From Haloarcula sp. DT43 (GTDB lineage Archaea; Halobacteriota; Halobacteria; Halobacteriales; Haloarculaceae), in contig NZ_JAYMGZ010000001.1 in NCBI RefSeq assembly GCF_037078405.1, positions 868,001 through 932,000 of the forward strand: a stretch of 64,000 nt of DNA. The letters run 5' to 3'. The first letter of the stretch is position 1; every line of letters begins with the position of its first letter. Below the pieces are notes generated by a model. It made no database searches. It was given only the letters and a program-made list of their open reading frames with translations, and had not been told where the DNA came from. This document shows positions 1-64,000 of this stretch, piece by piece. The position numbers and the translations under genes are program-made.

Positions 1-48
1 CAGTCACTGTTTCCGACTCACCTCGACACTTTGAGCAAAGGGGCATCG

Positions 49-141
49 TTAGAACTTCTTCCCACAACGACTACACTTCTGTTTGTTTTTCTGTTGCGTC
101 GAAGACTGGGCTTCTTCACGACACTTCGGGCAGAGTGGCAT
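49..141 (-). CDS. Very small zinc-ribbon peptide
   Basis: A 30-residue peptide starting at an ATG has two CxxC knuckles (CPKC near residue 4 and CSRC near residue 23) separated by a charged Gln/Lys-rich linker, the pattern of a minimal zinc ribbon. The same frame is open upstream to a TTG at 327, which would give 92 residues, but the upstream part shows no recognisable domain. Such tiny zinc fingers are common in haloarchaea and may bind nucleic acid or protein; no specific role can be given. The ATG start is preferred only because it frames the zinc ribbon. Confidence 0.4.
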   Translation of the reverse strand: MPLCPKCREEAQSSTQQKNKQKCSRCGKKF

Positions 142-427
142 GGTCACACATTCCCGATAATTCCGGTTAAACCCTCGGTAGCCGGGGTGGAAGTAAACAC
201 GGTGGGAATAGCCTACCCAAGCAAGAAGGTCAGATTGTACATCACAATCTCGTTGGTCTTCGAAATTGACCAGCGTATCAAAAACGGCGAGCTCTCGGTA
301 GCGAGCGAGTACACTGAATAGGAGCAATTGATGTTCGGGATTTGTCTAGTTGGGGAGTGCCGGTGTGTTTCACGATTTCTGGTGATTTGGGTATTTCAGG
401 AACCCCGACTCTCGTAACAGGGGAGAG

Positions 428-456
428 TATATAAGATATTAGACCAAATATCTGGT
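428..456 (+). promoter_or_regulatory. TATA box and overlapping dyads before the AbrB-like gene
   Basis: A TATA-like stretch at about 428-434 lies about 30 bases before the ATG at 465, a leaderless spacing. Just downstream are arms AGATATT (434-440) and AATATCT (447-453), and an imperfect palindrome of the form ACCAnATATnTGGT at 443-456. An operator overlapping the core promoter is a reasonable inference, and the AbrB-like product itself is the obvious candidate autoregulator. Confidence 0.45.
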
Positions 457-464
457 ATAATCGG

Positions 465-794
465 ATGAGCCTCAAAACCACCGTTCAGAAAGGGTCGGAC
501 GGACGGTTTCAGACCACCGTCCCAAAACGTCTCGGCACGAAGTACGACCTCGGCGGACAGCCAGTCGCATACCGAGTCGAATCCCGGGACAGAGTGAGCG
601 TCCTCCTCGACCCGAGCGACGACGATAAGACAACCACCATCCACAAGACCTCGAACGACCAGTTCAAGCTCAACCTCCCCACGGGGCTGGCCGATGCGAT
701 GCGCCTCAACGGAGCGACAATCAACTGGGACGAGACCGACTCGCTCACTCGAATCACCTTCAAAACCGTCCAGCGGCGTGATAACGATGAGTGA
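465..794 (+). CDS. AbrB/SpoVT-like DNA-binding protein with two similar halves
   Basis: The 109-residue protein reads as two swapped-hairpin-like halves, about residues 10-50 (GRFQTTVPKRL...) and 62-102 (DQFKLNLPTGL...). Each has the pattern 'xhxhxLPxxLxxxhxLxxG' of AbrB-type domains. Such proteins are small transcription regulators or antitoxins. No toxin is adjacent; the next gene is a serine recombinase whose ATG lies inside this gene (8-base overlap), so the two are co-translated. It probably regulates this recombinase operon, and a dyad at its promoter suggests autoregulation. An antitoxin role is possible but has no partner here. Confidence 0.65.
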   Translation: MSLKTTVQKGSDGRFQTTVPKRLGTKYDLGGQPVAYRVESRDRVSVLLDPSDDDKTTTIHKTSNDQFKLNLPTGLADAMRLNGATINWDETDSLTRITFKTVQRRDNDE

Positions 795-1512
795 ACCAGA
801 AGCCCGAACCGAGGCTCTGCGAGCGTACGGATACACCCGACTGTCCCAAGAGTCTCGTACCAGTATCGACGACCAGAAGGAGAGCATCACGGACTATGCC
901 GCCGACAGAGAGGGACTGAACCTCGTCGAAGTCCTCGACGACGGCCAGCACCAGACGGGCTACGAGACCGAATCACGGGCCGAGTACCGTCGCCTCACCG
1001 ACCTCATACAGTCGGGTGACGTGGACGCTGTGGTCATTCGAGGGGTTGAGCGGCTCGGGCGAGATTTCGATGAACGGCAGATGTTCATCATCTGGTGTCG
1101 GCAGAATGGCGTCGAACTCCACGACACCGAGCGAGGTCGAATTCCCATCGAGGACGAATACACGGCAGGCGTCGAGGGAATCCACGCCGCCTCCGACCAC
1201 AAAGGCAAGGAGAAGGAAATCGAGCGAGCCCGCAAAGCGGTACAGAAGCGAGTGGACGACCCTGATTGCTTTCACGGCGAGCCGCCGAAGGGCCTCACCT
1301 ACGACGAGGCGAAGCGAGGTCTCGTCGTGGACGATGAACAGCGAGAGGCGTTCGAGGAGGCGATGGAGGTCATCCGGTTTCGGGAAGACGGGCGTACGTA
1401 CACGGAGATAGAGACTAAGACCGGCGTCAACCGTGCTCGCATCTCTCGCATCTTGAATAAGCAGGCGGACTGGTTCAAGCGAGCGAATCGGCTGAAGAAC
1501 GGTGATACGTGA
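787..1512 (+). CDS. Serine site-specific recombinase (resolvase family)
   Basis: This 241-residue protein has the N-terminal resolvase domain. The catalytic serine is in YTRLS (Ser20), followed by the spaced S-x-x-x-Q and the VERLGRDF motif (residues 87-94) with its conserved arginines. After a charged helix comes a recombinase-type tail from about residue 155, ending in a helix-turn-helix (TYTEIETKTGV...RISRIL, residues 204-223). The ATG at 787 is chosen because it overlaps the preceding gene's stop; an upstream in-frame start at 694 would run through that gene. It likely inverts or resolves DNA within the element. The same tail occurs on the next gene. Confidence 0.85.
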   Translation: MSEPEARTEALRAYGYTRLSQESRTSIDDQKESITDYAADREGLNLVEVLDDGQHQTGYETESRAEYRRLTDLIQSGDVDAVVIRGVERLGRDFDERQMFIIWCRQNGVELHDTERGRIPIEDEYTAGVEGIHAASDHKGKEKEIERARKAVQKRVDDPDCFHGEPPKGLTYDEAKRGLVVDDEQREAFEEAMEVIRFREDGRTYTEIETKTGVNRARISRILNKQADWFKRANRLKNGDT

Positions 1513-2311
1513 TGAGTCAGAATCGCAATCCGAAGGTTGTGGAGGAAGCCAAAGAGCGGGACGATTTCACTTGTCAGAAGTGCGGTCTCCAAGACCCATC
1601 AACCGTAGAGGGACACCACATCGAGCCGCTGTCGGTCGGCGGAATCGATGCCGTTGAGAACGTCTCCACCCTCTGTGACTACTGTCACGACTTCGCACCG
1701 ATGAACATCCAACCGACCGACTTTGAAGCTGTGTTCCAGATATACGTCTCGACGGGGCTAACTCCTGACCACGACCTGCTCCTCTTCGGGAGTATGCTCC
1801 ACTCGGATATGGATTCCCATCAACAGGTGGCAGAGTCGCTCCACTACCTCTACGATAACTCGTTGACGATGCCGAATGCGTCGTTGGATATGCGGTGGAT
1901 TCAGGCTTCAAGAAAGGTGGACTACAGAGGGATTCGAGAGTACTTCCCCAAGGGGAGTAAGTGCGGGGTTCACGGTATGGACACCGAACTATCACGCCAA
2001 GCGATTCTCCAGCGTGTAGACGACCCTGACTGTTACCACGGCGAACCACCGAAGGGCTCACCTACGCCGACGACAATCGGACGCTCATCGTAGACGCCGA
2101 CGAGCGAGAGGAATTCGAGACGGCGATGGACGCCATCCGGCTCCGTGATGAGGGGAAGACGTACACCGAGATTATCGTCGAAACGGGCCTCGCTCGCTCA
2201 CGAGTCTCCCGCATCCTGAACAAGCAGAGAATATGGTTCGAGCGGGCGAACGCCCTCGACGAGTCCGACCTCGAAGCTCCAGCGGACCGTTCCCCCGAAA
2301 ACATCGGATAG
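1512..2311 (+). pseudogene. HNH endonuclease fused to a recombinase-type tail, frameshifted
   Basis: The ATG shares its A with the recombinase TGA. The N-terminal HNH domain is intact: CxxC (residues 21-24), the HH pair (35-36), Asn50 and CxxCH (55-59). From about position 2010 the frame enters a copy of the recombinase tail (RVDDPDCYHGEPPKG). Near 2055 one C is missing relative to the recombinase gene (GGCTC against GGCCTC), so the frame runs to a stop at 2093. The rest of the tail continues in the +1 frame to 2311 and is about two thirds identical by eye to recombinase residues 155-235. As it stands the protein would be a 193-residue HNH enzyme without its DNA-binding tail. A sequencing error at the C run cannot be excluded. 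Confidence 0.75.
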
Positions 2312-2404
2312 GGAGTAATTCGAACCGATTCTGAAAGCTCTACCCCCTGCTTCGTTACAGCGTGAGGAAGAATTCCCGTCTGTGTAGCCTGACTATTCCG
2401 TGGG

Positions 2405-3139
2405 TCACTCCTCTTCTCGTAGTTCGCCTAACGAGGAGAGCCAATAACAATCTGAGTCTACACCGTCGGCGGTAGCGTGCGTCGAGAGGCCGGGGACGTG
2501 GTTCTCACCAGTGAACAGAACCACGTTCTCAAATCCATTCTCGTCGATGGATTCACTGATATTCTCCCACATGAATTCGTCTCTATAGGGTCGGAATTCG
2601 TCACTAATTCTACTCGCAACCACTGTGACGAAGGCGAACAGTAACGAGAACGCAACGAGCCCGCCAACTGAAGGATTCGCCAGTATGATACTGACCGCTG
2701 AGACCCCCAGTAGCGTACCGAACCAACTGAAGATTGAGAGCTTAATCGGGAAGGATTTGACCCGCTCTACTCGATTCATATCGACGGATTCGACCTCTGT
2801 CCCAAGGTCGTTTGCGAGATTTCTCGCCGCATTCAGTCCTTGGGCTTGACCGTTTTCCCACTGTACCTGTGGGCGCTTCCGCTGGCCAAGGATTTCACCG
2901 AGTATCACGAGTTGGACTACGAAATATCGGAGGAGACGAATTGTACCGATGAGGATACCCAGAGGATGCTTCAGCAACTGCCAGACTAAGTACTGAAGTA
3001 GGTTCGACTCACTAATGGGACTCTCGTGGAATACGCCATCCACTGAGTTATTGACGAATTCAGGAGCAATAGACGGGACCTGTCTGTCGGGGTGGCGAAC
3101 ACCGAGAATCGTGATGTGCGTTGAGCTTTCACCGCTCAT
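2405..3139 (-). CDS. TraB/PrgY-like membrane protein
   Basis: The 244-residue protein has a family-like N-terminal GxxH (GVRH, residues 13-16) and an acidic HES (38-40). A hydrophobic stretch at 55-80 and two membrane segments at 133-175 follow. The C-terminal part has an RDEFM motif (187-191) and GENHVPG (211-217), matching the R-D-x-x-M and GxxHxxG pattern of TraB/PrgY proteins. Known members are membrane proteins thought to act as inhibitory peptidases or signalling modulators; function in archaea is unproven. The gene is monocistronic, convergent with the recombinase operon and followed by nothing related. Assignment rests on motif spacing only. Confidence 0.55.
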   Translation of the reverse strand: MSGESSTHITILGVRHPDRQVPSIAPEFVNNSVDGVFHESPISESNLLQYLVWQLLKHPLGILIGTIRLLRYFVVQLVILGEILGQRKRPQVQWENGQAQGLNAARNLANDLGTEVESVDMNRVERVKSFPIKLSIFSWFGTLLGVSAVSIILANPSVGGLVAFSLLFAFVTVVASRISDEFRPYRDEFMWENISESIDENGFENVVLFTGENHVPGLSTHATADGVDSDCYWLSSLGELREEE

Positions 3140-3199
3140 CCTTGTCTGAGCAAATAACTGTCTCGCAAAAGAACGCTCTGGTACCCGTACAGATTGTGC

Positions 3200-3784
3200 T
3201 TACGCTACTGCGGAAGCCTCCTCCTCGGTGAGAGGCAGGCCTTCTGCGATGAGGCTTCGTTCTATGTCCGCTCGGAACTCGTGGAAGTCAGGAAGCTCGG
3301 GAATGTCTTTTGCCACGAATATGGGGGTGTCCAGCATCACTTCGACAGTTTCCTTGTGGAGATGGGGTTTCATCTCGCCGTTGACGCAGGCGAACACGAG
3401 ATGGACAACATCGACGTGTTCTGGTTTCACCTCTTCGAATCGTGCTACCCTGTGCTCGTGGTCTTTCATACCATAGAGTTCGTACTCGATTTCGATGTTC
3501 AGTAATTGGCCGTTCCAGAACCCCCAGTAATCCGTCCGAGGGACCATGTTGCCGGGGAAAACCACGTCCATATTCGTGTGGATTGTGAAGCCGATTTCTT
3601 CCTTGATGGCTTCAGCATGTGTCTGTACGTAGTGCTTCGCCAGATATTGGCATTCAACAGCTTTCTTGATACCTTTCATGCGGGCCACGTGCTTGATGTT
3701 GGGTAGCTGGTTGGGCAGTCGCCATCTTTCGGGTAGGCCTGTGATTCGTTGCATCAGCGGTCTACAAGAGGCAGTGATTGTCAT
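3200..3784 (-). CDS. Uncharacterised element protein with an ExE motif
   Basis: I do not recognise this 194-residue protein. It is soluble, with no signal peptide. A central block has TDYWG (residues 84-88), NIEIEYE (97-102) and later DHEHR (108-112), separated by strand-like hydrophobic segments (VDVVHLVFA, 124-132). An aspartate followed by ExE within about 15 residues recalls PD-(D/E)xK-type nuclease cores, but the lysine position is unclear. It has its own ATG and upstream region, reading away from the HNH gene at 4054. A nuclease role is only a suggestion. Confidence 0.5.
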   Translation of the reverse strand: MTITASCRPLMQRITGLPERWRLPNQLPNIKHVARMKGIKKAVECQYLAKHYVQTHAEAIKEEIGFTIHTNMDVVFPGNMVPRTDYWGFWNGQLLNIEIEYELYGMKDHEHRVARFEEVKPEHVDVVHLVFACVNGEMKPHLHKETVEVMLDTPIFVAKDIPELPDFHEFRADIERSLIAEGLPLTEEEASAVA

Positions 3785-4053
3785 AACTCATTCTATATGT
3801 TTTATTTCAGTTATGATAAAAACGCTATACTGGAACACTTTCGCTCTCAAATAGACAAATTACAGTAAGCATCTTGCATACTTGCATAGATGCACCTGAG
3901 GTAAATTCACAGCCCGTCGCAAAGATGCGGCTAAGACGGGTGCAAACTTGGGTAACAAGTCAAATGGAAATCACTTTCACTGGGGCTGGCTCGGGTTCAT
4001 ACTCTCGCCCACAGTATGTTCACAGACCACTCCTCTTCTCTGGAGGGGCAAAC

Positions 4054-4851
4054 ATGTACAAAAATCAAATAAATTCAGTAGCCCAGACGAATCGGCAGTG
4101 GAACAGCATCTTATCGCTCATTTCGCAGGAGGGAATCGTCAAGCCACAGGATGCGACCCGAGTTGAGCCGAAGTCCTTCGAGCAGTTCCTCAACGACCGG
4201 GCCGATGAGGGATGGGTCGAGCGGTCAGCACATCTCTCGGGTGGTTGGCAGGCGGGTGACCGAGCCCGACACCTCATCCAACTGTCGCCCCGAGCGACTT
4301 ATCAACTCCGTCGAGGCGTTCCGTTCGAACGGGTTCGTACCGACATCATCGAGCGGGATGGAAGTCGATGCACGGTCTGTCGCCGCTTCGAGTTCCAAAT
4401 CCAGAAGGCAGGGTATCATCTCGAAGTCCATCACATCCAGCCCGTGCGAGAGGGAGGTAGAGACGAGCCAGCGAACCTCTGTACTGTCTGTGAATCGTGC
4501 CATAAGAACGTCATCCACGGGCATGGGATACGCCTCGCTCCAGAGGTCGGAACCGGGCCGGGAGCATCATGGCTAGTCTGTCGGTTCCTCTCGGAAATGG
4601 CCGTCATCGAGGTAGACCACATGTACAAGCGGGATTGTCCTCCGTACGAGCCCGGGCACGTCGTGAAGACGCTTCGGCAGTTGGAGAAGCGAGGTCTCGT
4701 GCGTCGCCTCGAACTTGAATCCCATCCGGCGAATCGTCGGCACACGTATTGCGTCGAGGAAGACCACGAACACGTTCTCATCCAGTATCCACACGAGAGT
4801 CGAGAAGAGTTAAGCGAGCGAGCCGCCGCTCAGTTCGGCCCCATCCGATAG
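4054..4851 (+). CDS. HNH endonuclease with flanking winged-helix-like regions
   Basis: The 265-residue protein has an HNH core at residues 104-155: CTVC (106-109), HH (126-127), Asn141 and CESCH (146-150), giving four zinc cysteines and the catalytic histidine. Before it lies a winged-helix-like region (about 15-80). After it lies another (about 172-222, ending in KTLRQLEKRGLVRRL), so the enzyme looks like wHTH-HNH-wHTH. The ATG is supported by a GGAGG 8 bases upstream (4042-4046); an open frame further upstream lacks domain character. The DEDD exonuclease gene starts 6 bases after its stop, so the pair is almost certainly co-expressed. A defence or element-maintenance role is inferred. Confidence 0.75.
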   Translation: MYKNQINSVAQTNRQWNSILSLISQEGIVKPQDATRVEPKSFEQFLNDRADEGWVERSAHLSGGWQAGDRARHLIQLSPRATYQLRRGVPFERVRTDIIERDGSRCTVCRRFEFQIQKAGYHLEVHHIQPVREGGRDEPANLCTVCESCHKNVIHGHGIRLAPEVGTGPGASWLVCRFLSEMAVIEVDHMYKRDCPPYEPGHVVKTLRQLEKRGLVRRLELESHPANRRHTYCVEEDHEHVLIQYPHESREELSERAAAQFGPIR

Positions 4852-4857
4852 GTAATA

Positions 4858-5547
4858 ATGCAATCATTCACCCAACAACGAAGCTACGTCGCATTCGACA
4901 TCGAAACAAGCGGTCTGGAGTCCTCACAGGCAATCACAGTGGCGGGGCTACTTCCGCCCGACCGAAACGCTTCGGTCATCTTGAACACCGAGTGTCGGGA
5001 GCCAGACGAGCAGGACATCATCTCTGTTGTCGAGGATATGAGTCGTAACAAGCTGGAGTTACGGGTCGTTCCTGATGAGCAGGCACTCCTCGACAAACTC
5101 GCTCACCTCGTCGTCGAACGATTCGACAAGGAGTACAATACGCTCATCGCTTACAACGCCGAAACGTGGCGGTCGGGATTCGACTTCCCGTACCTGCGGA
5201 CGAAGTGTAAGCAACACGAGATGGACTGGCCGCTTAGTGGGGTCTCTTTCCTCGACCTGTTCGAGGTGGTGGAGAAACGTTTCAACACGACTGTAGCCGA
5301 GAAATCCGATGACGGGGAGGGGCCTATGGAGAAGAACGACCTCGTGGGGGCTCATCGCCTACTGTGCCAGCCCGACAACGAATTCGACCCGTTCGAGGAT
5401 TCAGCCCGAGCCGTCTCCTGCCACTATAACGGGGACTGGACGAACCTTGTCCTGCACAACGTGAGCGACCTACATCGGACACTCGACCTCGGGGAGGCCG
5501 CTAAACAGTACGCCAGCCCCCGAGACCTCAAGTCGTACAAACTATGA
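4858..5547 (+). CDS. DEDD-superfamily 3'-5' exonuclease-like protein
   Basis: The 229-residue protein carries the exonuclease motifs in order: FDIET (Asp14, Glu16) as Exo I, IAYNAETWRSGFDFPYL (Asn100, Asp109) as Exo II, FLDLF (Asp133), and LHNVSDL (His200, Asp204) as Exo III. The H-x3-D spacing falls between the DEDDh (Hx4D) and DEDDy (Yx3D) classes. There is no polymerase domain, so it acts as a stand-alone nuclease. It follows the HNH gene with a 6-base gap, suggesting that cleavage by HNH is followed by exonucleolytic processing. Substrate (DNA or RNA) is unknown. Confidence 0.7.
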   Translation: MQSFTQQRSYVAFDIETSGLESSQAITVAGLLPPDRNASVILNTECREPDEQDIISVVEDMSRNKLELRVVPDEQALLDKLAHLVVERFDKEYNTLIAYNAETWRSGFDFPYLRTKCKQHEMDWPLSGVSFLDLFEVVEKRFNTTVAEKSDDGEGPMEKNDLVGAHRLLCQPDNEFDPFEDSARAVSCHYNGDWTNLVLHNVSDLHRTLDLGEAAKQYASPRDLKSYKL

Positions 5548-5643
5548 GGAGGAGAGGTCGAGGCCGACGTGGAAGTCGCGTTCATCGAGTAGACTGCCGA
5601 CTGATTCTCTGCAGGTTTCGTTCACTGGCTGGCGGTTTCGTTC

Positions 5644-5692
5644 TACCTTATCAATACTTATGCCCTATTGATTCGAATGTATTGATAAGGTA
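5644..5692. promoter_or_regulatory. 14-bp perfect inverted repeat ending at a start codon
   Basis: Arms TACCTTATCAATAC (5644-5657) and GTATTGATAAGGTA (5679-5692) are exact reverse complements separated by 21 bases. The right arm ends on the A of the ATG at 5692. Its position over the expected promoter and transcription start suggests an operator for a dimeric repressor, or a hairpin at the 5' end of the transcript. Confidence 0.6.
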
Positions 5693-6093
5693 TGAACACC
5701 ATCAGTGAAGACCCGGAACCCGTTCCCTCTGACCGCATCCCGAAGTACGTTCGAGAGGGACTCGACCGGCAGGACGCCCTCACGTTGCTCGACATCGCCT
5801 CCTACTGCGAAGAACTGGCCGAGCACAAGCGACATGCCGTGTCGGAGGACGACATCGACAAAGAGGGCGTCGAGGGCGTGACACCCGTGGACGAGGACGA
5901 GGACTTCGATGTGGAGGACATTATCGACGAGGAAGACGACCCAGAAGCCGCCCGGAAGGGCTCGGTCGTCGTCCGGCGCACGAAGTGCGGGTCGGACTGT
6001 AAATGCAACAACGGCACAGGGCACGGCCCGTATGCGTACCTCGTCTGGTCCGAGAATGGCTCGCAGAAGTGGAAGTACGTCGGGAAGGCGTGA
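5692..6093 (+). CDS. DUF6788-type protein with Cys-rich C-terminus
   Basis: The 133-residue protein has a conserved-looking N-terminal helical region (IPKYVREGLDRQDALTLLDI, then SYCEELAEHKR), a very acidic middle (residues 60-85), and a C-terminal block with CGSDCKCNNGTGHGPYAYL and KWKYVGKA. I associate this C-terminal block with haloarchaeal DUF6788, whose function is unknown. The CxxxCxC and the His-Gly-Pro-Tyr segment may bind metal. It is monocistronic behind a strong inverted repeat that touches its start codon, so its expression is probably tightly controlled. It is tail-to-tail with the next gene. Confidence 0.65.
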   Translation: MNTISEDPEPVPSDRIPKYVREGLDRQDALTLLDIASYCEELAEHKRHAVSEDDIDKEGVEGVTPVDEDEDFDVEDIIDEEDDPEAARKGSVVVRRTKCGSDCKCNNGTGHGPYAYLVWSENGSQKWKYVGKA

Positions 6094-6094
6094 C

Positions 6095-6379
6095 TTATCG
6101 CTCTGGTAGCTCGAAGGAGACAGTCACATGGTACGGTTCGTTGAGAATCCCGGCGGAGACGCCGAAGTGCCCCTCAAACCTGTCGAGTAACTCCGACTCG
6201 AACAACGCTTCCCGCTCTGCGTCGGCGGTTTCGTTGTCCTCGTATCCGCTTACCGTGATTTTGTAGTCGAGGGGATGAGTGACTGGGAGTTCCTCGCACG
6301 TGATGTCGTAGTAGTCGTTCGATGGTTTTCCCCGATGAGCCCACTCTCCGATAGCGTCAACCAGTTCATCAATATGCAC
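6095..6379 (-). CDS. Small acidic hypothetical protein
   Basis: The 94-residue product starts at a GTG. It is acidic, with an N-terminal helix (HIDELVDAIGEWA) and strand-rich segments (DYKITVSGYE, YHVTVSFEL). No motif, membrane segment or signal is visible and I do not recognise a family. Its stop lies one base from the stop of the convergent DUF6788-type gene. The acidic composition and strand/helix pattern typical of haloarchaea support it being real. Confidence 0.45.
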   Translation of the reverse strand: MHIDELVDAIGEWAHRGKPSNDYYDITCEELPVTHPLDYKITVSGYEDNETADAEREALFESELLDRFEGHFGVSAGILNEPYHVTVSFELPER

Positions 6380-6421
6380 GAGTGAATCAGCGATTCCTTC
6401 ATTCCGATATAAGTATTCCGC

Positions 6422-6886
6422 TCACCTGCTGGGCAGTTCGTCAAGACACACGCTCCGACGGGTTTCCACTCGGTCGCAGATGAACTCCGCCGTCTCCTCG
6501 AAGTGTTGAACGGCTCGCTCGACAGCATCCGAGAGCGTGACGTGCTGGTCGTCTAGGAGGGGCGTGGCGGCCCCGGCGTCAAGGTCGAACGCATACACGG
6601 CATGCGACTCGTGCAACGGGTCGTGGTATATCCGCACGAACTGACAGTCAGGTAAGACGGCTAGACCCGGGATGATGTCGTCGTCAATAACGATGAGTCG
6701 CTCGCCCAGATACGCTCGGAACTGTTCAGAGAGGTCCGTCACGTACACGCCGTGACCATCACGTCGAACAAGCGGGACAGATGGGAACTCGATACCCGTG
6801 ACGCCCTCCACGGTAGTTGCAAACGATTCGTCACCTCCCTGCTTGTGGATGGAGGTCGTGGCCGGTTGGTGTTCTCTTATAGTCAT
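6422..6886 (-). CDS. Hypothetical element protein
   Basis: The 154-residue protein has no recognised domain. It has alternating strand-like segments (GIEFPSVPLVRR, GVYVTDL, RLIVIDDDIIPG, FVRIYHD, HAVYAFDL) and a C-terminal helix beginning LSDAVERAVQHFEET. The ATG at 6886 is preferred over an in-frame TTG at 6913. It lies 42 bases upstream of the gene ending at 6095 and on the same strand, so the two may form an operon transcribed away from the repeat-rich region. Confidence 0.5.
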   Translation of the reverse strand: MTIREHQPATTSIHKQGGDESFATTVEGVTGIEFPSVPLVRRDGHGVYVTDLSEQFRAYLGERLIVIDDDIIPGLAVLPDCQFVRIYHDPLHESHAVYAFDLDAGAATPLLDDQHVTLSDAVERAVQHFEETAEFICDRVETRRSVCLDELPSR

Positions 6887-7072
6887 ACTGATACTTTCAG
6901 CAAGTGGGTACAAAGATATTACCCAATAAGGAGGGGATTCAAGCTCGATTTACCCCCTTGATGTGAGTCATCCACAACAGTCGAGAATTCCGCTATGTAG
7001 AGATTCCCCGGTACAGACCTCCAAATCGTGCAGATTCGGCGGATTGTCGGGATGGGATATATAAAAGACGCT

Positions 7073-7492
7073 CACTTACAGGTGTTGTAAGTGGCAGAAA
7101 TGGTGTCTGTAAGTGAGACGGGGCGGTTCTATAACTAAGGGTCATTCTAATGCGTTAGAGTAATATTGGTAAATGAGCCGTTTTTTCAGGTTGACAGAGA
7201 ATTTATATAGATGTTATTCTTATTATCTATTGTAAGCCTCTTCGTTAGCCTGTGGTGTATCGTAACGACAGCGAAGCGAAGCGAAGCGTCGTTACGGAGA
7301 CCGGTTTTGTCACTTACAACACCTGTAAGTGACGGCTCTTTATACGTTACATCTTTTGAGGTTCACGCTGTCTGTCGGTTTCTGGTTGCTGGGGAGGCCT
7401 CCCACTTACAACCGTCATCGGAGAAACCTCGGAAATACGGCGGCATCTCTACGCTGTCTATCGGTTTCACTCACTTACACCGTTTGTAAGTC
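7073..7492. repeat. Iteron-like CACTTACA palindromes
   Basis: The octamer CACTTACA or its complement TGTAAGTG occurs at 7073, 7086, 7108, 7311, 7324, 7403, 7472 and (7 of 8 bases) 7485. Three pairs form palindromes with a 5-base spacer: 7073-7093, 7311-7331 and 7472-7492. The first two 21-base sites are exact reverse complements of each other, spacer included. The sites flank several TATA-like sequences and the AT-rich tract. Confidence 0.8.
7261..7296. repeat. Hairpin with GCGAA repeats in the loop
   Basis: Arms CGTAACGAC (7261-7269) and GTCGTTACG (7288-7296) are exact complements. The loop contains three direct GCGAA units (7271-7285). The hairpin sits between the CACTTACA palindromes at 7073 and 7311, next to an AT-rich tract, which would suit an origin or a transcript-end structure. 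Confidence 0.6.
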
Positions 7493-7608
7493 ATCGGCAT
7501 ATATTTAGTCCCTCTTGTCTAATATATCTGATAGGAATCACGAGGATTGGAGAAGGTATAGGACGGCGTTCATCGCCCCGGTCCTCCTCTCGTTCGTGTG
7601 CGAACACC

Positions 7609-8337
7609 ATGACAGAAGACAACGACAAAACCGAGACTCTCGCTACCGTGGCGAAGGAATCGGATACTGATACTCGCATCGACGCTCTTGAACAGCTTGT
7701 CCGCACGCTCGTGGCGGATAACGAGCAACTCAACGACAAGATAGAGTCGCTTGAATCAATTGTCGTCACACAGGCCCAAGAGGTAGAGACACTTCGGGAG
7801 AACGTGGACGACCTTGAAGACGACCTACTCAACCAGCGATTTCACTCTGAAGAGAGACTCGCATCTGTCCTGAAGCGGGTTACAAAGCTAGAGCAGTCGC
7901 TTGAGGCGGACGTGGATTATCGCATCGAGGCTCGATTATCGCCCGTGGAGCGGTATCTCATCTGGGGGCCAGAGGTGACTGAGACCAACAACACGGCAAC
8001 GGTTCGCCGGGCGGCGACGCTTGTTAAGCACTTTGCTGACTGGGCAGTTACGTCGGGTGATGGTCGCCCTCGCATCCTATCCAAGCCGAATAAGGAAGCT
8101 CCCCTGCGGGCCCGGATGCGTGATGCGTGCGGTGAGTCGCTTGAATGGGTCCAAATTTACCGAGCGATGGACAAAGCCGCAGACCTCTCTGATGGCAAGC
8201 TCATCTACGAGCAGAACGATAGGTTTGGACATATGCTGACACTCGCAGAAGGCGAAGACTGGCCCATCACGACCGAGGAGAGTCTACGGGAGGTTGAGGC
8301 GAAGGTCTCGGACGACTCGCAGTACGACGACCAGTAG
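7609..8337 (+). CDS. Coiled-coil protein, candidate binder of the adjacent repeats
   Basis: The 242-residue protein has a long coiled coil at about residues 20-105 (heptads such as LEQLVRTLVADNEQLNDKIESLE). A C-terminal globular region (about 120-215: TATVRRAATLVKHFADWAV, LRARMRDACGESLEWVQIYRAMDKAADLSDGKL) looks like a helical DNA-binding domain. I recall similar coiled-coil-plus-wHTH proteins on haloarchaeal plasmids and proviruses, without assigned function. It is the only gene reading out of the palindrome-rich tract, which makes it the best candidate for a protein that binds those sites, as replication or partition factor or repressor. Confidence 0.65.
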   Translation: MTEDNDKTETLATVAKESDTDTRIDALEQLVRTLVADNEQLNDKIESLESIVVTQAQEVETLRENVDDLEDDLLNQRFHSEERLASVLKRVTKLEQSLEADVDYRIEARLSPVERYLIWGPEVTETNNTATVRRAATLVKHFADWAVTSGDGRPRILSKPNKEAPLRARMRDACGESLEWVQIYRAMDKAADLSDGKLIYEQNDRFGHMLTLAEGEDWPITTEESLREVEAKVSDDSQYDDQ

Positions 8338-8452
8338 TGTCGGCCCGTTTGAGAAACTCGTGCAAGAAGCGGTAGTCGGGCTCGTTGAGTGGTGTCTGGT
8401 CAAGTAGCCGGTCGTGACAGTCGGGTCGGAGTGACACGTCTCCCGGCATCAT
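8267..8452 (-). CDS. Possible small protein overlapping the coiled-coil gene
   Basis: A 61-residue frame from an ATG has a plausible globular first half (DVSLRPDCHDRLLDQTPLNEPDYRFLHEFLKRAD) and an Arg/Pro/Ser-rich second half that lies antisense to the end of the coiled-coil gene. The first half lies in otherwise non-coding sequence and has good helix patterning. The second half may just be a shadow. No family is recognised. Confidence 0.3.
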   Translation of the reverse strand: MMPGDVSLRPDCHDRLLDQTPLNEPDYRFLHEFLKRADTTGRRTASRPRPSPQPPVDSPRS

Positions 8453-8523
8453 CGTAGCCTATACGACGTGCCCGGCGACCACCGTATCCACGGTATCCAC
8501 CTCTCCCTGCGTTTCGCAAGGTC

Positions 8524-9558
8524 TCACCCTCTATCGGGGAACGTATCGTCGAACGACTTTTTCATCCCTCTGTCCGTGAAGTGGAGATAATGTCGCACTG
8601 TGTCGAGACTTGAGTGTCCTAAGATAGCTCTCAGGGTCTCTAAATCCATCTGTGGACTTCCAGACCGTTCCATACCTCTAACCGAATGGACAGCGAAGGA
8701 GTGACGGAGGGCCTTGGGCGTCACTCGTTTGTTTGATACACCGTCTGCCCGCTCAATTGTATTTTCTTGAATTCCTGCTTCTTCGGCGGCGAGACGTACG
8801 ATTTTATTCACTTGACGAGGGCTGATTTCGGGCGTATTATATCCGACAATCAGTTTGTCCGTCTCCTCAGAGTAAGGGAGTGAGCTTCGACCGCCACGAT
8901 TCATCCATTCTTTTAGCTTTCGACGAGTTGCCCGTGTGAAGAACACCTTCTTCTCGAAGTTATCCGCCCCTGAATCATCGACTTTCGAATTTTGAACATA
9001 TATCATTCGATTCTCAAGTTCTACGTCCTGTTGATTGATGGAACATATCTCGCTCGGTCGGCAACCCGTGTTCCACAATAGGCGTACCACGATTTCGTTC
9101 CTCAGCGGCGTCATCGGATGGCGACTTGCGCCCTCAATTAGTTTTGGAATCTTATCAAGCGGCAACCAGTGGATGCGGGGACCCTCTTGATGGGCTGTCT
9201 CGGTTCCTTTCTGCAACCAGTGTAGGATGTATCCTTTCTCCTGCCAGCCAAGCTCGGGGTCGATATGGTCGTTTAAATATTGGCGGACGGCATACCAGCG
9301 CTTTGCGACCGTTGAATGGGCCAGACCCCCGTAGTCCTCATCCGACAAAAAATACGAGAAGTCTTTGAGGTCAGTGTTGGTTAATTCGTCCAGTTCCAAC
9401 ACATATGTGTAAAGAAATGCGTCGAGTTGCTCAAGGGCTATCCGGGCTTGCTTGGCGTTCTCTGATGTGTTGTGGTTCTTTCTCCTCATCAGCCATTTCT
9501 CGGCCTCGGGAAAATCGTGATAGGTCTTCAAATCAGTCGTTCTGCCACTCATACTCAC
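8524..9558 (-). CDS. Tyrosine recombinase/integrase of the nth-inserted element
   Basis: The 344-residue protein has a SAM-like N-terminal core-binding domain (about 15-110) and a C-terminal catalytic domain. Catalytic residues are Arg167 (TGCRPSE), Lys192 in the beta-hairpin, Lys282-x-x-Arg285-His286 (PKALRHSF), His315 (LGHSS) and the nucleophile Tyr324 (VRHYLHF). The first histidine of the usual HxLRH box is lysine here, as in many archaeal XerC/D-like enzymes. The gene sits at the element edge with its start facing the truncated nth 42 bases away, as expected for the integrase that made the insertion. Confidence 0.9.
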   Translation of the reverse strand: MSMSGRTTDLKTYHDFPEAEKWLMRRKNHNTSENAKQARIALEQLDAFLYTYVLELDELTNTDLKDFSYFLSDEDYGGLAHSTVAKRWYAVRQYLNDHIDPELGWQEKGYILHWLQKGTETAHQEGPRIHWLPLDKIPKLIEGASRHPMTPLRNEIVVRLLWNTGCRPSEICSINQQDVELENRMIYVQNSKVDDSGADNFEKKVFFTRATRRKLKEWMNRGGRSSLPYSEETDKLIVGYNTPEISPRQVNKIVRLAAEEAGIQENTIERADGVSNKRVTPKALRHSFAVHSVRGMERSGSPQMDLETLRAILGHSSLDTVRHYLHFTDRGMKKSFDDTFPDRG

Positions 9559-9600
9559 CGGTCTCGTAGTGTTAACATCAAGTCATCGATTTTCAGCGTC

Positions 9601-9882
9601 TTTCCGGTGGACACGCACGTCCACCGCATCGCCCGCCGGATGGGGCTGGCCCCGGCCGACGCCGACCACGAGACCGTCCGCGAGTACCTGGAGCGGGACG
9701 TGCCGGCCGAGAAGTGCGGGTTCGGCCACACCGCGATGATTCAGTTCGGCCGGGAGTACTGCAGCGCCCGCAAGCCGGCCTGCCTGGACGACCCCGACGC
9801 CTGCCCGCTGGCGGGCCACTGCGACCAGGTCGGCGTCTACCCGGCCAGCGGTGAGGTCGTCGACCCCGCCGAAGCGGAGTGA
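9601..9882 (+). pseudogene. nth: Endonuclease III, 3' fragment
   Basis: The frame encodes the C-terminal 93 residues of endonuclease III: FPVDTHVHRIARRMGL, which includes the catalytic aspartate region, then GFGHTAMIQFGREYC and the four-cysteine [4Fe-4S] loop (C-x6-C-x6-C-x5-C). The full enzyme, which removes oxidised pyrimidines from DNA, is about 230 residues; the N-terminal helices and helix-hairpin-helix are absent. Upstream sequence is integrase DNA, so the gene was cut at or near this conserved motif. The 5' part should lie left of the window. There is no in-frame start with a ribosome site here, so the fragment is presumably inactive. Confidence 0.85.
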
Positions 9883-10010
9883 CGGAACGACGTCTCAGAA
9901 CTGCTGTCCCGAGACGGAATCAGTGATACTGAGCGATAGCGCCTCGGGGCTTTCTAGCTGTTCGTAGCTACGCTGTCTGAGAGTGGTGCTGTGAATACAT
10001 CACCTGACAG

Positions 10011-11042
10011 TCACTCGCGGTGGCCCCAGCGCTCGCCGTCGTCGGCGTAACGGGCGCTTACGATGCGGTTGAACTGCTCGTCGGACAGCGAGATGTCGGT
10101 CGCGCCGACGTTTTCGTCGAGCTGGTCGACGGTTCGGGCACCGACGATTGGGACGCAGGTGATGTCCGGCTGTTCGATGAGCCAGCGGAGCGCGACCTGT
10201 GCCGGCGTGGCGTCGAGTTCGTCCGCGACGGCCCGCACCTCGTCGAGGACGTGCCAGCCACGCTCGGAGAGGTAGAAGTCCTCGAAGCGGTCGGACAGCG
10301 AGCCGCGAGCGCCCTCCGGCCCCTCGAAGGCCGTCGGGTCGTCGTCGTCAGTGCGCTCGTACTTCCCGGTGAGGAAGCCGCCGGCGAGCGGCGAGTACGG
10401 ACAGACCGCGATGTCCTGGTCGGCGCAGACGTCGAGATAGTCCTTCACGTCGTCGCGGTAGCCGGCGTGGTGGAGCGGCTGTGTCACCTCGAAGCGCTCG
10501 TAGTCCCCGACGTCGCTCTGCCAGAGGGCCTTGGTCAGTTGCCAGGCGGCCATCGTCGAGGCCCCGAGGTGGTGGACCGTCCCCGCGCGGACGAGGTCGT
10601 TTAGGGTTGCCAGCGTCTCCTCGATGTCGCTGTGCTCGTCCCAGCGGTGGATGTAGTAGAGGTCGAGATAGTCCGTGTCGAGGCGGTCCAGCGTCCCCTC
10701 CACCTGCGCGCGGATGTGCTTGCGGCCCAGGCCCGAATCGTTCGGACCGGGTTCGCCGCGGCCGTCGAAGGGGAAATACACCTTCGAGGCGATGACGAAG
10801 TCCTCGCGGTCGTAGTCCTCCAGCCACTCGCCGATATACTCCTCGCTCGTGCCGTTGGGGTTGCCGTAGACGTTGGCGGTGTCGATGAAGTTGACGCCGC
10901 GGTCCCAGGCCGCGTCCAGCAGGTCGTGGGCCTCCTCGCGGTCGGTCTCGACCACGCCGCCGGTCTCCCGCCCGAAGCGCCAGGTGCCGAAACACAGCTG
11001 TGAAACCGTCGTCCCGGTCGACCCGAGTCTAGTGTACTCCAT
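10011..11042 (-). CDS. Aldo/keto reductase
   Basis: The 343-residue TIM-barrel enzyme shows the AKR tetrad: Asp and Tyr in FIDTANVYG (about residues 53-61), Lys in IASKVYF (about 86) and His in LYYIHRWD (about 133). The C-terminal NADPH-binding segment VPIVGARTVDQLDENV is present. It reduces aldehydes or ketones with NAD(P)H in the cytoplasm; substrate unknown. A second AKR gene lies at 44921. The gene is monocistronic and convergent with the nth remnant. Confidence 0.9.
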   Translation of the reverse strand: MEYTRLGSTGTTVSQLCFGTWRFGRETGGVVETDREEAHDLLDAAWDRGVNFIDTANVYGNPNGTSEEYIGEWLEDYDREDFVIASKVYFPFDGRGEPGPNDSGLGRKHIRAQVEGTLDRLDTDYLDLYYIHRWDEHSDIEETLATLNDLVRAGTVHHLGASTMAAWQLTKALWQSDVGDYERFEVTQPLHHAGYRDDVKDYLDVCADQDIAVCPYSPLAGGFLTGKYERTDDDDPTAFEGPEGARGSLSDRFEDFYLSERGWHVLDEVRAVADELDATPAQVALRWLIEQPDITCVPIVGARTVDQLDENVGATDISLSDEQFNRIVSARYADDGERWGHRE

Positions 11043-11139
11043 ACCGGGGCCACGTCGGGCGACCCGAAAAAGGGGCCCGGTCCCGGCGAGGAGCGCCCGG
11101 TACCGCTCGGCCGCTCGGGCGACCTGTCGCTGGCGCGTC

Positions 11140-11568
11140 TCAGGACGGCCCGCGACGCAGTCGGGCGGCCGCGACGACCAGGCCGGTCACCAGGACGAAC
11201 GCCGTCAGCGCGAGGTTCGGCACGGTCAGGCCGAGCACCCGGTACTGTATCTGGGCGCAGCTAACCGCCCCGAGGCCGCAGGTCGTCTGGCTCACCTGCA
11301 GCCAGGAGTGGTAGCCCGCGACGGCGGCACCCGGCACCGCAAGCGGCAGTGCCGTCCGGACGACGCCGGGGCGGTCCTCGACGGCGGCGACGCCGAGGAC
11401 GACCACCAGCGGGTACATCAGGATGCGCTGGTACCAGCAGAGCCGGCAGGGGGTCAGCCCCAGGCCCAGCGAGAGATAGAGGCTGCCGGCCGTCGCAACG
11501 GTCGCGACGACTGTCGCCGCGGCCAGCAGGAGTCGGGCTCGGTCAGCGGGGCGTCGGGGTTCGGCCAC
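11140..11568 (-). CDS. DsbB-family disulfide bond formation protein
   Basis: About 142 residues with four membrane helices. The first periplasm-side pair is in TPCRLCWYQR (CxxC) and the second cysteine pair is in TTCGLGAVSCAQ, the DsbB signature. DsbB reoxidises a DsbA-like thiol oxidase using quinone. The GTG at 11568 is chosen because the frame further upstream is antisense to the divergent gene at 11671 and lacks membrane character. A DsbA-like lipoprotein is encoded at 19620, a possible partner separated from it here by an island. Confidence 0.8.
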   Translation of the reverse strand: MAEPRRPADRARLLLAAATVVATVATAGSLYLSLGLGLTPCRLCWYQRILMYPLVVVLGVAAVEDRPGVVRTALPLAVPGAAVAGYHSWLQVSQTTCGLGAVSCAQIQYRVLGLTVPNLALTAFVLVTGLVVAAARLRRGPS

Positions 11569-11670
11569 AGCAAAGCCGGCGGCGGCCGGCGAAAAAAGCG
11601 TTCCGAGAGCGGGCCCCCGAACTGACCCGCCAGCGTTCGCTTTTTCACGCGTCCGGCCGATAGCCAGCGT

Positions 11671-11970
11671 ATGCCCGACGATTCGGACCCCGAGGCGAAC
11701 CTCGAACAGTGGAAATCGGCGATGCAGGAGGAACACGCCGAGGCCATCGCGAACCCGAACCCCGACGAGTCCCACCGCATCGAGGGCGTGGCGCAGGTCA
11801 CGTACCGGGTCACCTTCGACTACGACCCTGCCGAGGACGCGCTCGACCGGGCCAGCGCCGAGGAAGTCGACGACCTGACCGACCCCGAACTGCTCTCCTG
11901 TGCGTGTGGCGTCCGCGGAATGACCCCCGAGGAGGCCCGGGAGCACATGGCTGCCGTCGAGCGGCCCTAG
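11671..11970 (+). CDS. Conserved haloarchaeal hypothetical protein
   Basis: A 99-residue acidic protein with helix (LEQWKSAMQEEHAEAI), strand (AQVTYRVTFDY) and a C-terminal SCACGVRGMTPEEAREHM segment containing a CxC. No family with known function is recognised. It is divergent from the DsbB-like gene with about 100 bases between starts, and convergent with the phosphoribosyltransferase gene (9-base gap). The composition is typical of a real haloarchaeal gene. Confidence 0.7.
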   Translation: MPDDSDPEANLEQWKSAMQEEHAEAIANPNPDESHRIEGVAQVTYRVTFDYDPAEDALDRASAEEVDDLTDPELLSCACGVRGMTPEEAREHMAAVERP

Positions 11971-11979
11971 CCCGGCGTC

Positions 11980-12528
11980 TCAGTCGTGGATGGTCACGCC
12001 GTCCTGGTCGACCGAGATGTCGACCAGGCTGGTCACCTCGTAGTCGGTGTCGTCCAGCGCGGACTCGCCCTGTTTCCGGAAGACGACGACGATGTCGGAG
12101 ATGTTCGCACCGATGCCGTCCAGCGCCTCGCAGATGGCGGCCATCGTCCCGCCGGTCGAGAGCAGGTCGTCGACGATGAGCAGGTCGTCGCCCGCCTCGA
12201 TGTCGTTGATGAACATTTCAGACTCTGAGTAGCCGGTGGTCTTGTGCAGCGGGACCTCGTCGTCGAGGCCGTAGGAGCGCTTGCGAATGACCACGAGCGG
12301 GATGTCGGTCTGCAGTGAGAGCGCAGTCGCGATGTGGATGCCCATCGCCTCCGGCGCGACGATCTTGTCCACGTCGAGGTCGGCCGCCCGCGTCACGCCG
12401 ACGACGACCTCGCGGAGGAGTTCCGGTTCCAGCATCGGCACGCCGTTGCTGAGCGGGTGGACCAGGTAGGAGTACCCGTCCTTGTCGATTATCGGGGCCT
12501 CGTGCAGCGACTCGCGGAGCTTCTCCAT
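11980..12528 (-). CDS. hpt: HGPRTase-like purine phosphoribosyltransferase
   Basis: The 182-residue enzyme has the PRPP-binding loop LLIVDDLLSTGGT (about residues 115-127) and the archaeal-type N-terminus (LVHPLSNGVPMLEPELL, DKIVAPEAMGIHIATAL). It is close in length and pattern to archaeal hypoxanthine/guanine phosphoribosyltransferases and to the haloarchaeal HGPRTase-like group, which salvage purine bases to nucleotides with PRPP. Base specificity (hypoxanthine or adenine) cannot be read from the sequence. Monocistronic. Confidence 0.85.
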   Translation of the reverse strand: MEKLRESLHEAPIIDKDGYSYLVHPLSNGVPMLEPELLREVVVGVTRAADLDVDKIVAPEAMGIHIATALSLQTDIPLVVIRKRSYGLDDEVPLHKTTGYSESEMFINDIEAGDDLLIVDDLLSTGGTMAAICEALDGIGANISDIVVVFRKQGESALDDTDYEVTSLVDISVDQDGVTIHD

Positions 12529-12638
12529 GCCTCCGTTACCTGAAGGGGGACAATAAACCGTTCGAGGCCGGACCGCGGTGTGTCACGGTACCGCACCGTG
12601 AGCCGGTCCGTACGAACTGCCGCCCGGGCGCGGCGGCG

Positions 12639-12966
12639 TCAGTCCGCCGTCGGGGTCGAGCGGTCCCCCGCCGTCTCGAAGGGACCGTCCTCGACGATGT
12701 CGCGGGCCGTGTGTTCGCCGCTGATGAGACACATCGGCATCCCGATGCCGGGCGTCGTGTAGGCCCCGGTGTAGTAGAGGCCGTCGAGGCCGGCGCGGTG
12801 GCCGGGGCGGAGCGGCCCGGTCTGGAACAACGTGTGGGCCAGCCCGAGCGCCGTCCCCTGGGGGTCGCCGAAGCGGTCGGCGAACTCGCTTACGCACGCC
12901 GACTCCTCGACGACGATGCGGTCCCGCAGGTCCACGCCGAGTTCGCGAGCCAGCGATCGGTCGCTC
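12639..12966 (-). pseudogene. Phytoene desaturase (CrtI-like) C-terminal remnant
   Basis: The frame encodes about 108 residues matching the C-terminus of CrtI-type carotenoid desaturases: VDLRDRIVVEE, GTALGLAHTLFQTGPLRPGH, GLYYTGAYTTPGIGMPMCLISGEHTA. A full desaturase has about 490-500 residues including an N-terminal FAD-binding Rossmann fold, none of which is present. The homology begins right at the stop codon of the upstream CNNM-like gene on the same strand, so a deletion or rearrangement joined them. No start codon precedes the fragment within the homologous region. Confidence 0.8.
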
Positions 12967-14296
12967 AGTCGACGGCCGGGTCGTCGACGCCGCCCTCGGT
13001 GATGCGGACTGTCGAGATACGGGTGCCGTCGACGCCCGTCACCTCGAAGACGTAGCCGGCCGCTTCGACGCTGTCGCCGACTTCCGGCGCGCGGTCGAGC
13101 CGGCCAAGCACCAGCCCCCCGACGGTCTCGACCGCGTCGCTGTCGAGGTCGGCCCCGAGCGTCTCGGTGACCGTCGACAGCGGGACGCCGCCGTCGGCGT
13201 CGTAGCTCCCGTCGCCTCGCTCCCGTATCGAGTGCTCGCGCTCGTCGACGTCGAACTCGTCGCGCAGGTCGCCGACGACGGCCTCGACCACGTCCTCGAC
13301 CGTCGCGAGCCCCTCGAACGACCCCCACTCGTCGATGACCGCGGCCATCTGCCGGTGGTCCCGCCTGAACTGCAACAGGAGGTCGTTGATGGCTGTCGTC
13401 TCCGGGACGACCGGTATCTCGCGGGCGAGTTCGCCGGCAGTCACGTCCCCGTCACCGCCTTCGCCGGCCCGCAGCACGTCCTTGACATCGACGAACCCGA
13501 CGACCTGGTCGGCGTCGTCGGCGGCCAGCACCGGGTAGCGTGTGTGCCCCTCGTCGAGGACGACAGACCGAATCTCCGATAGTGTGGCGTCGTCCGACAG
13601 GCTCACCACGTCAGGGCGCGGGACCATGACCTCCCGGACGACCGTGTCGTCGAGGTCGAACACGCGCTCTATCATGTCGACCTCCGACGCGTCGATGTTC
13701 CCCTCCTCCCCGGACCGGGCCAGCACCCGTCGTATCTCACGCTCGCCGAGCGTCTCGTCCGTCTCCGAGGCCGCGGGGACCCCCAGCAACTGCGTGAAGG
13801 CGTTGGCCGAGCCGTTGAACACGACGATACCGGGATAGAACAGGTAGTAAAACACCTTCATCGGCGGCGCGAGCAACAGCGAGAGCCGCTCGGTCCGCGC
13901 AATCGCGAACGTCTTCGGCGCGAGTTCGCCGAAGACGACGTGGAGGAACGTGATGATGCTGAACCCGACCCCGAACGCCACGAGGTGGCGGAGGCTCTCG
14001 GGCAGCACCGGCGCGAGGACCGGTTCGAGCAGCGCCGCGACGGCGGGTTCGCCGACCCACCCCAGTCCCAGCGAGGCGAGCGTAATCCCGAGCTGTGTCA
14101 CCGCCAGGTAGTTGTCCAGGTCTGTCATCACCGCCTGGAGCGAGCCCGCGCCGGCCCGCCCCTCGTCGGCGAGCTGTTCGACGGACGTGCCACGGACGCG
14201 GACGAAGGCGAACTCCGCGGCGACGAAAAACCCGTTCAGTCCGACGAGCGCGAGCGCGACGAGCAGCTGTGCCGCCGAGAGCGCGAGGGTTACCAT
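12965..14296 (-). CDS. CNNM/CorC-type transporter with CBS pair
   Basis: The 443-residue protein has an N-terminal DUF21/CNNM membrane domain (three or four helices, residues 1-180). A CBS pair follows (about 205-325; VMVPRPDVVSL, DEGHTRYPVL, GFVDVKDVL), then a C-terminal CorC_HlyC domain (about 345-430; DGSYDADGGVPLSTVTETLG). Proteins of this kind are linked to Mg2+/Co2+ or Na+ transport and its regulation by adenine nucleotides at the CBS sites. They are often annotated as hemolysin-related, but haemolysis is not expected. It is the last intact gene before the second island. Confidence 0.9.
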   Translation of the reverse strand: MVTLALSAAQLLVALALVGLNGFFVAAEFAFVRVRGTSVEQLADEGRAGAGSLQAVMTDLDNYLAVTQLGITLASLGLGWVGEPAVAALLEPVLAPVLPESLRHLVAFGVGFSIITFLHVVFGELAPKTFAIARTERLSLLLAPPMKVFYYLFYPGIVVFNGSANAFTQLLGVPAASETDETLGEREIRRVLARSGEEGNIDASEVDMIERVFDLDDTVVREVMVPRPDVVSLSDDATLSEIRSVVLDEGHTRYPVLAADDADQVVGFVDVKDVLRAGEGGDGDVTAGELAREIPVVPETTAINDLLLQFRRDHRQMAAVIDEWGSFEGLATVEDVVEAVVGDLRDEFDVDEREHSIRERGDGSYDADGGVPLSTVTETLGADLDSDAVETVGGLVLGRLDRAPEVGDSVEAAGYVFEVTGVDGTRISTVRITEGGVDDPAVD

Positions 14297-14608
14297 CGCA
14301 GCCTCCGACCGGAGAGCGTCGGTGCGTTCATACAGTCACATCTCGGTCACCGTACTAAAGTGCTGGAAAAGACCCGCCGAACTCGGGCACTCCGGCGACC
14401 GGCACTGCCGACCGGTGCCGACGGCCCCGAGGGCCCGGCGATGTTCGACGCCGACACGACTGCTCGCGGGACGCCGTCTGCTAAACTGGCCTCGGCACTC
14501 TGGTAAATATCAACATATATAAGATATTAAAAAGTTGATAGTTAATTCCAGGGTGTACAGAGGCGGAGCGGGTTTTCCCGCCTTCTCCTGTACGCAAGAG
14601 GTGTCAGT
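14297..14608. other. 312-base intergenic region at the left edge of the second island
   Basis: The first half is GC-rich like the chromosome and the second half is AT-rich. At 14441-14506 there is a 21-codon frame starting MFDADTTARGTPSAK and ending at a TAA where the AT-rich DNA begins; it may be the stub of a gene interrupted by the island. At 14508-14540 a dyad TATCAAC/GTTGATA flanks a TATA-like tract, a likely promoter/operator for the genes at 14609 and 15108. Confidence 0.5.
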
Positions 14609-15124
14609 ATGTCCGACGATAAAGACCAATGGAAGCAAACCGCAGGCCTCGCAGCCGACTCGACGGTCGCTCAGATCGTCTGCAAAGAACCCGACAAGGA
14701 AGAGTGGGATCAAGAAGCAGAGGAGAAAGGCTACCGCAGCACGAGCAAGTACCTCTACGAACTGGTCCAGGAGGCCCGCGCCTACCGACAGCAAGGCTAC
14801 CTCGCACACCACCACAGCGAGGAGCAGATCGCCGAACTCAAATCACGAATCAAGGAACTGGAGACACAACTCGAACGGGAGCGAAAGAAGGAGAGTACGA
14901 CGACAAAGATCGACGACATCGACTTCCTCGAACAGTACCTCTCCACAGAGTATCAGACACTACCGGAGATTCTACAAGACCTCGTGGAGAGTGGCGTACT
15001 TGATAATCTGATTCGCAAGCCGATTGAGGACGAACTCTACTACCTGGCCTCGCAGGACCGCGTCGAATACGAGCGGGGTCACGGCTGGCGGCTCGTCGAT
15101 GGAGGTGATGGCAGTGGCCGATGA
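14609..15124 (+). CDS. Integrase-associated DNA-binding-like protein
   Basis: The 171-residue protein begins with a region resembling a ribbon-helix-helix fold (STVAQIVCKEPDKEEWDQEAEEKGYRS, residues 18-44). A coiled coil (about 72-95, EEQIAELKSRIKELETQLER) and a C-terminal winged-helix-like part (LPEILQDLVESGVLDNLIRKPIEDELYYLASQDRVEY) follow. The integrase gene overlaps its end, so the two are translationally coupled. In haloarchaeal elements such genes directly precede integrases and may act as excision or regulatory factors. That role is inferred from position. Confidence 0.65.
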   Translation: MSDDKDQWKQTAGLAADSTVAQIVCKEPDKEEWDQEAEEKGYRSTSKYLYELVQEARAYRQQGYLAHHHSEEQIAELKSRIKELETQLERERKKESTTTKIDDIDFLEQYLSTEYQTLPEILQDLVESGVLDNLIRKPIEDELYYLASQDRVEYERGHGWRLVDGGDGSGR

Positions 15125-16049
15125 CTGGTACGAGACGGTCTATGAGAACGATCACGAGGTCGTGAACGAGTTCATCCGGAAGAAGCAGAGCACCGGCTGC
15201 AGTCACCGGACACTCAATTCCTACAGCCGGACGCTGAAGAAGTTCTTCCACGAGCAGTTCCCGGATCTCACGCCGTCCGAGGTGACTGTCCGACACGTTG
15301 AGGACTACGTGGTCACGCTTGACCAGCGAGGACTCTCACAAAATACGAAGCGGCGCTACCTCGAATCCCTCTCAGCCTTCTATGACTGGACGATGAAACG
15401 TCCGCGATTCGAAGAGATCACCGGGAATCCAGCCGCCGTGGTTCTGGAAGATATTCCGAAGAAGATTCGGGAGCGTCCCGACTGTGCGACCTGGGAGAAC
15501 GGAGCCAAGATCATCCGCGAGATGACCGACCCGCGGAACAAGACGGTCGCTGTCCTCCTGGCCAAGACCGGCTGTCGTGTCAGTGAGGCCCTGGAGGTGA
15601 AGATAGACGACCTGATGCTCGACGACGGCTTCGTTCGGTTGCGGGAGCGGAAAGGCGGCAAACAGACCGTCGTGCCCGTGGACGAGGAGACAATCCAGGC
15701 CATCGAGCGATTCAAATTTACTCGTCCAACGAACGGGGATTCGGACTACCTGTTTCTCAGCATCCGTGGGAATCGCGTGTCGAAGACGCAAGTGCAGCGA
15801 GCGGTCAAGGATGCGGCTGTTGAAGCAGGTGTGATGGAACGCGGCGAGGATCGGTTCCACAAGAAATTCACACCGCACACGTACAGGACAGTATTCACGA
15901 CGCTGATGCGGAATCAGGGGATGAAACAACACATCCTCCGGTACATCCGTGGTGACGCAGCAAGCGAAACGATGGATATCTACACGCGAGTTGACCGAGA
16001 GGACGCTCGCAATGAATACCTGGACTGTATCAAACCCCTCAATCTCTGA
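15108..16049 (+). CDS. Tyrosine recombinase/integrase of the second island
   Basis: The 313-residue enzyme has a core-binding domain (residues 12-95) and a catalytic domain with Arg157 (TGCRVSE), Lys182 or Lys185 (ERKGGK), His257-x-x-Arg260 (TPHTYRT) and Tyr292 (DIYTRV). The usual second His/Trp position is occupied by a GD pair (IRGDAA, Asp283). The ATG at 15108 is preceded closely by GGAGG and overlaps the upstream gene; an ATG at 15099 is the alternative. It probably mediates integration of this island. Confidence 0.88.
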   Translation: MAVADDWYETVYENDHEVVNEFIRKKQSTGCSHRTLNSYSRTLKKFFHEQFPDLTPSEVTVRHVEDYVVTLDQRGLSQNTKRRYLESLSAFYDWTMKRPRFEEITGNPAAVVLEDIPKKIRERPDCATWENGAKIIREMTDPRNKTVAVLLAKTGCRVSEALEVKIDDLMLDDGFVRLRERKGGKQTVVPVDEETIQAIERFKFTRPTNGDSDYLFLSIRGNRVSKTQVQRAVKDAAVEAGVMERGEDRFHKKFTPHTYRTVFTTLMRNQGMKQHILRYIRGDAASETMDIYTRVDREDARNEYLDCIKPLNL

Positions 16050-16072
16050 CGACGGAGGTGAACGCTTACCAA

Positions 16073-16201
16073 ATGCACGAATTGACTGAATGGAAGGACC
16101 GGGATGATGACCTCATTGGTGCGTCCGTTTTTTTGACGGCTGAAGAGGTCAAAGAAGCTCGTGAAGAAGATTCGATCGAAATCGAAGTTTCCGGATCATG
16201 A
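16073..16201 (+). CDS. 42-residue acidic microprotein behind the integrase
   Basis: The frame encodes MHELTEWKDRDDD..., then FLTAEEVKEAREED and a terminal strand IEIEVSG. It has strong haloarchaeal acidic bias, and GGAGG lies at 16054-16058, 14 bases upstream; an in-frame GTG at 16058 is an alternative start. It follows the integrase by 23 bases and may be co-transcribed. No known family is recognised. Confidence 0.5.
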   Translation: MHELTEWKDRDDDLIGASVFLTAEEVKEAREEDSIEIEVSGS

Positions 16202-16216
16202 TCGGTTAATAACCAT

Positions 16217-16540
16217 TTAGCGATCAAGTTCAACTGGGCGAACGACGATCTCACCAGTACCGTGAACTGTTACCTGTTGTTCAGCAAAGCGGAAGGAGAC
16301 GGTTACGGAGTCGCTATCTGTGGGTGCCCCATTCGACTGAACCAGCGCATCTAACGCATCGGGGTCGACGGATTCGTATAGCGGTTCAATGGACGTCGGC
16401 TCACGATCGACAGCGATAGCGACGGTCTCGATAACCGCTGTCGAAGGAGGTGTCGACGACCACTCGTACTGGGCGCAGACAGGTCCGTTCGCCACGTCAG
16501 TACCCTCTCTCTTGGAGGATCGATCAGACCCGTCGGTCAT
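16217..16540 (-). CDS. HalOD1 output-domain protein
   Basis: A 107-residue protein whose body (residues 25-105) fits the HalOD1 domain: STAVIETVAIAVDREPTSIEPLYESVDPDALDAL, then SVTVSFRFAEQQVTVHGTGEIVV. Such proteins are abundant, stand-alone and uncharacterised in haloarchaea and are thought to act as signal-output modules. The ATG at 16540 is chosen since upstream codons lack the domain and run into the TrmB gene. It lies 34 bases downstream of the TrmB gene on the same strand, a likely operon. Confidence 0.8.
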   Translation of the reverse strand: MTDGSDRSSKREGTDVANGPVCAQYEWSSTPPSTAVIETVAIAVDREPTSIEPLYESVDPDALDALVQSNGAPTDSDSVTVSFRFAEQQVTVHGTGEIVVRPVELDR

Positions 16541-16574
16541 ATACTCTCTCTGTTGAACGCTGGTACTGGGTTTA

Positions 16575-17393
16575 TTACTCTGATTCGGTCTTGGCGTCCT
16601 CGACGTTCTGCAACCGCCACGTGAAGATCGCTCGCAGCACAACGACGAGGCTGTTGGTCTCGCCTGCGCCCCAGATTGCCGTCTCCGCCCGCGGGTCTGT
16701 GGGAGCGTCGTCCTTGCCGTTCACGAGAACGCTCACGAGCGTGCGTGTCCCGTCGACCATCATCAGCCGACCGGCCGGCGTGTCCGACCAGACCCATAGC
16801 GACTCGAAGAGGTCCGCACCGGGAACCTCGTCTTGAATCCGCTCTTGGACCTCCGGGGAGACGCCGCCGAGGCTAATCGTCACGCCCCGCTCGGCGGCAG
16901 CGTGGAGCGCATCGATGACGTCCTCGGTGAGCAGTTCCTCGACGGTCATGTAGATGATCTCGTCGTCCGCGCCGTTCACGAACTCCAGGACCCGGTCAGT
17001 GACCGCGGTCTGCCCGTCGACCGTCCAGACGCCCCGTTGTTCCTCGCTGCGCTGGGCCGGTTCGAGTTCGTCCAACGCGGTCCGGAGAACCGAGGTCCGG
17101 TAGTCCATTTCGCGTTCGAATTTTCGGGTCGTCGTGCCGGCCGAGATCGCCCAGAACTCCTTGGGTGAGGACTGCTGCACGTCGACCAGCCCCCGCCCTT
17201 GTAACTCGTCAATGGCGTCGTAGACGCGAGTGCGTGGGACCTCCGAAACCTGACTTACGTCCTTCGCGGTACCCGTACCGAGGCTCACGAGCGCCACGAA
17301 CGTTCGAGCGGCGTAGGTACTCAGTCCGAACTCATCCAGCTGTTCGATTGCTGCCGCACGGGGGTTATCAACGGGGTCCGAGTCGGTATCCAT
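16575..17393 (-). CDS. TrmB-family transcriptional regulator
   Basis: The 272-residue protein has a TrmB winged helix-turn-helix (about residues 14-80: LDEFGLSTYAARTFVALVSLGTGTAKDVSQVSEVPRTRVYDAIDELQGRGLV) and a C-terminal ligand-type domain (about 120-255) with the haloarchaeal pattern ending in LVVVLRAIFTWRL. TrmB proteins sense sugars or related metabolites and control metabolic genes. A paralogue with a very similar HTH is encoded divergently at 17786. The ATG at 17393 is preferred because a 20-base repeat shared with the paralogue's upstream region falls in the longer frame. Confidence 0.85.
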   Translation of the reverse strand: MDTDSDPVDNPRAAAIEQLDEFGLSTYAARTFVALVSLGTGTAKDVSQVSEVPRTRVYDAIDELQGRGLVDVQQSSPKEFWAISAGTTTRKFEREMDYRTSVLRTALDELEPAQRSEEQRGVWTVDGQTAVTDRVLEFVNGADDEIIYMTVEELLTEDVIDALHAAAERGVTISLGGVSPEVQERIQDEVPGADLFESLWVWSDTPAGRLMMVDGTRTLVSVLVNGKDDAPTDPRAETAIWGAGETNSLVVVLRAIFTWRLQNVEDAKTESE

Positions 17394-17455
17394 AATCCGG
17401 GTGCCTCTGTGCTGTGAAGTCCCAGCCACGGAAGGTGGCCAGGACCGGCACGCAT

Positions 17456-17786
17456 CGGGTTGTGGTTGGGACACAAGTTCCGAGCCACGTGCCGGACTGG
17501 TGAGTATAGCCCTCGCGCCGATAATCCTTTTGTGATTAATAGGGTGAAAATCTAAATCTTGGACAGAGGTACTTCAGTGCCATCTATCAGCAATAGAGTC
17601 ATTTGTGATGTAGCGTGTCACAACACATCTCGTCGGATTACGGTAAAACTCCGGCCGTACGCACATCGGTTGTCTCGGGACGTGAGCGCCGTTCAGTTTT
17701 CCATCCTGTAGTGACAACGCCTATCTGCCCGGCAAAACGAGATTCGGCAAGTGCTCGGGTTCGTCCGGGTTGTGAGTTGGGACACA
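17456..17786. repeat. Repeated upstream motif of the two TrmB genes
   Basis: CGGGTTGTGGTTGGGACACA at 17456-17475 recurs with one extra base at 17766-17786 (CGGGTTGTG, then AGTTGGGACACA), ending at the start codon of the second TrmB gene. Both copies run in the same direction. They may be regulator-binding sites or the remains of a duplication that produced the paralogues. Confidence 0.55.
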
Positions 17787-18575
17787 TGAGTTCAGATGAA
17801 ACATTAGACGAAGCGGTCGAGGTACTCCAGCAACTCGGCCTCAAAGAGTACGAAGCCAAGTGTTTCGTCGGGCTCGCGCGCCTCTCGACGGGCACGGCGA
17901 AACAACTCAGCGAGATTACCGACGTACCCCGGACGCGCATCTACGACGCGATTCGCGTCCTGGAAGCCCAGGGGCTCGTCGAAATCCAGCATTCAAGTCC
18001 CCAGCAATTTCGAGCTGTGCCGTTGGGGGAGGCAACCGAGACGCTTCGGGACCAGTACGAGGCTCGCGTCGAACGGCTTGAAGCGGCACTTGAAGACGCT
18101 GAAGAACTCGATCCCGAGGAAGAGGATCTGGTCCAAGAAGTCTGGAGTATGTCGGGGACAGACGCGATTGCAAACCGCTCGAACACGCTCATCAGGGACG
18201 CGAGCGAGGAGGTGGTGTTAGTCGTCGGCGACGACTCGCTGTTGACTGACGAACTGGTCGAGAGTCTCAACGGGCTCGACGAGAGTGTCGATTTGCTCGT
18301 CGGTGCGGTCACGGAGGAACTTGAGGCACAGATTCACGACGCCGTTCCTGTCGGGACTGGGTTGGCTCCGCACCGCGGATGCCGTCGATGACGATCTCGC
18401 CATTGGGCGACTGCTCCTCGTCGACCGGTCGGCGATCCTCGTCAGCACGCTCGTCCCCGACACGCACGAGGAACAGGCCATCTTCGGCGGAGGATTCCGA
18501 AACGGCCTCATCGTGATCGCACGCCGGTTGCTCTCACAGGGGCTCATTCCGCGACGCGACCCACAGGCCGATTAG
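17786..18575 (+). pseudogene. TrmB-family regulator with a frameshift
   Basis: From the ATG the frame encodes a TrmB HTH (LKEYEAKCFVGLARLSTGTAKQLSEITDVPRTRIYDAIRVLEAQGLVEIQHSSP) and most of the sensor domain up to QIHDAVP, near 18350. It then drifts into GTGLAPHRGCRR and stops at 18391. The expected continuation (DDLAIGRLLLVDRSAILVSTLVPDTHEEQAIFGGGFRNGLIVIARRLL) follows in another frame to 18575. One extra base (or two missing) near 18350-18370 explains this. Either the gene is inactive or a truncated 201-residue form is made. It is a close paralogue of the divergent gene at 16575. Confidence 0.75.
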
Positions 18576-18776
18576 CACTCCGCCACAGCCTGGTGCGAGG
18601 AACGGGTCTCGGGCCGACGGCAGTTTCGAACCCACAACAGCAGACAAGATCGCTAGTCTGTGAGAGACGACCGGAGAGCGCTTGAAACGGAGTACTTGTC
18701 ATAGAAACGTTCGCCAAACCTCTTTGCAGTTATTTGTGAATGGTCAATCCAGGGTACAGAGCGACCCGTGATTTAC

Positions 18777-19106
18777 TTACAACCAGTCAGCAGGGAGTTC
18801 GTCTTCGTGGTCGTCCAGCAGTTCGAGTAGTGGTCTTATTTCATCGAACTTCGGCCCTTTCGTTACCTCGTGGGTTTCCTCGTTCCACTCGATAAACCCG
18901 TAGTCGACCAACTTCGGTAGGTGGACGTGCTGCATTGTCACGAGCCGTTCAACGGCATCAGCGTCACTTTCAGAGTCAGCGATAACTACTGGTGTGTCGT
19001 CTTGTGGGTTGTGCTCTAACAACGCGACCAGAAGTTTGCGTCGTTGAACGTCAGCCAACGCATCCACCATGTCATCAAAAGATAAGGTTTGCCTGATGTT
19101 CTCCAT
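18777..19106 (-). CDS. Winged-helix protein of the haloarchaeal DUF7344 type
   Basis: The 109-residue protein reads FDDMVDALADVQRRKLLVALLEHNP, then a polar loop, ERLVTMQHVHLPKLVDYGFIEWNEETHEVTKGPKFDEIRPLLELL. This is the layout of small haloarchaeal ArsR-like wHTH proteins that I associate with DUF7344. They are presumed transcription regulators. The ATG at 19106 fits the domain start; an upstream start at 19157 would add an unrelated hydrophobic stretch. Monocistronic, at the right end of the second island. Confidence 0.75.
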   Translation of the reverse strand: MENIRQTLSFDDMVDALADVQRRKLLVALLEHNPQDDTPVVIADSESDADAVERLVTMQHVHLPKLVDYGFIEWNEETHEVTKGPKFDEIRPLLELLDDHEDELPADWL

Positions 19107-19619
19107 ATTTCTATATTGGAGACTACACGGGTAACACCCCCACAATTTTATAACCACATTTTTTTTGATTATCCGAGTGACGACGTTCGGCTAGTTGTCG
19201 AGATTAGATATTAGTCGTCTCAACGCATGATGATTCTTCCAAAGACGTCCAAGTCGCTATATCGAACGGCTCTGAACGACTTCTCCGGTGGGCTTGCTGC
19301 TATTTAGTATCGCTGCTCGGCCGACCGTTCTTCATTGACGGAAAGTCTGGGTCTCGTATCGAACGGCCAATTTTAATTTATCACCTCTGTTCTTCGCGCT
19401 CCGCTGTTCATTCGATCAATAACGGATGCATCCCCTTACATAGGAGATGCAGACCTCGGCACTCATAGGGCTCGTCATTAGCGGGGAGTCACCCCGGTTC
19501 GGCCCCGTGGGTCGTCGTCATCGGCCGGCGGGTGCTACTGCCGCCGTCGACAAGACGGTTACTCCTCGGGGTCACACAGTAGAACAAACGCTAAACCCGC
19601 GCGGGCCGACCGGGCGTAT
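19107..19619. other. 513-base gene-free region at the right edge of the second island
   Basis: No supported gene is seen. The left part is AT-rich, with TATA-like sequence near 19147 that could serve the wHTH gene; the right part from about 19480 has chromosomal GC. The short direct repeat TATCGAACGGC occurs twice, near 19259 and 19356. A TATA-like GTATATGA directly precedes the lipoprotein gene at 19620. Confidence 0.4.
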
Positions 19620-20276
19620 ATGAACAGGCGACGCTTTCTGACACTCTCCGGGGTGGGTGTCGTCGGCGCGGTCGCGGGCTGTAGCGGCGACGCGGGCACG
19701 GGCGAGTCCATCGACGACCACCCGGCGGCGGCGGGCCTCGACGCCCAGCCGCGCCGCGGCGAACTGGGCGGGCACGTCGTGCTGGCGTTCGAAGACCCCT
19801 CCTGTCCGACCTGCCGCCGCTTCCACGAGAACACGGTGCCGGCCATCCGCGAGAACATCGTGGGGACGGGCAAGGGCGCGTACGTCGTGCGGACCTATCC
19901 CGTCATCTATCCCTGGGGCGAGCCGGCGACCCAGGCCCTTGAGTCGACCTTCGCCCGCGACAGCGGGGCATTCTGGGCGCTGTTCGGCCACTACTTCGCC
20001 GAACAGTCGTCGTTCGACCCGGACAACGTCCTGGCGCGGACGGCGACGTTTCTCACCGAGGAGACCGACCTCGACGGCGAGGCGGTCGCAAGTGACGCGC
20101 GCGAGCGGGTCCACGACGACGCCGTCCAGGCGGACGTCCAGGCGGCGGAAAACGCCGGGCTGGGCGAGACGACGCCGATTATCCTGCTGTTCGACGACGG
20201 CGAGTTCGTGACGAAGGTCAACGGGAGCGTCAGCTACGACCTCATCGCGGAGGCGCTGGGAGAGCGCGACGGATGA
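19620..20276 (+). CDS. DsbA/thioredoxin-fold lipoprotein exported by Tat
   Basis: The 218-residue protein begins with a twin-arginine signal (MNRRRFLTLSG) followed by a lipobox (AVAGC, Cys at about residue 21), so it is exported folded and anchored outside the membrane. The mature part has a thioredoxin fold with a CPTC active site (about residues 60-63) and a cis-proline-type TTPIILLF near residue 185. It likely oxidises or isomerises thiols in surface proteins. Its stop overlaps the start of the membrane protein at 20273 by 4 bases (ATGA), implying a functional pair. Confidence 0.88.
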   Translation: MNRRRFLTLSGVGVVGAVAGCSGDAGTGESIDDHPAAAGLDAQPRRGELGGHVVLAFEDPSCPTCRRFHENTVPAIRENIVGTGKGAYVVRTYPVIYPWGEPATQALESTFARDSGAFWALFGHYFAEQSSFDPDNVLARTATFLTEETDLDGEAVASDARERVHDDAVQADVQAAENAGLGETTPIILLFDDGEFVTKVNGSVSYDLIAEALGERDG

Positions 20277-20872
20277 GCACCGGACGGGGGCTCCGTCTGC
20301 CGACGACGCGCGGGGACTGGTGGCTCATGGGCCGGACGGTCAGGCTCGTGCTCGGGGTGCCCGTCTACGCGGCAGTCGCGACGATTGCTGCCGTCGTCTC
20401 GCTGTCGGTGTTCGTCGTCTCGCTGAACGTCCCGCTGGTGCTGGACCTCGTCGTCGGCGGGTCGCTCCCGCTGGTCAGCCGGCTCCGCGTGCTCGGGGAG
20501 CTGTACCCGTTCGTCGGTACGTCGTTCACCCCCGCACAGGGACTTCTGCTGATTGCCGTCGCCGCTCTCACCGGCGTCGACATCGGCCTGGCGACCTACC
20601 ACTTCCGCGAGCACGGCCTCGACCTGCAACAGGGCGGCGCGGGCGCTGCGGGACTCCTGCTCGGAACGCTCGGCGCGGGCTGTGCGGCCTGCGGGTCGGC
20701 GGTGTTGCTCGGACTGCTGTCGCTGCTCGGCGTCTCGACCTCGCTGCTGTTTCTGCCGCTGGATGGCCTGGAGTTCGCGCTGCTCGCGCTCGTGGTGTTG
20801 ACCCTCTCAGTCTACTGGCTCGCCGAGGGGATGCGCGGCGGCGAAATCAACGGCTGCCCGGTCGACATCTGA
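20273..20872 (+). CDS. Membrane protein with conserved-looking cysteine pair, coupled to DsbA
   Basis: The 199-residue protein has about five membrane helices. The motif LGAGCAACGSAVL (about residues 138-150) places a CxxC in or near a helix; another cysteine lies near the C-terminus (NGCPVDI). Together with the ATGA overlap to the DsbA-like gene this suggests a redox partner that passes electrons across the membrane, analogous to DsbB, DsbD or VKOR, but it matches none of these in pattern. No signal peptide beyond the first helix. Function is inferred from context. Confidence 0.65.
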   Translation: MSTGRGLRLPTTRGDWWLMGRTVRLVLGVPVYAAVATIAAVVSLSVFVVSLNVPLVLDLVVGGSLPLVSRLRVLGELYPFVGTSFTPAQGLLLIAVAALTGVDIGLATYHFREHGLDLQQGGAGAAGLLLGTLGAGCAACGSAVLLGLLSLLGVSTSLLFLPLDGLEFALLALVVLTLSVYWLAEGMRGGEINGCPVDI

Positions 20873-20975
20873 GCCGGGCCGGCCCCGGTCCCGTGCTGTC
20901 GGGCTGTCGGGCTGTCGCTCGCGCCGGCGGGAGAAAGCGTATGGTGTCGCCGGCCGAACACACTCCCGAGAAGGC

Positions 20976-21515
20976 ATGCCCGAGACGGAGTCCCAGGTGA
21001 CGGCTTCGACGGAGTCCCCCGCCGAGTACGAGCACCTCCACCGGAAGCGAAAGGAGACGGCCGGCAGGGTCGAGCTGGCCGAAGTCGTCGACGTGTGGGT
21101 CGGCGAGAGCGAACTCGTCTGTCGGTTCCAGTTCGACTGGGCGACCGACGCGATACGGCGGCGCTACGACCTCGACAGCGACCGCGACATCGCCAGGGTC
21201 GAGCGCCTCTGTGAAGCCAACGGCCTGCAGTTCGAGCAGGCCGGGCATCTGGCGGGGTCGCTGGTCGAACTCGAGTACACCGGCTCGGAGTGGCTCCCCC
21301 GGCCGGAGGCCGCCTACACCGACGGCGAGGGGTCGGCGGTCGAGACGTTCCGCGCGGAGTGGCGGCTGCTGGTGCGCGAACTCGCCCAGTCGCCCGCGTT
21401 CCTCCGGCGGGGCATCGAGCGCGTCCGGGGGCTGTCGACGACACAGCTGATTATCGGCGTCCTCCTCGTGAAGAAAGTCGCAATCATCGTGCTGCTCGCG
21501 CACCTCCTGCTGTAG
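20976..21515 (+). CDS. Hypothetical protein with C-terminal membrane anchor
   Basis: The 179-residue protein is soluble and acidic up to about residue 150 and ends with a single hydrophobic helix (LIIGVLLVKKVAIIVLLAHLLL). The body has strand-rich segments (VELAEVVDVWVGESELVCRFQF) and a helix with VERLCEANGLQFEQAGHL. The charged head and terminal helix suggest a tail-anchored protein facing the cytoplasm. No family recognised. It follows the DsbA/membrane pair by about 100 bases on the same strand. Confidence 0.65.
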   Translation: MPETESQVTASTESPAEYEHLHRKRKETAGRVELAEVVDVWVGESELVCRFQFDWATDAIRRRYDLDSDRDIARVERLCEANGLQFEQAGHLAGSLVELEYTGSEWLPRPEAAYTDGEGSAVETFRAEWRLLVRELAQSPAFLRRGIERVRGLSTTQLIIGVLLVKKVAIIVLLAHLLL

Positions 21516-21533
21516 CCCGACGGCTGGGCAGCG

Positions 21534-22721
21534 TCAGTTCGTCGTCGTTATCTCGACCACGTCGCGGTGGTCGAGTTCGGTGTCGGCCCCGACTTGGCGG
21601 CCGGAGCGAACGTCGTGGGCGTGGAGGAAGCCCTCGCCGATGTCGGTGTGCAGGAAGTACGCGAAGTCCTCGGCGGTCGAGCCGTCGGGGAGGACGAAAC
21701 AGTCCTGCAGGAAGGTGCCGTCCTCCTGGGGCTTGCGCGCGCCGGGGAACACCGCGATAGCGCCCAGTTCCTCGAACAGCGCGGTTTCAAGCGCCTGTTG
21801 GACGCCCGTGCCGCCGAACTCGGTCACGAACTCCCGAATCTGTTCCAGCCCCGCGGCCTTCTCCTCGGGGAGGTCGGCGGTCACGGTGAACTCGTCGTCG
21901 CCCGGCCGGTAGTCCAGCACGCCCTGTTCGTCGCCGTTTTTCAGCGCTTTCTCCGCGTGAGCCGAGACTGGCACGAACGTCAGATGCTCGTACTCGGGGT
22001 CGTTCGTGACGGTCTCCCAGTTGTCCTGTGCCGCCTCGGTGTCCATCTTGTTCGCGGCGATGAGCATCGGCTTCGTCCGGATGCGGATTTCACGGGCCAA
22101 TGCCTCCTTGTCGGCCTCGTCCCAGGCGTCGGGGTCCAGTTCCAGGTCCAGGGCGAGCACGACCTGCTTTATCTCGTCGGCGTTGATTTTGAACGCCGAC
22201 ATCTGCTCCGCGAGGTCGTCCTCGATGGCCTTGTCCTCGCCGTGGTAGCCCGAGCGGTACCGTTCGATGCCCTTCTCCAGGATGTCGAGGTACCACATGT
22301 CCAGTTCGTCTTCGAGGAAGTCGATGTCCTCGCGGGGGTCGTGGTCCTCGGTGGGCTCGCCTTCGAGGTCCGTCTCGCCGGTGAAGTCGACGACGTGGAC
22401 GAGCACGTCGGCCTCGTTGAGGTCCGTGAGGAACTGATTGCCCAGCCCCTTGCCCTCGTGCGCGCCGGGAACGAGGCCGGCCACGTCGACGAGCTTCGTC
22501 GGGACGAACCGGACGCCGTCGGTGCAGTAGCCGTGGTTGGGCGTGCAGGTGTGGTCGAACTCCGGGGCCGCACAGTCGACCCGGACGTACGCTTCGCCCA
22601 TCGACGGGTCGATTGTGGTGAACGGGTACGCGCCCTCGGGCACGTCGTTCATCGTCGCCGCGTTGAAGAAGGTGGACTTGCCGACGGAAGGTTTGCCGAC
22701 GAGTCCTATCTTGTAGCTCAT
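21534..22721 (-). CDS. ychF: OBG-family GTPase/ATPase YchF
   Basis: The 395-residue protein starts with the G1 loop GLVGKPSVGKSTFFNAAT and has G3 DVAGLVPGAHEGKGLG. Its fourth motif is AANKMD, near residue 227. A C-terminal TGS-like domain (about 310-395) ends with GRQVGADTELDHRDVVEI. YchF/OLA1 proteins bind ribosomes and hydrolyse ATP; roles in stress and translation are proposed. Length and order are typical of archaeal members. Monocistronic. Confidence 0.93.
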   Translation of the reverse strand: MSYKIGLVGKPSVGKSTFFNAATMNDVPEGAYPFTTIDPSMGEAYVRVDCAAPEFDHTCTPNHGYCTDGVRFVPTKLVDVAGLVPGAHEGKGLGNQFLTDLNEADVLVHVVDFTGETDLEGEPTEDHDPREDIDFLEDELDMWYLDILEKGIERYRSGYHGEDKAIEDDLAEQMSAFKINADEIKQVVLALDLELDPDAWDEADKEALAREIRIRTKPMLIAANKMDTEAAQDNWETVTNDPEYEHLTFVPVSAHAEKALKNGDEQGVLDYRPGDDEFTVTADLPEEKAAGLEQIREFVTEFGGTGVQQALETALFEELGAIAVFPGARKPQEDGTFLQDCFVLPDGSTAEDFAYFLHTDIGEGFLHAHDVRSGRQVGADTELDHRDVVEITTTN

Positions 22722-22811
22722 TGCACCGATGAAGCGGTTTCAGCGGCTTAAACGCTGTTACACGAGCGACGAGAGCGTGTGAGTCACACACGAGACGACC
22801 GCGCGGCGAGG

Positions 22812-23309
22812 TTACAGTCGCCGCTCGTACACGTTCACGGGGTGTTCCTGGCCGCCGAACTCGGCCGTCCGCTCGCCCACCTTCTCGAAGTGGGACCGGT
22901 AGAACCCGTTGCCGACCTCGTTCTCGGCCAGCACCTCGTCGCGGATTTTCCGCACGGAGAGGTCGCGTAGGTGCCGCTCGCCCCGACGGAGGAGTTCCGT
23001 CCCGATGCCCTCGCCCCAGTAGTCCGGGTGGACGTACAGGTCGAGGTCGCCGAAGCCGGTCGCGTCCGTCATCCCACAGCTCATGTACGCCACCACGTCG
23101 TCGTCGGCCGTCGAGACGAACAGTCCGACCTCGTCGAGCTCTATCATCCGCTCCAGTACCGCCGGCGAGTACCCCTCCCTGAGGTGGTCGTTCACTGTCT
23201 CTGCCCCGAGGATGTCGTCGTATACGGTGTGCCACGTGGTCCGGGCCACCCGCCGGATATCCGCGACGTCCACCGGGTCGGCCGGTCGGATGGATGTCTG
23301 GAACGACAT
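22812..23309 (-). CDS. GNAT-family N-acetyltransferase
   Basis: The 165-residue protein has the GNAT fold: IRPADPVDVADIRRVARTTW, YLYVHPDYWGEGIGTELL-type motif A (DLDLYVHPDYWGEGIGTELLRR, about 88-109, with the acetyl-CoA pyrophosphate loop GEGIGT) and motif B (VGNGFYRSHFEKVG). It transfers an acetyl group from acetyl-CoA to an unknown amine. The ATG at 23309 is chosen; the longer frame adds only a basic tail. Divergent from the trp operon. Confidence 0.85.
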   Translation of the reverse strand: MSFQTSIRPADPVDVADIRRVARTTWHTVYDDILGAETVNDHLREGYSPAVLERMIELDEVGLFVSTADDDVVAYMSCGMTDATGFGDLDLYVHPDYWGEGIGTELLRRGERHLRDLSVRKIRDEVLAENEVGNGFYRSHFEKVGERTAEFGGQEHPVNVYERRL

Positions 23310-23404
23310 ACGTGAACGTGTGACTCGATACATCATAGAACTGTGGTCCGATTGACACCCTCGCGACCGGCCACGGCCCGCTCTTGCCGGGGTGAGAGGG
23401 GAAC

Positions 23405-23425
23405 GCTTATGTACACTTCTGTACG
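23405..23425 (+). promoter_or_regulatory. TATA element with TRP-box-like repeats before trpC
   Basis: A TATA-like CTTATGTA (23406-23413) lies 26-33 bases before the trpC ATG. Overlapping it is TGTACA (23410-23415), and TGTACG follows at 23420-23425, ten bases apart. TGTACA is the TRP-box consensus bound by the TrpY repressor in Methanothermobacter. A similar tryptophan-responsive repressor here is inferred only. Confidence 0.45.
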
Positions 23426-23438
23426 TTAGTGTTCAGTA

Positions 23439-24248
23439 ATGGACGACAGTGAGGAGATAGCCCCAGCGGTTCAGTCGATTCTCGACGCGGCGCGGGAGCG
23501 CGGTGGCGGCGGCGACAGGGCGTCGGTGTCGCCCCGGCCGCTGTCGGACGCCTTCGACGCGGCGGCGGCCGACGGGCGGACGCCGGTCATCGCCGAAATC
23601 AAGCCCACGAGTCCGACCGCGGACGGCGAGCGGACCGACGACCCGGTCGCCCTCGCACAACAGATGGTCGAGGGCGGCGCGGCGGCGCTGTCGGTGCTGA
23701 CCGAGCCGGACCACTTCGGCGGGTCGGCGGCGACGCTCGAAGCGGTGCGGGACGCCGTCGACGTGCCCGTCCTGCGCAAGGACTTCGTCCTCTACGAAGA
23801 GCAACTGGACGTGGTCGAGGCGGACGTGATACTGCTCATCGTCCGCTTTCTGGAAGCAGAGGGGACCGACGACCTCGCCGACCTCCTCGCGGCGGCGCGC
23901 GAGCGGGGCTTTCAGGTCCTCGTGGAGACCCACACCGCCGCGGAGGTCGAGAAAGCGCTCGACGCCGGCGCGGACATCGTCGGCGTCAACAACCGCGACC
24001 TCGCCGAACTCGACGTGGACCTCGGGACCTTCGAGGCGGTCGCACCCGAGGTGCCCGAGAGCGTCACCCTCATTGCGGAAAGCGGCATACAGACACCAGA
24101 CGACGTGACCCGGATGCGCGACGCCGGCGCGGACGCGCTGCTGGTCGGCTCGGCCATCATGGACCACGGCGCGGCGACGGACGTCGAAGCGAACACGCGG
24201 CGACTGACAGGCGCGGCAACCGATGCGGCGACGACCACAGACACATGA
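23439..24248 (+). CDS. trpC: Indole-3-glycerol phosphate synthase
   Basis: The 269-residue TIM barrel shows the TrpC motifs [12 protein letters not shown] (about 49-60), [28 protein letters not shown] (catalytic Lys), [28 protein letters not shown] and LVGSAIMDH. It converts carboxyphenylaminodeoxyribulose phosphate to indole-3-glycerol phosphate in tryptophan synthesis. First gene of trpCBA; its stop overlaps the trpB ATG by 4 bases. A TATA element with TGTACA repeats lies immediately upstream. Confidence 0.95.
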
Positions 24249-25507
24249 GCACTGACGACGCACACGACCCCAAGTTCGGCGAGTACGGTGGACAGTACGT
24301 GCCCGAGGCGCTGATGCCAGCCATCGAGGAGCTGACCGACGCCTACCAGCGGTACGTGCTCGAAAACGAGGACGGCTTCATGGACGAGTTCCGGGAGCGG
24401 CTGGCCGACTTCGGCGGCCGACCGACCCCCCTGCAGTACGCCGAGCAGCTCTCGGCCCGGTACGACACCGACGTGTATCTCAAGCGCGAGGACCTGCTCC
24501 ACGGCGGCGCGCACAAGCTCAACAACGCGCTTGGACAGGTCCTGCTGGCGAAGTACATGGGCAAGGAGCGCATCATCGCCGAGACGGGGGCGGGCCAGCA
24601 CGGCACCGCGACGGCGATGGCGGCGGCCCACCTCGACATGCCCTGTGAAATCTACATGGGCGAGACCGACATCGCGCGCCAGCGCCCCAACGTCTTCCGG
24701 ATGCGCATCAACGGCTCCGAGGTCAACCCCGTCACGGTCGGCCGCGGCACCCTGAAGGAGGCCATCTCCGAGACGATGCGCGACTGGGCGACCACCGTCG
24801 AGAACACCCACTACGTCATCGGGAGCGTCGTCGGCCCGCACCCGTTCCCGAAGATGGTCCGGGACTTCCAGGCGGTCATCTCCGAGGAGGCCCGCGAGCA
24901 GGCCATCGAGAAGACCGGTGGACTGCCCGATTCCGTGCTGGCGTGTGCCGGCGGCGGCTCGAACACGATGGGGATGTTCGCACACTTCGTCGACGATTCC
25001 GAGGTCGACCTCTACGCCGTCGAGGCCGGCGGCTCCTCGCTGCAGGTCGACGAGGCGGAGGGCGTCGCGCCCAACTCAGCGACGCTCTCGACCGGCGACG
25101 AGGGCGTCCTCCACGGCGCGCGCACGAAGCTCCTGCAGGACTCGGACGGCCAGATTATGGAGTCCCACTCCGTGTCTGCGGGGCTGGACTACGCGGGCGT
25201 CGGCCCGGAACTGGCCCACCTCGTCGACGAGGACCGGGTCACACCGGTCAACGTCGACGACGACGCCGCGCTGGAGGCGTTCCACCGACTCTCTCAGGAC
25301 GAGGGCATCATCCCAGCCCTGGAGACGGCCCACGCCTTCGGCTACCTCGAACAGCACCACGACGAGGTCGGCGACACCGTCGTCGTCAACGTCTCCGGCC
25401 GCGGCGACAAGGACCTGGAGACGGTCATCGAGGAGACCAGCCAGCGGGACCTCGACATCGCGCCGGACATGTCTCTCTTCGAGCGCGTGGGCGGAGGTGG
25501 CCTCTGA
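24245..25507 (+). CDS. trpB: Tryptophan synthase beta chain
   Basis: The 420-residue PLP enzyme has the lysine of the Schiff base in [12 protein letters not shown] (Lys91), the activating Glu region [11 protein letters not shown], and the phosphate-binding [10 protein letters not shown] loop. It condenses indole with serine to make tryptophan, in complex with TrpA. The motif pattern is TrpB1-like, which fits its position between trpC and trpA, coupled by ATGA (trpC) and TGATG (trpA) overlaps. Confidence 0.96.
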
Positions 25508-26337
25508 TGGGGCTGGAACGCGCCTTCGCCGACGAGCCCGCGTTCGTCCCCTATCTCGCGGCCGGCGACCCGAACTACGAGGCGTCACTCGAGTACGTCG
25601 AGGCGCTGGCCCGCGGCGGGGCGGACGTCATCGAACTCGGCCTGCCCTTCTCCGAGCCCATCGCGGAGGGCAAGACCATCCAGAACGCCATCGTCCGCTC
25701 GCTGGAGGCCGGGATGACGCCCGACCGCTTCTTCGAGTTCGTCGAGGACCTCGACGTGGACGTGCCGCTGGTGTGTATGACCTACTACAATCTCATCTAT
25801 CAGTATGGCGCGGACGAGGGGCCGCGGCCGTTCGTCGAGAAAGCCGCCGCGGTCGGCATCGAGGGCCTCGTCGTCCCGGACCTCCCGGCCGAGGAGGCCG
25901 GACCGCTGCGCCGGGCCTGCGACGAGTTCGGCCTCGATTTGGTGTTCATCGTCGCGCCGACGACGAGAGGCGACCGGCTCGAACGGATGCTCGAACAGGT
26001 GTCCGGCTACGTCTACGTCCAGGCGCGCCTTGGCGTCACCGGCGCGCGCGAGGACGTGGACGACGCCACCGAGGAGTCGCTGGCCCGGCTGTCCGACTGG
26101 GACGTGCCGAAGGCGGTCGGGTTCGGCATCAAGACGGGCGACCACGCCGAACGCATCGTCGCCGCCGGTGCTGACGGCGTCATCGTCGGCTCCGCGCTGG
26201 TCGACATCGTCGCCGAGGGCCACGAGAACGGGGACTCCGTCGAAGCGGTCGCGGACCGGCTCGAAGCGAAGGCCAGCGAACTCAAAGACGGGGCGCTCCG
26301 GGGGGCGTCAGAACAACCGCAACCGGAACGCACATAA
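25507..26337 (+). CDS. trpA: Tryptophan synthase alpha chain
   Basis: The 276-residue TIM barrel has the catalytic glutamate in [11 protein letters not shown] (Glu43). The position matching the enterobacterial catalytic Asp60 (LADG) is glutamate here (IAEG, Glu54), and the nearby Asp56 equivalent is also glutamate. Other motifs are present: [45 protein letters not shown] and GVIVGSALV. It cleaves indole-3-glycerol phosphate to indole and glyceraldehyde 3-phosphate and channels indole to TrpB. The ATG shares one base with the trpB stop. Confidence 0.95.
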
Positions 26338-26363
26338 TCGTACTTGCCACACAGTCTCATATC

Positions 26364-27167
26364 ATGACTGCAGGAAAGCGCGCACGACTCGACCGCGTCG
26401 GGACAGACGACACGTACGTCATCGTCCCGATGGACCACGGCATCACAATGGGGGCCGTAACGGGCCTCAAAGACATCGAATCGACCATCGACGCGGTCAC
26501 CAGCGGCGGCGCGGACGCCGTCCTCACCCAGCGTGGCATCGCCGGGCGCGTCCACCCGAACAAGAACGACGCGGGCTACATCGTCCACCTCAACGGCTCG
26601 ACCACCATCGGTCCGGACGAACAGGACAAGCGAGTGACTGGCACCGTCGAGGACGCCATCCGCGCCGGGGCCGACGCCGTCTCTTTCCACATCAACGTCG
26701 GCAGCCAGTACGAACCCGACCAGATAGAGGACCTCTCCGAGCTGACGACGGAGGCCAGCCGGTACGGCCTGCCGGTGCTGGCGATGGCCTACGCCCGCGG
26801 CCCCGACATCGACCCCGACAACGAGACGTACAACCAGTCCGTCGGCCACGCCGTCCGGTTGGCCGAGGAACTCGGCGCGGACATCGTCAAGACGGGCTAC
26901 ACCGGCTCCGCCGAGACGTTCCAGCACGTCGTCGAGTCCACGTCGCTGCCGGTGGTCATCGCCGGCGGCTCGAAGGGGACCGACGAGGAGACCGTCCGGA
27001 TGGTCCGGGGGACGATGGACGCCGGGGCCGCCGGCGTCTCGATGGGTCGCTCCATCTTCCAGCACGACGAACCGGAGAAAATCGCCCGCGCCGTCGCCGC
27101 CGTCGTCCACGACGACGCCACCACCGAGGCGGCGCTCCGCGAGGCCGGACTGGCCGTCGAGGCCTAG
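26364..27167 (+). CDS. 2-amino-3,7-dideoxy-D-threo-hept-6-ulosonate (ADH) synthase
   Basis: The 267-residue class I aldolase-type TIM barrel has VIVPMDHGITMG near the N-terminus, FHINVGSQYE, a Schiff-base lysine in ADIVKTGYTG (about residue 177), VIAGGSKGTDEE and AAGVSMGRSIFQH. The fold is shared with archaeal fructose-bisphosphate aldolase. Position 26 bases after trpA, and a DHQ synthase II gene nearby, favour ADH synthase, the first step of the archaeal shikimate route (aspartate semialdehyde plus 6-deoxy-5-ketofructose phosphate). A glycolytic aldolase role is the alternative. Confidence 0.85.
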   Translation: MTAGKRARLDRVGTDDTYVIVPMDHGITMGAVTGLKDIESTIDAVTSGGADAVLTQRGIAGRVHPNKNDAGYIVHLNGSTTIGPDEQDKRVTGTVEDAIRAGADAVSFHINVGSQYEPDQIEDLSELTTEASRYGLPVLAMAYARGPDIDPDNETYNQSVGHAVRLAEELGADIVKTGYTGSAETFQHVVESTSLPVVIAGGSKGTDEETVRMVRGTMDAGAAGVSMGRSIFQHDEPEKIARAVAAVVHDDATTEAALREAGLAVEA

Positions 27168-28420
27168 AGGCCGAACAGCGACCGCATTCTCGCGCCGAGC
27201 CCGCCAGCGCCGTCGCCGGCGGGGTCTCCGTCCGTCTCACCTGCGGCGTCCGTCGCCGAGCCAGTGGCGGTGTCGCGTTGGGCTGTGTCGGCGTTCCGGG
27301 CCGACTCGCCGGTCTCGGACGGCGGTGTGTCCGCGGCTCGCTCCTCGTTCTCTGTCGACTCGTCGGGCGGTCGGGGGCCGACCAGGTCGGCACCTTCGAC
27401 CATGGACTCGGTTTCGGCGTCCGGCCCGGTCCGGGACGCGGCGGGTGCCTCACCGGATTCCGGCGGGTCAGCCGTCGGTGAGCCGTCGGGCCCGCCCTCG
27501 TCGGCCGGTGATGGAGCTGTCTCGTCGCCGTCGGCAGCGACTATGTCTGTGGGGTCAATCTCCCGTCCGCCGTCCGTGGTCCCGATGGCCTCGGCTGTGG
27601 GCCCCTGTGCTTGCCGTTCCGTCTTCCCCGGCACAGGCGTGTCCTCCGTCACCGGCGAGTTCGGCGGCGTCGACGCGGTTGTGGCGTCGGTCGACGCCTT
27701 CTCGGTATCGACGAGCTGTTCGGAAATCCGCTCGTAGGCAATCGCGGCACCGCTGTTGGGCGCGTTCCGGACGACGGGCGTGCCGGCGTCCTGGGAGTGC
27801 GGGACGGCGTCGTCCTCGGGGACGTGGCCCAGCAGTTCCACGTCCAGAAACGCCGCGATTTCGTCGGCCCCCGGCGACGCCCCCGTCCCGGATTTCGTGA
27901 GGATGAGCCCCCGGACCGGTGCCCCGACCCGCTCGGCGAGTTCGTTCGTGTTCGAGACGTTCCGTATCGACGCCACCCGCGGCGTCGAAACGAGCAACAC
28001 GTCGTCGGCGAGTTCGAGCGGCCGAACCGTCTCCTCGCTCAGTCCCGCCGGCGTGTCTAACAAGACGATGTCGTGGTGCCACCGGAGCGTCTCGACGACG
28101 CCGGGCAGCCGGTCGAGGTCGGTGTCCGCGTATCCCTCGAGCGTGGTCCCGCTCGGAACGATTGACAGGCCCACGTCGGTTTCGTACATCGCCTCCGTGA
28201 CCGCCGCGTCGCCGGCGAGCACGTCGTGAAACGTCGCGTCCTCGTCGGTGTCGACGTCGACGTCGAGGAAGTCGACGAGGTTCGCCATCGCGAGGTCCAT
28301 CTCCACGACGACCGTCGAGTACCCGGCCGCCGCCAGCAGCGTCCCGAGGTTGATGCTGGACGTCGTCTTCCCGACTCCCCCTTTCGCCCCGGCTATCGTG
28401 TAGACGTGGTTAGTAACCAT
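27164..28420 (-). CDS. MinD/ParA-family ATPase with long acidic linker
   Basis: The 418-residue protein has a deviant Walker A (AGAKGGVGKTTSSINLG, about 10-26), a switch DTPAGLSEETVRPLE, and strands like VRGLILTKSG, all in residues 1-240. A long, low-complexity, Ser/Thr/Asp/Glu/Pro-rich tail (about 245-400) follows, ending in GLGARMRSLFGL, which could form an amphipathic membrane-binding helix as in MinD. Such ATPases position cellular machinery in haloarchaea. It is convergent with the ADH synthase gene and their ends overlap by 4 bases. Confidence 0.85.
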   Translation of the reverse strand: MVTNHVYTIAGAKGGVGKTTSSINLGTLLAAAGYSTVVVEMDLAMANLVDFLDVDVDTDEDATFHDVLAGDAAVTEAMYETDVGLSIVPSGTTLEGYADTDLDRLPGVVETLRWHHDIVLLDTPAGLSEETVRPLELADDVLLVSTPRVASIRNVSNTNELAERVGAPVRGLILTKSGTGASPGADEIAAFLDVELLGHVPEDDAVPHSQDAGTPVVRNAPNSGAAIAYERISEQLVDTEKASTDATTASTPPNSPVTEDTPVPGKTERQAQGPTAEAIGTTDGGREIDPTDIVAADGDETAPSPADEGGPDGSPTADPPESGEAPAASRTGPDAETESMVEGADLVGPRPPDESTENEERAADTPPSETGESARNADTAQRDTATGSATDAAGETDGDPAGDGAGGLGARMRSLFGL

Positions 28421-28663
28421 CTGTAGCTGGACTGTAGTATACAGATACCTGGTTAGTAAGGTTCGTTGATAAGTCTATCGGCCAACACTTAATTACGGTA
28501 ATCGTGTCCAGATAAATACTGTCCGTCGAATTCTGCGGTCCCTACGTACAGGAAATCCAATCCGTTTCGCTCGCCGCCCGCGTCCCGTCCCGGCCTGTCT
28601 GTCGCCCGACAGGCCGACCCGGGTTCCGCCACGTTCAAGCCCCGCCGTTGCGGACGTGAGCGT
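28421..28663. promoter_or_regulatory. Divergent promoter region between the MinD-like gene and DHQ synthase II
   Basis: These 243 bases hold no gene. GGTTAGTAA occurs at the MinD-like start codon (about 28409-28417) and again at about 28463-28471, with a TATA-like tract (GTAGTATACAGAT) between. This pattern could be an operator for autoregulation of the MinD-like gene. Confidence 0.3.
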
Positions 28664-29830
28664 ATGACTCGAAGCGTCTGGCTCAAAGCCGACAGCGAGG
28701 TCGGCGACTGGGAGACACGGAAACGCCGGATAACCGCCGGTATCGAGGCCGGCGTCGACTGGGTACTGGTCGACGAGGCGGACGTCGACCGCGTCTCGGA
28801 ACTCGGCGCGATAAACGTCGCCGCGTTCACCAACGGGGACGTCCACGTGATGGAGGCCGAGGCCGAGGAATCGAAGGCGGACGCGACCATCGTCGGGAAG
28901 GACGGCGAGGGCGACGGCACGGTCGACCTCCCCTCTGACTTCTCCGGCTCCGCGGACCTCTCGGCGCTCCGGCAGAACGGGACCGCCCCCGACGGCGGCT
29001 ACGTCCGCATCTTCGACGAGGACTACGAGGCTTTCGCCGAGGCGGTCGCCGCCGAAGCCGACTTCACCATCGTCATCGGGGAGAACTGGCAGATAATTCC
29101 GCTGGAGAACCTCATCGCCCGCGTCGGCGAGGAGACGGACCTCATCGCCGGCGTCAAGACCGCCGAGGACGCCCGGACGGCCTACGAGACGCTGGAACTC
29201 GGGGCCGACGGCGTCCTGCTGGACACCGACGACGTAGACGAGATACGCAAGACCGTCGAGGTCCGGGACGAGATGGGGCGGGAATCCCTCGACCTGGAGT
29301 ACGCCGAGGTCACCGCCATCGAACAGACCGGCTCCGCCGACCGCGTCTGCATCGACACGGGGAGCCTGATGGAACACGACGAGGGGATGCTCGTGGGCTC
29401 GATGGCCCGCGGCCTGTTTTTCGTCCACGCCGAGACGGCCGAATCGCCGTACGTCGCCTCCCGGCCGTTCCGGGTCAACGCCGGGGCCGTCCACGCCTAC
29501 GTCCGCACCCCCGACGGCGGAACGAAGTACCTCTCGGAGCTCCAGTCGGGCGACGAGGTCCAGATAGTCGACGCGAACGGGCGCACCCGCGAGGCCATCG
29601 TCGGCCGCGCGAAAATCGAGAAGCGCCCGATGTTCCGGGTGCAGGCCGAGACCGAGGACGGCGACCGCATCGAGACGCTGCTGCAGAACGCCGAGACCAT
29701 CAAGGTCCACACCCGCGACGGCCGCGCCGCCGTCACCGACCTCGAACCCGGCGACGAAATCCTCGTCTACCACGAGGACACGGCGACGCACTTCGGCGAG
29801 CGAATCGAGGAGAGCATCATCGAGAAGTAG
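28664..29830 (+). CDS. 3-dehydroquinate synthase II
   Basis: The 388-residue protein matches the archaeal AroB' family from the first residues (TRSVWLKAD, GVDWVLVDEADVDRVSELG). It has WQIIPLENLIA, GADGVLLDT, CIDTGSLMEHDEGMLVGSMARGLFFVHAE and RPFRVNAGAVHAYV. The enzyme converts 2-amino-3,7-dideoxyheptulosonate to 3-dehydroquinate with NAD+, the step after ADH synthase. The two genes flank the MinD-like ATPase, so this locus supplies aromatic amino acids together with trpCBA. Confidence 0.95.
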   Translation: MTRSVWLKADSEVGDWETRKRRITAGIEAGVDWVLVDEADVDRVSELGAINVAAFTNGDVHVMEAEAEESKADATIVGKDGEGDGTVDLPSDFSGSADLSALRQNGTAPDGGYVRIFDEDYEAFAEAVAAEADFTIVIGENWQIIPLENLIARVGEETDLIAGVKTAEDARTAYETLELGADGVLLDTDDVDEIRKTVEVRDEMGRESLDLEYAEVTAIEQTGSADRVCIDTGSLMEHDEGMLVGSMARGLFFVHAETAESPYVASRPFRVNAGAVHAYVRTPDGGTKYLSELQSGDEVQIVDANGRTREAIVGRAKIEKRPMFRVQAETEDGDRIETLLQNAETIKVHTRDGRAAVTDLEPGDEILVYHEDTATHFGERIEESIIEK

Positions 29831-29836
29831 GCATCC

Positions 29837-30253
29837 CTACTGCTTGTCCGGTTCGACCGTCTCCAGTTGCGTCGTACACCAGTGACAGAAGTCGATGTCC
29901 TGGTCGAGTTCCTTCCCGCAGTTCGGACACTTCATGCCCGCTTCTATCTCCCGCGTCTGGTTCTCGTTGACCGCCACCCAGTAGGCGTCGACGACGTTGA
30001 GCGTCGTCACCACGACCGAGCCGATGGTCACCTCGGTGGGCCTGGCCTGATACGACGACGTGATGGCCTCCAGCGTCAGTTCCGAGACCGGCTGGATGGT
30101 GCCGGTGACGACGAACACTACGGACAGCGTAAACAGGAGTCCGAGCCACAGCAGCCCCCGTCCCCACTTGCGGAGATAGAAGTGTCCCAGCCCGGGAAAG
30201 ATGAACGCAAGTACTACGGCGAGCAAGGGCCGCTTGCGTCCTTTCTCAGTCAT
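29837..30253 (-). CDS. Membrane protein with C-terminal zinc ribbon
   Basis: The 138-residue protein starts with basic residues and two membrane helices (LLAVVLAFIFPGLGHFYLRKWGRGLLWLGLLFTLSVVFVV) of TM2-like or DUF5683-like pattern. A third hydrophobic stretch (about 75-93) and a C-terminal zinc ribbon (MKCPNCGKELDQDIDFCHWC, CxxC...CxxC) follow. Function unknown; the pattern is frequent in haloarchaea. It is convergent with the DHQ synthase gene, 6 bases apart. Confidence 0.75.
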   Translation of the reverse strand: MTEKGRKRPLLAVVLAFIFPGLGHFYLRKWGRGLLWLGLLFTLSVVFVVTGTIQPVSELTLEAITSSYQARPTEVTIGSVVVTTLNVVDAYWVAVNENQTREIEAGMKCPNCGKELDQDIDFCHWCTTQLETVEPDKQ

Positions 30254-30349
30254 ACTCGGCGAATCCGTCGCCGATACCCCTATATCTTCCGAAGGGTCGA
30301 CGCCCGGAGGAAATCCCGAAAACGGCCGCCGTCGGAGCCACGCCGGCGT

Positions 30350-31378
30350 TTACTCGACCGGCACGTGACTGGCCCGGTAGCCGTCGTCAGTCGGCGTGAC
30401 CGAGTCGACCGCGTAGAGCCGAATCCGTCGTTCCTGTTTCGTGTTGACCGCGAAGTCGTAGTGTTCGGCTTCGTAGCTCGGTTCCTTGCCGTCGGCGCGC
30501 CGCTGTTTCACCCACGAGCGGTGGGCGGCGAGTCGCTCGCGGGCGATGTCCAGCGAGCGCTCCTGGGCGTCGGCGACCCGGCCTTCGAGCGCCGACAGCA
30601 GGTCCGGGTCCCGGTCCACGCCGACGGAGTTCCGGCCGGCGACCATCGCCGCCAGCGTCGTCGTCCCGGTGCCGAGAAACGGGTCGAGCACCGTGTCGCC
30701 GTACACGGAGAACATCGAGACGAGGCGGTACGGCACCGTCAGCGGAAACGCGCCGGAACGGTCCCGCAGCCCCTCGTCTATGTCCTGAGTCTCGCCGGGT
30801 AGTTCCCAGAGGTCGGAGAACCACTCGTTGCGCTCCTCCCAGAAGTAGGCGCTCTCGTAGCGGCGGTCCGCTCCCGGCTCGAGCCGCCGCCGCTCCCCGT
30901 TGCGGAACACGAGGATGTGCTCGTGTTCCAGGGTCGGGTAGGCGTTCGGCGGCACCATCCCCGAGCCCATGAACTTCGCGCCGCTATTGGTCGGTTTCCG
31001 CCAGAGGATGTCGGGGAGCGCCCGCAGGCCGTGGTCGGTCAGCCGGTCGGTTATCTCCGCGTGGTTCGGGTAGGAGCGGAAGCCGTCCTCGAGGGACCGC
31101 GTCGCGTCACCGACGTTGATACAGGCGATGCCGCCGGGGACGAGCACTCGTTTCAACTCTGCCCACACCGCATCGAGCACGTCGTGCATCAGGGTGAACG
31201 CCCGGTCGCCGTCGCCGCGGTCCAGCGCCGCCCCGATGTCGGGGTCCAACTCCGCGAAGATGTCGTCCCACATCTCGATCATCGGATAGGGTGGTGACGT
31301 GACCACCAGTTCGACGCTGTCGTCGGGACAGTCGAGCGTGCGGGCGTCACCGGTTCGAACCCGGTGTGTCGTCTCCAT
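30350..31378 (-). CDS. Site-specific DNA methyltransferase, beta class
   Basis: The 342-residue protein has the catalytic motif SPPY (TSPPYPMIE, about residues 28-36) before the SAM-binding motif DPFLGTGTTTLAA (about 253-265), the order of beta-class amino-methyltransferases. SPPY is typical of N4-cytosine enzymes, as in TTSPPY types. No restriction endonuclease gene is adjacent, so it looks like an orphan methyltransferase. The ATG at 31378 lies just before the motif-containing N-terminus (METTHRVRTGDARTL); frames further upstream belong to the tfb gene. Confidence 0.87.
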   Translation of the reverse strand: METTHRVRTGDARTLDCPDDSVELVVTSPPYPMIEMWDDIFAELDPDIGAALDRGDGDRAFTLMHDVLDAVWAELKRVLVPGGIACINVGDATRSLEDGFRSYPNHAEITDRLTDHGLRALPDILWRKPTNSGAKFMGSGMVPPNAYPTLEHEHILVFRNGERRRLEPGADRRYESAYFWEERNEWFSDLWELPGETQDIDEGLRDRSGAFPLTVPYRLVSMFSVYGDTVLDPFLGTGTTTLAAMVAGRNSVGVDRDPDLLSALEGRVADAQERSLDIARERLAAHRSWVKQRRADGKEPSYEAEHYDFAVNTKQERRIRLYAVDSVTPTDDGYRASHVPVE

Positions 31379-31482
31379 ACCGATTCCAGCGGACGGGGCG
31401 ACTCTAGTCTTGCGGTTACCGGCCGGTGCGGCCGCTCGTCGTGTGGTCGAGACGCAAAACACACCCGCGCTGTCGGTCGCCG

Positions 31483-32448
31483 TTACGCGACGGGGAGGTC
31501 CTGCTCGGCCTCCAGCAGTTCGTGGTAGCGGTTGCGGATAGTGACCTCGGAGATGTCGGCGACTTCGGAGACGGCGGCCTGGGTGGTCTTCTCGTTCGTT
31601 AACAGCGCGGCGGCGTAGACGGCGGCGGCGGCGAGGCCGACCGGCGACTTCCCGGAGTGGACGCCCTGTTCCTTGGCGTTCTGGAGCAGTTGGCGGGCGC
31701 GGTGTTCGGCCTCGTCGGACAGCTCCAGCGAGGAGGCAAAGCGCGGGACGTAGCTCTCGGGGTCGGCGGGCCGGACTTCGAGCGAGAGTTCGCGGACGAC
31801 GTAGCGGTAGGTGCGGGCGATTTCGCTTTTCTCGACCCGGGAGACCTCGGTAATCTCGTCGAGGCTCCGCGGGACGCCGGCCTGCCGTGCGGCGGCGTAG
31901 ACCGACGCCGTCGAGACGCCCTCGATGGAGCGACCGGGCAGCAGGTCCTCGTCGAGCGCGCGCCGGTAGATGACGCTCGCGGTCTCGCGGACGTTCTCGG
32001 GTAGACCGAGGGCGGAGGCCATGCGGTCGATTTCGCCCAGGGCCTGCTTGAGGTTGCGCTCCTTGGAGTCCCGCGTCCGGAACCGCTCGTTCCACTTGCG
32101 AAGGCGCTGCATCTTCTGGCGCTGTTTGCCCGACAGGGAGTTGCCGTAGGCGTCCTTGTCGCGCCAGTCGATGTTCGTCGAGAGGCCCTTGTCGTGCATC
32201 ATGTTCGTCGTCGGCGCGCCGACGCGGGACTTCTCGTCTTTCTCGCTGGAGTCGAACGCACGCCACTCGGGGCCGCGGTCGATTTCGTCGGACTCGACGA
32301 CCAGCCCACAGTCCTCACAGACGGTCTCACCGTGTTCGTCGTCGATGACGAGCGAGCCACTGCACTCCGGGCACGCCGTGCTCTCCGATTCCGTCGACTC
32401 CGTCGTCTGTTCCTCACGCTGCTGTCGCGTCCGTGTGTGTTCACTCAT
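31483..32448 (-). CDS. tfb: Transcription initiation factor IIB
   Basis: The 321-residue protein has an N-terminal zinc ribbon (CPECSGSLVIDDEHGETVCEDC, residues 22-43), the B-reader/linker segment with RGPEWRAFDSSEKDEKSRVGAP, and two cyclin-like repeats (about 120-215 and 216-315; ETASVIYRRALDEDLLPGRSIEGV and ASVYAAARQAGVPRSLDEI). It recruits RNA polymerase to TBP-bound promoters. Haloarchaea encode several TFBs; this one has a full zinc ribbon and complete cyclin fold. About 225 bases without genes lie upstream, with a TATA-like CTTTAATAA (minus strand) near 32530. Confidence 0.95.
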   Translation of the reverse strand: MSEHTRTRQQREEQTTESTESESTACPECSGSLVIDDEHGETVCEDCGLVVESDEIDRGPEWRAFDSSEKDEKSRVGAPTTNMMHDKGLSTNIDWRDKDAYGNSLSGKQRQKMQRLRKWNERFRTRDSKERNLKQALGEIDRMASALGLPENVRETASVIYRRALDEDLLPGRSIEGVSTASVYAAARQAGVPRSLDEITEVSRVEKSEIARTYRYVVRELSLEVRPADPESYVPRFASSLELSDEAEHRARQLLQNAKEQGVHSGKSPVGLAAAAVYAAALLTNEKTTQAAVSEVADISEVTIRNRYHELLEAEQDLPVA

Positions 32449-32673
32449 GGGTTGCGAAGGCGGGTGCTCACCGGGTGAGAGGCATCACAGAACCCGGAGG
32501 CAGTCGGTAACACTGTATTCGAACGAAAGTTATTAAAGCCTTCCGGTATTGAGATAGAGACCGCCGATACACGTCACGAAACCCACGTTTGTTCATCAGT
32601 CTCATGGCCATTCATATAAGCGAACGCGGCTCTTTCGCCGGTCGCTCCCCGCGGCTCGACTAAAACGGGCCGT
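32449..32673 (-). promoter_or_regulatory. tfb upstream region
   Basis: No gene is present. On the minus strand a TATA-like CTTTAATAACTTT at about 32525-32537 lies about 80 bases before the tfb start, leaving a leader of roughly 50 bases, which is longer than usual for leaderless haloarchaeal genes. Confidence 0.3.
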
Positions 32674-34491
32674 TCAGTCGTTCGTCTCCGGCTCGATGGC
32701 GTCGGCGGACTGTGACTCCTCGACGGCCGTCGTCAGCGAGACGTTGAGCCAGGCCATCGAGGCCACGCCGCCGATGATGGTGACGACGTTCTTGACGGCG
32801 TGGTCGACGATTGCGACGCCGATGGCCGCGGCGACGCCGACCGGCGTCAGCGACGCGACGATGACGGTGAACGCGCCCTCGTAGAGCCCGACCCCGCCGG
32901 GCGTCAGCGGCAGGACCTTGGCGAGGTTCCCGACGCTGACCGCGAAAAAGCCAACGGCGACCAGCGACGGCGTCAGGCCGTAGCCGAAGGCCTCGAAGAC
33001 GATGAGCGCCGTTATCACGTCGAGCGTCCAGATGAGGAGGCTCCCCGCGCCGACGCGGGCGAACGCGGAGCCGTCGGCGGCGACCGTCTGCACGTCGCCG
33101 ACGAACCCCTCGACGACGCCGGCGACGTAGTCGGCGTAGGAGTCGCTGCTCAGCCGGCCGATGACCGCCCGGACGAGGTTCCGGTCGCTGCGGGCGCTGG
33201 CGACGATAGCCGCCACCGCCCCGATTGCCGCGAGACCGACGGCGGCCGCGACGGCGACGGCGGTCCGCCCGCTGCTGGCCGCGTCGCCGCCGACCGCGTT
33301 CCCGGTCAGCGCGGTCACCAGCTGCCCGGCCGACCCGGTCACCGCCAGCCCGACCATGACGACGCCGGCGAGCAGCGTGATGGTAAGCAGGTCGAAGACT
33401 CGCTCGACGGCCAGCGACGCGAAGCCGGAGGGGTACGGAATCGAGCGGCGGGCCTTCACGATGTAGGCCCGGACGGCGTCGCCGGCCCGCGCCGGGAACA
33501 CGAGGTTTCCGGTCTGGCTGACGAATATCGCGCCCGTCAGGAAGCCCCACCGCTCCCGATACCCCATCGACGAGAGGATGTCCCGGTAACGGATGCCCCG
33601 GAGCGGCCACGAGACGGCGTAGACGACGGCGCTCAGTGCGACGGTCTCCGGGGCTGCGCCGGCCATCTCCGCGAGGACGCGGTCGGGGTCGAGGTACTGC
33701 GTCATCAACAGGAGGGCGACGACGACGAGCATCGTGCCCGCGCCCAGCGACACCTCACGAGTAATCCGTGGGCTGACCGACAGCTCCCAGAACGTCCGGA
33801 GTATCTGGCTGCCCATGCCGAACACGTCCCGGACGATGTCGACCTTCGAGTCGCCCTTGGGCGTCCAGTTCACGGGGAACTCCTTCACCCGGTAGCCGTT
33901 GCGCTGGGCCTTCACGAGCAGTTCCGTGTCCCAGAACCAGTGGTCGTCCTGGACGAGGGGCAACAGCGTCTCCAGCGCCCCCCGGTCGAAGGCCTTGAAG
34001 CCGCACTGGTGGTCCCTGAGGTCGGAGCGGAGGAGCGTCCGGACGAGCGTGTTGTAGCCGAAGCTCGGAACCCCCCGCTTCGCGGGTCTGTCGGCGCGGT
34101 TCTCGGGCAGCCAGCGCGACCCCGTCGCCACGTCGTAGCCGTCGACGCGGACGGCGTCGACGAGCTCCTGCAGGTGCGACATGTCCGTCGCCAGGTCGGT
34201 ATCGAAATACACCAGCGTGTCGCCGTCGGCCCGCTCGAAGGCGTACTCTAACGCGCCGCCGCGGCCGCGTCGCTGGTCGCTGTGGACGTGCCTGACCCGA
34301 CTGTCCTCGGCCGCGAGTCGTGCCGCTATCTCCGGCGTGCGGTCCGAGCAACCGTCCTCCGCGACGATGACCTCGAACGCGTCCTCGGGGAGAAACGAGG
34401 CGAGCGTCCCGACCGTCGTCGACACCGTCCGCTCGATGGTGTCTTCCTCGTTGTAGGCGGGGAGAACGACGCTCACCTCGACCGCAGTCAT
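32674..34491 (-). CDS. AglD-like dolichyl-phosphate glycosyltransferase with flippase-like domain
   Basis: The 605-residue protein starts with a GT2 domain (VSVVLPAYNEEDTIERTV, VIVAEDGCSDRTPEI, the DxD in YFDTDLATD, residues 1-235). A multi-helix C-terminal part of the lysylphosphatidylglycerol synthase/UPF0104 type (about 250-590; SRWLPENR and DHQCGFKAFDR fall in the GT part) follows. This combination is that of Haloferax AglD, which loads mannose on dolichol phosphate for S-layer N-glycosylation. It acts at the cytoplasmic membrane. Confidence 0.88.
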   Translation of the reverse strand: MTAVEVSVVLPAYNEEDTIERTVSTTVGTLASFLPEDAFEVIVAEDGCSDRTPEIAARLAAEDSRVRHVHSDQRRGRGGALEYAFERADGDTLVYFDTDLATDMSHLQELVDAVRVDGYDVATGSRWLPENRADRPAKRGVPSFGYNTLVRTLLRSDLRDHQCGFKAFDRGALETLLPLVQDDHWFWDTELLVKAQRNGYRVKEFPVNWTPKGDSKVDIVRDVFGMGSQILRTFWELSVSPRITREVSLGAGTMLVVVALLLMTQYLDPDRVLAEMAGAAPETVALSAVVYAVSWPLRGIRYRDILSSMGYRERWGFLTGAIFVSQTGNLVFPARAGDAVRAYIVKARRSIPYPSGFASLAVERVFDLLTITLLAGVVMVGLAVTGSAGQLVTALTGNAVGGDAASSGRTAVAVAAAVGLAAIGAVAAIVASARSDRNLVRAVIGRLSSDSYADYVAGVVEGFVGDVQTVAADGSAFARVGAGSLLIWTLDVITALIVFEAFGYGLTPSLVAVGFFAVSVGNLAKVLPLTPGGVGLYEGAFTVIVASLTPVGVAAAIGVAIVDHAVKNVVTIIGGVASMAWLNVSLTTAVEESQSADAIEPETND

Positions 34492-34554
34492 ACGCGTTGC
34501 TCGTCCCCAGAGTGAAAAGTACTTTCCGTTCGATACACAGCCCGGACCCGGTCG

Positions 34555-36321
34555 TTAGTCAGCCCCTTCCCGTGACCCCGCGGTCGCGAACCGCTCGATG
34601 GACGCGACGTCCACGTCCCCGACCGACTCGTAGGGCCTGTTTACCACCACGTCGCCGGCGGTGCTCCGGCCGATGCCGGGAATCGCGGTGAGTTCGTCCA
34701 TCGACGCGCTGTTGAGGTCCAGCGGGTACGGGACCCCGGTCACCGACCGGTAGCCGTGGTCGGTGACCGCGATGTCGACGACGCTGCCGAGCTCGCGCTC
34801 GCCCGGGATACCGACCAGCAGCGGATAGGTCCCCAGTTGCCGGCCGAAGGTCTTGCCGTCCTGGTGGTACTCCAGGTGTACGTCGGGCAGCACCGTCCCC
34901 GGCGGCGCGACCCGCTGGAGCATCGGGTTGTCGATGGTCTCCCGGACTTCGCGCTTGTACTGCTTGAACAGTTGCTTGTGGTCCTTTGCGATGTCCGCGC
35001 CGGTGTCGGCCATGTCGGTCCCCTCGAAAGCCATCACCTGGCGGATGTTCACCCGCCGGAGCATCAGCCCCTCGTCGTAGACGCGCTGGAGGAACCGCTT
35101 GTTGTGCTCGAAGGTCTCCCGCGTCTCGCCTTTCAGCCCGTGGACGAGATTGATTCCGGGGAGCAGCTTCGGGAGCCGGCGGGCGGCGTCGTCGCCGAAG
35201 TTGGGGGCGGTCGCCCGCGCTCGCGGTGATGCCGCTCGCGTGTCCGGCCCGTTACGCGGGTCGCCGTCTCCCCCCGGTCGCCACCCGCCCACTTCGTTGA
35301 CGATTTTCACCGCCTCGAAGCACTGGTCGGCGGTGACGTTGAGGTTGTTGTCGCTCATCACGTCGGGGTCGGCCGACTCCAGGCCGAAGGCGGCGGTGTC
35401 GCCGGGCGTGTTGTGTTCGGCGATGATGCGAATTCCCTCGCGGGCCTTCTCGGGCCACTTGACAATCGTGATGGGGTTCATGTTGTCGAGGTGGAGCGTC
35501 TCCAGGTCCGGGGCCACCTCGCGGATGCCGCCGTAGAGCCGCCGCAGGGCGTCGGGATTGGGTGCCTCGCCGTCGCCGCCGTAGGCGAGGATGTCGGCCT
35601 GCCGGCCCAGCCGGAAGTGCTTCACGCCGCGGTCCGAGAGGGCGTCGACCTCGTCGACGACGCTCTCTGGCGGTCGGAAGTCCGGGTCGCCGTACATCGG
35701 TTCCGTGCAGAACGAACAGCGGTACGGGCAGCCCCGGGAGGTCTCCATCTCACAGATGAGGTAGTCGGGGTGGTTCGGGTGCTGTTCGACGACGAACGCG
35801 CCGGCACGGGCCCAGCGGGTCTCCTCCTCGACCGAGCGGTAGCGGTCGTTGAACCCCTCCAGCCCGGACTCCACGAGGTCGTACACCGCGGCCTCCACGT
35901 CGGCCATCGCCAGGAAGTCGAAATCGAGGTCGTCGCGCGTCGTCTCGCTCGCGCCCTCGTTGGCCTCGCCGACGCCGAATCGGACAGGGCCGCCCATGAG
36001 GGCGGTCCCGTCGGCCGTCCAGGCGAGTTCGCGCACCTCGTCGGGTTCCGCCGGCGTCCCGCCGACGTACTTGCCGGGGACGGTCATCCCGCCGACGTAG
36101 ACGAGCAGGTCCGCGTCCTCCACGTCGCGCCAGACGGCGTTGTCCTCGCGGAGTTCGTCGATAGTGTGATACGTTATCTGTTTGCGAGGGACGCCGGCGT
36201 CGACCAGCGCGCCGGCGGCGTACCGCGGGTACGTCGAGATGTACGGCGGCACCCCGAAGTGTGCGGGCTCGTCGACGTAGCCGTCGACGATGGTCACGTC
36301 GAGCGTCTCGGGGGCAGTCAT
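34555..36321 (-). CDS. Radical SAM protein with B12-binding-like N-terminus and HhH C-terminus
   Basis: The 588-residue protein has an N-terminal region (PPYISTYPRYAAGALVDAGVP, about 1-180) like the cobalamin-binding part of class B radical SAM enzymes. The cluster motif CPYRCSFC (CxxxCxxC, near residue 203) and a TIM-barrel body follow, with a helix-hairpin-helix at the end (LNSASMDELTAIPGIGRSTAGDVV). In the body an Arg/Pro/Gly-rich insert (about residues 344-372) interrupts a usually compact loop. Substrate is unknown; the HhH tail suggests nucleic acid binding. The ATG at 36321 gives MTAPETLDVTIVDGY. Confidence 0.88.
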   Translation of the reverse strand: MTAPETLDVTIVDGYVDEPAHFGVPPYISTYPRYAAGALVDAGVPRKQITYHTIDELREDNAVWRDVEDADLLVYVGGMTVPGKYVGGTPAEPDEVRELAWTADGTALMGGPVRFGVGEANEGASETTRDDLDFDFLAMADVEAAVYDLVESGLEGFNDRYRSVEEETRWARAGAFVVEQHPNHPDYLICEMETSRGCPYRCSFCTEPMYGDPDFRPPESVVDEVDALSDRGVKHFRLGRQADILAYGGDGEAPNPDALRRLYGGIREVAPDLETLHLDNMNPITIVKWPEKAREGIRIIAEHNTPGDTAAFGLESADPDVMSDNNLNVTADQCFEAVKIVNEVGGWRPGGDGDPRNGPDTRAASPRARATAPNFGDDAARRLPKLLPGINLVHGLKGETRETFEHNKRFLQRVYDEGLMLRRVNIRQVMAFEGTDMADTGADIAKDHKQLFKQYKREVRETIDNPMLQRVAPPGTVLPDVHLEYHQDGKTFGRQLGTYPLLVGIPGERELGSVVDIAVTDHGYRSVTGVPYPLDLNSASMDELTAIPGIGRSTAGDVVVNRPYESVGDVDVASIERFATAGSREGAD

Positions 36322-36364
36322 ACCCGCCGCTTGACGCTCGACGCCTAAAACCGTGTCTGGTCGG

Positions 36365-36709
36365 TCAGCCGTCGGCGTCGAGCGCCGCGGCGACCAGTTC
36401 GGCGTTCCTGACGTTGGCCTTCCAGTAGGCGTCGAAGAGGTCGCCGACGACGGGGACGCTTCCGAGGACGGTGTCCAGCGCGACGTTGCACAGCATCCGG
36501 ACCAGCGTCCGCTTGCGGACGCCGAGCCGGGCGGCCTCGGCGACGATGTACAGCGAGCAGGCGGCGGCGAGCAGGTCGCCCCCGACCGGGACCAGGCCCA
36601 GCAACGGGTCGAGACCGACGCGGAAGTCGGTTCCGGGGACCCGGACGCTCTCGTCGAGCAGGTGCGCGACCGTTCGGACGCGGCCCAGGGCAGGCGGTTC
36701 GGTTGCCAT
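36365..36709 (-). CDS. DUF4112-family membrane-associated protein
   Basis: The 114-residue protein reads LDESVRVPGTDFRVGLDPLLGLVPVGGDLLAAACSLYIVAEAARLGV and VALDTVLGSVPVVGDLFDAYWKANVRN, the repeated G-L-[VI]-P-[VI]-x-G-D pattern of DUF4112. It probably associates with the membrane through two hydrophobic hairpins. Function unknown. It lies between the radical SAM and ABC genes on the same strand, about 45-60 bases from each. Confidence 0.85.
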   Translation of the reverse strand: MATEPPALGRVRTVAHLLDESVRVPGTDFRVGLDPLLGLVPVGGDLLAAACSLYIVAEAARLGVRKRTLVRMLCNVALDTVLGSVPVVGDLFDAYWKANVRNAELVAAALDADG

Positions 36710-36769
36710 ACGTCGCCCACGCCCGGCCGGACCAAGGAACTGTCGGGCGAGCGGACGGTCCGGCGGCCG

Positions 36770-38692
<1,923 letters not shown>

Positions 38693-38759
38693 AGACGGTA
38701 GTTGGTCCGGAAGCGGATATATGCCGGGCTTTGCACCCGTTGGGGAGAGCGGTCTCGCC

Positions 38760-39557
38760 TCACACGTAGATACAGCCCTCGCTGTCGGGGCCCGAGGTAG
38801 GAGGTCTGGCACCGTCGGCCAGGCGGCCCGCGGAGACGACGGCGGCCAGCGAGTCCAGCGCGTCGTGATTCCCGAGGTAGGTGTCGCGGTAGTCGCCGAC
38901 CGTGACGCTACAGGCCTCGACCGCCGCGACGTTCGCTTCACGGCGCTTGCGGGGGTCGTCGACGTTCTTGTACCCCTCGCGGTAACAGCCCAGCCAGCCG
39001 AACGTCGCCGCAGGGTACACCTCCGCGACCAGTGTGTCGGCGTCCCAGCCCTGCATCGGCACGACGGCCGTGTCGTCGTCGGCCCGTAGTTTCCCCAGCA
39101 CGTCCCGGACGCCGTAGAAGGTCATGCTGCGGGTCCGGTTCGTGTACGGACACAGCGCGCCGCGGCGGAAGTCAGTCTCCCGGCGCAGATCCCGGCTCCC
39201 GGTCGCCATCTCGGCGGTGTGTCGACACGCCTCCGAGAGCGACCCCGGGTCGGTCGGCCCGCTGCCACTGGCGAGCCAGTCGACGAAGCCCGACCAGGTG
39301 CCGCCACACTGCGCGTCGAGCAGGGCCTGTGGCAGGCTGAACGGGAAGTCCAGCCCGACGGCTGCCACGTCGGCGTCGGTGATACGGTCGACGAGACCGG
39401 CGTGGGCCGTCTCGCGGTCCCGGCCCCACTCGTCGGTCCCGCGGTAGCACCGCTCGACCGCCAGTCCGTCGCCCGTCGGTGTCGACTCGGTGACCCACAG
39501 CGCGTCGCCGGCAGTCGCCGCGCCGCTGAAATCCACCCCGAGGACGCGTTCACTCAT
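38760..39557 (-). CDS. DUF429-family predicted nuclease
   Basis: The 265-residue protein starts MSERVLGVDFSGAATAGDALWV and has VGLDFPFSLPQALL, ACRHTAEMATGS, MTFYGVRDVLGKL, VAEVYPAATFGWLG and HDALDSLAAVVSAGR. This is the pattern of DUF429, an RNase H-fold family with acidic catalytic residues (Asp in VDFSG and DFPF, Asp in HDALDS). Its substrate is not known. The ATG at 39557 is supported by the family-like start GVDFSG. Confidence 0.85.
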   Translation of the reverse strand: MSERVLGVDFSGAATAGDALWVTESTPTGDGLAVERCYRGTDEWGRDRETAHAGLVDRITDADVAAVGLDFPFSLPQALLDAQCGGTWSGFVDWLASGSGPTDPGSLSEACRHTAEMATGSRDLRRETDFRRGALCPYTNRTRSMTFYGVRDVLGKLRADDDTAVVPMQGWDADTLVAEVYPAATFGWLGCYREGYKNVDDPRKRREANVAAVEACSVTVGDYRDTYLGNHDALDSLAAVVSAGRLADGARPPTSGPDSEGCIYV

Positions 39558-39661
39558 ACACCCGAGTACGCCGGTGACGGCATCAATGTTGGGACTGCGG
39601 CGACGGGGTGGTTCCTTCCCCGTCCGTAAGGGGTTTGTCCCCGACGGACCAACGGAATAGT

Positions 39662-39820
39662 ATGCCAACCACACTGGAGGTCGTCTGTACGGACGACAGC
39701 TGCGAACTCGACATGTTCGAGATGCACTACACGTACGACATGCCGGACGATGTCGAACTCGCGGCGTTCTCCTGTCCGTACTGCGGCGGGACGGACTGTC
39801 TCGACGAAGTGGAACTATGA
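39662..39820 (+). CDS. Small CxxC haloarchaeal protein
   Basis: The 52-residue protein reads TTLEVVCTDDSCELDMFEMHYTYDMPDD..., then FSCPYCGGTDCLDEVEL, with cysteines arranged as a split zinc ribbon (CTDDSC and CPYCxxxxC). I associate it with the haloarchaeal DUF7559 group. It overlaps the next gene by 4 bases (ATGA), so it is co-translated with an Hsp20 protein. Confidence 0.7.
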   Translation: MPTTLEVVCTDDSCELDMFEMHYTYDMPDDVELAAFSCPYCGGTDCLDEVEL

Positions 39821-40311
39821 TGCGGGACATCGGGTCGTCCATCAGCGACGCCATCTTCGAGAACATCGGCCGGGCCGCCGGTCGGGTTCAGGAGAACAAG
39901 CCGCTCCCGTCGGACCTCCTGGAGTCCGACGACGCCTACCTCGTGGTCTTCGACGCGCCCGGCACGACGGCCTCGGACATCCAGGTCCGGTACGTCGACG
40001 ACCGCGTCGAGGTTCGCATCGACCGCTTCCGTGACTTCTACGAGGGCTTCGAGATGCGCTACCCCGGCCGCGGGCTCGCGCTCGACGGGAGCGTCACTCT
40101 CCCGAGCGACGCTGCCGTCGACCCGGAGACGGCCCAGGCCACGCTCAAGAGCGACGGGACGCTCCAGGTCCGCGTCCCGAAGGCGGAGACGGCCCACGAC
40201 GACGAGGCGACGGCCGTCGGCGTCGAGACCGACGACGGCGAACCGGAAGCGACCGACGCGGACGGCGACCCGGCCGATGCCGACGACGTGGCCGACGACG
40301 GCGACGCCTGA
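39817..40311 (+). CDS. Hsp20/alpha-crystallin family chaperone
   Basis: The 164-residue protein has an alpha-crystallin core (about 37-126: AYLVVFDAPGTTASDIQVRYVDDRVEVRIDRFRDFYEGFEMRYPGRGLALDGSVTLPSDAAVDPETAQATLKSDGTLQVRVPKA) that lacks the IxI C-terminal anchor and instead ends in a very acidic tail. The family binds unfolding proteins. It may also be a GvpH-like variant, but no gas vesicle genes are near. It follows the zinc protein with an ATGA overlap; an ATG two codons later is an alternative start. Confidence 0.82.
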   Translation: MMRDIGSSISDAIFENIGRAAGRVQENKPLPSDLLESDDAYLVVFDAPGTTASDIQVRYVDDRVEVRIDRFRDFYEGFEMRYPGRGLALDGSVTLPSDAAVDPETAQATLKSDGTLQVRVPKAETAHDDEATAVGVETDDGEPEATDADGDPADADDVADDGDA

Positions 40312-40341
40312 CCGCGGCGCATACATATTCTTACAACGTAT

Positions 40342-41445
40342 TCACTCGGCCCAGTCGCGCGTCGGGTCCTCCAGCGCGGCGAACGACTCTGAGCCGTCGA
40401 ACCGGGTCGGGTCGACGCGGGCGGGGAGATGCTCGGAGAGGGGGTTCGAGCGGTCGAGCACGGCCGCCGCGAGGTACTCGCCCAGTGCCGGCGCGCGCAT
40501 GAGTCCGTGGCCCTGCCAGCCGGTCGCTACCCAGAGCCCGTCGGCGACCTGCCCGGCCAACGGCGCGCCGTCGGGAGTCGCCGTACACAGCCCGGCCCAG
40601 CCCCGGTCACACGCCGGAGCGAGCGCCGTCGTCCGCTCGACGCGGTCGAGGCTCCGCGTGACGAACTCGGGGTCCGCCGCGGGGTCCCAGTCCGTCGGGT
40701 CGACCTCGTGTGCGCCGTTCCCGACCAGCAGCGCGTCGCCGCTGGGCCGCCAGTAGAACGCCCGCGAGGCGTCGTACAACGACGGCAGTTCGGCGTCGAC
40801 GGGGTCCGTCACGAGCGCCTGCGCCCGGTAGGCCTTCAGCGCGAGCGAGACGCCGACGTCGGCGACGAGCGGCTTCGTCTCCGGGCCGGCCGCGACGACC
40901 ACCGCGTCGAACGACCGCCGTCCGTCCGGTGTCTCGACGGTCCTCGGCGACGCGAGTGACACCGGAGCGTGGGTCTCGACGGTCGCGCCCGCGTCGCGGG
41001 CCTGTTCGGCGAGCGTAGCCACCACCGCGTCGGGGTCGAGCACGCCGGCGTCGCGGGCGAGGCCCGCCACCTCGATACCGCCCGTGTCCAGCGCCGGGTA
41101 GCGGTCACCGAGTGCCGCCGGTGTGAGTTCCTCGACCGCGACGCCGTTCCCTCGCATCCCCCTGATTTGCTCACGGACGGCCGCGGCGTCGCTCTCGTCG
41201 CGCGCGACCCAGACATAGGGCTGTGGCTCGAACAGGCCCAGGTCGCGGTACCGGGCGAGCGCGGCCGCGGCGACGGCGGCGTCGACGTCGTCGGCGAAGG
41301 CGTCGTAACAGAGGCCGGCCGCGCTGCCGGTCGCACCGCTCCCGAGCGCGTCGCGTTCGAACACCGTCACTGACGCGCCGCGCCGGGCGAGCGCCAGCGC
41401 GGTCGACAGACCGACGGCCCCGCCGCCGACGACAGCGACGTCCAT
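40342..41445 (-). CDS. FAD-dependent oxidoreductase of the DAO family
   Basis: The 367-residue enzyme begins with an FAD Rossmann motif (VAVVGGGAVGLSTALALARRGASVTVFERD), has GSGATGSAAG, DAVVVAAG (GxG end of the fold), KAYRAQALV, and the C-terminal GLCTATPDGAPL and WVATGWQGHGLM. It resembles glycine/sarcosine/D-amino-acid oxidases; substrate unknown. Its start is directly adjacent to the stop of the upstream DUF7388-type gene, so they form an operon. Confidence 0.85.
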   Translation of the reverse strand: MDVAVVGGGAVGLSTALALARRGASVTVFERDALGSGATGSAAGLCYDAFADDVDAAVAAAALARYRDLGLFEPQPYVWVARDESDAAAVREQIRGMRGNGVAVEELTPAALGDRYPALDTGGIEVAGLARDAGVLDPDAVVATLAEQARDAGATVETHAPVSLASPRTVETPDGRRSFDAVVVAAGPETKPLVADVGVSLALKAYRAQALVTDPVDAELPSLYDASRAFYWRPSGDALLVGNGAHEVDPTDWDPAADPEFVTRSLDRVERTTALAPACDRGWAGLCTATPDGAPLAGQVADGLWVATGWQGHGLMRAPALGEYLAAAVLDRSNPLSEHLPARVDPTRFDGSESFAALEDPTRDWAE

Positions 41446-42231
41446 CTACGACAGGAAGGGGTCGAGGCCCCGCGCCGGGTAGCCGACAACCGTGTCGACG
41501 CCGCGGTCGCGGAGCCGCTCGGTTCGCTCGGCGACCGTCTCGACGGAGCCGACGAGCGCGTAGTCGCGGACGGCCTGCGCGAGCACGTCCCTGGCCCGGC
41601 CCGTGGCCTGGCTGTCAGTCGGCGCGCCGTCGGGCAGCGCGTTCCGGACCGGGCCGCGCCGGGCCGCGTAGTCCCCGACCGCGTCGAGTACCGCGTCTTC
41701 GCTGTTCGAGAGCACGACCGGGGCGTAGACGGCGATTTTCCCCTCGAAGCCCGCCGTCCGGAGCGTCCGAACGTCGCGGACCGTCGTCCGGGAGAGGAGT
41801 TCGTACTGCGTGCCGCCGACCGCCAGCGCGAGGCGCTCGATACCCTCGGTTCCGACCCAGGGGTCGCCGGCGTCGTCGACGGCCGCCCGGAGCCGCGGTG
41901 CGACGGCCCGCGCGGCCTCCTCCTCGGAGAGGTACGCGCTGTGGCCGGCGACCAGCACTTGTCCGGCATCCGACGGCAAGGCGTCGACTCCGCTGTCGTC
42001 GCCCAGCGGGTCGAAACCGTCGGCCCGGACCGGCGTGGTGACGCGTACGTCGGCGGTCGACGCCAGCCGCTCGATGGTCTCGGCGTCCGGGACGTGGGCC
42101 GCCCCCTCGTAGTCGATTGCGAGCGTCCCGACGTCGAGGTCCGCCGCTCGCGATACGTCTACCTCCGTCGGCTTGAGCGCCACCGCGTCGATGCCGGCGG
42201 CCGAAAGCGTCACACCGGTAAGCGTAGTCAT
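41446..42231 (-). CDS. Luciferase-like/TIM-barrel protein of unknown function
   Basis: The 261-residue protein is strand-helix alternating throughout. Its C-terminal block DYALVGSVETVAERTERLRDRGVDTVVGYPARGLDPF resembles the end of F420-dependent luciferase-like reductases. I associate it with the haloarchaeal DUF7388 group. Function unknown. The ATG at 42231 opens MTTLTGVTLSAAG; the last base of its stop is directly followed by the start of the FAD oxidoreductase gene, which implies a common pathway. Confidence 0.65.
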   Translation of the reverse strand: MTTLTGVTLSAAGIDAVALKPTEVDVSRAADLDVGTLAIDYEGAAHVPDAETIERLASTADVRVTTPVRADGFDPLGDDSGVDALPSDAGQVLVAGHSAYLSEEEAARAVAPRLRAAVDDAGDPWVGTEGIERLALAVGGTQYELLSRTTVRDVRTLRTAGFEGKIAVYAPVVLSNSEDAVLDAVGDYAARRGPVRNALPDGAPTDSQATGRARDVLAQAVRDYALVGSVETVAERTERLRDRGVDTVVGYPARGLDPFLS

Positions 42232-42290
42232 CCAGTACGCGACCCACGGCACGGGTCCGCAAAATCCTGTCGCTCTCGATCCCAGCCGGC

Positions 42291-42911
42291 TCACTCGACC
42301 TCGTCGCGCACGCTCGGTGGGAGGTCGTCGTCCGGCTCCATGTACCGGTCGGGTTCGGGGGGCATCCGCCAGTCGGTCGAGAGTTCGAGCAACTGGACGA
42401 GCATCCGCGCCGTCGCGCCCCAGACGGTGTAGCCGTCGACGTAGAAGAAGTGGAGCCGAATCTCGCCGTAGTGGGGGTGGTCGCGGTGCTCGGACTCGTA
42501 GTTGTCCAGGTCAGTCAGCTCCGACACGGGCAGGGTGACTATCTCCGCGACCTCCTCGTCGGAGGGCAGGTAGTCGCGGTCCGGAATCCGCCCGACGAAC
42601 GGCCGGACGGAGTAGCGCGTGATGGTCCGGATGTCGTCGAGCCGCCCGACGACGTTGACCGCCATCGGGTCGAGCCCGATTTCCTCGTTCGCCTCCCGCA
42701 GCGCCGTCCGCAGCAGGTCCTCGTCCTCGGGCTCGCGGCCGCCCCCTGGAAACGACATCTGCCCGGGATGGTCCGACAGGTGGTCGGCGCGTTTCGTGAA
42801 CAGGACCGCCTCTCCCTCCGGCCGCGTGACGACCGGGGCGATGACGGCGGCCTCCTGTGGCTCGTCGTCCACGACGACTGGCTCGTGGGCCGCGACCCGG
42901 TCGAACTGCAT
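42291..42911 (-). CDS. NUDIX hydrolase, CoA-pyrophosphatase-like
   Basis: The 206-residue protein contains a full Nudix box (FPGGGREPEDEDLLRTALREANEEIGL, about residues 55-79; GX5EX7REUXEEXGU). Nearby motifs are ITRYSVRPFVG and LPVSEL, and further along HFFYVDGYTVWGATARM, the last with a WG(x)T as in CoA diphosphatases (NudL type). It likely cleaves CoA derivatives or related nucleotides with Mg2+. Position does not identify the substrate. Confidence 0.88.
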   Translation of the reverse strand: MQFDRVAAHEPVVVDDEPQEAAVIAPVVTRPEGEAVLFTKRADHLSDHPGQMSFPGGGREPEDEDLLRTALREANEEIGLDPMAVNVVGRLDDIRTITRYSVRPFVGRIPDRDYLPSDEEVAEIVTLPVSELTDLDNYESEHRDHPHYGEIRLHFFYVDGYTVWGATARMLVQLLELSTDWRMPPEPDRYMEPDDDLPPSVRDEVE

Positions 42912-42990
42912 AGGCCTGGATACGTGGTGCGTCGTCTTAATTCGGGTGGCTCGCTCCCCAGACTGTTGATTTAATCGTGTAGGATGGGGG

Positions 42991-43461
42991 TTACACGTCG
43001 TCCAGACGGTCCCGGAGGCCGTCCATCTCGACGTTCTCCCAGGCCTCGATGTCGTAGCTTACGTCCAGCAACGTCTCGACGCGGTCCCCGTCGTCGTTCT
43101 TGACGGCCATCACCGCGTCCTCCCGGAAGCGCGACTTGACGGCCTCGACGACGGCGTCGCGCGCGAGGTCGCGGGCCGGGACGTCCATGATGTGGGGCAA
43201 GTCGGCCGCGCCGTCGGGTAGGACCGGGAACGCGACCGGGCCGACGACGAACAGCGTCTCGTCGGTGTCGGCGGCGTGGTCGTCGACGGCGACGAGGTGG
43301 TACGAGTCCACGGCGTCGTCGACGGCCGCCGCGACCGCGTCCGGGTCGGCGTCGACGCCCCGCTTGAAGGCGAGTTCGCCGCAGGCGTCGACCAGTTCCG
43401 CCCGGGTGAGCGAGCCAAAGAGGTCGACGACGCCGGCCAGCTCGTCCGGTGGCAGGTCCAT
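42991..43461 (-). CDS. Conserved haloarchaeal protein of unknown function
   Basis: The 156-residue protein starts DLPPDELAGVVDLFGSLTRAELVDACGELAFKRGVD and continues with VDSYHLVAVDDH, LFVVGPVAFPVLPDGAADLPHIMDVPARDL and MKNDDGD/VSYDIEAWENVEMDGLRDRL. It has a helical N-terminus and a mixed middle, no membrane segment. The pattern recurs in haloarchaeal genomes (I recall it as a DUF without function). Monocistronic, upstream of the MFS gene's end. Confidence 0.75.
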   Translation of the reverse strand: MDLPPDELAGVVDLFGSLTRAELVDACGELAFKRGVDADPDAVAAAVDDAVDSYHLVAVDDHAADTDETLFVVGPVAFPVLPDGAADLPHIMDVPARDLARDAVVEAVKSRFREDAVMAVKNDDGDRVETLLDVSYDIEAWENVEMDGLRDRLDDV

Positions 43462-43493
43462 ACAGGGGACGCGGCACGGAGCGGCTTCAGCCT

Positions 43494-44666
43494 TTAGGCT
43501 CGGGCGGCGCTGGGCAGCCGGCCGTCGAGGTGCAGCGACACCATCGCCACGAGGACGACGAGCAGCGCGAGCCCCATACCCCGAAGCAGCGTCGGGAACG
43601 TGACGCCGGCATCCAACAGGCCGCCGACGACGGCACTACCGGGCGCTTGCATCACCATCATCCCCGCGCCGTAGGTGGCGTAGGCGCTCGCGCGGTGGCG
43701 GTCCGGGAGCGAGCCCAGCAGGTACGCGTCTACCGCCGGGAAGATGCTGTGGATGACGTAGCCGACGACGACGCTGAACGCGGCCAGCGACCAGAATCCG
43801 GTCAGCGACGGCAACACCAGCACGCAGCCGGTGAAGGCCGCGAGCATCGTCAGGAGGTACGGAACCGACGGGAGCCGGTCGGCGAGGCGACCGCTGACGT
43901 AGAAGGCCGGTACGCCGGCACCGAACGCGACCAACAGGAGCGTCCGACCCCGTCCGGGCGTGAGGCCGACGCTCGTGGCGTAGGTGACGTAGAAGTTGAA
44001 CAGTCCGTTCCAGACCAGGCCCGCGACGCCGATGGTGGCAACGGCGGTGGCGATGATGTGCCACTGGGCCCGTGCCGCGCCCAGCAGGTCGCTGTCCTCG
44101 CTCCCGGCGTCGGGCATCGGGGAGCGGAGTGCGACGACGGTGAAGGCGACCGTCACCACGCCCGCGGCGACGGCTATCCCCTGGAGCGCGGTCCGCCACG
44201 TGCCGACGACGAGGACGAACGAGATGAGCGCGGGCGCGCCGACGGCGGCGAGTTGGGCGGCGACGCCGTGTTGGCCGAGCGCGCGGCCGGGCCGGTCCGG
44301 AAACAGTTCGCTGACCAGCGTGTTCGCCGCGGTCAGGTAGACGCCGCTCGCGAGCCCCATGGTGAACGCGCCGACGAGCAACAGCGACGGGTCGAACGCG
44401 AGCGCGGTGAACGCCGTGCCGACCGTCAGCACGACCCCGGAGCCGAAGATGACCTTCGCCCGCGACAGCCGGGTCAGTAGGACGCCCGTGGGAAGCCGCG
44501 GGAGGGCGCTCCCGGCCCAGACCATCGTGGCGAGCAGGCCGAGCGTCGCGTCGGAGGCCCCCGTCGTCGCCCGAATCGGCTCGATGAGGGGCGCGAAGAC
44601 GACCCTGGCGATGTTGATGCAAAACACCATCCCCAGGAGCGAACCAAAGACGCGACGACGGGACAC
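43494..44666 (-). CDS. Major facilitator superfamily transporter
   Basis: The protein, about 390 residues from the GTG at 44666, has twelve membrane segments with an MFS-type loop 2-3 (GVLLTRLSRAKVIFGSG) and internal pseudo-repeat (GRLADRLPSVPYLL). Helix 5-6 region and acidic/basic loops fit a drug or metabolite permease; substrate unknown. The GTG is chosen since the longer frame adds a basic, non-membrane extension and the segment VSRRRVFGSLLGMVFCINIARVV starts the first helix. Confidence 0.85.
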   Translation of the reverse strand: MSRRRVFGSLLGMVFCINIARVVFAPLIEPIRATTGASDATLGLLATMVWAGSALPRLPTGVLLTRLSRAKVIFGSGVVLTVGTAFTALAFDPSLLLVGAFTMGLASGVYLTAANTLVSELFPDRPGRALGQHGVAAQLAAVGAPALISFVLVVGTWRTALQGIAVAAGVVTVAFTVVALRSPMPDAGSEDSDLLGAARAQWHIIATAVATIGVAGLVWNGLFNFYVTYATSVGLTPGRGRTLLLVAFGAGVPAFYVSGRLADRLPSVPYLLTMLAAFTGCVLVLPSLTGFWSLAAFSVVVGYVIHSIFPAVDAYLLGSLPDRHRASAYATYGAGMMVMQAPGSAVVGGLLDAGVTFPTLLRGMGLALLVVLVAMVSLHLDGRLPSAARA

Positions 44667-44749
44667 GACCGGCGGTAGGGTGGACCACGTCAACAACGTT
44701 CCGGAACGCCGCCACGGGGTTTTTACACGCGGGTAGCACACTGGCAGGT

Positions 44750-44920
44750 ATGGACTCAGTGAGGAAGGCCCTCCGGGCCGGCGATGTCGAGAAGGACAAC
44801 TACGGACGGCTCTCCTGTACCAACTGTGACGAGCCGCTCTCGACGGAGAACGACCCGGACGAGGTCGGGAAAGTGCGCGTCTGTCCCGAGTGTGGCAGCC
44901 AGTGGAAGGAGCTCAGCTAG
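44750..44920 (+). CDS. HVO_0758-type small zinc finger protein
   Basis: The 56-residue protein reads MDSVRKALRAGDVEKDNYG, CTNC, then KVRVCPECGSQWKELS, with two CxxC pairs (residues about 27-30 and 47-50). This is the pattern of the HVO_0758 family, which in Haloferax volcanii is a zinc finger protein linked to biofilm/swarming phenotypes. It is divergent from the MFS gene and convergent with the AKR gene at 44921, with stops adjoining. Confidence 0.8.
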   Translation: MDSVRKALRAGDVEKDNYGRLSCTNCDEPLSTENDPDEVGKVRVCPECGSQWKELS

Positions 44921-46006
44921 CTACTCGAAGACGGCGTCGAACGCGTCCGCGCCGAGTGGCTCGTACCGCCCGGCGTCGACGTTCTCTCGGGCGTGTTCGA
45001 CCGATCCCGTGCCGACCAGCGAGCAGGTCACGCCCGGCGCGCTGCGTGCGAAGTTGATGGCGCGCTGTGCGGTCGTCTCGCCCGAGAGCTTCGCCGCCAC
45101 GTCGTCGGGCAGGTCCGCGGCCAGCTTCCCCTGCATTATCGAGGCGCTGGTGAACACGTCCAGTCCGGCCTCGTGGGCGAACCACAGCGCCGACTGGGGG
45201 CCCTCCGCGCCGTCGTGGGACGCGACAGTGAACGCGTCGGCCATCGCGACGTTGAACGGGAGCTGAATCGCCCGCAGGTGGGTCGCCGCGTTGCCGACGG
45301 TCGACGCCGCTCGGCGGGCGCGCTTGACGACCGCCGGCAGGGAGAGGTAGCTGTCGTGGCCGGCGGGCACGCGGAACGCCTCCCACGTCGCGACGCCGTA
45401 GTGGCGCAGGTCGCCCGCAGCCGCCCGCTCTTCCAGGCGCTCGAACGTCGCCTCGAGCTGGTCGTACACTTCCTCGCGGGACTTCGCCTTCAGCTGCGTC
45501 TCGGGGTTGTGGACGTAGTAGAGGTCGACGGCGTCGAGCCCGAGGTTCGTCAGCGACCGGTCGAGCTGGTCGTCGATGTAGTCGGGCGCGATGCAGTGTT
45601 GCCCCGCGACGAGGTCCTCGCGGTCGACGACGCCGGTGTCGAGGTACTCCGACCGGACGAACGCGCCGGGGTCGTCCGGCCGCTCCCCGTCGAAGGGGAC
45701 GAACCCGCCCTTCGTCGCGACGGCGACGGCCTCGCGGTCCACGTCGGCGTCCGCGACGGCCTCACCGACGACGCGCTCGGAGCGCTGGTGGCGGTAGTTT
45801 ATCGCCGTGTCGACGACGTTGACGCCGGATTCCAGCGCCGTCACGATGGCGTCGCGGTAGCTCGCGTCCCGCTCGTCGGTCGGGTCGCCCAGATACGTGC
45901 CGACGCCGATGCTGGAGACGACGCCGTCGCCGAACCGCCGGTAGAACGTGCGCGCGAACTCGTCGTGGTCGTCCCGGTACGCCCAGGTCGCCTCCCGTGT
46001 GGCCAT
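44921..46006 (-). CDS. Aldo/keto reductase
   Basis: The 361-residue TIM barrel shows the AKR tetrad in VVDTAINYRHQRSERVVGEA (Asp, Tyr), VATKGGFVP (Lys) and LYYVHNPE (His), and ends VGTGSVEHARENVDAG, an NAD(P)H-binding-type strand. It differs strongly from the AKR at 10011. Substrate unknown. Ends adjacent to the stop of the small zinc finger gene. Confidence 0.88.
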   Translation of the reverse strand: MATREATWAYRDDHDEFARTFYRRFGDGVVSSIGVGTYLGDPTDERDASYRDAIVTALESGVNVVDTAINYRHQRSERVVGEAVADADVDREAVAVATKGGFVPFDGERPDDPGAFVRSEYLDTGVVDREDLVAGQHCIAPDYIDDQLDRSLTNLGLDAVDLYYVHNPETQLKAKSREEVYDQLEATFERLEERAAAGDLRHYGVATWEAFRVPAGHDSYLSLPAVVKRARRAASTVGNAATHLRAIQLPFNVAMADAFTVASHDGAEGPQSALWFAHEAGLDVFTSASIMQGKLAADLPDDVAAKLSGETTAQRAINFARSAPGVTCSLVGTGSVEHARENVDAGRYEPLGADAFDAVFE

Positions 46007-46048
46007 ACCGGCCGTTGGATGGGCAGCGACAAAAGGACGGAGATTTCC

Positions 46049-47233
46049 CTACAGTTCGCCGCTCATCGCGGCGAACACCCGCTCGCGGAAGTCCTCGCGG
46101 GAGAGGCCGTCGCTCGGGCCGAGACCGGCCATGTGCTCGACCGGGACCTTGCCGCCGCCCATCCGGGCGTGGCCGCCGCCCTCGGCCATCGGGATGTCGT
46201 CGACGACGGCCTCTATCGCCCGGCCGATGTGGACGCGGTCGTCACGCGAGCGCCCGGCGATGCGCATGGTCCCCTCCTTCTCGCCGACGACGACGACCGC
46301 CGAGACGCCTTCGAGCGTCTCCAGTTCGTCCGCGGCCTGCGGGATGGCGTCCGTGTTCGACACCTCGCCCACGTCGCTGAACGCGTAGGGGGCTCGCACT
46401 TCCCTGCGTCCGATGGCCCGCGATTTCACGTCGAGGACTTCGGCGTCGACCTGGGGGTTCGCGATGCGGTTGAGCAGGTCGCTGTCCATCCCCTCGTAGA
46501 GGAACGCGGCCGCCGCGAAGTCCTCGGACTGACAGCCGTTCGTCAGGGACCGGGTGTCCGACTGGATACCGTACATGAGCCCCGTCGCGAGCGCGCAGGG
46601 GACGGTCTCCGCCGGTGCCGCGTCGATGTCGATACTCCCGGTCCCCTGTGTGTCGCTGAACTCGAACTCCAACTGATTGAAGTAGCTCGCGAAGATGGTC
46701 GCACAGGCCCCGTACTCCGAGCGGACGTCGGTGAACCCCTCACCGGTGCCGTCGCCGGGGTGGTGGTCGACGACCGCGACCGGCTCGATGTCCCCGGCAC
46801 CGGGGAAGCCACGCGCCGTGTTGTGGTCGACGAGGACGACCGCCTCCGCGTCGATGTCCTCGGCGGTTTCGACGTGGTCGAAATCCAGGTCCAGAACCGT
46901 CTGAAAGGCCCGGTTCTCCGGTCGGCGTATCTCACCGGAGTACAGCAGCGACGCCGACGTGTCCGTGCCGGCGACGAGCTGGTTGACCGCCAGCGCGGAG
47001 GCCATCGCGTCCGGGTCCGGGTTCGGGTGCATCAACACCCCGATGCGGTCGTAGTCCGTGAGTACCCGCCGCAGCCGCTCTCCGGGCGTCCGGCTGAGAT
47101 ACCGCCACAGCCAGACGCCGGCACCGAGGAGGGCGAGAAGCGCTAGGGCGACACCAGCGACGAACAGGGGGTTCTCGCTAGCGTACGCCGCGGCGGCGTC
47201 GACCTGCAGCCCGCCGGCGGCAACGCGTGTCAT
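46049..47233 (-). CDS. DHH-family phosphoesterase with N-terminal membrane helix
   Basis: The 394-residue protein has an N-terminal membrane helix (about 24-44: LFVAGVALALLALLGAGVWLW). A DHH domain follows (MHPNPDPDAMASALAV, VVLVDHNTARG, VAVVDHHPGDG), and near the C-terminus a DHHA1 domain (GGHARMGGGKVP, about residues 352-363). DHH/DHHA1 enzymes hydrolyse cyclic di-nucleotides, nanoRNA or pyrophosphate with Mn2+. The membrane anchor and mid-protein domain arrangement recall GdpP/NrnA-like enzymes, but no GGDEF or PAS domain is present. Confidence 0.85.
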   Translation of the reverse strand: MTRVAAGGLQVDAAAAYASENPLFVAGVALALLALLGAGVWLWRYLSRTPGERLRRVLTDYDRIGVLMHPNPDPDAMASALAVNQLVAGTDTSASLLYSGEIRRPENRAFQTVLDLDFDHVETAEDIDAEAVVLVDHNTARGFPGAGDIEPVAVVDHHPGDGTGEGFTDVRSEYGACATIFASYFNQLEFEFSDTQGTGSIDIDAAPAETVPCALATGLMYGIQSDTRSLTNGCQSEDFAAAAFLYEGMDSDLLNRIANPQVDAEVLDVKSRAIGRREVRAPYAFSDVGEVSNTDAIPQAADELETLEGVSAVVVVGEKEGTMRIAGRSRDDRVHIGRAIEAVVDDIPMAEGGGHARMGGGKVPVEHMAGLGPSDGLSREDFRERVFAAMSGEL

Positions 47234-47281
47234 ACCACGCTGTTCGCCAGCCTATCAGTAATAAAGTTCGCCCCGAAAGCG

Positions 47282-48172
47282 TCAGTTTTGCCGGTATTCG
47301 CGGACGGCGTCGCGGTACCCCTCCCGGAACGTCGGGTACTCGAACTCGTAGCCCAGTTGGCGGAGTCGGTCATTGGAACACCGCTTGCTCGTCTGGATGC
47401 GGCGCGTCGCCGTCTCGGAGAGGTCGTCGTCGGCGAGCCGTTCCGCCGTCGTCTGTTTCGGCGGGAACGGGACCTCGCACTGCTCGGCCAGCCAGTCGGC
47501 GAAGGCCCACTTCTCGACGGGCTCGTCGTCGACGACCAGCACGACTTCCTCGCGGTGATTCTCGGTCAGCAGGAACCGGACCGCACCGGCCGCATCGGCC
47601 CGGTGGACCATGTTCAGGTAGCCGGCGGTCACCGGTCCCTCCAGGTACCGCTCCAGCCGATACCGGTCCGGGCCGTACAGGCCGGCGAACCGCGCGACCG
47701 AGCCGTGGCCGCCGTACTCCGTCGGCCGCTCGCGGGCGACCCGTTCCGCCTCGGCCAGCACTTCGGTCTTCTCGGTCTGTGGGTCAAGCGGTGTCTCCTC
47801 GTCGACCCACGCGCCGTCGTGGTCGCCGTAGACGCCGGTGCTCGAGGTGTACACCAGCCGCTCCGGCGGGTCGGCCCGCGACCAGAAGTGGTCGATGGCC
47901 GTCCGGAGCCCTTCGACGTACACCTCGCGGGCGGCCGTGGCCCCTCTACCACCGGAACTCGCGGCGAAGACGAGCCAGTCGGCGTCCGGTACCGCCGCCA
48001 GCGACTCGGCGTCGGTCACGTCGGCCCGGACCGCCTCGAAGCCGGCGTCCTCGATAGCCGCGAGACCGTCCTCCGACCGGCGAACGCCCACGACCTCGTA
48101 GCCCTCCTGCAACTGCCGGCCGAGTTCGAGGCCGACGTAGCCACAGCCCAGGATGGCGACGCGGTCCGTCAC
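47282..48172 (-). CDS. SDR-type NAD(P)-dependent epimerase-like protein
   Basis: The 296-residue Rossmann protein has GCGYVGLELGRQL (near residues 9-21), LVFAASSGG, LVYTSSTGVYGDHDGAWVDEETPLDP (active-site Ser/Thr; the usual YxxxK is less clear) and RFAGLYGPDR. It resembles the YeeZ/atypical SDR group. Substrate unknown. Its start overlaps the stop of the upstream DUF5791-type gene by 4 bases. Confidence 0.82.
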   Translation of the reverse strand: MTDRVAILGCGYVGLELGRQLQEGYEVVGVRRSEDGLAAIEDAGFEAVRADVTDAESLAAVPDADWLVFAASSGGRGATAAREVYVEGLRTAIDHFWSRADPPERLVYTSSTGVYGDHDGAWVDEETPLDPQTEKTEVLAEAERVARERPTEYGGHGSVARFAGLYGPDRYRLERYLEGPVTAGYLNMVHRADAAGAVRFLLTENHREEVVLVVDDEPVEKWAFADWLAEQCEVPFPPKQTTAERLADDDLSETATRRIQTSKRCSNDRLRQLGYEFEYPTFREGYRDAVREYRQN

Positions 48173-48597
48173 CGCTTTTCACCCTCGATGTGGCTGTGCA
48201 GGAGGGCGTACTCCGACAGCGTCACGGGGTAGCGGCCCTCGATTTTCTGCTGGATTTCTTTCGGCTCCAGTTCGTCGTCGATGCCGGAAGCCAGCGACTC
48301 CACGTCCATCACGGCCGTCGTCATCCCCATCAGTAGGATGTCCTGGGCCTCGGCCTGCAACGCGTCGGCGTCCGGCCGGTCCGGGCCGGCCGAGAGGACC
48401 GCGACCGCTTCGTCGAGCGTCCGGTCCGCGATGTCCCCGCTGGCGAACGCCTCGACCGTCGCCCGGTCGAGTCCCGTCGCGTCGGCGACGCCATCGACGC
48501 CGACTGTCTCGACTGTCTCGGCCAGTACGGTGCCGTAGGCCGCCAGTAACTCTTCGGGTGCCTGCTCGCCCGCGTCCGGAAACTCGCCTCGAAGCAT
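48169..48597 (-). CDS. DUF5791-type haloarchaeal protein
   Basis: The 142-residue protein is helical and acidic: FPDAGEQAPEELLAAYGTVLAETVETVGVDGVADATGL, VEAFASGDIADRTLDEAVAVLS, ILLMGMTTAVMDVESLAS and LEPKEIQQKIEGRYPVTLSEYALLHSHIEGE. I associate it with the haloarchaeal DUF5791. It probably has an HTH-like segment (VADATGLDRATVEAFASGDI). It is coupled by overlap to the SDR gene at 47282, which suggests that they work together. Confidence 0.75.
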   Translation of the reverse strand: MLRGEFPDAGEQAPEELLAAYGTVLAETVETVGVDGVADATGLDRATVEAFASGDIADRTLDEAVAVLSAGPDRPDADALQAEAQDILLMGMTTAVMDVESLASGIDDELEPKEIQQKIEGRYPVTLSEYALLHSHIEGEKR

Positions 48598-48645
48598 GGC
48601 CGTCGGTACGGTCCCGGGGTATTTTACTTCGGTTATGCGGTCCGC

Positions 48646-51639
48646 TCAGGGGCCCGCGTCCGGCCACCCGCTTGACTCCTCCACGGCGGTACCGCCCTTG
48701 TCGCCGACCCCGCGCGGTTTGGGCGGGACCACGACGACGACGCCTGTCTCCGCCCTGAACGAGACGCGGTCGGCGGTGCCCAGTCGCTCGGCCGCCCCGT
48801 CGCCGTCGACGTCGAGCGTGACGTTGTGTCCGTCGCGTGCGTATGTCGTCCGCGCCCCGGGCGCGCTCGGCCGGCCGTGGCTCGTGGAGACGGCGAACCT
48901 GGCGTACTCGCCCTCGACGGTCACCCACCAGACGTTTGCCGTCGCGTACCAGGGTGCGACCGGCGGTGCCAGCGGCAGTCCCGCCGGCAGCGTGTCCGTC
49001 CCGAGTCGGCGCTTGGCGACCTGCCGAGCCCTCTGCTCGCCGGCTGATGCCAGGGTACGGCGCAGTTCGGCTTCGGCGACCGACCGAACCGCGGCTGCCG
49101 TCCCGTTCGTCGATTCGAGCGTCGGGTTCGTCGCCGGCGTCTCGACGGAAAGGAGCCTCAATCGGAGCCGATCGCGTTCGACCCGCGTGAGGTTCAGCCG
49201 GTCTCCGGCGATTCGGGCGACCCGGTTCTGAGCGGAGCCGTTGGTAAGCGCCAGCGCACGGGCCGCCGACGTGTCCCAGCGGGCCATCGCCTCGGCGACG
49301 ACGGCCTCGCTCTCCCCTCTCCCCGCGTCGGTGTGTTGGGCGACGGCCAGCCGGAGCGTCGTGGTCATCTCCTCGTTGGCTGTCTCGACGTCCCGCTGGA
49401 GAGCGTCGCGTTCCGCTGCGAGCGTGGCGTTCGACTCGTTCCCGAGTGTTTCGTTCGCGGCCGCGAGCGTGCTCGCCGCCGTCGCGAGGCGCACTCTGTT
49501 GCCGGACTCGGCCACACCGCCGACGACGGCGTCGGCGGCGTCGCCGTAGGGGACCGTGAACACGTTCACGTTCCGCGCGACCAGCGGGTGCTCGCGCCCG
49601 TCGAGGGCGCGATACCGGTCCTCGTCCAGTGCGGCGAGCGTCAGGTACGGCGCTGCCGTATCGACCCGTGTTCTGACCGGCCCGGCCGGGCCGACCGGGA
49701 CCGGGCGAGAGCGCGGGACGGGCGTTTCACGGGCCGTCAATCCGCGGCGGAGAGCACGCAGCGACCCGTTAGTGCGCGCCGATAGCTGCGTGTCGACCCG
49801 TTCCCGGCTCCTGTTCCGCGCCGCCGCTTGTGCGTCTAACTCCGCCAGCACCGCGTTCAGATAGGTCAGCCGGGCCGCGACGCGTGCCTTCCGGGCCGCA
49901 CTGTCGTAGGTGTCCGGCACGTCCGCGAGGGCGGCGCGGCGCTGCCTGACTCGGTCCCGGAGTTCCCGCGGCGGATTCACGTCGAAGGTCCCGACGCGCC
50001 CCCGTTCGACGGTGACCGTCGTGTTCCGGACCGCCGCTCGGAGTGCCATCAGGTCCCGGTACACCCAGTCGTGCAGTTCCGGCGGCCGGTCGGCCGTCAC
50101 CGTCGTCTCCGTCCGGCCCAGAGTGTCCTCGACGACTCGCTCGGCGACCCCGTTTCGGCCGCCGGCGTCGCGGACGAGCCGGTCGATAGCTTTCGGTTCC
50201 ACGTCGGCGAGATTCGGTCCGTCGACCGGGCTCGCGTCGGCCTCGTGGGCGGTCCGTACGGTCAGGTTCGGCGCGGGGGAGCGCCCGTGGTGACGGCCGA
50301 CGACGGCGACCGACACGCGATGCCGCGACGTACTGGCGGCAGTGGTGCGCCGACGTAGCGACCCGTTCTGCCAGACGGCGGTTCGCGTGTACCGTCGCTC
50401 GACGGTCCGGCCGAACGTCTCGAAGGCGTGCCAGCCGTCCGGCGTCGTAACGTGGCCGCTGGCGTTCCCGACCGCCTCCGCCGAGTACGTCGTCCGCTCG
50501 TCGACCAGTGTCCAATCGGAACCCGGGGACGGCGGCGTCCCCGGCGGTCCGCCGCCGACGCGGCGTTCGTCGACCTCCAGCGCGACTTCGACGGTGTAGG
50601 CGTCCCTGAGCGTCGCGTTGAGCGCCGACGGCCCGGCGACTGTCCGGAAGGCCGTGTCGGCCGTCTCGTTGACGCCGACGACCATCGCGTCCGCCGGGTC
50701 GGGACTGACCGTGGACTTCGGAGCCGGCAGCCGGTCGCTGGCCGGTCTGTACTCGGCTCGGTCGAGCACTGCGCTGGAGTAGGCCGTCCCCCGGCTCCCG
50801 CGAATCAGGTCCTCGATTCCCGTCACCGCCGTCGCCTCCGTCACGGCGCGGCGACCGGCGGGGTCGCTCCGGCCGAAGGTCGACCGCTGGACGCCCAGCA
50901 GCGCGCCGTTCGTCGCCAGCGAGACGTGTCGATTCGCGACGACGTTTTCGATACCCGCGCCGCCGTATTGGGCGTATCCCCGCGCCCACGCTATCGGATA
51001 CAGTCGGGCCGTCAACCGCTGGCTCAGTCCCGGTTCGCCGAGGCCGTTGTTCAGCCGCGCCCGGTAGGTCGACACCCGGTCGTGGAGCATGAGCGCCTGC
51101 GTCGGGACGACGACGGTCGGGGAGAGACGCCGCGTCGAAACCACCTCGCCGTTCCGCCGGACCGTGAGCGCGATATCCTCGACTGTCGCCCGCATCGCGG
51201 TCCCGTTCGGCCCGGCGCGCTCGACCGAGACGCGGCGTTTCGCCGCTCTGAGGTCGGTCGCGTTCGTGACCGCCGGGAGCCTCGCGGTTACGGTCACGTC
51301 CCCGCTCCGGGTAGACACCGCCCGCAGCCGGTCCGCGACCCGGAGATAGGCGCGGACCCTGAGCGAGTCACGGAACGCCGTCGAGTCGTTCAGGACCCGT
51401 CCCGTCGACGTATCGGCCGGCGTGACGACCGGATTCGCCGCCGCCCGCCGACCAGCCGTCGAGACCCCGTCACGAACAGCGACCTGCGTCTCCGCCGTCG
51501 CCCGGTCCAGGGCCCGCTCGACACTCGTCGCGCCCGGTGCCGGGTCGTCAACGAACGTCGGGGCCAGCGTGAGACTGCTCACCAGCAGGAGGACGCCGAG
51601 CAGTGCGAATGGGACCCGGCCGCGGGTGTCGCCTCTCAC
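48646..51639 (-). CDS. Very large pilus-operon surface protein (DUF7286-like)
   Basis: A 997-residue protein with one N-terminal membrane segment (PFALLGVLLLVSSLTLA) and a long extracytoplasmic body of repeating beta/alpha segments rich in Arg, Thr and Ala, with paired helices near the C-terminus. It is the last gene of the type IV pilus/Tad-like operon. The GTG at 51639 is chosen because it overlaps the preceding stop (GTGA), the coupling seen throughout this operon; a GTG at 51648 is the alternative. I associate such proteins with DUF7286. It probably forms the distal or adhesive part of the filament apparatus; that is inferred. Confidence 0.7.
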   Translation of the reverse strand: MRGDTRGRVPFALLGVLLLVSSLTLAPTFVDDPAPGATSVERALDRATAETQVAVRDGVSTAGRRAAANPVVTPADTSTGRVLNDSTAFRDSLRVRAYLRVADRLRAVSTRSGDVTVTARLPAVTNATDLRAAKRRVSVERAGPNGTAMRATVEDIALTVRRNGEVVSTRRLSPTVVVPTQALMLHDRVSTYRARLNNGLGEPGLSQRLTARLYPIAWARGYAQYGGAGIENVVANRHVSLATNGALLGVQRSTFGRSDPAGRRAVTEATAVTGIEDLIRGSRGTAYSSAVLDRAEYRPASDRLPAPKSTVSPDPADAMVVGVNETADTAFRTVAGPSALNATLRDAYTVEVALEVDERRVGGGPPGTPPSPGSDWTLVDERTTYSAEAVGNASGHVTTPDGWHAFETFGRTVERRYTRTAVWQNGSLRRRTTAASTSRHRVSVAVVGRHHGRSPAPNLTVRTAHEADASPVDGPNLADVEPKAIDRLVRDAGGRNGVAERVVEDTLGRTETTVTADRPPELHDWVYRDLMALRAAVRNTTVTVERGRVGTFDVNPPRELRDRVRQRRAALADVPDTYDSAARKARVAARLTYLNAVLAELDAQAAARNRSRERVDTQLSARTNGSLRALRRGLTARETPVPRSRPVPVGPAGPVRTRVDTAAPYLTLAALDEDRYRALDGREHPLVARNVNVFTVPYGDAADAVVGGVAESGNRVRLATAASTLAAANETLGNESNATLAAERDALQRDVETANEEMTTTLRLAVAQHTDAGRGESEAVVAEAMARWDTSAARALALTNGSAQNRVARIAGDRLNLTRVERDRLRLRLLSVETPATNPTLESTNGTAAAVRSVAEAELRRTLASAGEQRARQVAKRRLGTDTLPAGLPLAPPVAPWYATANVWWVTVEGEYARFAVSTSHGRPSAPGARTTYARDGHNVTLDVDGDGAAERLGTADRVSFRAETGVVVVVPPKPRGVGDKGGTAVEESSGWPDAGP

Positions 51640-52508
51640 GGCGACCACGTCCTGACGGTCACGCGGACACGGCTCGTCCGGACGGCACGGGCGGCGTCGT
51701 CGGGCGAGTCGTACCGCGACCGCATGTCGGTCCGAAGCGTCGCCGCCAGCGCCGCGGTCAGGTGACGGTTCAGTTCGGTCGTCGAATCGCGCTCGACGGC
51801 GACGGTGGTCCCGGTCAGTTCGGCCATCCGCTCGTACCGCGCCCGCATCAGCACGTCTGCCGGGTACCCACCACGGAGCGCGTACCGGGACTGCGCCGGC
51901 GGGAACAGCCCGTCGACGACACTCCGGGCCACGACCGCCGCCACACCCTCGTAGCCGCTCGTCCTCGCTGCGTCGCGTGCCGGCTCCGAGACGTTCTCCA
52001 TCCCGCTGGGGACAGTCACCGTCGCTGCCCGCACGTCCACGGTCTCGGGCGGTCGGTCGCCGACGTGGTACGCGCTGCCGACCGGCGCACCGGGATACGG
52101 CGACCAGGTGACGCGGACGGCCGTTCTGTGCCCGCGGCTGTGGAGTCTGTCACGCGTCGTCGCCCCGACGCGTGACTCGAAGTTCTTGCCGGCGTTCGAC
52201 AGCCGCTCGCCGTCGACGGTGACGCCGCTCATCGCCGCCTCCCCGAGCAGTTCCGCGACGGTCCCGTGACTCGTTCGCCGTCGCCGCGTGGCGCTGTCTG
52301 GCGGTTCGTGTCCCTCGAACGGCGGGACGACGAGGTCGTACTCGACGCTCGCGGTGCTCGTCGCCAGTGTCGCCGCCTGGGCCGCGGCGGGGTTCGCGGT
52401 CGCCGTCGACGCCTGGCTTCCGACGCCGCCGACGATGGCTCCCGCGGCTGCACCGACGAGCAGGAGAAACACCGTCACGTCGGCGACGGCGCTCACCGCC
52501 CGGGTCAT
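51636..52508 (-). CDS. Pilus-operon membrane-anchored subunit (DUF7284-like)
   Basis: The 290-residue protein begins MTRAVSAVADVTVFLLLVGAAAGAIVGGVGSQASTA, with a pilin-like charged start and a single hydrophobic helix, then an exported domain with ALRGGYPADVLMRARYERMAELTG. The charged residues before the helix resemble class III (archaeal prepilin peptidase) signals. It overlaps the upstream gene by 4 bases (ATGA) and the downstream one by 4 (GTGA). Likely a minor pilin or assembly subunit. Confidence 0.65.
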   Translation of the reverse strand: MTRAVSAVADVTVFLLLVGAAAGAIVGGVGSQASTATANPAAAQAATLATSTASVEYDLVVPPFEGHEPPDSATRRRRTSHGTVAELLGEAAMSGVTVDGERLSNAGKNFESRVGATTRDRLHSRGHRTAVRVTWSPYPGAPVGSAYHVGDRPPETVDVRAATVTVPSGMENVSEPARDAARTSGYEGVAAVVARSVVDGLFPPAQSRYALRGGYPADVLMRARYERMAELTGTTVAVERDSTTELNRHLTAALAATLRTDMRSRYDSPDDAARAVRTSRVRVTVRTWSP

Positions 52509-52900
52509 CGCCACACCCGTACAGTGAGCGTTCCGCGACGGACCGCCCCCGGACCGACCCGCACGCTCACTGTCCTCGTTTCGGTGTCGGCCCCGCTGGG
52601 CGGCTCTCGGCCGACTGCCCACCGGTCACCAGTCGTCGCTGTGATGGTCGCGTTCCCGCGGTAGCGAGCCGGGACTGCACCGAGAGCGTCGCCGAGCCTC
52701 GCGGGCTGCACGACGCCCGCCGTCGAGAGCCGCCCCTCGACCGCGTCGGCAGTCGGTGTAGCGACGTTTCGGTCGTCGTCCAGCGTCCCGAACGCGTCGT
52801 CGATGACGCCGGCGTACAGTGCCAGGCCGAGCCCGACGGCGAAGACGGCGACGAGCGCGGCGACTGGCTCTGTCGTTGCCCTAGCCGACGATAGTGACAT
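52505..52900 (-). CDS. Pilin-like subunit (DUF7285-like)
   Basis: The 131-residue protein starts MSLSSARATTEPVAALVAVFAVGLGLALYAGVID, with a short basic-polar head and one membrane helix, as in minor pilins. The remainder (about 40-131) is a small strand-rich exported domain (TITATTGDRWAV, RTVSVRVGPGAVRRGTLTVRVW). It overlaps the neighbours on both sides. A minor pilin role is inferred from the operon. Confidence 0.65.
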   Translation of the reverse strand: MSLSSARATTEPVAALVAVFAVGLGLALYAGVIDDAFGTLDDDRNVATPTADAVEGRLSTAGVVQPARLGDALGAVPARYRGNATITATTGDRWAVGREPPSGADTETRTVSVRVGPGAVRRGTLTVRVWR

Positions 52901-53366
52901 CGTTCCCTCCCCAGGCGACGTGCCTGACCGTCAGCCGGTCGGGGGCCGGTCGCCACGCCGCCTCCGTGTTTCGTCCCTCGCGGATGTCCCGGCGGAACGC
53001 GTCGGTCGAGTGATACACCGCGCTCGGTCGTTCCCCGGCCAGTACCGTGCGGAGCTGGTCAGTCCGTGCGGGAACGACGGGGCGGACCAACCGCGCCGTC
53101 GCCGTCCCGCCGTCGGTCCGAAGGCGGATTCGTCGGCTGTCGAGCGCCCATTCCTCGGCGACGAGCCGCCGGTGTGCGAGGGACCCGGGCGGGCTAGTGG
53201 CCACTTCGTCGATGGTCGCTGCCGCGCCCGTGGCATCCGGCGGGGCGGTCGTCGGCAGGCCGACGATAATCCCCAGGACTGCGACACTCACCGTCCCCAG
53301 GCCGACCCAGAGGTACAGCGTGTCGACGTGCGTCTCGAACATGGGCCGGTCTGGCCGCGCGTTCAC
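52881..53366 (-). CDS. Pilin-like subunit (DUF7283-like)
   Basis: The protein, 161 residues from a GTG (or 153 from the ATG at 53342), starts with MFETHVDTLYLWVGLGTVSVAVLGIIVGLP: a short acidic head followed by a single hydrophobic helix. The exported part has TARLVRPVVPARTDQLRTVLAGERPSAVYHSTDAFRRDI. Its end overlaps the next gene by 20 bases. The gene lies between the platform protein TadC-like and the other pilin-like genes. Confidence 0.65.
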   Translation of the reverse strand: MNARPDRPMFETHVDTLYLWVGLGTVSVAVLGIIVGLPTTAPPDATGAAATIDEVATSPPGSLAHRRLVAEEWALDSRRIRLRTDGGTATARLVRPVVPARTDQLRTVLAGERPSAVYHSTDAFRRDIREGRNTEAAWRPAPDRLTVRHVAWGGNDVTIVG

Positions 53367-53376
53367 ATTTAAACGC

Positions 53377-55104
53377 TCAGACCACTAGCCCGGTGGCGAC
53401 GACGGCGACGAGGAAGGTGACCGTGGCAGACAGGAGCGCCAGGCCGGCGCGGTACGCCACCAGCGCGCGGTCCAGTCCGCGGTGGAGTCCCGTCGATAGC
53501 GCCGTCAGCAACACCGCGAGCGCGAGGACGTACCAGCCGACGACCGGCCCCAGCAGCGCGGTGGGGACGGCGGCGAACCGCTCGCCGCCACCCATCGACC
53601 CGGCCAGCGCGACGGTCGCGCCGCCGACGAGCGGGCCGAACAGCGCGGCGGTGTTCGACAGCGTCTCGGTAATCTGTGCGAGGTCGCGTCGCGTCTCGCG
53701 CTCGATGGTCCGGAGCGCTGCCACGTGTTCCCCCATCGTCGTCACGGCCTCCCCGGCCGGCGGGCCGATTGTCGCGGCCGCGTCCAGCAACACCGCGACC
53801 CGACGCGCCCGCTGGCTCGGGACCTCGGCGAGCGCACCGCCGGGGCCCAGAAACGCGCCCTCGATGTCGACCCCGAGCTGTCTCTGGCGCGCGACGGCGG
53901 CGTCGACGACGGAACTCGTCGGCTCGGGCGTCTCGTCGGCGGTTTCGACGAGCGCCGCTTCGACCGAGTGGCCGCGGTCAAGCCGGCGACCGACGGCGGA
54001 CAGCGCCTCCGGGAGGCCTGCTTCGACGGCGGTGACCCGGTCGCGGACCTCGGCGACTGGCCGGTAGTGGACGACGAGCGCGCTCCCGACGCCCGCACCG
54101 AGTGCGCCGACGGGGGCGGCCCACGCAGCCACGAGCGCGTCGGCGAGTACCCACCCTCCGCTCCCAGCGACGACCCCGGCAGCGACGGACGGACGCGCGG
54201 TCGCCGGCACGTCGGGGTGGCTCCGCGGGATTGTCGCCGGCGGGAACGCGACCGGTCGCCGGCCCAGCAGCCAGCAACAGGCGACCAACAGTGCGGCGGG
54301 CAAGGCGATGCCGTAACTCCCGACCAGCACGGGCGCGGTGACCGGGACGCCCGCGGCAGCGGCGGCGGGCAGCAGCGACGCCATCGCCAGCGGCAGGAGG
54401 ACGCCGAACGCGTACACCCCGGTCGCCGGGCCACGGAGCGAGGACGCGAACGCCGCCATCTCGTCGCGCGTCCCGTCGAGGATGCGCTTTCGTGCGCGGC
54501 CGAGGAGTTCCGGCCGTTCCTCGGCCGGAGCCGCCGTCGCGCTCTCGACTAGCCCGACCGCGCGTTCCAGCGCCGGGAACCGGTCCCCCCAGGCCGACGC
54601 AAACGTTCCGAGCCCGCTCCGTGGCGTGCCCGCGGCTCTCTGCCGATGGCGCTCCAGTTCGGCGGCGAGTCGGCCGTCTCCGGCCCGTCCAGCGAACGCC
54701 GCAGCCCGCTCGGCGCTGGGCCACAGCGTCGCACCGAGTGCCAGCGTCATCACGAGCGACGGCGCGGCCCCCAGCGTCCGGATGCGCTTTGCCTCCGCGG
54801 CGAACGGCACGCCGTACCGTCCCAGCGCCGCGATACCCAGGGACAGCCCGAGGACGCCGAACACCAGGGTCGTCGCTACCGGGCCGCGTAGCATCCACAC
54901 GCCGACCGCTGCGAGCAGAGAGCCGGCTACGGCGACGCCGTAACTGGCGGTCAGTACCGTCTCCGGCGGCGGCGAGAGCGACAGCAACCGACACGCTCGG
55001 CGGTACTCGTCGGGCACCTCGGTACTGCCCGGATAGGCCGCCGCGAGCGCGCCAGCCACCGTCGGGCTGTCGACGGACTCGCTCGAACTATCCGGGCCAC
55101 TCAC
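53377..55104 (-). CDS. TadC/PilC-type pilus assembly platform protein
   Basis: The 575-residue membrane protein has two T2SF-type cytoplasmic domains (about 125-235 and 355-475; GLPEALSAVGRRLDRGHSVEAALVETADE) separated and followed by groups of helices (about 55-115, 235-345, 490-575). This matches the duplicated architecture of archaeal type IV pilus platform proteins. Its GTG overlaps the stop of the ATPase gene (GTGA). It would anchor the ATPase to the membrane and drive subunit assembly. Confidence 0.82.
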   Translation of the reverse strand: MSGPDSSSESVDSPTVAGALAAAYPGSTEVPDEYRRACRLLSLSPPPETVLTASYGVAVAGSLLAAVGVWMLRGPVATTLVFGVLGLSLGIAALGRYGVPFAAEAKRIRTLGAAPSLVMTLALGATLWPSAERAAAFAGRAGDGRLAAELERHRQRAAGTPRSGLGTFASAWGDRFPALERAVGLVESATAAPAEERPELLGRARKRILDGTRDEMAAFASSLRGPATGVYAFGVLLPLAMASLLPAAAAAGVPVTAPVLVGSYGIALPAALLVACCWLLGRRPVAFPPATIPRSHPDVPATARPSVAAGVVAGSGGWVLADALVAAWAAPVGALGAGVGSALVVHYRPVAEVRDRVTAVEAGLPEALSAVGRRLDRGHSVEAALVETADETPEPTSSVVDAAVARQRQLGVDIEGAFLGPGGALAEVPSQRARRVAVLLDAAATIGPPAGEAVTTMGEHVAALRTIERETRRDLAQITETLSNTAALFGPLVGGATVALAGSMGGGERFAAVPTALLGPVVGWYVLALAVLLTALSTGLHRGLDRALVAYRAGLALLSATVTFLVAVVATGLVV

Positions 55105-56963
55105 TGCTGTTCCTCGACTGTGGGTGCGTTGCTCGCACGCTCGCTACCGGCTCCCGGTTCGGCGAACCGTCCGGTTCGCGCCTCGATGGCTTCGAGAACC
55201 TCGGCGTAGGACTCGCCCGGCGCGGCGAGCGAGCCGACCAGACGGCTGTTGCCCCGGCTGAGGCGGCCGGTGGCGGTCGCGGTCGGTCCGTCGCGCTCGT
55301 GGAGCGACTCGAAGGCGACGCCGTCACCGCGAGCGACGACTTCCGCGACGGACGCGACGCCGCGGCCGTGTTCAGACGCGGGCGGGGCCAGCGTCACCAC
55401 GAGGTCCGTCGCGGCGAACGACCGGACCGGAACGCCGAGATCCGACACCAGCCGCTCCCGAATCGCGTCGGGGCCGTTGCCGTGAATCGTCCCGAGGACG
55501 GCCCCGTCGCCACCGCCGACGCGCATCGCCTCGTAGAGCACGCTGGCTTCCTCGCCGCGGACCTCGCCGACGACGAGCGCGCCCTCCCCCAGCCGGAGCG
55601 CGGTCCGCAGGGCCTCCGTGGCATCGACCGATGGCCCATCCCCGCTGGCGGTCCGAAGCGCCTGTACGTCCCGGCCGTCGTCACGGAGCGCCGACGCCGG
55701 GAGTTCGGGCGTGTCCTCGATGAGCACAGTCCGGGTCTCGCGGGGCAGTTCCCAGAGCAACGCGCCGAGCGTCGTCGTCTTGCCCGCACCGCGGGGGCCG
55801 GCGACGAGACAGGCCCCGCCACGTTCCACGACGACCGAGAGCAGGCCGGCGACGGCGGCCGGCATCGTCCCGTTGTCCACCAGGTCGGCCAGCCGCCACG
55901 CGTCGCCGTCGTGGGCACGAAACGCGAAGGCGAGCCCGTCGCTGACCGGTTCGCTCACGCCGGCGACCCGAATCTGTCGGTCGGCCACCGTCGCCGTCGC
56001 GTCGAGCGTCGGGTTCGCCCGCGAGAACGCCCGCCCGCTCGACCGCCTGAACGTCGACGCCAGCGCGTTCGCGCCCGACGGCGTCAGCCGAACGTTGGTC
56101 CGCATCGTCTCGCCGGCACACCGCACGCGGAGTCGCGTGTCGCTGACGGGGGCCGTCGCGAACACGTCGGACACCCGCTCGTCGGCGAAGACGTCTTCGA
56201 GAACCCCGAGGCCGTCGGTGTGTTTCTCCAGTACGGCCCCGACGGCGGTCGCAGTCGTGCCATTGTCGGCCACCTCGGTCGCCGCGTCGTACGGGCGACA
56301 GCCCCCGTCGGCGGCGGCGTCGGCCACCCGCTCGTACGCGTCGACGAGCGTCTCCGTCGTCCCCGCGTCGAACCGCTGTTCCCGCGGCTCGATGTGGTAG
56401 ACTGGCAATCGCTCCGCGGCCGTGTCGTATCTCCGAACGACGGCCTCCGTCGAGAGTGTCCGCCGGTCGCGGAGCGACGCCGCTGGCGGCGGCGCTGTCC
56501 CGACACGCGCGTCACTCACCGTCGGCCCGGTGTAGGCGGCGAGCGCCCGCTCGGTGGTGTCGAACCCCTCCGTTGCGACCGCCAATCCGGTCTCCGCCGC
56601 CACGTCGGCGACCGGTCCCGCCCGCCCGACGGCCTCCGTCGCGGCGGCGACGGGGTCCCGGCGGGCGCGGTCTGCGAGCCGCTCGTCCAGCGAGGCGACC
56701 CTCTCCACGAACCGGCCAGCAGCGGTGAGCACCGCCGCGGCACCGTCGGCGTACACCCGTTCTTGGCCCGCCCGTTCTGTGACGACGGTCTCGACACCGC
56801 TGGACGGGAGTGATTCGACGACCGTCGCCCGACACGCGGCCGAGGCCGCAAGGTCGCCACCCCCCGGGCAGTCGTCCGTCGTCACCACCAGCCGCGAACC
56901 CTCGATGGTCGTCTCACAGCGGCAGTCGTCCGCCGTCGACGACCCGAAGAGCCACTCATGCAT
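55101..56963 (-). CDS. Type II/IV secretion ATPase (PilB/TadA-like)
   Basis: The 620-residue protein has a cysteine-rich N-terminus (CRCE, CPGG, ASAAC; residues 14-48) and a VirB11-type ATPase core. The core has Walker A GPRGAGKTTTLGAL (about 388-401), the Asp box LIEDTPELP, Walker B-like GEGALVVGEVRGEE and the His box region GTIHGNG. It powers assembly of the filament encoded by this operon. GTGA/ATGA couplings to its neighbours support one transcript. The cysteine-rich head probably binds zinc. Confidence 0.88.
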   Translation of the reverse strand: MHEWLFGSSTADDCRCETTIEGSRLVVTTDDCPGGGDLAASAACRATVVESLPSSGVETVVTERAGQERVYADGAAAVLTAAGRFVERVASLDERLADRARRDPVAAATEAVGRAGPVADVAAETGLAVATEGFDTTERALAAYTGPTVSDARVGTAPPPAASLRDRRTLSTEAVVRRYDTAAERLPVYHIEPREQRFDAGTTETLVDAYERVADAAADGGCRPYDAATEVADNGTTATAVGAVLEKHTDGLGVLEDVFADERVSDVFATAPVSDTRLRVRCAGETMRTNVRLTPSGANALASTFRRSSGRAFSRANPTLDATATVADRQIRVAGVSEPVSDGLAFAFRAHDGDAWRLADLVDNGTMPAAVAGLLSVVVERGGACLVAGPRGAGKTTTLGALLWELPRETRTVLIEDTPELPASALRDDGRDVQALRTASGDGPSVDATEALRTALRLGEGALVVGEVRGEEASVLYEAMRVGGGDGAVLGTIHGNGPDAIRERLVSDLGVPVRSFAATDLVVTLAPPASEHGRGVASVAEVVARGDGVAFESLHERDGPTATATGRLSRGNSRLVGSLAAPGESYAEVLEAIEARTGRFAEPGAGSERASNAPTVEEQQ

Positions 56964-57429
56964 GGCCGCCTCTCGCCCCGGCTTCGGACTTAAACCGATG
57001 GACTGTCAGCACGCGCCGACCGTCCGACCGCGTCAACACGAACAGGAGCCGATGGGACCCGTGTTCTTCGAGCCTGTCGGTCGGCACCGTCGGTCGGATT
57101 GGGACGTCGACCAGCAGTTCGGTCCGTTCTCGGGACCCGATTTTCCAGGTCGCGACGCCGACACCGGCCCGCTCGCGGAACCGGAGATAGTCTACGTGGG
57201 CGCTGGTGTACGTCCGCGCGGGAAGCCGTAGCCCGACCACGCGCCGTGCGTCACCGTGCGGCGTCGCGTCGTCAGTCTCTACCAGCGTGGTCAGTTCGGC
57301 CGCCAGTTCGTCCAGTTGCCGCTCCATCGTCCCGTCGGCCGCGTCCGCCCGGGCCGTCGACAGCGCGGGTGCCGTTGCACCGGCCAGTGCGGTCGTGACC
57401 GCGACGGCGAGAACCAGCCGGGATATCAC
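56956..57429 (-). CDS. Exported pilus-operon protein (DUF7311-like)
   Basis: The 157-residue protein starts with a signal-like hydrophobic segment (ISRLVLAVAVTTALAGATAPALSTARAD) and then has a folded body (RRVVGLRLPARTYTSAHVDYLRFRE, RTELLVDVPIRPTVPTDRL, RLLFVLTRSDGRRVLTVHRF). It overlaps the ATPase gene by 8 bases and the previous gene by 4 (GTGA). It may be a pilin-like or accessory secreted subunit; I associate it with DUF7311. Confidence 0.65.
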   Translation of the reverse strand: MISRLVLAVAVTTALAGATAPALSTARADAADGTMERQLDELAAELTTLVETDDATPHGDARRVVGLRLPARTYTSAHVDYLRFRERAGVGVATWKIGSRERTELLVDVPIRPTVPTDRLEEHGSHRLLFVLTRSDGRRVLTVHRFKSEAGARGGHA

Positions 57430-57932
57430 AGGAGCGCGCGGAGACGTCCGAACACGCCCGCGTCCGACGGCTCCACCTCGTCGGGGTCGCCGCCGTCGGT
57501 GATGGCGGAGAAGTCGGCCCGCTTTCCGGCCGCAGTACTCGGGCGACCGTCGCCGGCCGCCGGGCTCGGGTGCCCCTGTGTCGTCGCCCCCCGCTGCTGG
57601 TCGGCCGCCGGCGGCGGGCTGGTCGCCTGTCGAGCCGCCAGTGCGTCGTCGAGTCGCTCCTCCAGTCGGTCAGTCGCCGCCAGCGCCGCGTCGGCGCGCT
57701 GTTCGACCTCCTCGTTGACCGTTCGGACGTTCCCCACGTACCCGCGGAGGGCCTGGGTGGCTGCTTCCAGTTCTGCCGTCCGCTCGTCGATGTCCTCGAC
57801 GCGCCGTTCGAGGCTATCCACCCGCTCCTCTACCTCGCCGAGTTCCGTCACCTCGGGGAACTCCGTTGCGCCGTCCGTGACCGTGCGTTCGACCGTGCGA
57901 AGCCGCTCGGCCAGCGTCTCGATGTCTGTCAC
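57426..57932 (-). CDS. Coiled-coil cytoplasmic protein of the pilus operon
   Basis: About 168 residues from a GTG. Residues 1-110 are a coiled coil (IETLAERLRTVERTVTDG, VEERVDSLERRVEDIDERTAELEAATQALRGYV), followed by a Pro/Ala/Gln-rich linker and a short acidic C-terminus (GVFGRLRALL). A TATA-like TTCAAATA about 26 bases before the GTG suggests a leaderless internal promoter; a longer frame from a GTG at 58013 would overlap the upstream stop (GTGA) and is the alternative. It may scaffold the assembly ATPase or organise the pole. Confidence 0.65.
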   Translation of the reverse strand: MTDIETLAERLRTVERTVTDGATEFPEVTELGEVEERVDSLERRVEDIDERTAELEAATQALRGYVGNVRTVNEEVEQRADAALAATDRLEERLDDALAARQATSPPPAADQQRGATTQGHPSPAAGDGRPSTAAGKRADFSAITDGGDPDEVEPSDAGVFGRLRALL

Positions 57933-58009
57933 GCCCGTCCCTGGTCCCGTGCTGGTATTTGAACGCTGGGGGCGGACGGTTGGCAGTGCCCGCGAGGGAA
58001 CGCGCGGTC

Positions 58010-58138
58010 TCACCCACCCGTACCGAGTATGAACAGCGCGAGGACGACGGAGACGAGCAGGGTTACCAGAATCAGCAGCGCTACGATTGTGACCGAGGAG
58101 AGCGCTTCGTCGTCAGCGCGAAAGCCGTTCAGTAGCAT
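58010..58138 (-). CDS. 42-residue single-helix pilin-like protein
   Basis: The protein reads MLLNGFRADDEALSS followed by VTIVALLILVTLLVSVVLALFILGTGG: a short charged head with an Arg and acidic residues, then one long hydrophobic helix with no exported domain. This resembles the core of a pilin (like Flp in Tad systems, about 50 residues) or a minimal type IV pilin. It opens the operon with the ATPase and platform genes. If it is the major subunit, the filament would be built almost entirely from hydrophobic helices; that is inference. Confidence 0.6.
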   Translation of the reverse strand: MLLNGFRADDEALSSVTIVALLILVTLLVSVVLALFILGTGG

Positions 58139-58285
58139 GGTAAGTCCCGTTCGATGATGTCTCGGTAGGTGGCTCTGACGCCGGCCCGTTAGTCCTACCA
58201 AACCATCCATCTCACTAAACTGTACGCTTTTCTAACCAGTCTGTGCGGTCGAAGCCGCTGCTGTCCGGACCGGTCCCGGCGAGGG

Positions 58286-58293
58286 TTTATATC
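58286..58293 (+). promoter_or_regulatory. TATA box for the gene at 58317
   Basis: GTTTATAT (58286-58293) is centred about 27 bases upstream of the ATG at 58317, the standard spacing for a leaderless haloarchaeal transcript. This also decides the start against an ATG at 58296. Confidence 0.6.
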
Positions 58294-58316
58294 GGATGCC
58301 GTGGCCACGCCGTCTC

Positions 58317-58667
58317 ATGGCCGATAGCGACCAGGTGAAGGCGGCGCTCGCGGCGCTCGCTGACGGCGAGGGCGACGACGGAACCACCGCGGTAGCCGAG
58401 CGGAACGGCGGGGGCGCGAACCGGGCAACTACCGACGGTACGGGCGACGAGGCCGACTATCGGGCGGTCATCCAGCAGGCGAGCGACGCGACCGACGACC
58501 TGGACGCGGCGGTCGCCTTCCTCGATACGTTCGGGGTGGACCGGCTCGAAGCGGCCGTCGCACAGGCCGAACACGAAGTGAGCGGGCTGGCCGACGAAGG
58601 CCGGGCAGCACTGCGCGCATTTCAGCGGTACCGGGACGCCGCGACGGAGGCCGACGGTGGGCCGTAG
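58317..58667 (+). CDS. Small acidic/helical haloarchaeal protein upstream of mre11
   Basis: The 116-residue protein starts MADSDQVKAALAALADGEG, has a low-complexity Gly/Thr-rich middle and a helical second half (AVIQQASDATDDLDAAVAFLDTFGVDRLEAAVAQAEHEVS, DEGRAALRAFQRYRDAA). No known domain. It reads in the same direction as mre11 with an 84-base gap, so it may belong to the same transcription unit, possibly as a DNA-repair-associated small protein, but that is only suggested by position. Confidence 0.65.
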   Translation: MADSDQVKAALAALADGEGDDGTTAVAERNGGGANRATTDGTGDEADYRAVIQQASDATDDLDAAVAFLDTFGVDRLEAAVAQAEHEVSGLADEGRAALRAFQRYRDAATEADGGP

Positions 58668-58751
58668 CCGCCGAGACGACCGCACTACCGTCGATTACTT
58701 TCACTCCGGTCACGATACCTCTTTAGGTGGCGCTGGCTTACGGGTGGGCAA

Positions 58752-59981
58752 ATGACACGGGTGATACACACCGGCGATACCCACGTCGGGTATCAGCAGT
58801 ACAACGTCCCGGCCCGTCGGGACGACTTCCTCGACGCGTTCCGGCAGGTGGTCCGGGACGCTATCGCGGACGACGCCGACGCCGTCGTCCACGCCGGTGA
58901 CCTGTTCCACGACCGCCGCCCGGCCCTGACCGACATCATGGGCACGCTGACCGTTCTCGAAGAACTCGCCGAAGCCGACATCCCGTTTCTCGCCGTCGTG
59001 GGCAATCACGAGGCAAAGCGGGACGCTCAGTGGCTCGACCTCTACGAGTCGCTCGGGCTGGCGACGCGGCTGGGCGACGAGCCGACCGTCGTCGGCGACA
59101 CCGCCTTCTACGGGCTCGACTTCGTGCCGCGGTCACAGCGCGAGGCCCTCGACTACGACTTCGCCCCGCACGACGCCGACAGCGCCGCGCTGGTCACGCA
59201 CGGCCTGTTCCAGCCTTTCGATTACGGCGACTGGGACGCCGAAGAAGTACTGACCGAGTCGTCGGTCGCGTTCGACGCGATGTTGCTCGGCGACAACCAT
59301 GCCCCCGGCAAACGCGAGGTCGGAGACGCCTGGGTCACCTACTGCGGCTCGACCGAGCGGGCGAGCGCCAGCGAGCGCGAGGACCGCGGCTACAACATCG
59401 TCACCTTCGACGAGGAGGTCCGCATCACCCGGCGGGGCCTCGACACCCGCGGGTTCGTCTTCGTCGACGTGGAACTCGGGACGGAGGAGGGCGTCGAGCG
59501 CGTCCGGAGCCGCGTCGGCCAGCACGACCTCGACGACGCCGTGGTCATCGTCTCCATCAGCGGCGACGGCGACCCGGTAACCCCGGCCAGCGTCGAGTCG
59601 TTCGCGCTCGACAACGGGGCGCTCGTGGCTCGCGTCACCGACCACCGGGAACTGTCCGTCGAGGAGCAGGACACGGAGATTACCTTCGCCGACCCCGACG
59701 ACGCCGTCACCGAGCGCGTCCGCGACCTCGGGCTGAGCGAGGCCGCCCACGACATCGACGAGACGATTCGCGCCTCGAAGGTCGCCGACGCGAACGTCAA
59801 AGACGAAGTCGAACGGCACGTGCGCGACCTCCTCTCGGAGGATTCGGACGCGCTCGCGGCCGACGCTGACGCGTCTGCGAGTGACTGTCCAGACGACACC
59901 GATGCGTCCGCAGGAAGTGAGGCCGAGAACGGCACGGCGGTGAACGACGACGGCCAGGCGAGCGTCGAGGAGTTCCTGTAA
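58752..59981 (+). CDS. mre11: DNA double-strand break repair nuclease Mre11
   Basis: The 409-residue protein has the five phosphodiesterase motifs: IHTGDTHVGY, VHAGDLFHDRRP, VVGNHEAKRD, LVTHGLF and LLGDNHAPG. These hold the two Mn2+-binding sites (residues about 5-10, 37-44, 82-88, 150, 185). The C-terminal 70 residues are acidic and disordered. It resects DNA ends with Rad50, whose gene starts 13 bases downstream. Confidence 0.95.
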   Translation: MTRVIHTGDTHVGYQQYNVPARRDDFLDAFRQVVRDAIADDADAVVHAGDLFHDRRPALTDIMGTLTVLEELAEADIPFLAVVGNHEAKRDAQWLDLYESLGLATRLGDEPTVVGDTAFYGLDFVPRSQREALDYDFAPHDADSAALVTHGLFQPFDYGDWDAEEVLTESSVAFDAMLLGDNHAPGKREVGDAWVTYCGSTERASASEREDRGYNIVTFDEEVRITRRGLDTRGFVFVDVELGTEEGVERVRSRVGQHDLDDAVVIVSISGDGDPVTPASVESFALDNGALVARVTDHRELSVEEQDTEITFADPDDAVTERVRDLGLSEAAHDIDETIRASKVADANVKDEVERHVRDLLSEDSDALAADADASASDCPDDTDASAGSEAENGTAVNDDGQASVEEFL

Positions 59982-59994
59982 TGGAGGGGCGACG

Positions 59995-62664
59995 ATGAAA
60001 TTCGAACGGGTCAGGCTATCCAATTTCAAGTGCTACGACGAAGCCGACCTGCGGCTGGACAGCGGCGTGACCGTCATCCACGGCCTCAACGGGAGCGGGA
60101 AATCGTCTCTCCTCGAAGCCTGCTTCTTCGCGCTGTACGGCTCGAAAGCGCTGGACGAGACCCTCGGCGACGTAGTCACCATCGGGGCCGACGACTGCAC
60201 CGTCGAGTTGTGGTTCTCTCACGCCGGCGGCGATTACCACCTCACCCGCCGGGTCCGCGCGACCGGGGCGCAACCGACGACGGCCAAGTGCGTGCTGGAA
60301 ACGCCCGAGGGGAACTACGAGGGGGCACGCGACGTGCGCCGACGCGTTACGGAACTCCTCCGGATGGACAGCGAGGCGTTCGTCAACTGCGCCTACGTCC
60401 GACAGGGCGAGGTGAACAAGCTCATCAACGCCTCGCCGGGCGACCGACAGGACATGCTCGACGACCTCCTGCAACTGGGCAAACTGGAGGAGTACCGCGA
60501 GCGCGCAAGCGACGCCCGCGTCGGCGTGGGCCGGGTGCGCGACGACAAGCAGGGGGCGCTCTCCCAACTCGACGCCCAGATTCGGGAGAAAGAGGAGAAG
60601 GACCTCCACGAGCGCCTGAACGGCCTCGAAACGAAAGAGTCCGAACTACAGGGCGAAATCGAGCACATCGAGGACCAGAAGGCCACCGCCGAAGAGACGC
60701 TCACTCAGGCGGAGTCCGTCCTCGAAGAGTACGAGGAGAAACGCGAGGAACTGTCGGCGCTGGAATCCGACATCGAGGACCTTGAGGCGACGATTACCGA
60801 GACCGAGACGGAGCGAACCGAACTCAAAGAGCGTCTCAGCGACCTGCAGGACAGACGGGAATCGCTTCAGGAGCAACTCGCGGAGACGGTAGCCGAGACC
60901 GAACTCGACAGTTCCGACCCGGAGGCCGTCGCGGCGCGGCTGGCGGAACTGGAGTCGCGCGACGACGACCTGCAGAGCCGAATCGAGGACCAGCGCGTCG
61001 ACGCGAAAGAACACAGCAGCACCGCCGACGCGCTCGCCGAGAGCGCCGCCGACCTCGAATCGCGGGCCGCGGACGAGCGCGAGGAGGCCGACGAACTGGC
61101 GGCCCAAATCGAATCCGCGCGGGAGACCATCGCCGAGCGCCGGGAGCAGATACGGGACATCGACGACCGCATCGCTACCCTCGAAGCCAGGTTCGAGGAC
61201 GCGCCGACCGACCGAGACGGGGCACAGTCGTACGAAGAGTCCGTCGCCGGCGACCTTGACGACGCCCGACAGCGGGTGACCGAACTGGAGACGAAACTGG
61301 AGAGCGAGCGCGAGACGCTCGCGGAGGCCGAGGCGCTGCTGGAGGAAGGCAAGTGCCCCGAGTGTGGCCAGGACGTGAGCGAGTCGCCACACGTCGACTC
61401 CATTGAGGAAGACCGCGAGCGGATTACGGAACTGGAGGCGACGCTCGCCGAGGCCCGCGAGGCGGTCGCGGAACTGGAAGCGGAACACGAGACGGCGACG
61501 GAGTTAGTCGAGACGGCGGACGAGCTATCGACCCTGGAGAACAACCGCTCGAACGTCGTCCAACTGGTCGAGGAGAAAGAGAACGGGCTGGACGCGGACC
61601 GGGAGCGCATCGAGACGCTTCGCGAGGACGCGGCGGCACACGAGACGGAGGCGGAGACGAAACGTGAGAACGCCGCCGAAGCCCGGGAACGAGCCGAAGA
61701 GTGCCGTTCGGTCGTCGCCGAGTGCAACCAGGAGCGCCAGCGGGTCAAGCAGTCCATCGAACGGCTGGAGCGCGTCGAGGACCTGCTCGCCGACATCGAC
61801 GACTGCGACGACGACATCGAGCGCCTGCGCGAGCGGCGCAGTCAGCAGGCCGAACTGAACGACCAGCGCCGCGACCAGCTAGCGGAGAAACGCGAGCGCA
61901 AGCAGGCGCTCGCGGAGTCGTTCGACGAGGACCGCATCGAAGAGGCCCGAAGCGAGAAACAGCGGGCGAGCGAGTACGTCGAGCAGGCCGAGGCGGCGCT
62001 GGCGGAGAAACGCGAGCGACGCGACGAACTACAAAACTCCATCGGCGGCGTCAGGAACGAAATCGAGGAGCTGGAGTCGCTGCGGGAGCGTCGCGAGGAC
62101 CTCGAAACGACCCTGGAGCGACTCGAAACGCTGTACGAGGAGACCGAGCGGCTCCAGGAGATGTACGGCACGCTCCGGGCGGAACTGCGCCAGCGCAACG
62201 TCGAGACGCTCGAACGGATGCTCAACCGGACGTTCGACCTGGTGTACCAGAACGATTCGTACTCCCACATCGAACTCGACGGGCAGTACCGTCTCACGGT
62301 GTACCAGAAGGACGGCGAGCCGCTGGAGCCCGAACAGCTCTCCGGCGGGGAGCGGGCGCTGTTCAACCTCAGCCTGCGGTGTGCCATCTACCGCCTGCTC
62401 GCGGAGGGCATCGAGGGTGCCGCGCCGATGCCGCCGCTCATCCTCGACGAGCCGACGGTGTTCCTGGACTCGGGTCACGTCACGCAACTGCTCGATCTCG
62501 TCGAGTACATGCGCGACGAGGTCGGCGTCGAGCAGATTCTCGTGGTCAGCCACGACGAGGAACTGGTCGGTGCGGCCGACGACCTCGTCCGTGTCGAGAA
62601 GGACGCCACGACCAACCGCTCGCGGGTCGAACAGGTCGTGGCGACGGTGGCGGAACTGGCCTGA
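59995..62664 (+). CDS. rad50: DNA double-strand break repair ATPase Rad50
   Basis: The 889-residue protein has Walker A GLNGSGKSS (residues 30-38), a long coiled coil split by the zinc hook CPEC (Cys454, Cys457) and followed by the returning coil, the ABC signature LSGGERALFNL (about 781-791) and Walker B LILDEPTVFLD (about 815). It forms a dimer with Mre11 that tethers and processes DNA ends. Length is typical of haloarchaeal Rad50. The ATG has GGAGG 11 bases upstream. Confidence 0.96.
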   Translation: MKFERVRLSNFKCYDEADLRLDSGVTVIHGLNGSGKSSLLEACFFALYGSKALDETLGDVVTIGADDCTVELWFSHAGGDYHLTRRVRATGAQPTTAKCVLETPEGNYEGARDVRRRVTELLRMDSEAFVNCAYVRQGEVNKLINASPGDRQDMLDDLLQLGKLEEYRERASDARVGVGRVRDDKQGALSQLDAQIREKEEKDLHERLNGLETKESELQGEIEHIEDQKATAEETLTQAESVLEEYEEKREELSALESDIEDLEATITETETERTELKERLSDLQDRRESLQEQLAETVAETELDSSDPEAVAARLAELESRDDDLQSRIEDQRVDAKEHSSTADALAESAADLESRAADEREEADELAAQIESARETIAERREQIRDIDDRIATLEARFEDAPTDRDGAQSYEESVAGDLDDARQRVTELETKLESERETLAEAEALLEEGKCPECGQDVSESPHVDSIEEDRERITELEATLAEAREAVAELEAEHETATELVETADELSTLENNRSNVVQLVEEKENGLDADRERIETLREDAAAHETEAETKRENAAEARERAEECRSVVAECNQERQRVKQSIERLERVEDLLADIDDCDDDIERLRERRSQQAELNDQRRDQLAEKRERKQALAESFDEDRIEEARSEKQRASEYVEQAEAALAEKRERRDELQNSIGGVRNEIEELESLRERREDLETTLERLETLYEETERLQEMYGTLRAELRQRNVETLERMLNRTFDLVYQNDSYSHIELDGQYRLTVYQKDGEPLEPEQLSGGERALFNLSLRCAIYRLLAEGIEGAAPMPPLILDEPTVFLDSGHVTQLLDLVEYMRDEVGVEQILVVSHDEELVGAADDLVRVEKDATTNRSRVEQVVATVAELA

Positions 62665-62678
62665 CCGCGGCGGCGTTC

Positions 62679-63101
62679 TCAGTCGCGGAGGCGGGCCAGT
62701 CCGTCGCTCGTCGTCTCGGTCGTCTCGTAGCCCCGCTGGCCGTGGACCGTCGCTTCGGCGATGAGGCCGGCGGCGCGGAACTCCGCCAACAGCCCGTGCA
62801 GGTCGCTCTCACAGAGGTCGTACGCGGAGAGCAGTTCCTGCACCGAGAGCGGGCCGCGGTCGTCGAGTTCGACGAGCAGACCCAGGGACCGGTCGTCGTG
62901 GGTCGCCGTGAGGACGCGGCGCGCGGCGTCGGGCACGGCCGTCGCGGCCGTGGCAAGCGGCGACTCGCCCTCGACGGGTTCGAGGTCGGCGTTCGGGACG
63001 TGTCGCTGCTCGCCGGTTTCGGGGTTCCGGACGAGGCTCGCGTCGGCGGACTCCTTCAGCAGTACGTAGCGCGTGCCGTCGTCGTCCCGCACAGTACGCA
63101 T
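62679..63101 (-). CDS. wHTH-like haloarchaeal protein (DUF7346-like)
   Basis: The 140-residue protein starts MRTVRDDDGTRYVLLKESADASLVRNPETGEQRHVPNADLE and continues with a winged-helix-like second half (LGLLVELDDRGPLSVQELLSAYDLCESDLHGLLAEFRAAGLIAEATVHGQRGYETTE). I associate it with DUF7346, a haloarchaeal presumed DNA-binding protein. It is convergent with rad50, 14 bases apart, and probably independent of it. The ATG at 63101 is chosen from the family-like N-terminus. Confidence 0.7.
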   Translation of the reverse strand: MRTVRDDDGTRYVLLKESADASLVRNPETGEQRHVPNADLEPVEGESPLATAATAVPDAARRVLTATHDDRSLGLLVELDDRGPLSVQELLSAYDLCESDLHGLLAEFRAAGLIAEATVHGQRGYETTETTSDGLARLRD

Positions 63102-63126
63102 GGGGTCTGATAGCCGGTCGGCCCCG

Positions 63127-63525
63127 TTAGCCGTTGTGGTCGCCCGGCTCCGCGCCGTCGGCACCGGCCTCCGTCGCCCCGGTCCCGTCCTCGTCGTCGG
63201 ATTTCCGCTCTCGCTCGAACTGGACGTACCGGAACGTCCCGTAGCCGAACGCGATGACGCCGACGAGGAAGATACGAACCCCGAGGTCGACTCGCCCCTC
63301 GAAGTACGCCAGCATCGGCCCGAGCGAGAGGGCGAGCAGCGCGACGTTGAAGACGATGACGAGCCTGACGAACAGCCCCGTGGCGTCGCTGTTGTAGTCG
63401 CCGCCGGACGGGGACGGCGCGTCCGGCCCGAGGCTCTCCGGGTCGAACTCCTCTGGCTCGTACTCGCTTTTCTCCGAGAGGACGCCGCTGCGCTCGTTCG
63501 GGTCGTCCTCGTCGGGGATGTCCAT
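63127..63525 (-). CDS. Small membrane protein with acidic N-terminus
   Basis: The 132-residue protein has a strongly acidic N-terminus (MDIPDEDDPNERSG, EYEPEEFDPESLG) followed by two hydrophobic helices (LFVRLVIVFNVALLALSLGPMLAYF and LGVRIFLVGVIAFGYGTFRYV), then a charged tail. It resembles a haloarchaeal DUF of unknown function. Gene order and strand suggest a shared unit with the gene at 62679. Confidence 0.7.
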   Translation of the reverse strand: MDIPDEDDPNERSGVLSEKSEYEPEEFDPESLGPDAPSPSGGDYNSDATGLFVRLVIVFNVALLALSLGPMLAYFEGRVDLGVRIFLVGVIAFGYGTFRYVQFERERKSDDEDGTGATEAGADGAEPGDHNG

Positions 63526-63565
63526 CACACTAACTACGACAGGTGGAGGCTAAAAGTACTTCCTG

Positions 63566-63757
63566 TCAGGCGATCTCCTGTAGGGTCAGCGCCGTATCGG
63601 TCTGCAACCACGCGAGGGGGTTCTCCGCGTCGTAGAACACTGTCCCCTCCTCGGTCTCGTAGGTCTCGGTCGTCTGGATGGCGTCCGGGAGCGCCGGCTC
63701 CGACCGCAGTTCTTCGGACCTATCCGCCTCGCCGTGGGGGGATGCGTGGTGCGACAT
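63566..63757 (-). CDS. 63-residue haloarchaeal protein (DUF7331-like)
   Basis: The protein reads MSHHASPHGEADRSEELRSEPALPDAIQTTETYETEEGTVFYDAENPLAWLQTDTALTLQEIA. The terminal block (GTVFYDAENPLAWLQTDTALTL) is the conserved part of small haloarchaeal proteins that I associate with DUF7331. Function unknown. The ATG is supported by family-like HH start and acidic bias. Confidence 0.7.
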   Translation of the reverse strand: MSHHASPHGEADRSEELRSEPALPDAIQTTETYETEEGTVFYDAENPLAWLQTDTALTLQEIA

Positions 63758-63864
63758 TAGCCGTCAAACTTGGGTATGGTACTCGATGGCATATACTTTC
63801 TGCCTGTGGCAATACCCCGTCGACCGTCGGTGTTTTTATGCGGCATCTCGAAGCATCCCCAAGA

Positions 63865-64000
63865 ATGAGTGACGGGACCCAGGGCACGCTGGGGGACTTC
63901 GCGCAGGACGCCGAGGCGGACCGCCCGGTCGCCGACGAGGCGGCAGCCATCGCCGGCAATGGGAACGGCGGGACGAGCGTCGTCGACATCGACGAGCGTC
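63865..64000 (+). CDS. 5' end of a gene with a PIP-box-like N-terminus (partial)
   Basis: Only the first 45 codons are in the window: MSDGTQGTLGDFAQDAEAD, then PVADEAAAIAGNGNGGTSVVDIDE. The motif QGTLGDF resembles a PCNA-interacting peptide (QxxLxxF), here at the very N-terminus. I recall a similar start in haloarchaeal family B DNA polymerases, but 45 residues cannot prove this. A TATA-like tract (TTTTTATG, about 63834-63841) lies about 26 bases before the ATG. Confidence 0.45.
   Translation, partial: MSDGTQGTLGDFAQDAEADRPVADEAAAIAGNGNGGTSVVDIDER

What the first reader, a model, noticed from the sequence alone, without database searches (positions are those of the whole stretch)
787..2311. 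Serine recombinase and HNH nuclease share the same C-terminal DNA-binding tail
The recombinase tail (from RVDDPDC to the RISRILNKQ helix-turn-helix) reappears after the HNH domain of the next gene; about two thirds of the compared positions agree by eye. The second copy is interrupted by a one-base loss near 2055 and then continues in frame +1. Two different DNA-cutting chemistries, one joining and one breaking, would thus be aimed by the same targeting module in one operon headed by an AbrB-like regulator. This could be an unusual recombinase/homing-nuclease unit, with the frameshift reflecting inactivation or a phase switch.
Basis: partly seen in the sequence, partly recalled or inferred. 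Interest (0 to 1): 0.7.

Follow-up and report, generated by a model that had tools for sequence, protein, structure and literature searches.

The report
Recombinase DNA-binding tail fused to nuclease
In a salt-loving archaeon, the DNA-recognition end of a DNA-rearranging enzyme has been copied onto a DNA-cutting enzyme encoded right next to it; the copy was long kept intact by selection but is now broken by one missing base, so it is an unusual but single and probably decayed gene fusion.

Summary
A one-base loss in a CC pair (~2057) breaks the second copy, which continues in another frame to 2311. The shared piece is the recombinase's DNA-recognition unit (second half of helix E, arm, helix-turn-helix), its ordinary C-terminus across haloarchaea. 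The two copies are sisters (100/99 support), share private residues at family-conserved positions, and keep 9/11 recognition-helix residues. Divergence is strongly synonymous (dN/dS ~0.27), so the second copy was under protein-level selection before a recent frameshift. The HNH protein's only full-length relatives lack the tail, and no other HNH-tail fusion was found in 391 haloarchaeal genomes. I read it as a one-off fusion that aimed an HNH nuclease at the recombinase's site, on a ~30-kb integrated element, now probably inactivated. A scar of a second recombinase gene is the main rival. A phase switch is not supported. HNH nucleases with modular HTH tails are a known design; taking the tail from the operon's own recombinase is the new part.

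The parts
438..461 (.). imperfect dyad ATTAGACCA-AATATC-TGGTATAAT just upstream of the operon start; candidate operator or recombinase site
   Evidence: 9-bp arms, 8/9 complementary; only copy in the window at up to 3 mismatches; no functional evidence
465..794 (+). AbrB/SpoVT-like small DNA-binding protein, overlaps the recombinase start
   Evidence: tblastn similarity to the small genes 5' of relatives' recombinases; the same overlapping arrangement in most relatives examined
787..1512 (+). small serine recombinase (catalytic domain first, C-terminal HTH), P0001
   Evidence: PF00239 E 2.6e-15; invariant R18, S20, R89, R92; AF2 mean pLDDT 90; Foldseek to gamma-delta and Sin resolvases
1216..1506 (+). 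tail 1: second half of helix E, arm and HTH of the recombinase (residues 144-240)
1512..1976 (+). HNH nuclease body: HNH domain plus a C-terminal region shared with two tail-less relatives
   Evidence: PF01844 E 1.3e-9; full-length alignment with L037/L038 at 36/31%; profile hits over 169-172 positions only in G066, G231 and here
1980..2054 (+). tail 2, first part (helix E half and arm), in frame with the HNH body
   Evidence: 17/26 identical to the recombinase
2054..2059 (+). frameshift site GGGCTC (recombinase copy GGGCCTC): one base lost
2054..2311 (+). tail 2, second part (linker and HTH), in the other frame
   Evidence: 41/72 identical; AF2 HTH core pLDDT 93-97

Best explanation
A haloarchaeal AbrB-plus-serine-recombinase pair, carried on a ~30-kb integrated element, gained a third, overlapping gene: an HNH nuclease to whose end a duplicate of the recombinase's DNA-recognition unit (half of helix E, arm, HTH) was fused in frame. 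Mechanism (inferred): the recombinase binds its site as a dimer and cuts, rotates and rejoins; the HNH-tail protein read the same or a closely related half-site and cut there, which would force repair from, and so copying or keeping of, the DNA that carries the operon, much as homing nucleases or TnpB do. A one-base loss later removed the HTH; today's 193-residue product keeps the nuclease and the arm but not the HTH, so site-specific cutting is probably lost. Shown: homology, sister relation, purifying selection, frameshift, and (by distribution) direction of copying from recombinase to HNH, because the recombinase family regularly has the tail and the HNH family lacks it. Inferred: same target, homing role, loss of function.
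For: Homology far above chance. In the 60 loci fetched and scanned with flanks, and in the other relatives inspected, the tail belongs to serine recombinases or their remnants. Tails 1 and 2 are sisters, 100/99, sharing an extra residue (DDPDC) and private residues at conserved columns (GR->GE, P->V, R->T, T->R, Y->W). Recognition helix 9/11 identical with two conservative changes. In tail 2 the recombinase-specific K, E, I of helix E (conserved in 17-18 of 18) are lost while arm and HTH are kept, as expected of a module serving only DNA binding. dN/dS 0.27; in 20,000 neutral simulations at the same divergence none reached 57/97 identity or 50 third-position changes. The HNH body is full length against its tail-less relatives and the tail starts right at its end. 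Tail 2 is still predicted to fold as an HTH.
Against: A single example, and it is broken. No intact fusion elsewhere. The selection signal could stem from time spent in another recombinase rather than in the fusion. No target site identified. The relative-rate difference between the tails is only suggestive (23 vs 12 columns, P 0.09).
Confidence: 0.5

Rival explanations
1. Scar: the second tail is the displaced 3' end of a recombinase gene. An HNH gene arrived with its donor's recombinase tail (by homing or illegitimate recombination next to the recombinase), or a tandem second recombinase lost its front; the old tail was left downstream, in frame with the HNH by chance, never served the nuclease, and is now decaying.
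For: Explains the recombinase-type selection signal, the uniqueness, the tail-less HNH relatives and the frameshift; broken recombinase genes are common in these genomes.
Against: No trace of a second catalytic domain between 1512 and 1980 or nearby; the HNH body is complete and runs into the tail without a stop; helix-E residues kept in nearly all recombinases are lost just at the junction while the DNA-binding part is kept.
Confidence: 0.3
2. The missing base is a sequencing or assembly error and the fusion is intact and active today.
For: The tail frame is open for 85 codons after the break with protein-like third-position use; one base in a G/C-rich stretch of a 19-contig assembly.
Against: No reads available; the site is only a CC pair, not a long run.
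Confidence: 0.15
3. Programmed frameshift or phase variation switches between a short HNH and an HNH-tail protein.
For: Tail 2 is open in the -1 frame.
Against: No repeat tract; AAG GGC offers no canonical slippery heptamer (sequence).
Confidence: 0.03

Closest known systems
Small serine recombinases of the resolvase/invertase group (gamma-delta, Tn3, Sin)
   Same: Catalytic domain first, long helix E, arm, C-terminal HTH; conserved Ser and Arg; Foldseek E about 1e-7 to 2e-8
   Different: Haloarchaeal branch at about 15-22% identity to solved members; overlapped 5' by an AbrB-like gene; arm reads GEPP here instead of GRPP
HNH homing endonucleases with modular DNA-binding tails (I-HmuI, NUMOD-containing)
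   Same: Nuclease domain tethered to separate DNA-binding elements including helix-turn-helix (PMC3943268)
   Different: Here the tail comes from the neighbouring recombinase; no homing site or intron is known and the tail is frameshifted
IS607-type elements (serine recombinase TnpA with nuclease TnpB)
   Same: Serine recombinase next to a nuclease; TnpB is proposed to restore the element by cutting the emptied site (shown and proposed for IS200/IS605; PMC8612924)
   Different: TnpA of IS607 has its DNA-binding domain at the N terminus (PMC6188088 abstract) and TnpB is RNA-guided; here the DNA-binding domain is C-terminal and the nuclease is HNH with a protein tail
HNH protein of L037/L038 (G231, G066)
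   Same: Same ~155-residue HNH body, 36/31% identical over its length
   Different: Ends without the recombinase tail

Membership tests
Small serine recombinase | Resolvase catalytic domain with conserved Ser and Arg residues | tested here: met
   PF00239 E 2.6e-15; R18, S20, R89, R92 invariant in 24-26 relatives
Small serine recombinase | C-terminal helix-turn-helix after helix E | tested here: met
   AF2 helices 124-157, 183-200, 205-212, 216-224; Foldseek to gamma-delta/Sin
Small serine recombinase | Recombination at a specific site | not testable with these tools
   Only a candidate dyad 438-461 was seen
HNH nuclease | HNH domain with HH, N, H and CxxC pairs | tested here: met
   PF01844 E 1.3e-9; HH, N and CDYCH present in P0002
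HNH homing endonuclease | Gene sits in and cuts its own empty target site | not testable with these tools
   No empty or occupied pair of sites found for this gene
HNH homing endonuclease | Known NUMOD-type DNA-binding module | tested here: not met
   No NUMOD hit in P0002 or tail 2; the tail is of recombinase type
IS607 element | Recombinase with N-terminal DNA-binding domain | tested here: not met
   DNA-binding domain is C-terminal
IS607 element | TnpB (RuvC, RNA-guided) partner | tested here: not met
   Partner matches HNH models only

The most novel reading that the evidence does not exclude
A protein-guided counterpart of the TnpA-TnpB partnership: the recombinase and a nuclease on one transcript share one DNA-recognition module, so that the nuclease cuts the very site the recombinase acts on and drives retention or copying of the element; intact versions exist in unsampled haloarchaeal elements.
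Probability: 0.15. Interest if true: 0.75.

Novelty: new variant of a known kind. Interest (0 to 1): 0.42.

Why it matters
If the fused protein really read the recombinase's site, it would show how a mobile element can make a site-specific nuclease in one step, by copying the targeting end of its own recombinase. It would also give a protein-only parallel to TnpB-assisted element retention. Even as a dead fusion it is a clear record of module sharing between two DNA-breaking chemistries, with a testable prediction that both bind the same half-site.

Tried and rejected
Chance similarity: rejected (126 bits vs at most 22.7 in 200 shuffles). Tail as a widespread mobile module: not supported; outside this window every inspected copy is in a recombinase or its remnant, including odd-length frames checked with Pfam (one short frame, L140, is a recombinase-like remnant by eye without a Pfam hit). 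Neutral decay since duplication: rejected by simulation. Programmed shift or phase switch: no repeat or slippery site. Viral contigs: no relative of the recombinase, tail 1 or tail 2, and only HNH-domain matches for P0002; these scans use exact peptide patterns and reach only close relatives. The GTDB contig scan for P0002 gave five HNH-domain loci, none haloarchaeal. No second copy of the upstream dyad within 3 mismatches in the window. IS607 membership: domain order and partner do not fit. A literature search for HNH plus serine recombinase plus fusion plus haloarchaea found no paper in the held library.

Full report
What is there. The window is haloarchaeal (contig 1, 868001-932000, of a 3.75-Mb assembly in 19 contigs); plasmid matches to a neighbouring chromosomal gene point to Haloarcula or a near relative. 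Three genes overlap head to tail: an AbrB-like gene (465-794), a serine recombinase (787-1512) and an HNH gene (1512-2093). Pfam gives Resolvase E 2.6e-15 and HNH E 1.3e-9.

The repeat. DNA identity is 68%, with differences concentrated at third codon positions (50 of 94). Shuffled controls reach at most 22.7 bits against 126 observed. The change of frame is the loss of one C (GGGCCTC to GGGCTC).

What the shared piece is. A model of the recombinase (mean pLDDT 90) has a long helix E (124-157), then an arm, then a helix bundle with HTH (183-237); its best solved relatives include gamma-delta, Tn3 and Sin resolvases and large serine integrases. The shared piece starts inside helix E and runs to the end: by analogy with gamma-delta resolvase (general knowledge) it is the part that grips DNA, without the catalytic and main dimer-forming parts. 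The second copy alone is still predicted to form the HTH (core pLDDT 93-97), though it has no significant match in a PDB fold search (best E 0.35).

Where the tail occurs. In 391 class-level genomes, 61 had a match to the tail itself and 152 to a profile of such tails. I fetched 60 of these places with their flanks: the tails belong to serine recombinases or their broken remnants, no fetched flank gave an HNH hit, and only the window has HNH plus tail. For the HNH body, 186 genomes share the bare domain, but full-length relatives were seen only in G066 and G231, and these end where the tail begins here. Within the genus (32 genomes) there is no second example. GTDB contigs and viral contigs gave none, at limited sensitivity.

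History. The two tails are sisters with 100/99 support and share an inserted residue and several private residues at otherwise conserved columns. Because the recombinase family regularly has the tail and the HNH family does not, the copy most simply went from recombinase to HNH. dN/dS is about 0.27; in 20,000 neutral simulations none reached the observed protein identity or third-position excess. So the second copy was a working protein part for most of its existence, either in the fusion or, on the scar reading, in another recombinase. At the junction the helix-E residues K, E, I, kept in nearly all recombinases, are lost, while the arm and HTH are kept, which I take as mild support for a life in the fusion. 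After the break there are still 85 open codons, so the frameshift is young or an error.

Mechanism. With nearly the same recognition helix (9/11), both proteins probably read the same or a closely related half-site. Helix-turn-helix tails on HNH and other homing nucleases are an established design (PMC3943268), and a nuclease that cuts the emptied site of its element, aiding its restoration, has been proposed for TnpB (PMC8612924). By analogy I infer that the intact fusion would have cut at the recombinase's site. None of this is tested, and the present product lacks the HTH.

Setting. The operon lies on a ~30.4-kb low-G+C island (about 0.48-0.57 against about 0.69 around it) with a tyrosine integrase at its right end (8524-9558, PF00589 E 2.3e-23). 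The island interrupts a chromosomal endonuclease III-type gene whose front half lies in a longer open frame in sister species. It also carries a second HNH protein with a winged-helix-like end (4033-4848).

Limits. One locus, no reads, a sample of 391 genomes, and pattern-based scans elsewhere. The uniqueness claim holds only within these.

Noticed in passing
window 9598 and L178:15190 (C1:847190 to C1:877598): A ~30.4-kb low-G+C element with a tyrosine integrase (8524-9558) splits a chromosomal endonuclease III-type gene at its FPV-DTHVHR motif; the ends share GCGTCTT-CC-GT, relatives match its front half at 69-92% identity, and four further HhH-GPD genes remain in the genome.
   Followed up: partly
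L122, L123, L124, L125, L126, L128, L176, L083, about 70 nt upstream of the AbrB-like start: Perfect inverted repeats of the form 6-7 bp arm, 2 or 6 bp gap, arm (GAAACC-CC-GGTTTC, AGGTATC-CC-GATACCT, CAGAAA-N6-TTTCTG), at one position but with differing arm sequences: candidate recombination or operator sites; not at that place in the window.
   Followed up: partly
window 465-794 and most recombinase loci fetched: A short AbrB/SpoVT-like gene overlapping the recombinase start is a conserved two-gene unit in haloarchaea; its function is unknown.
   Followed up: partly
window 4033-4848: A second HNH protein on the same element, with a MarR/winged-helix-like C-terminus (weak Pfam matches below cut-off for that part).
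   Followed up: no
window 7060-7500: Several copies of palindrome-like CTTACA...TGTAAG motifs in a stretch before the gene at 7609; iteron-like, possibly an origin or partition site (seen by eye).
   Followed up: no
L138, L139, L142, L144, L146, L147: Frameshifted or stop-broken copies of this recombinase family are frequent in haloarchaeal genomes.
   Followed up: partly
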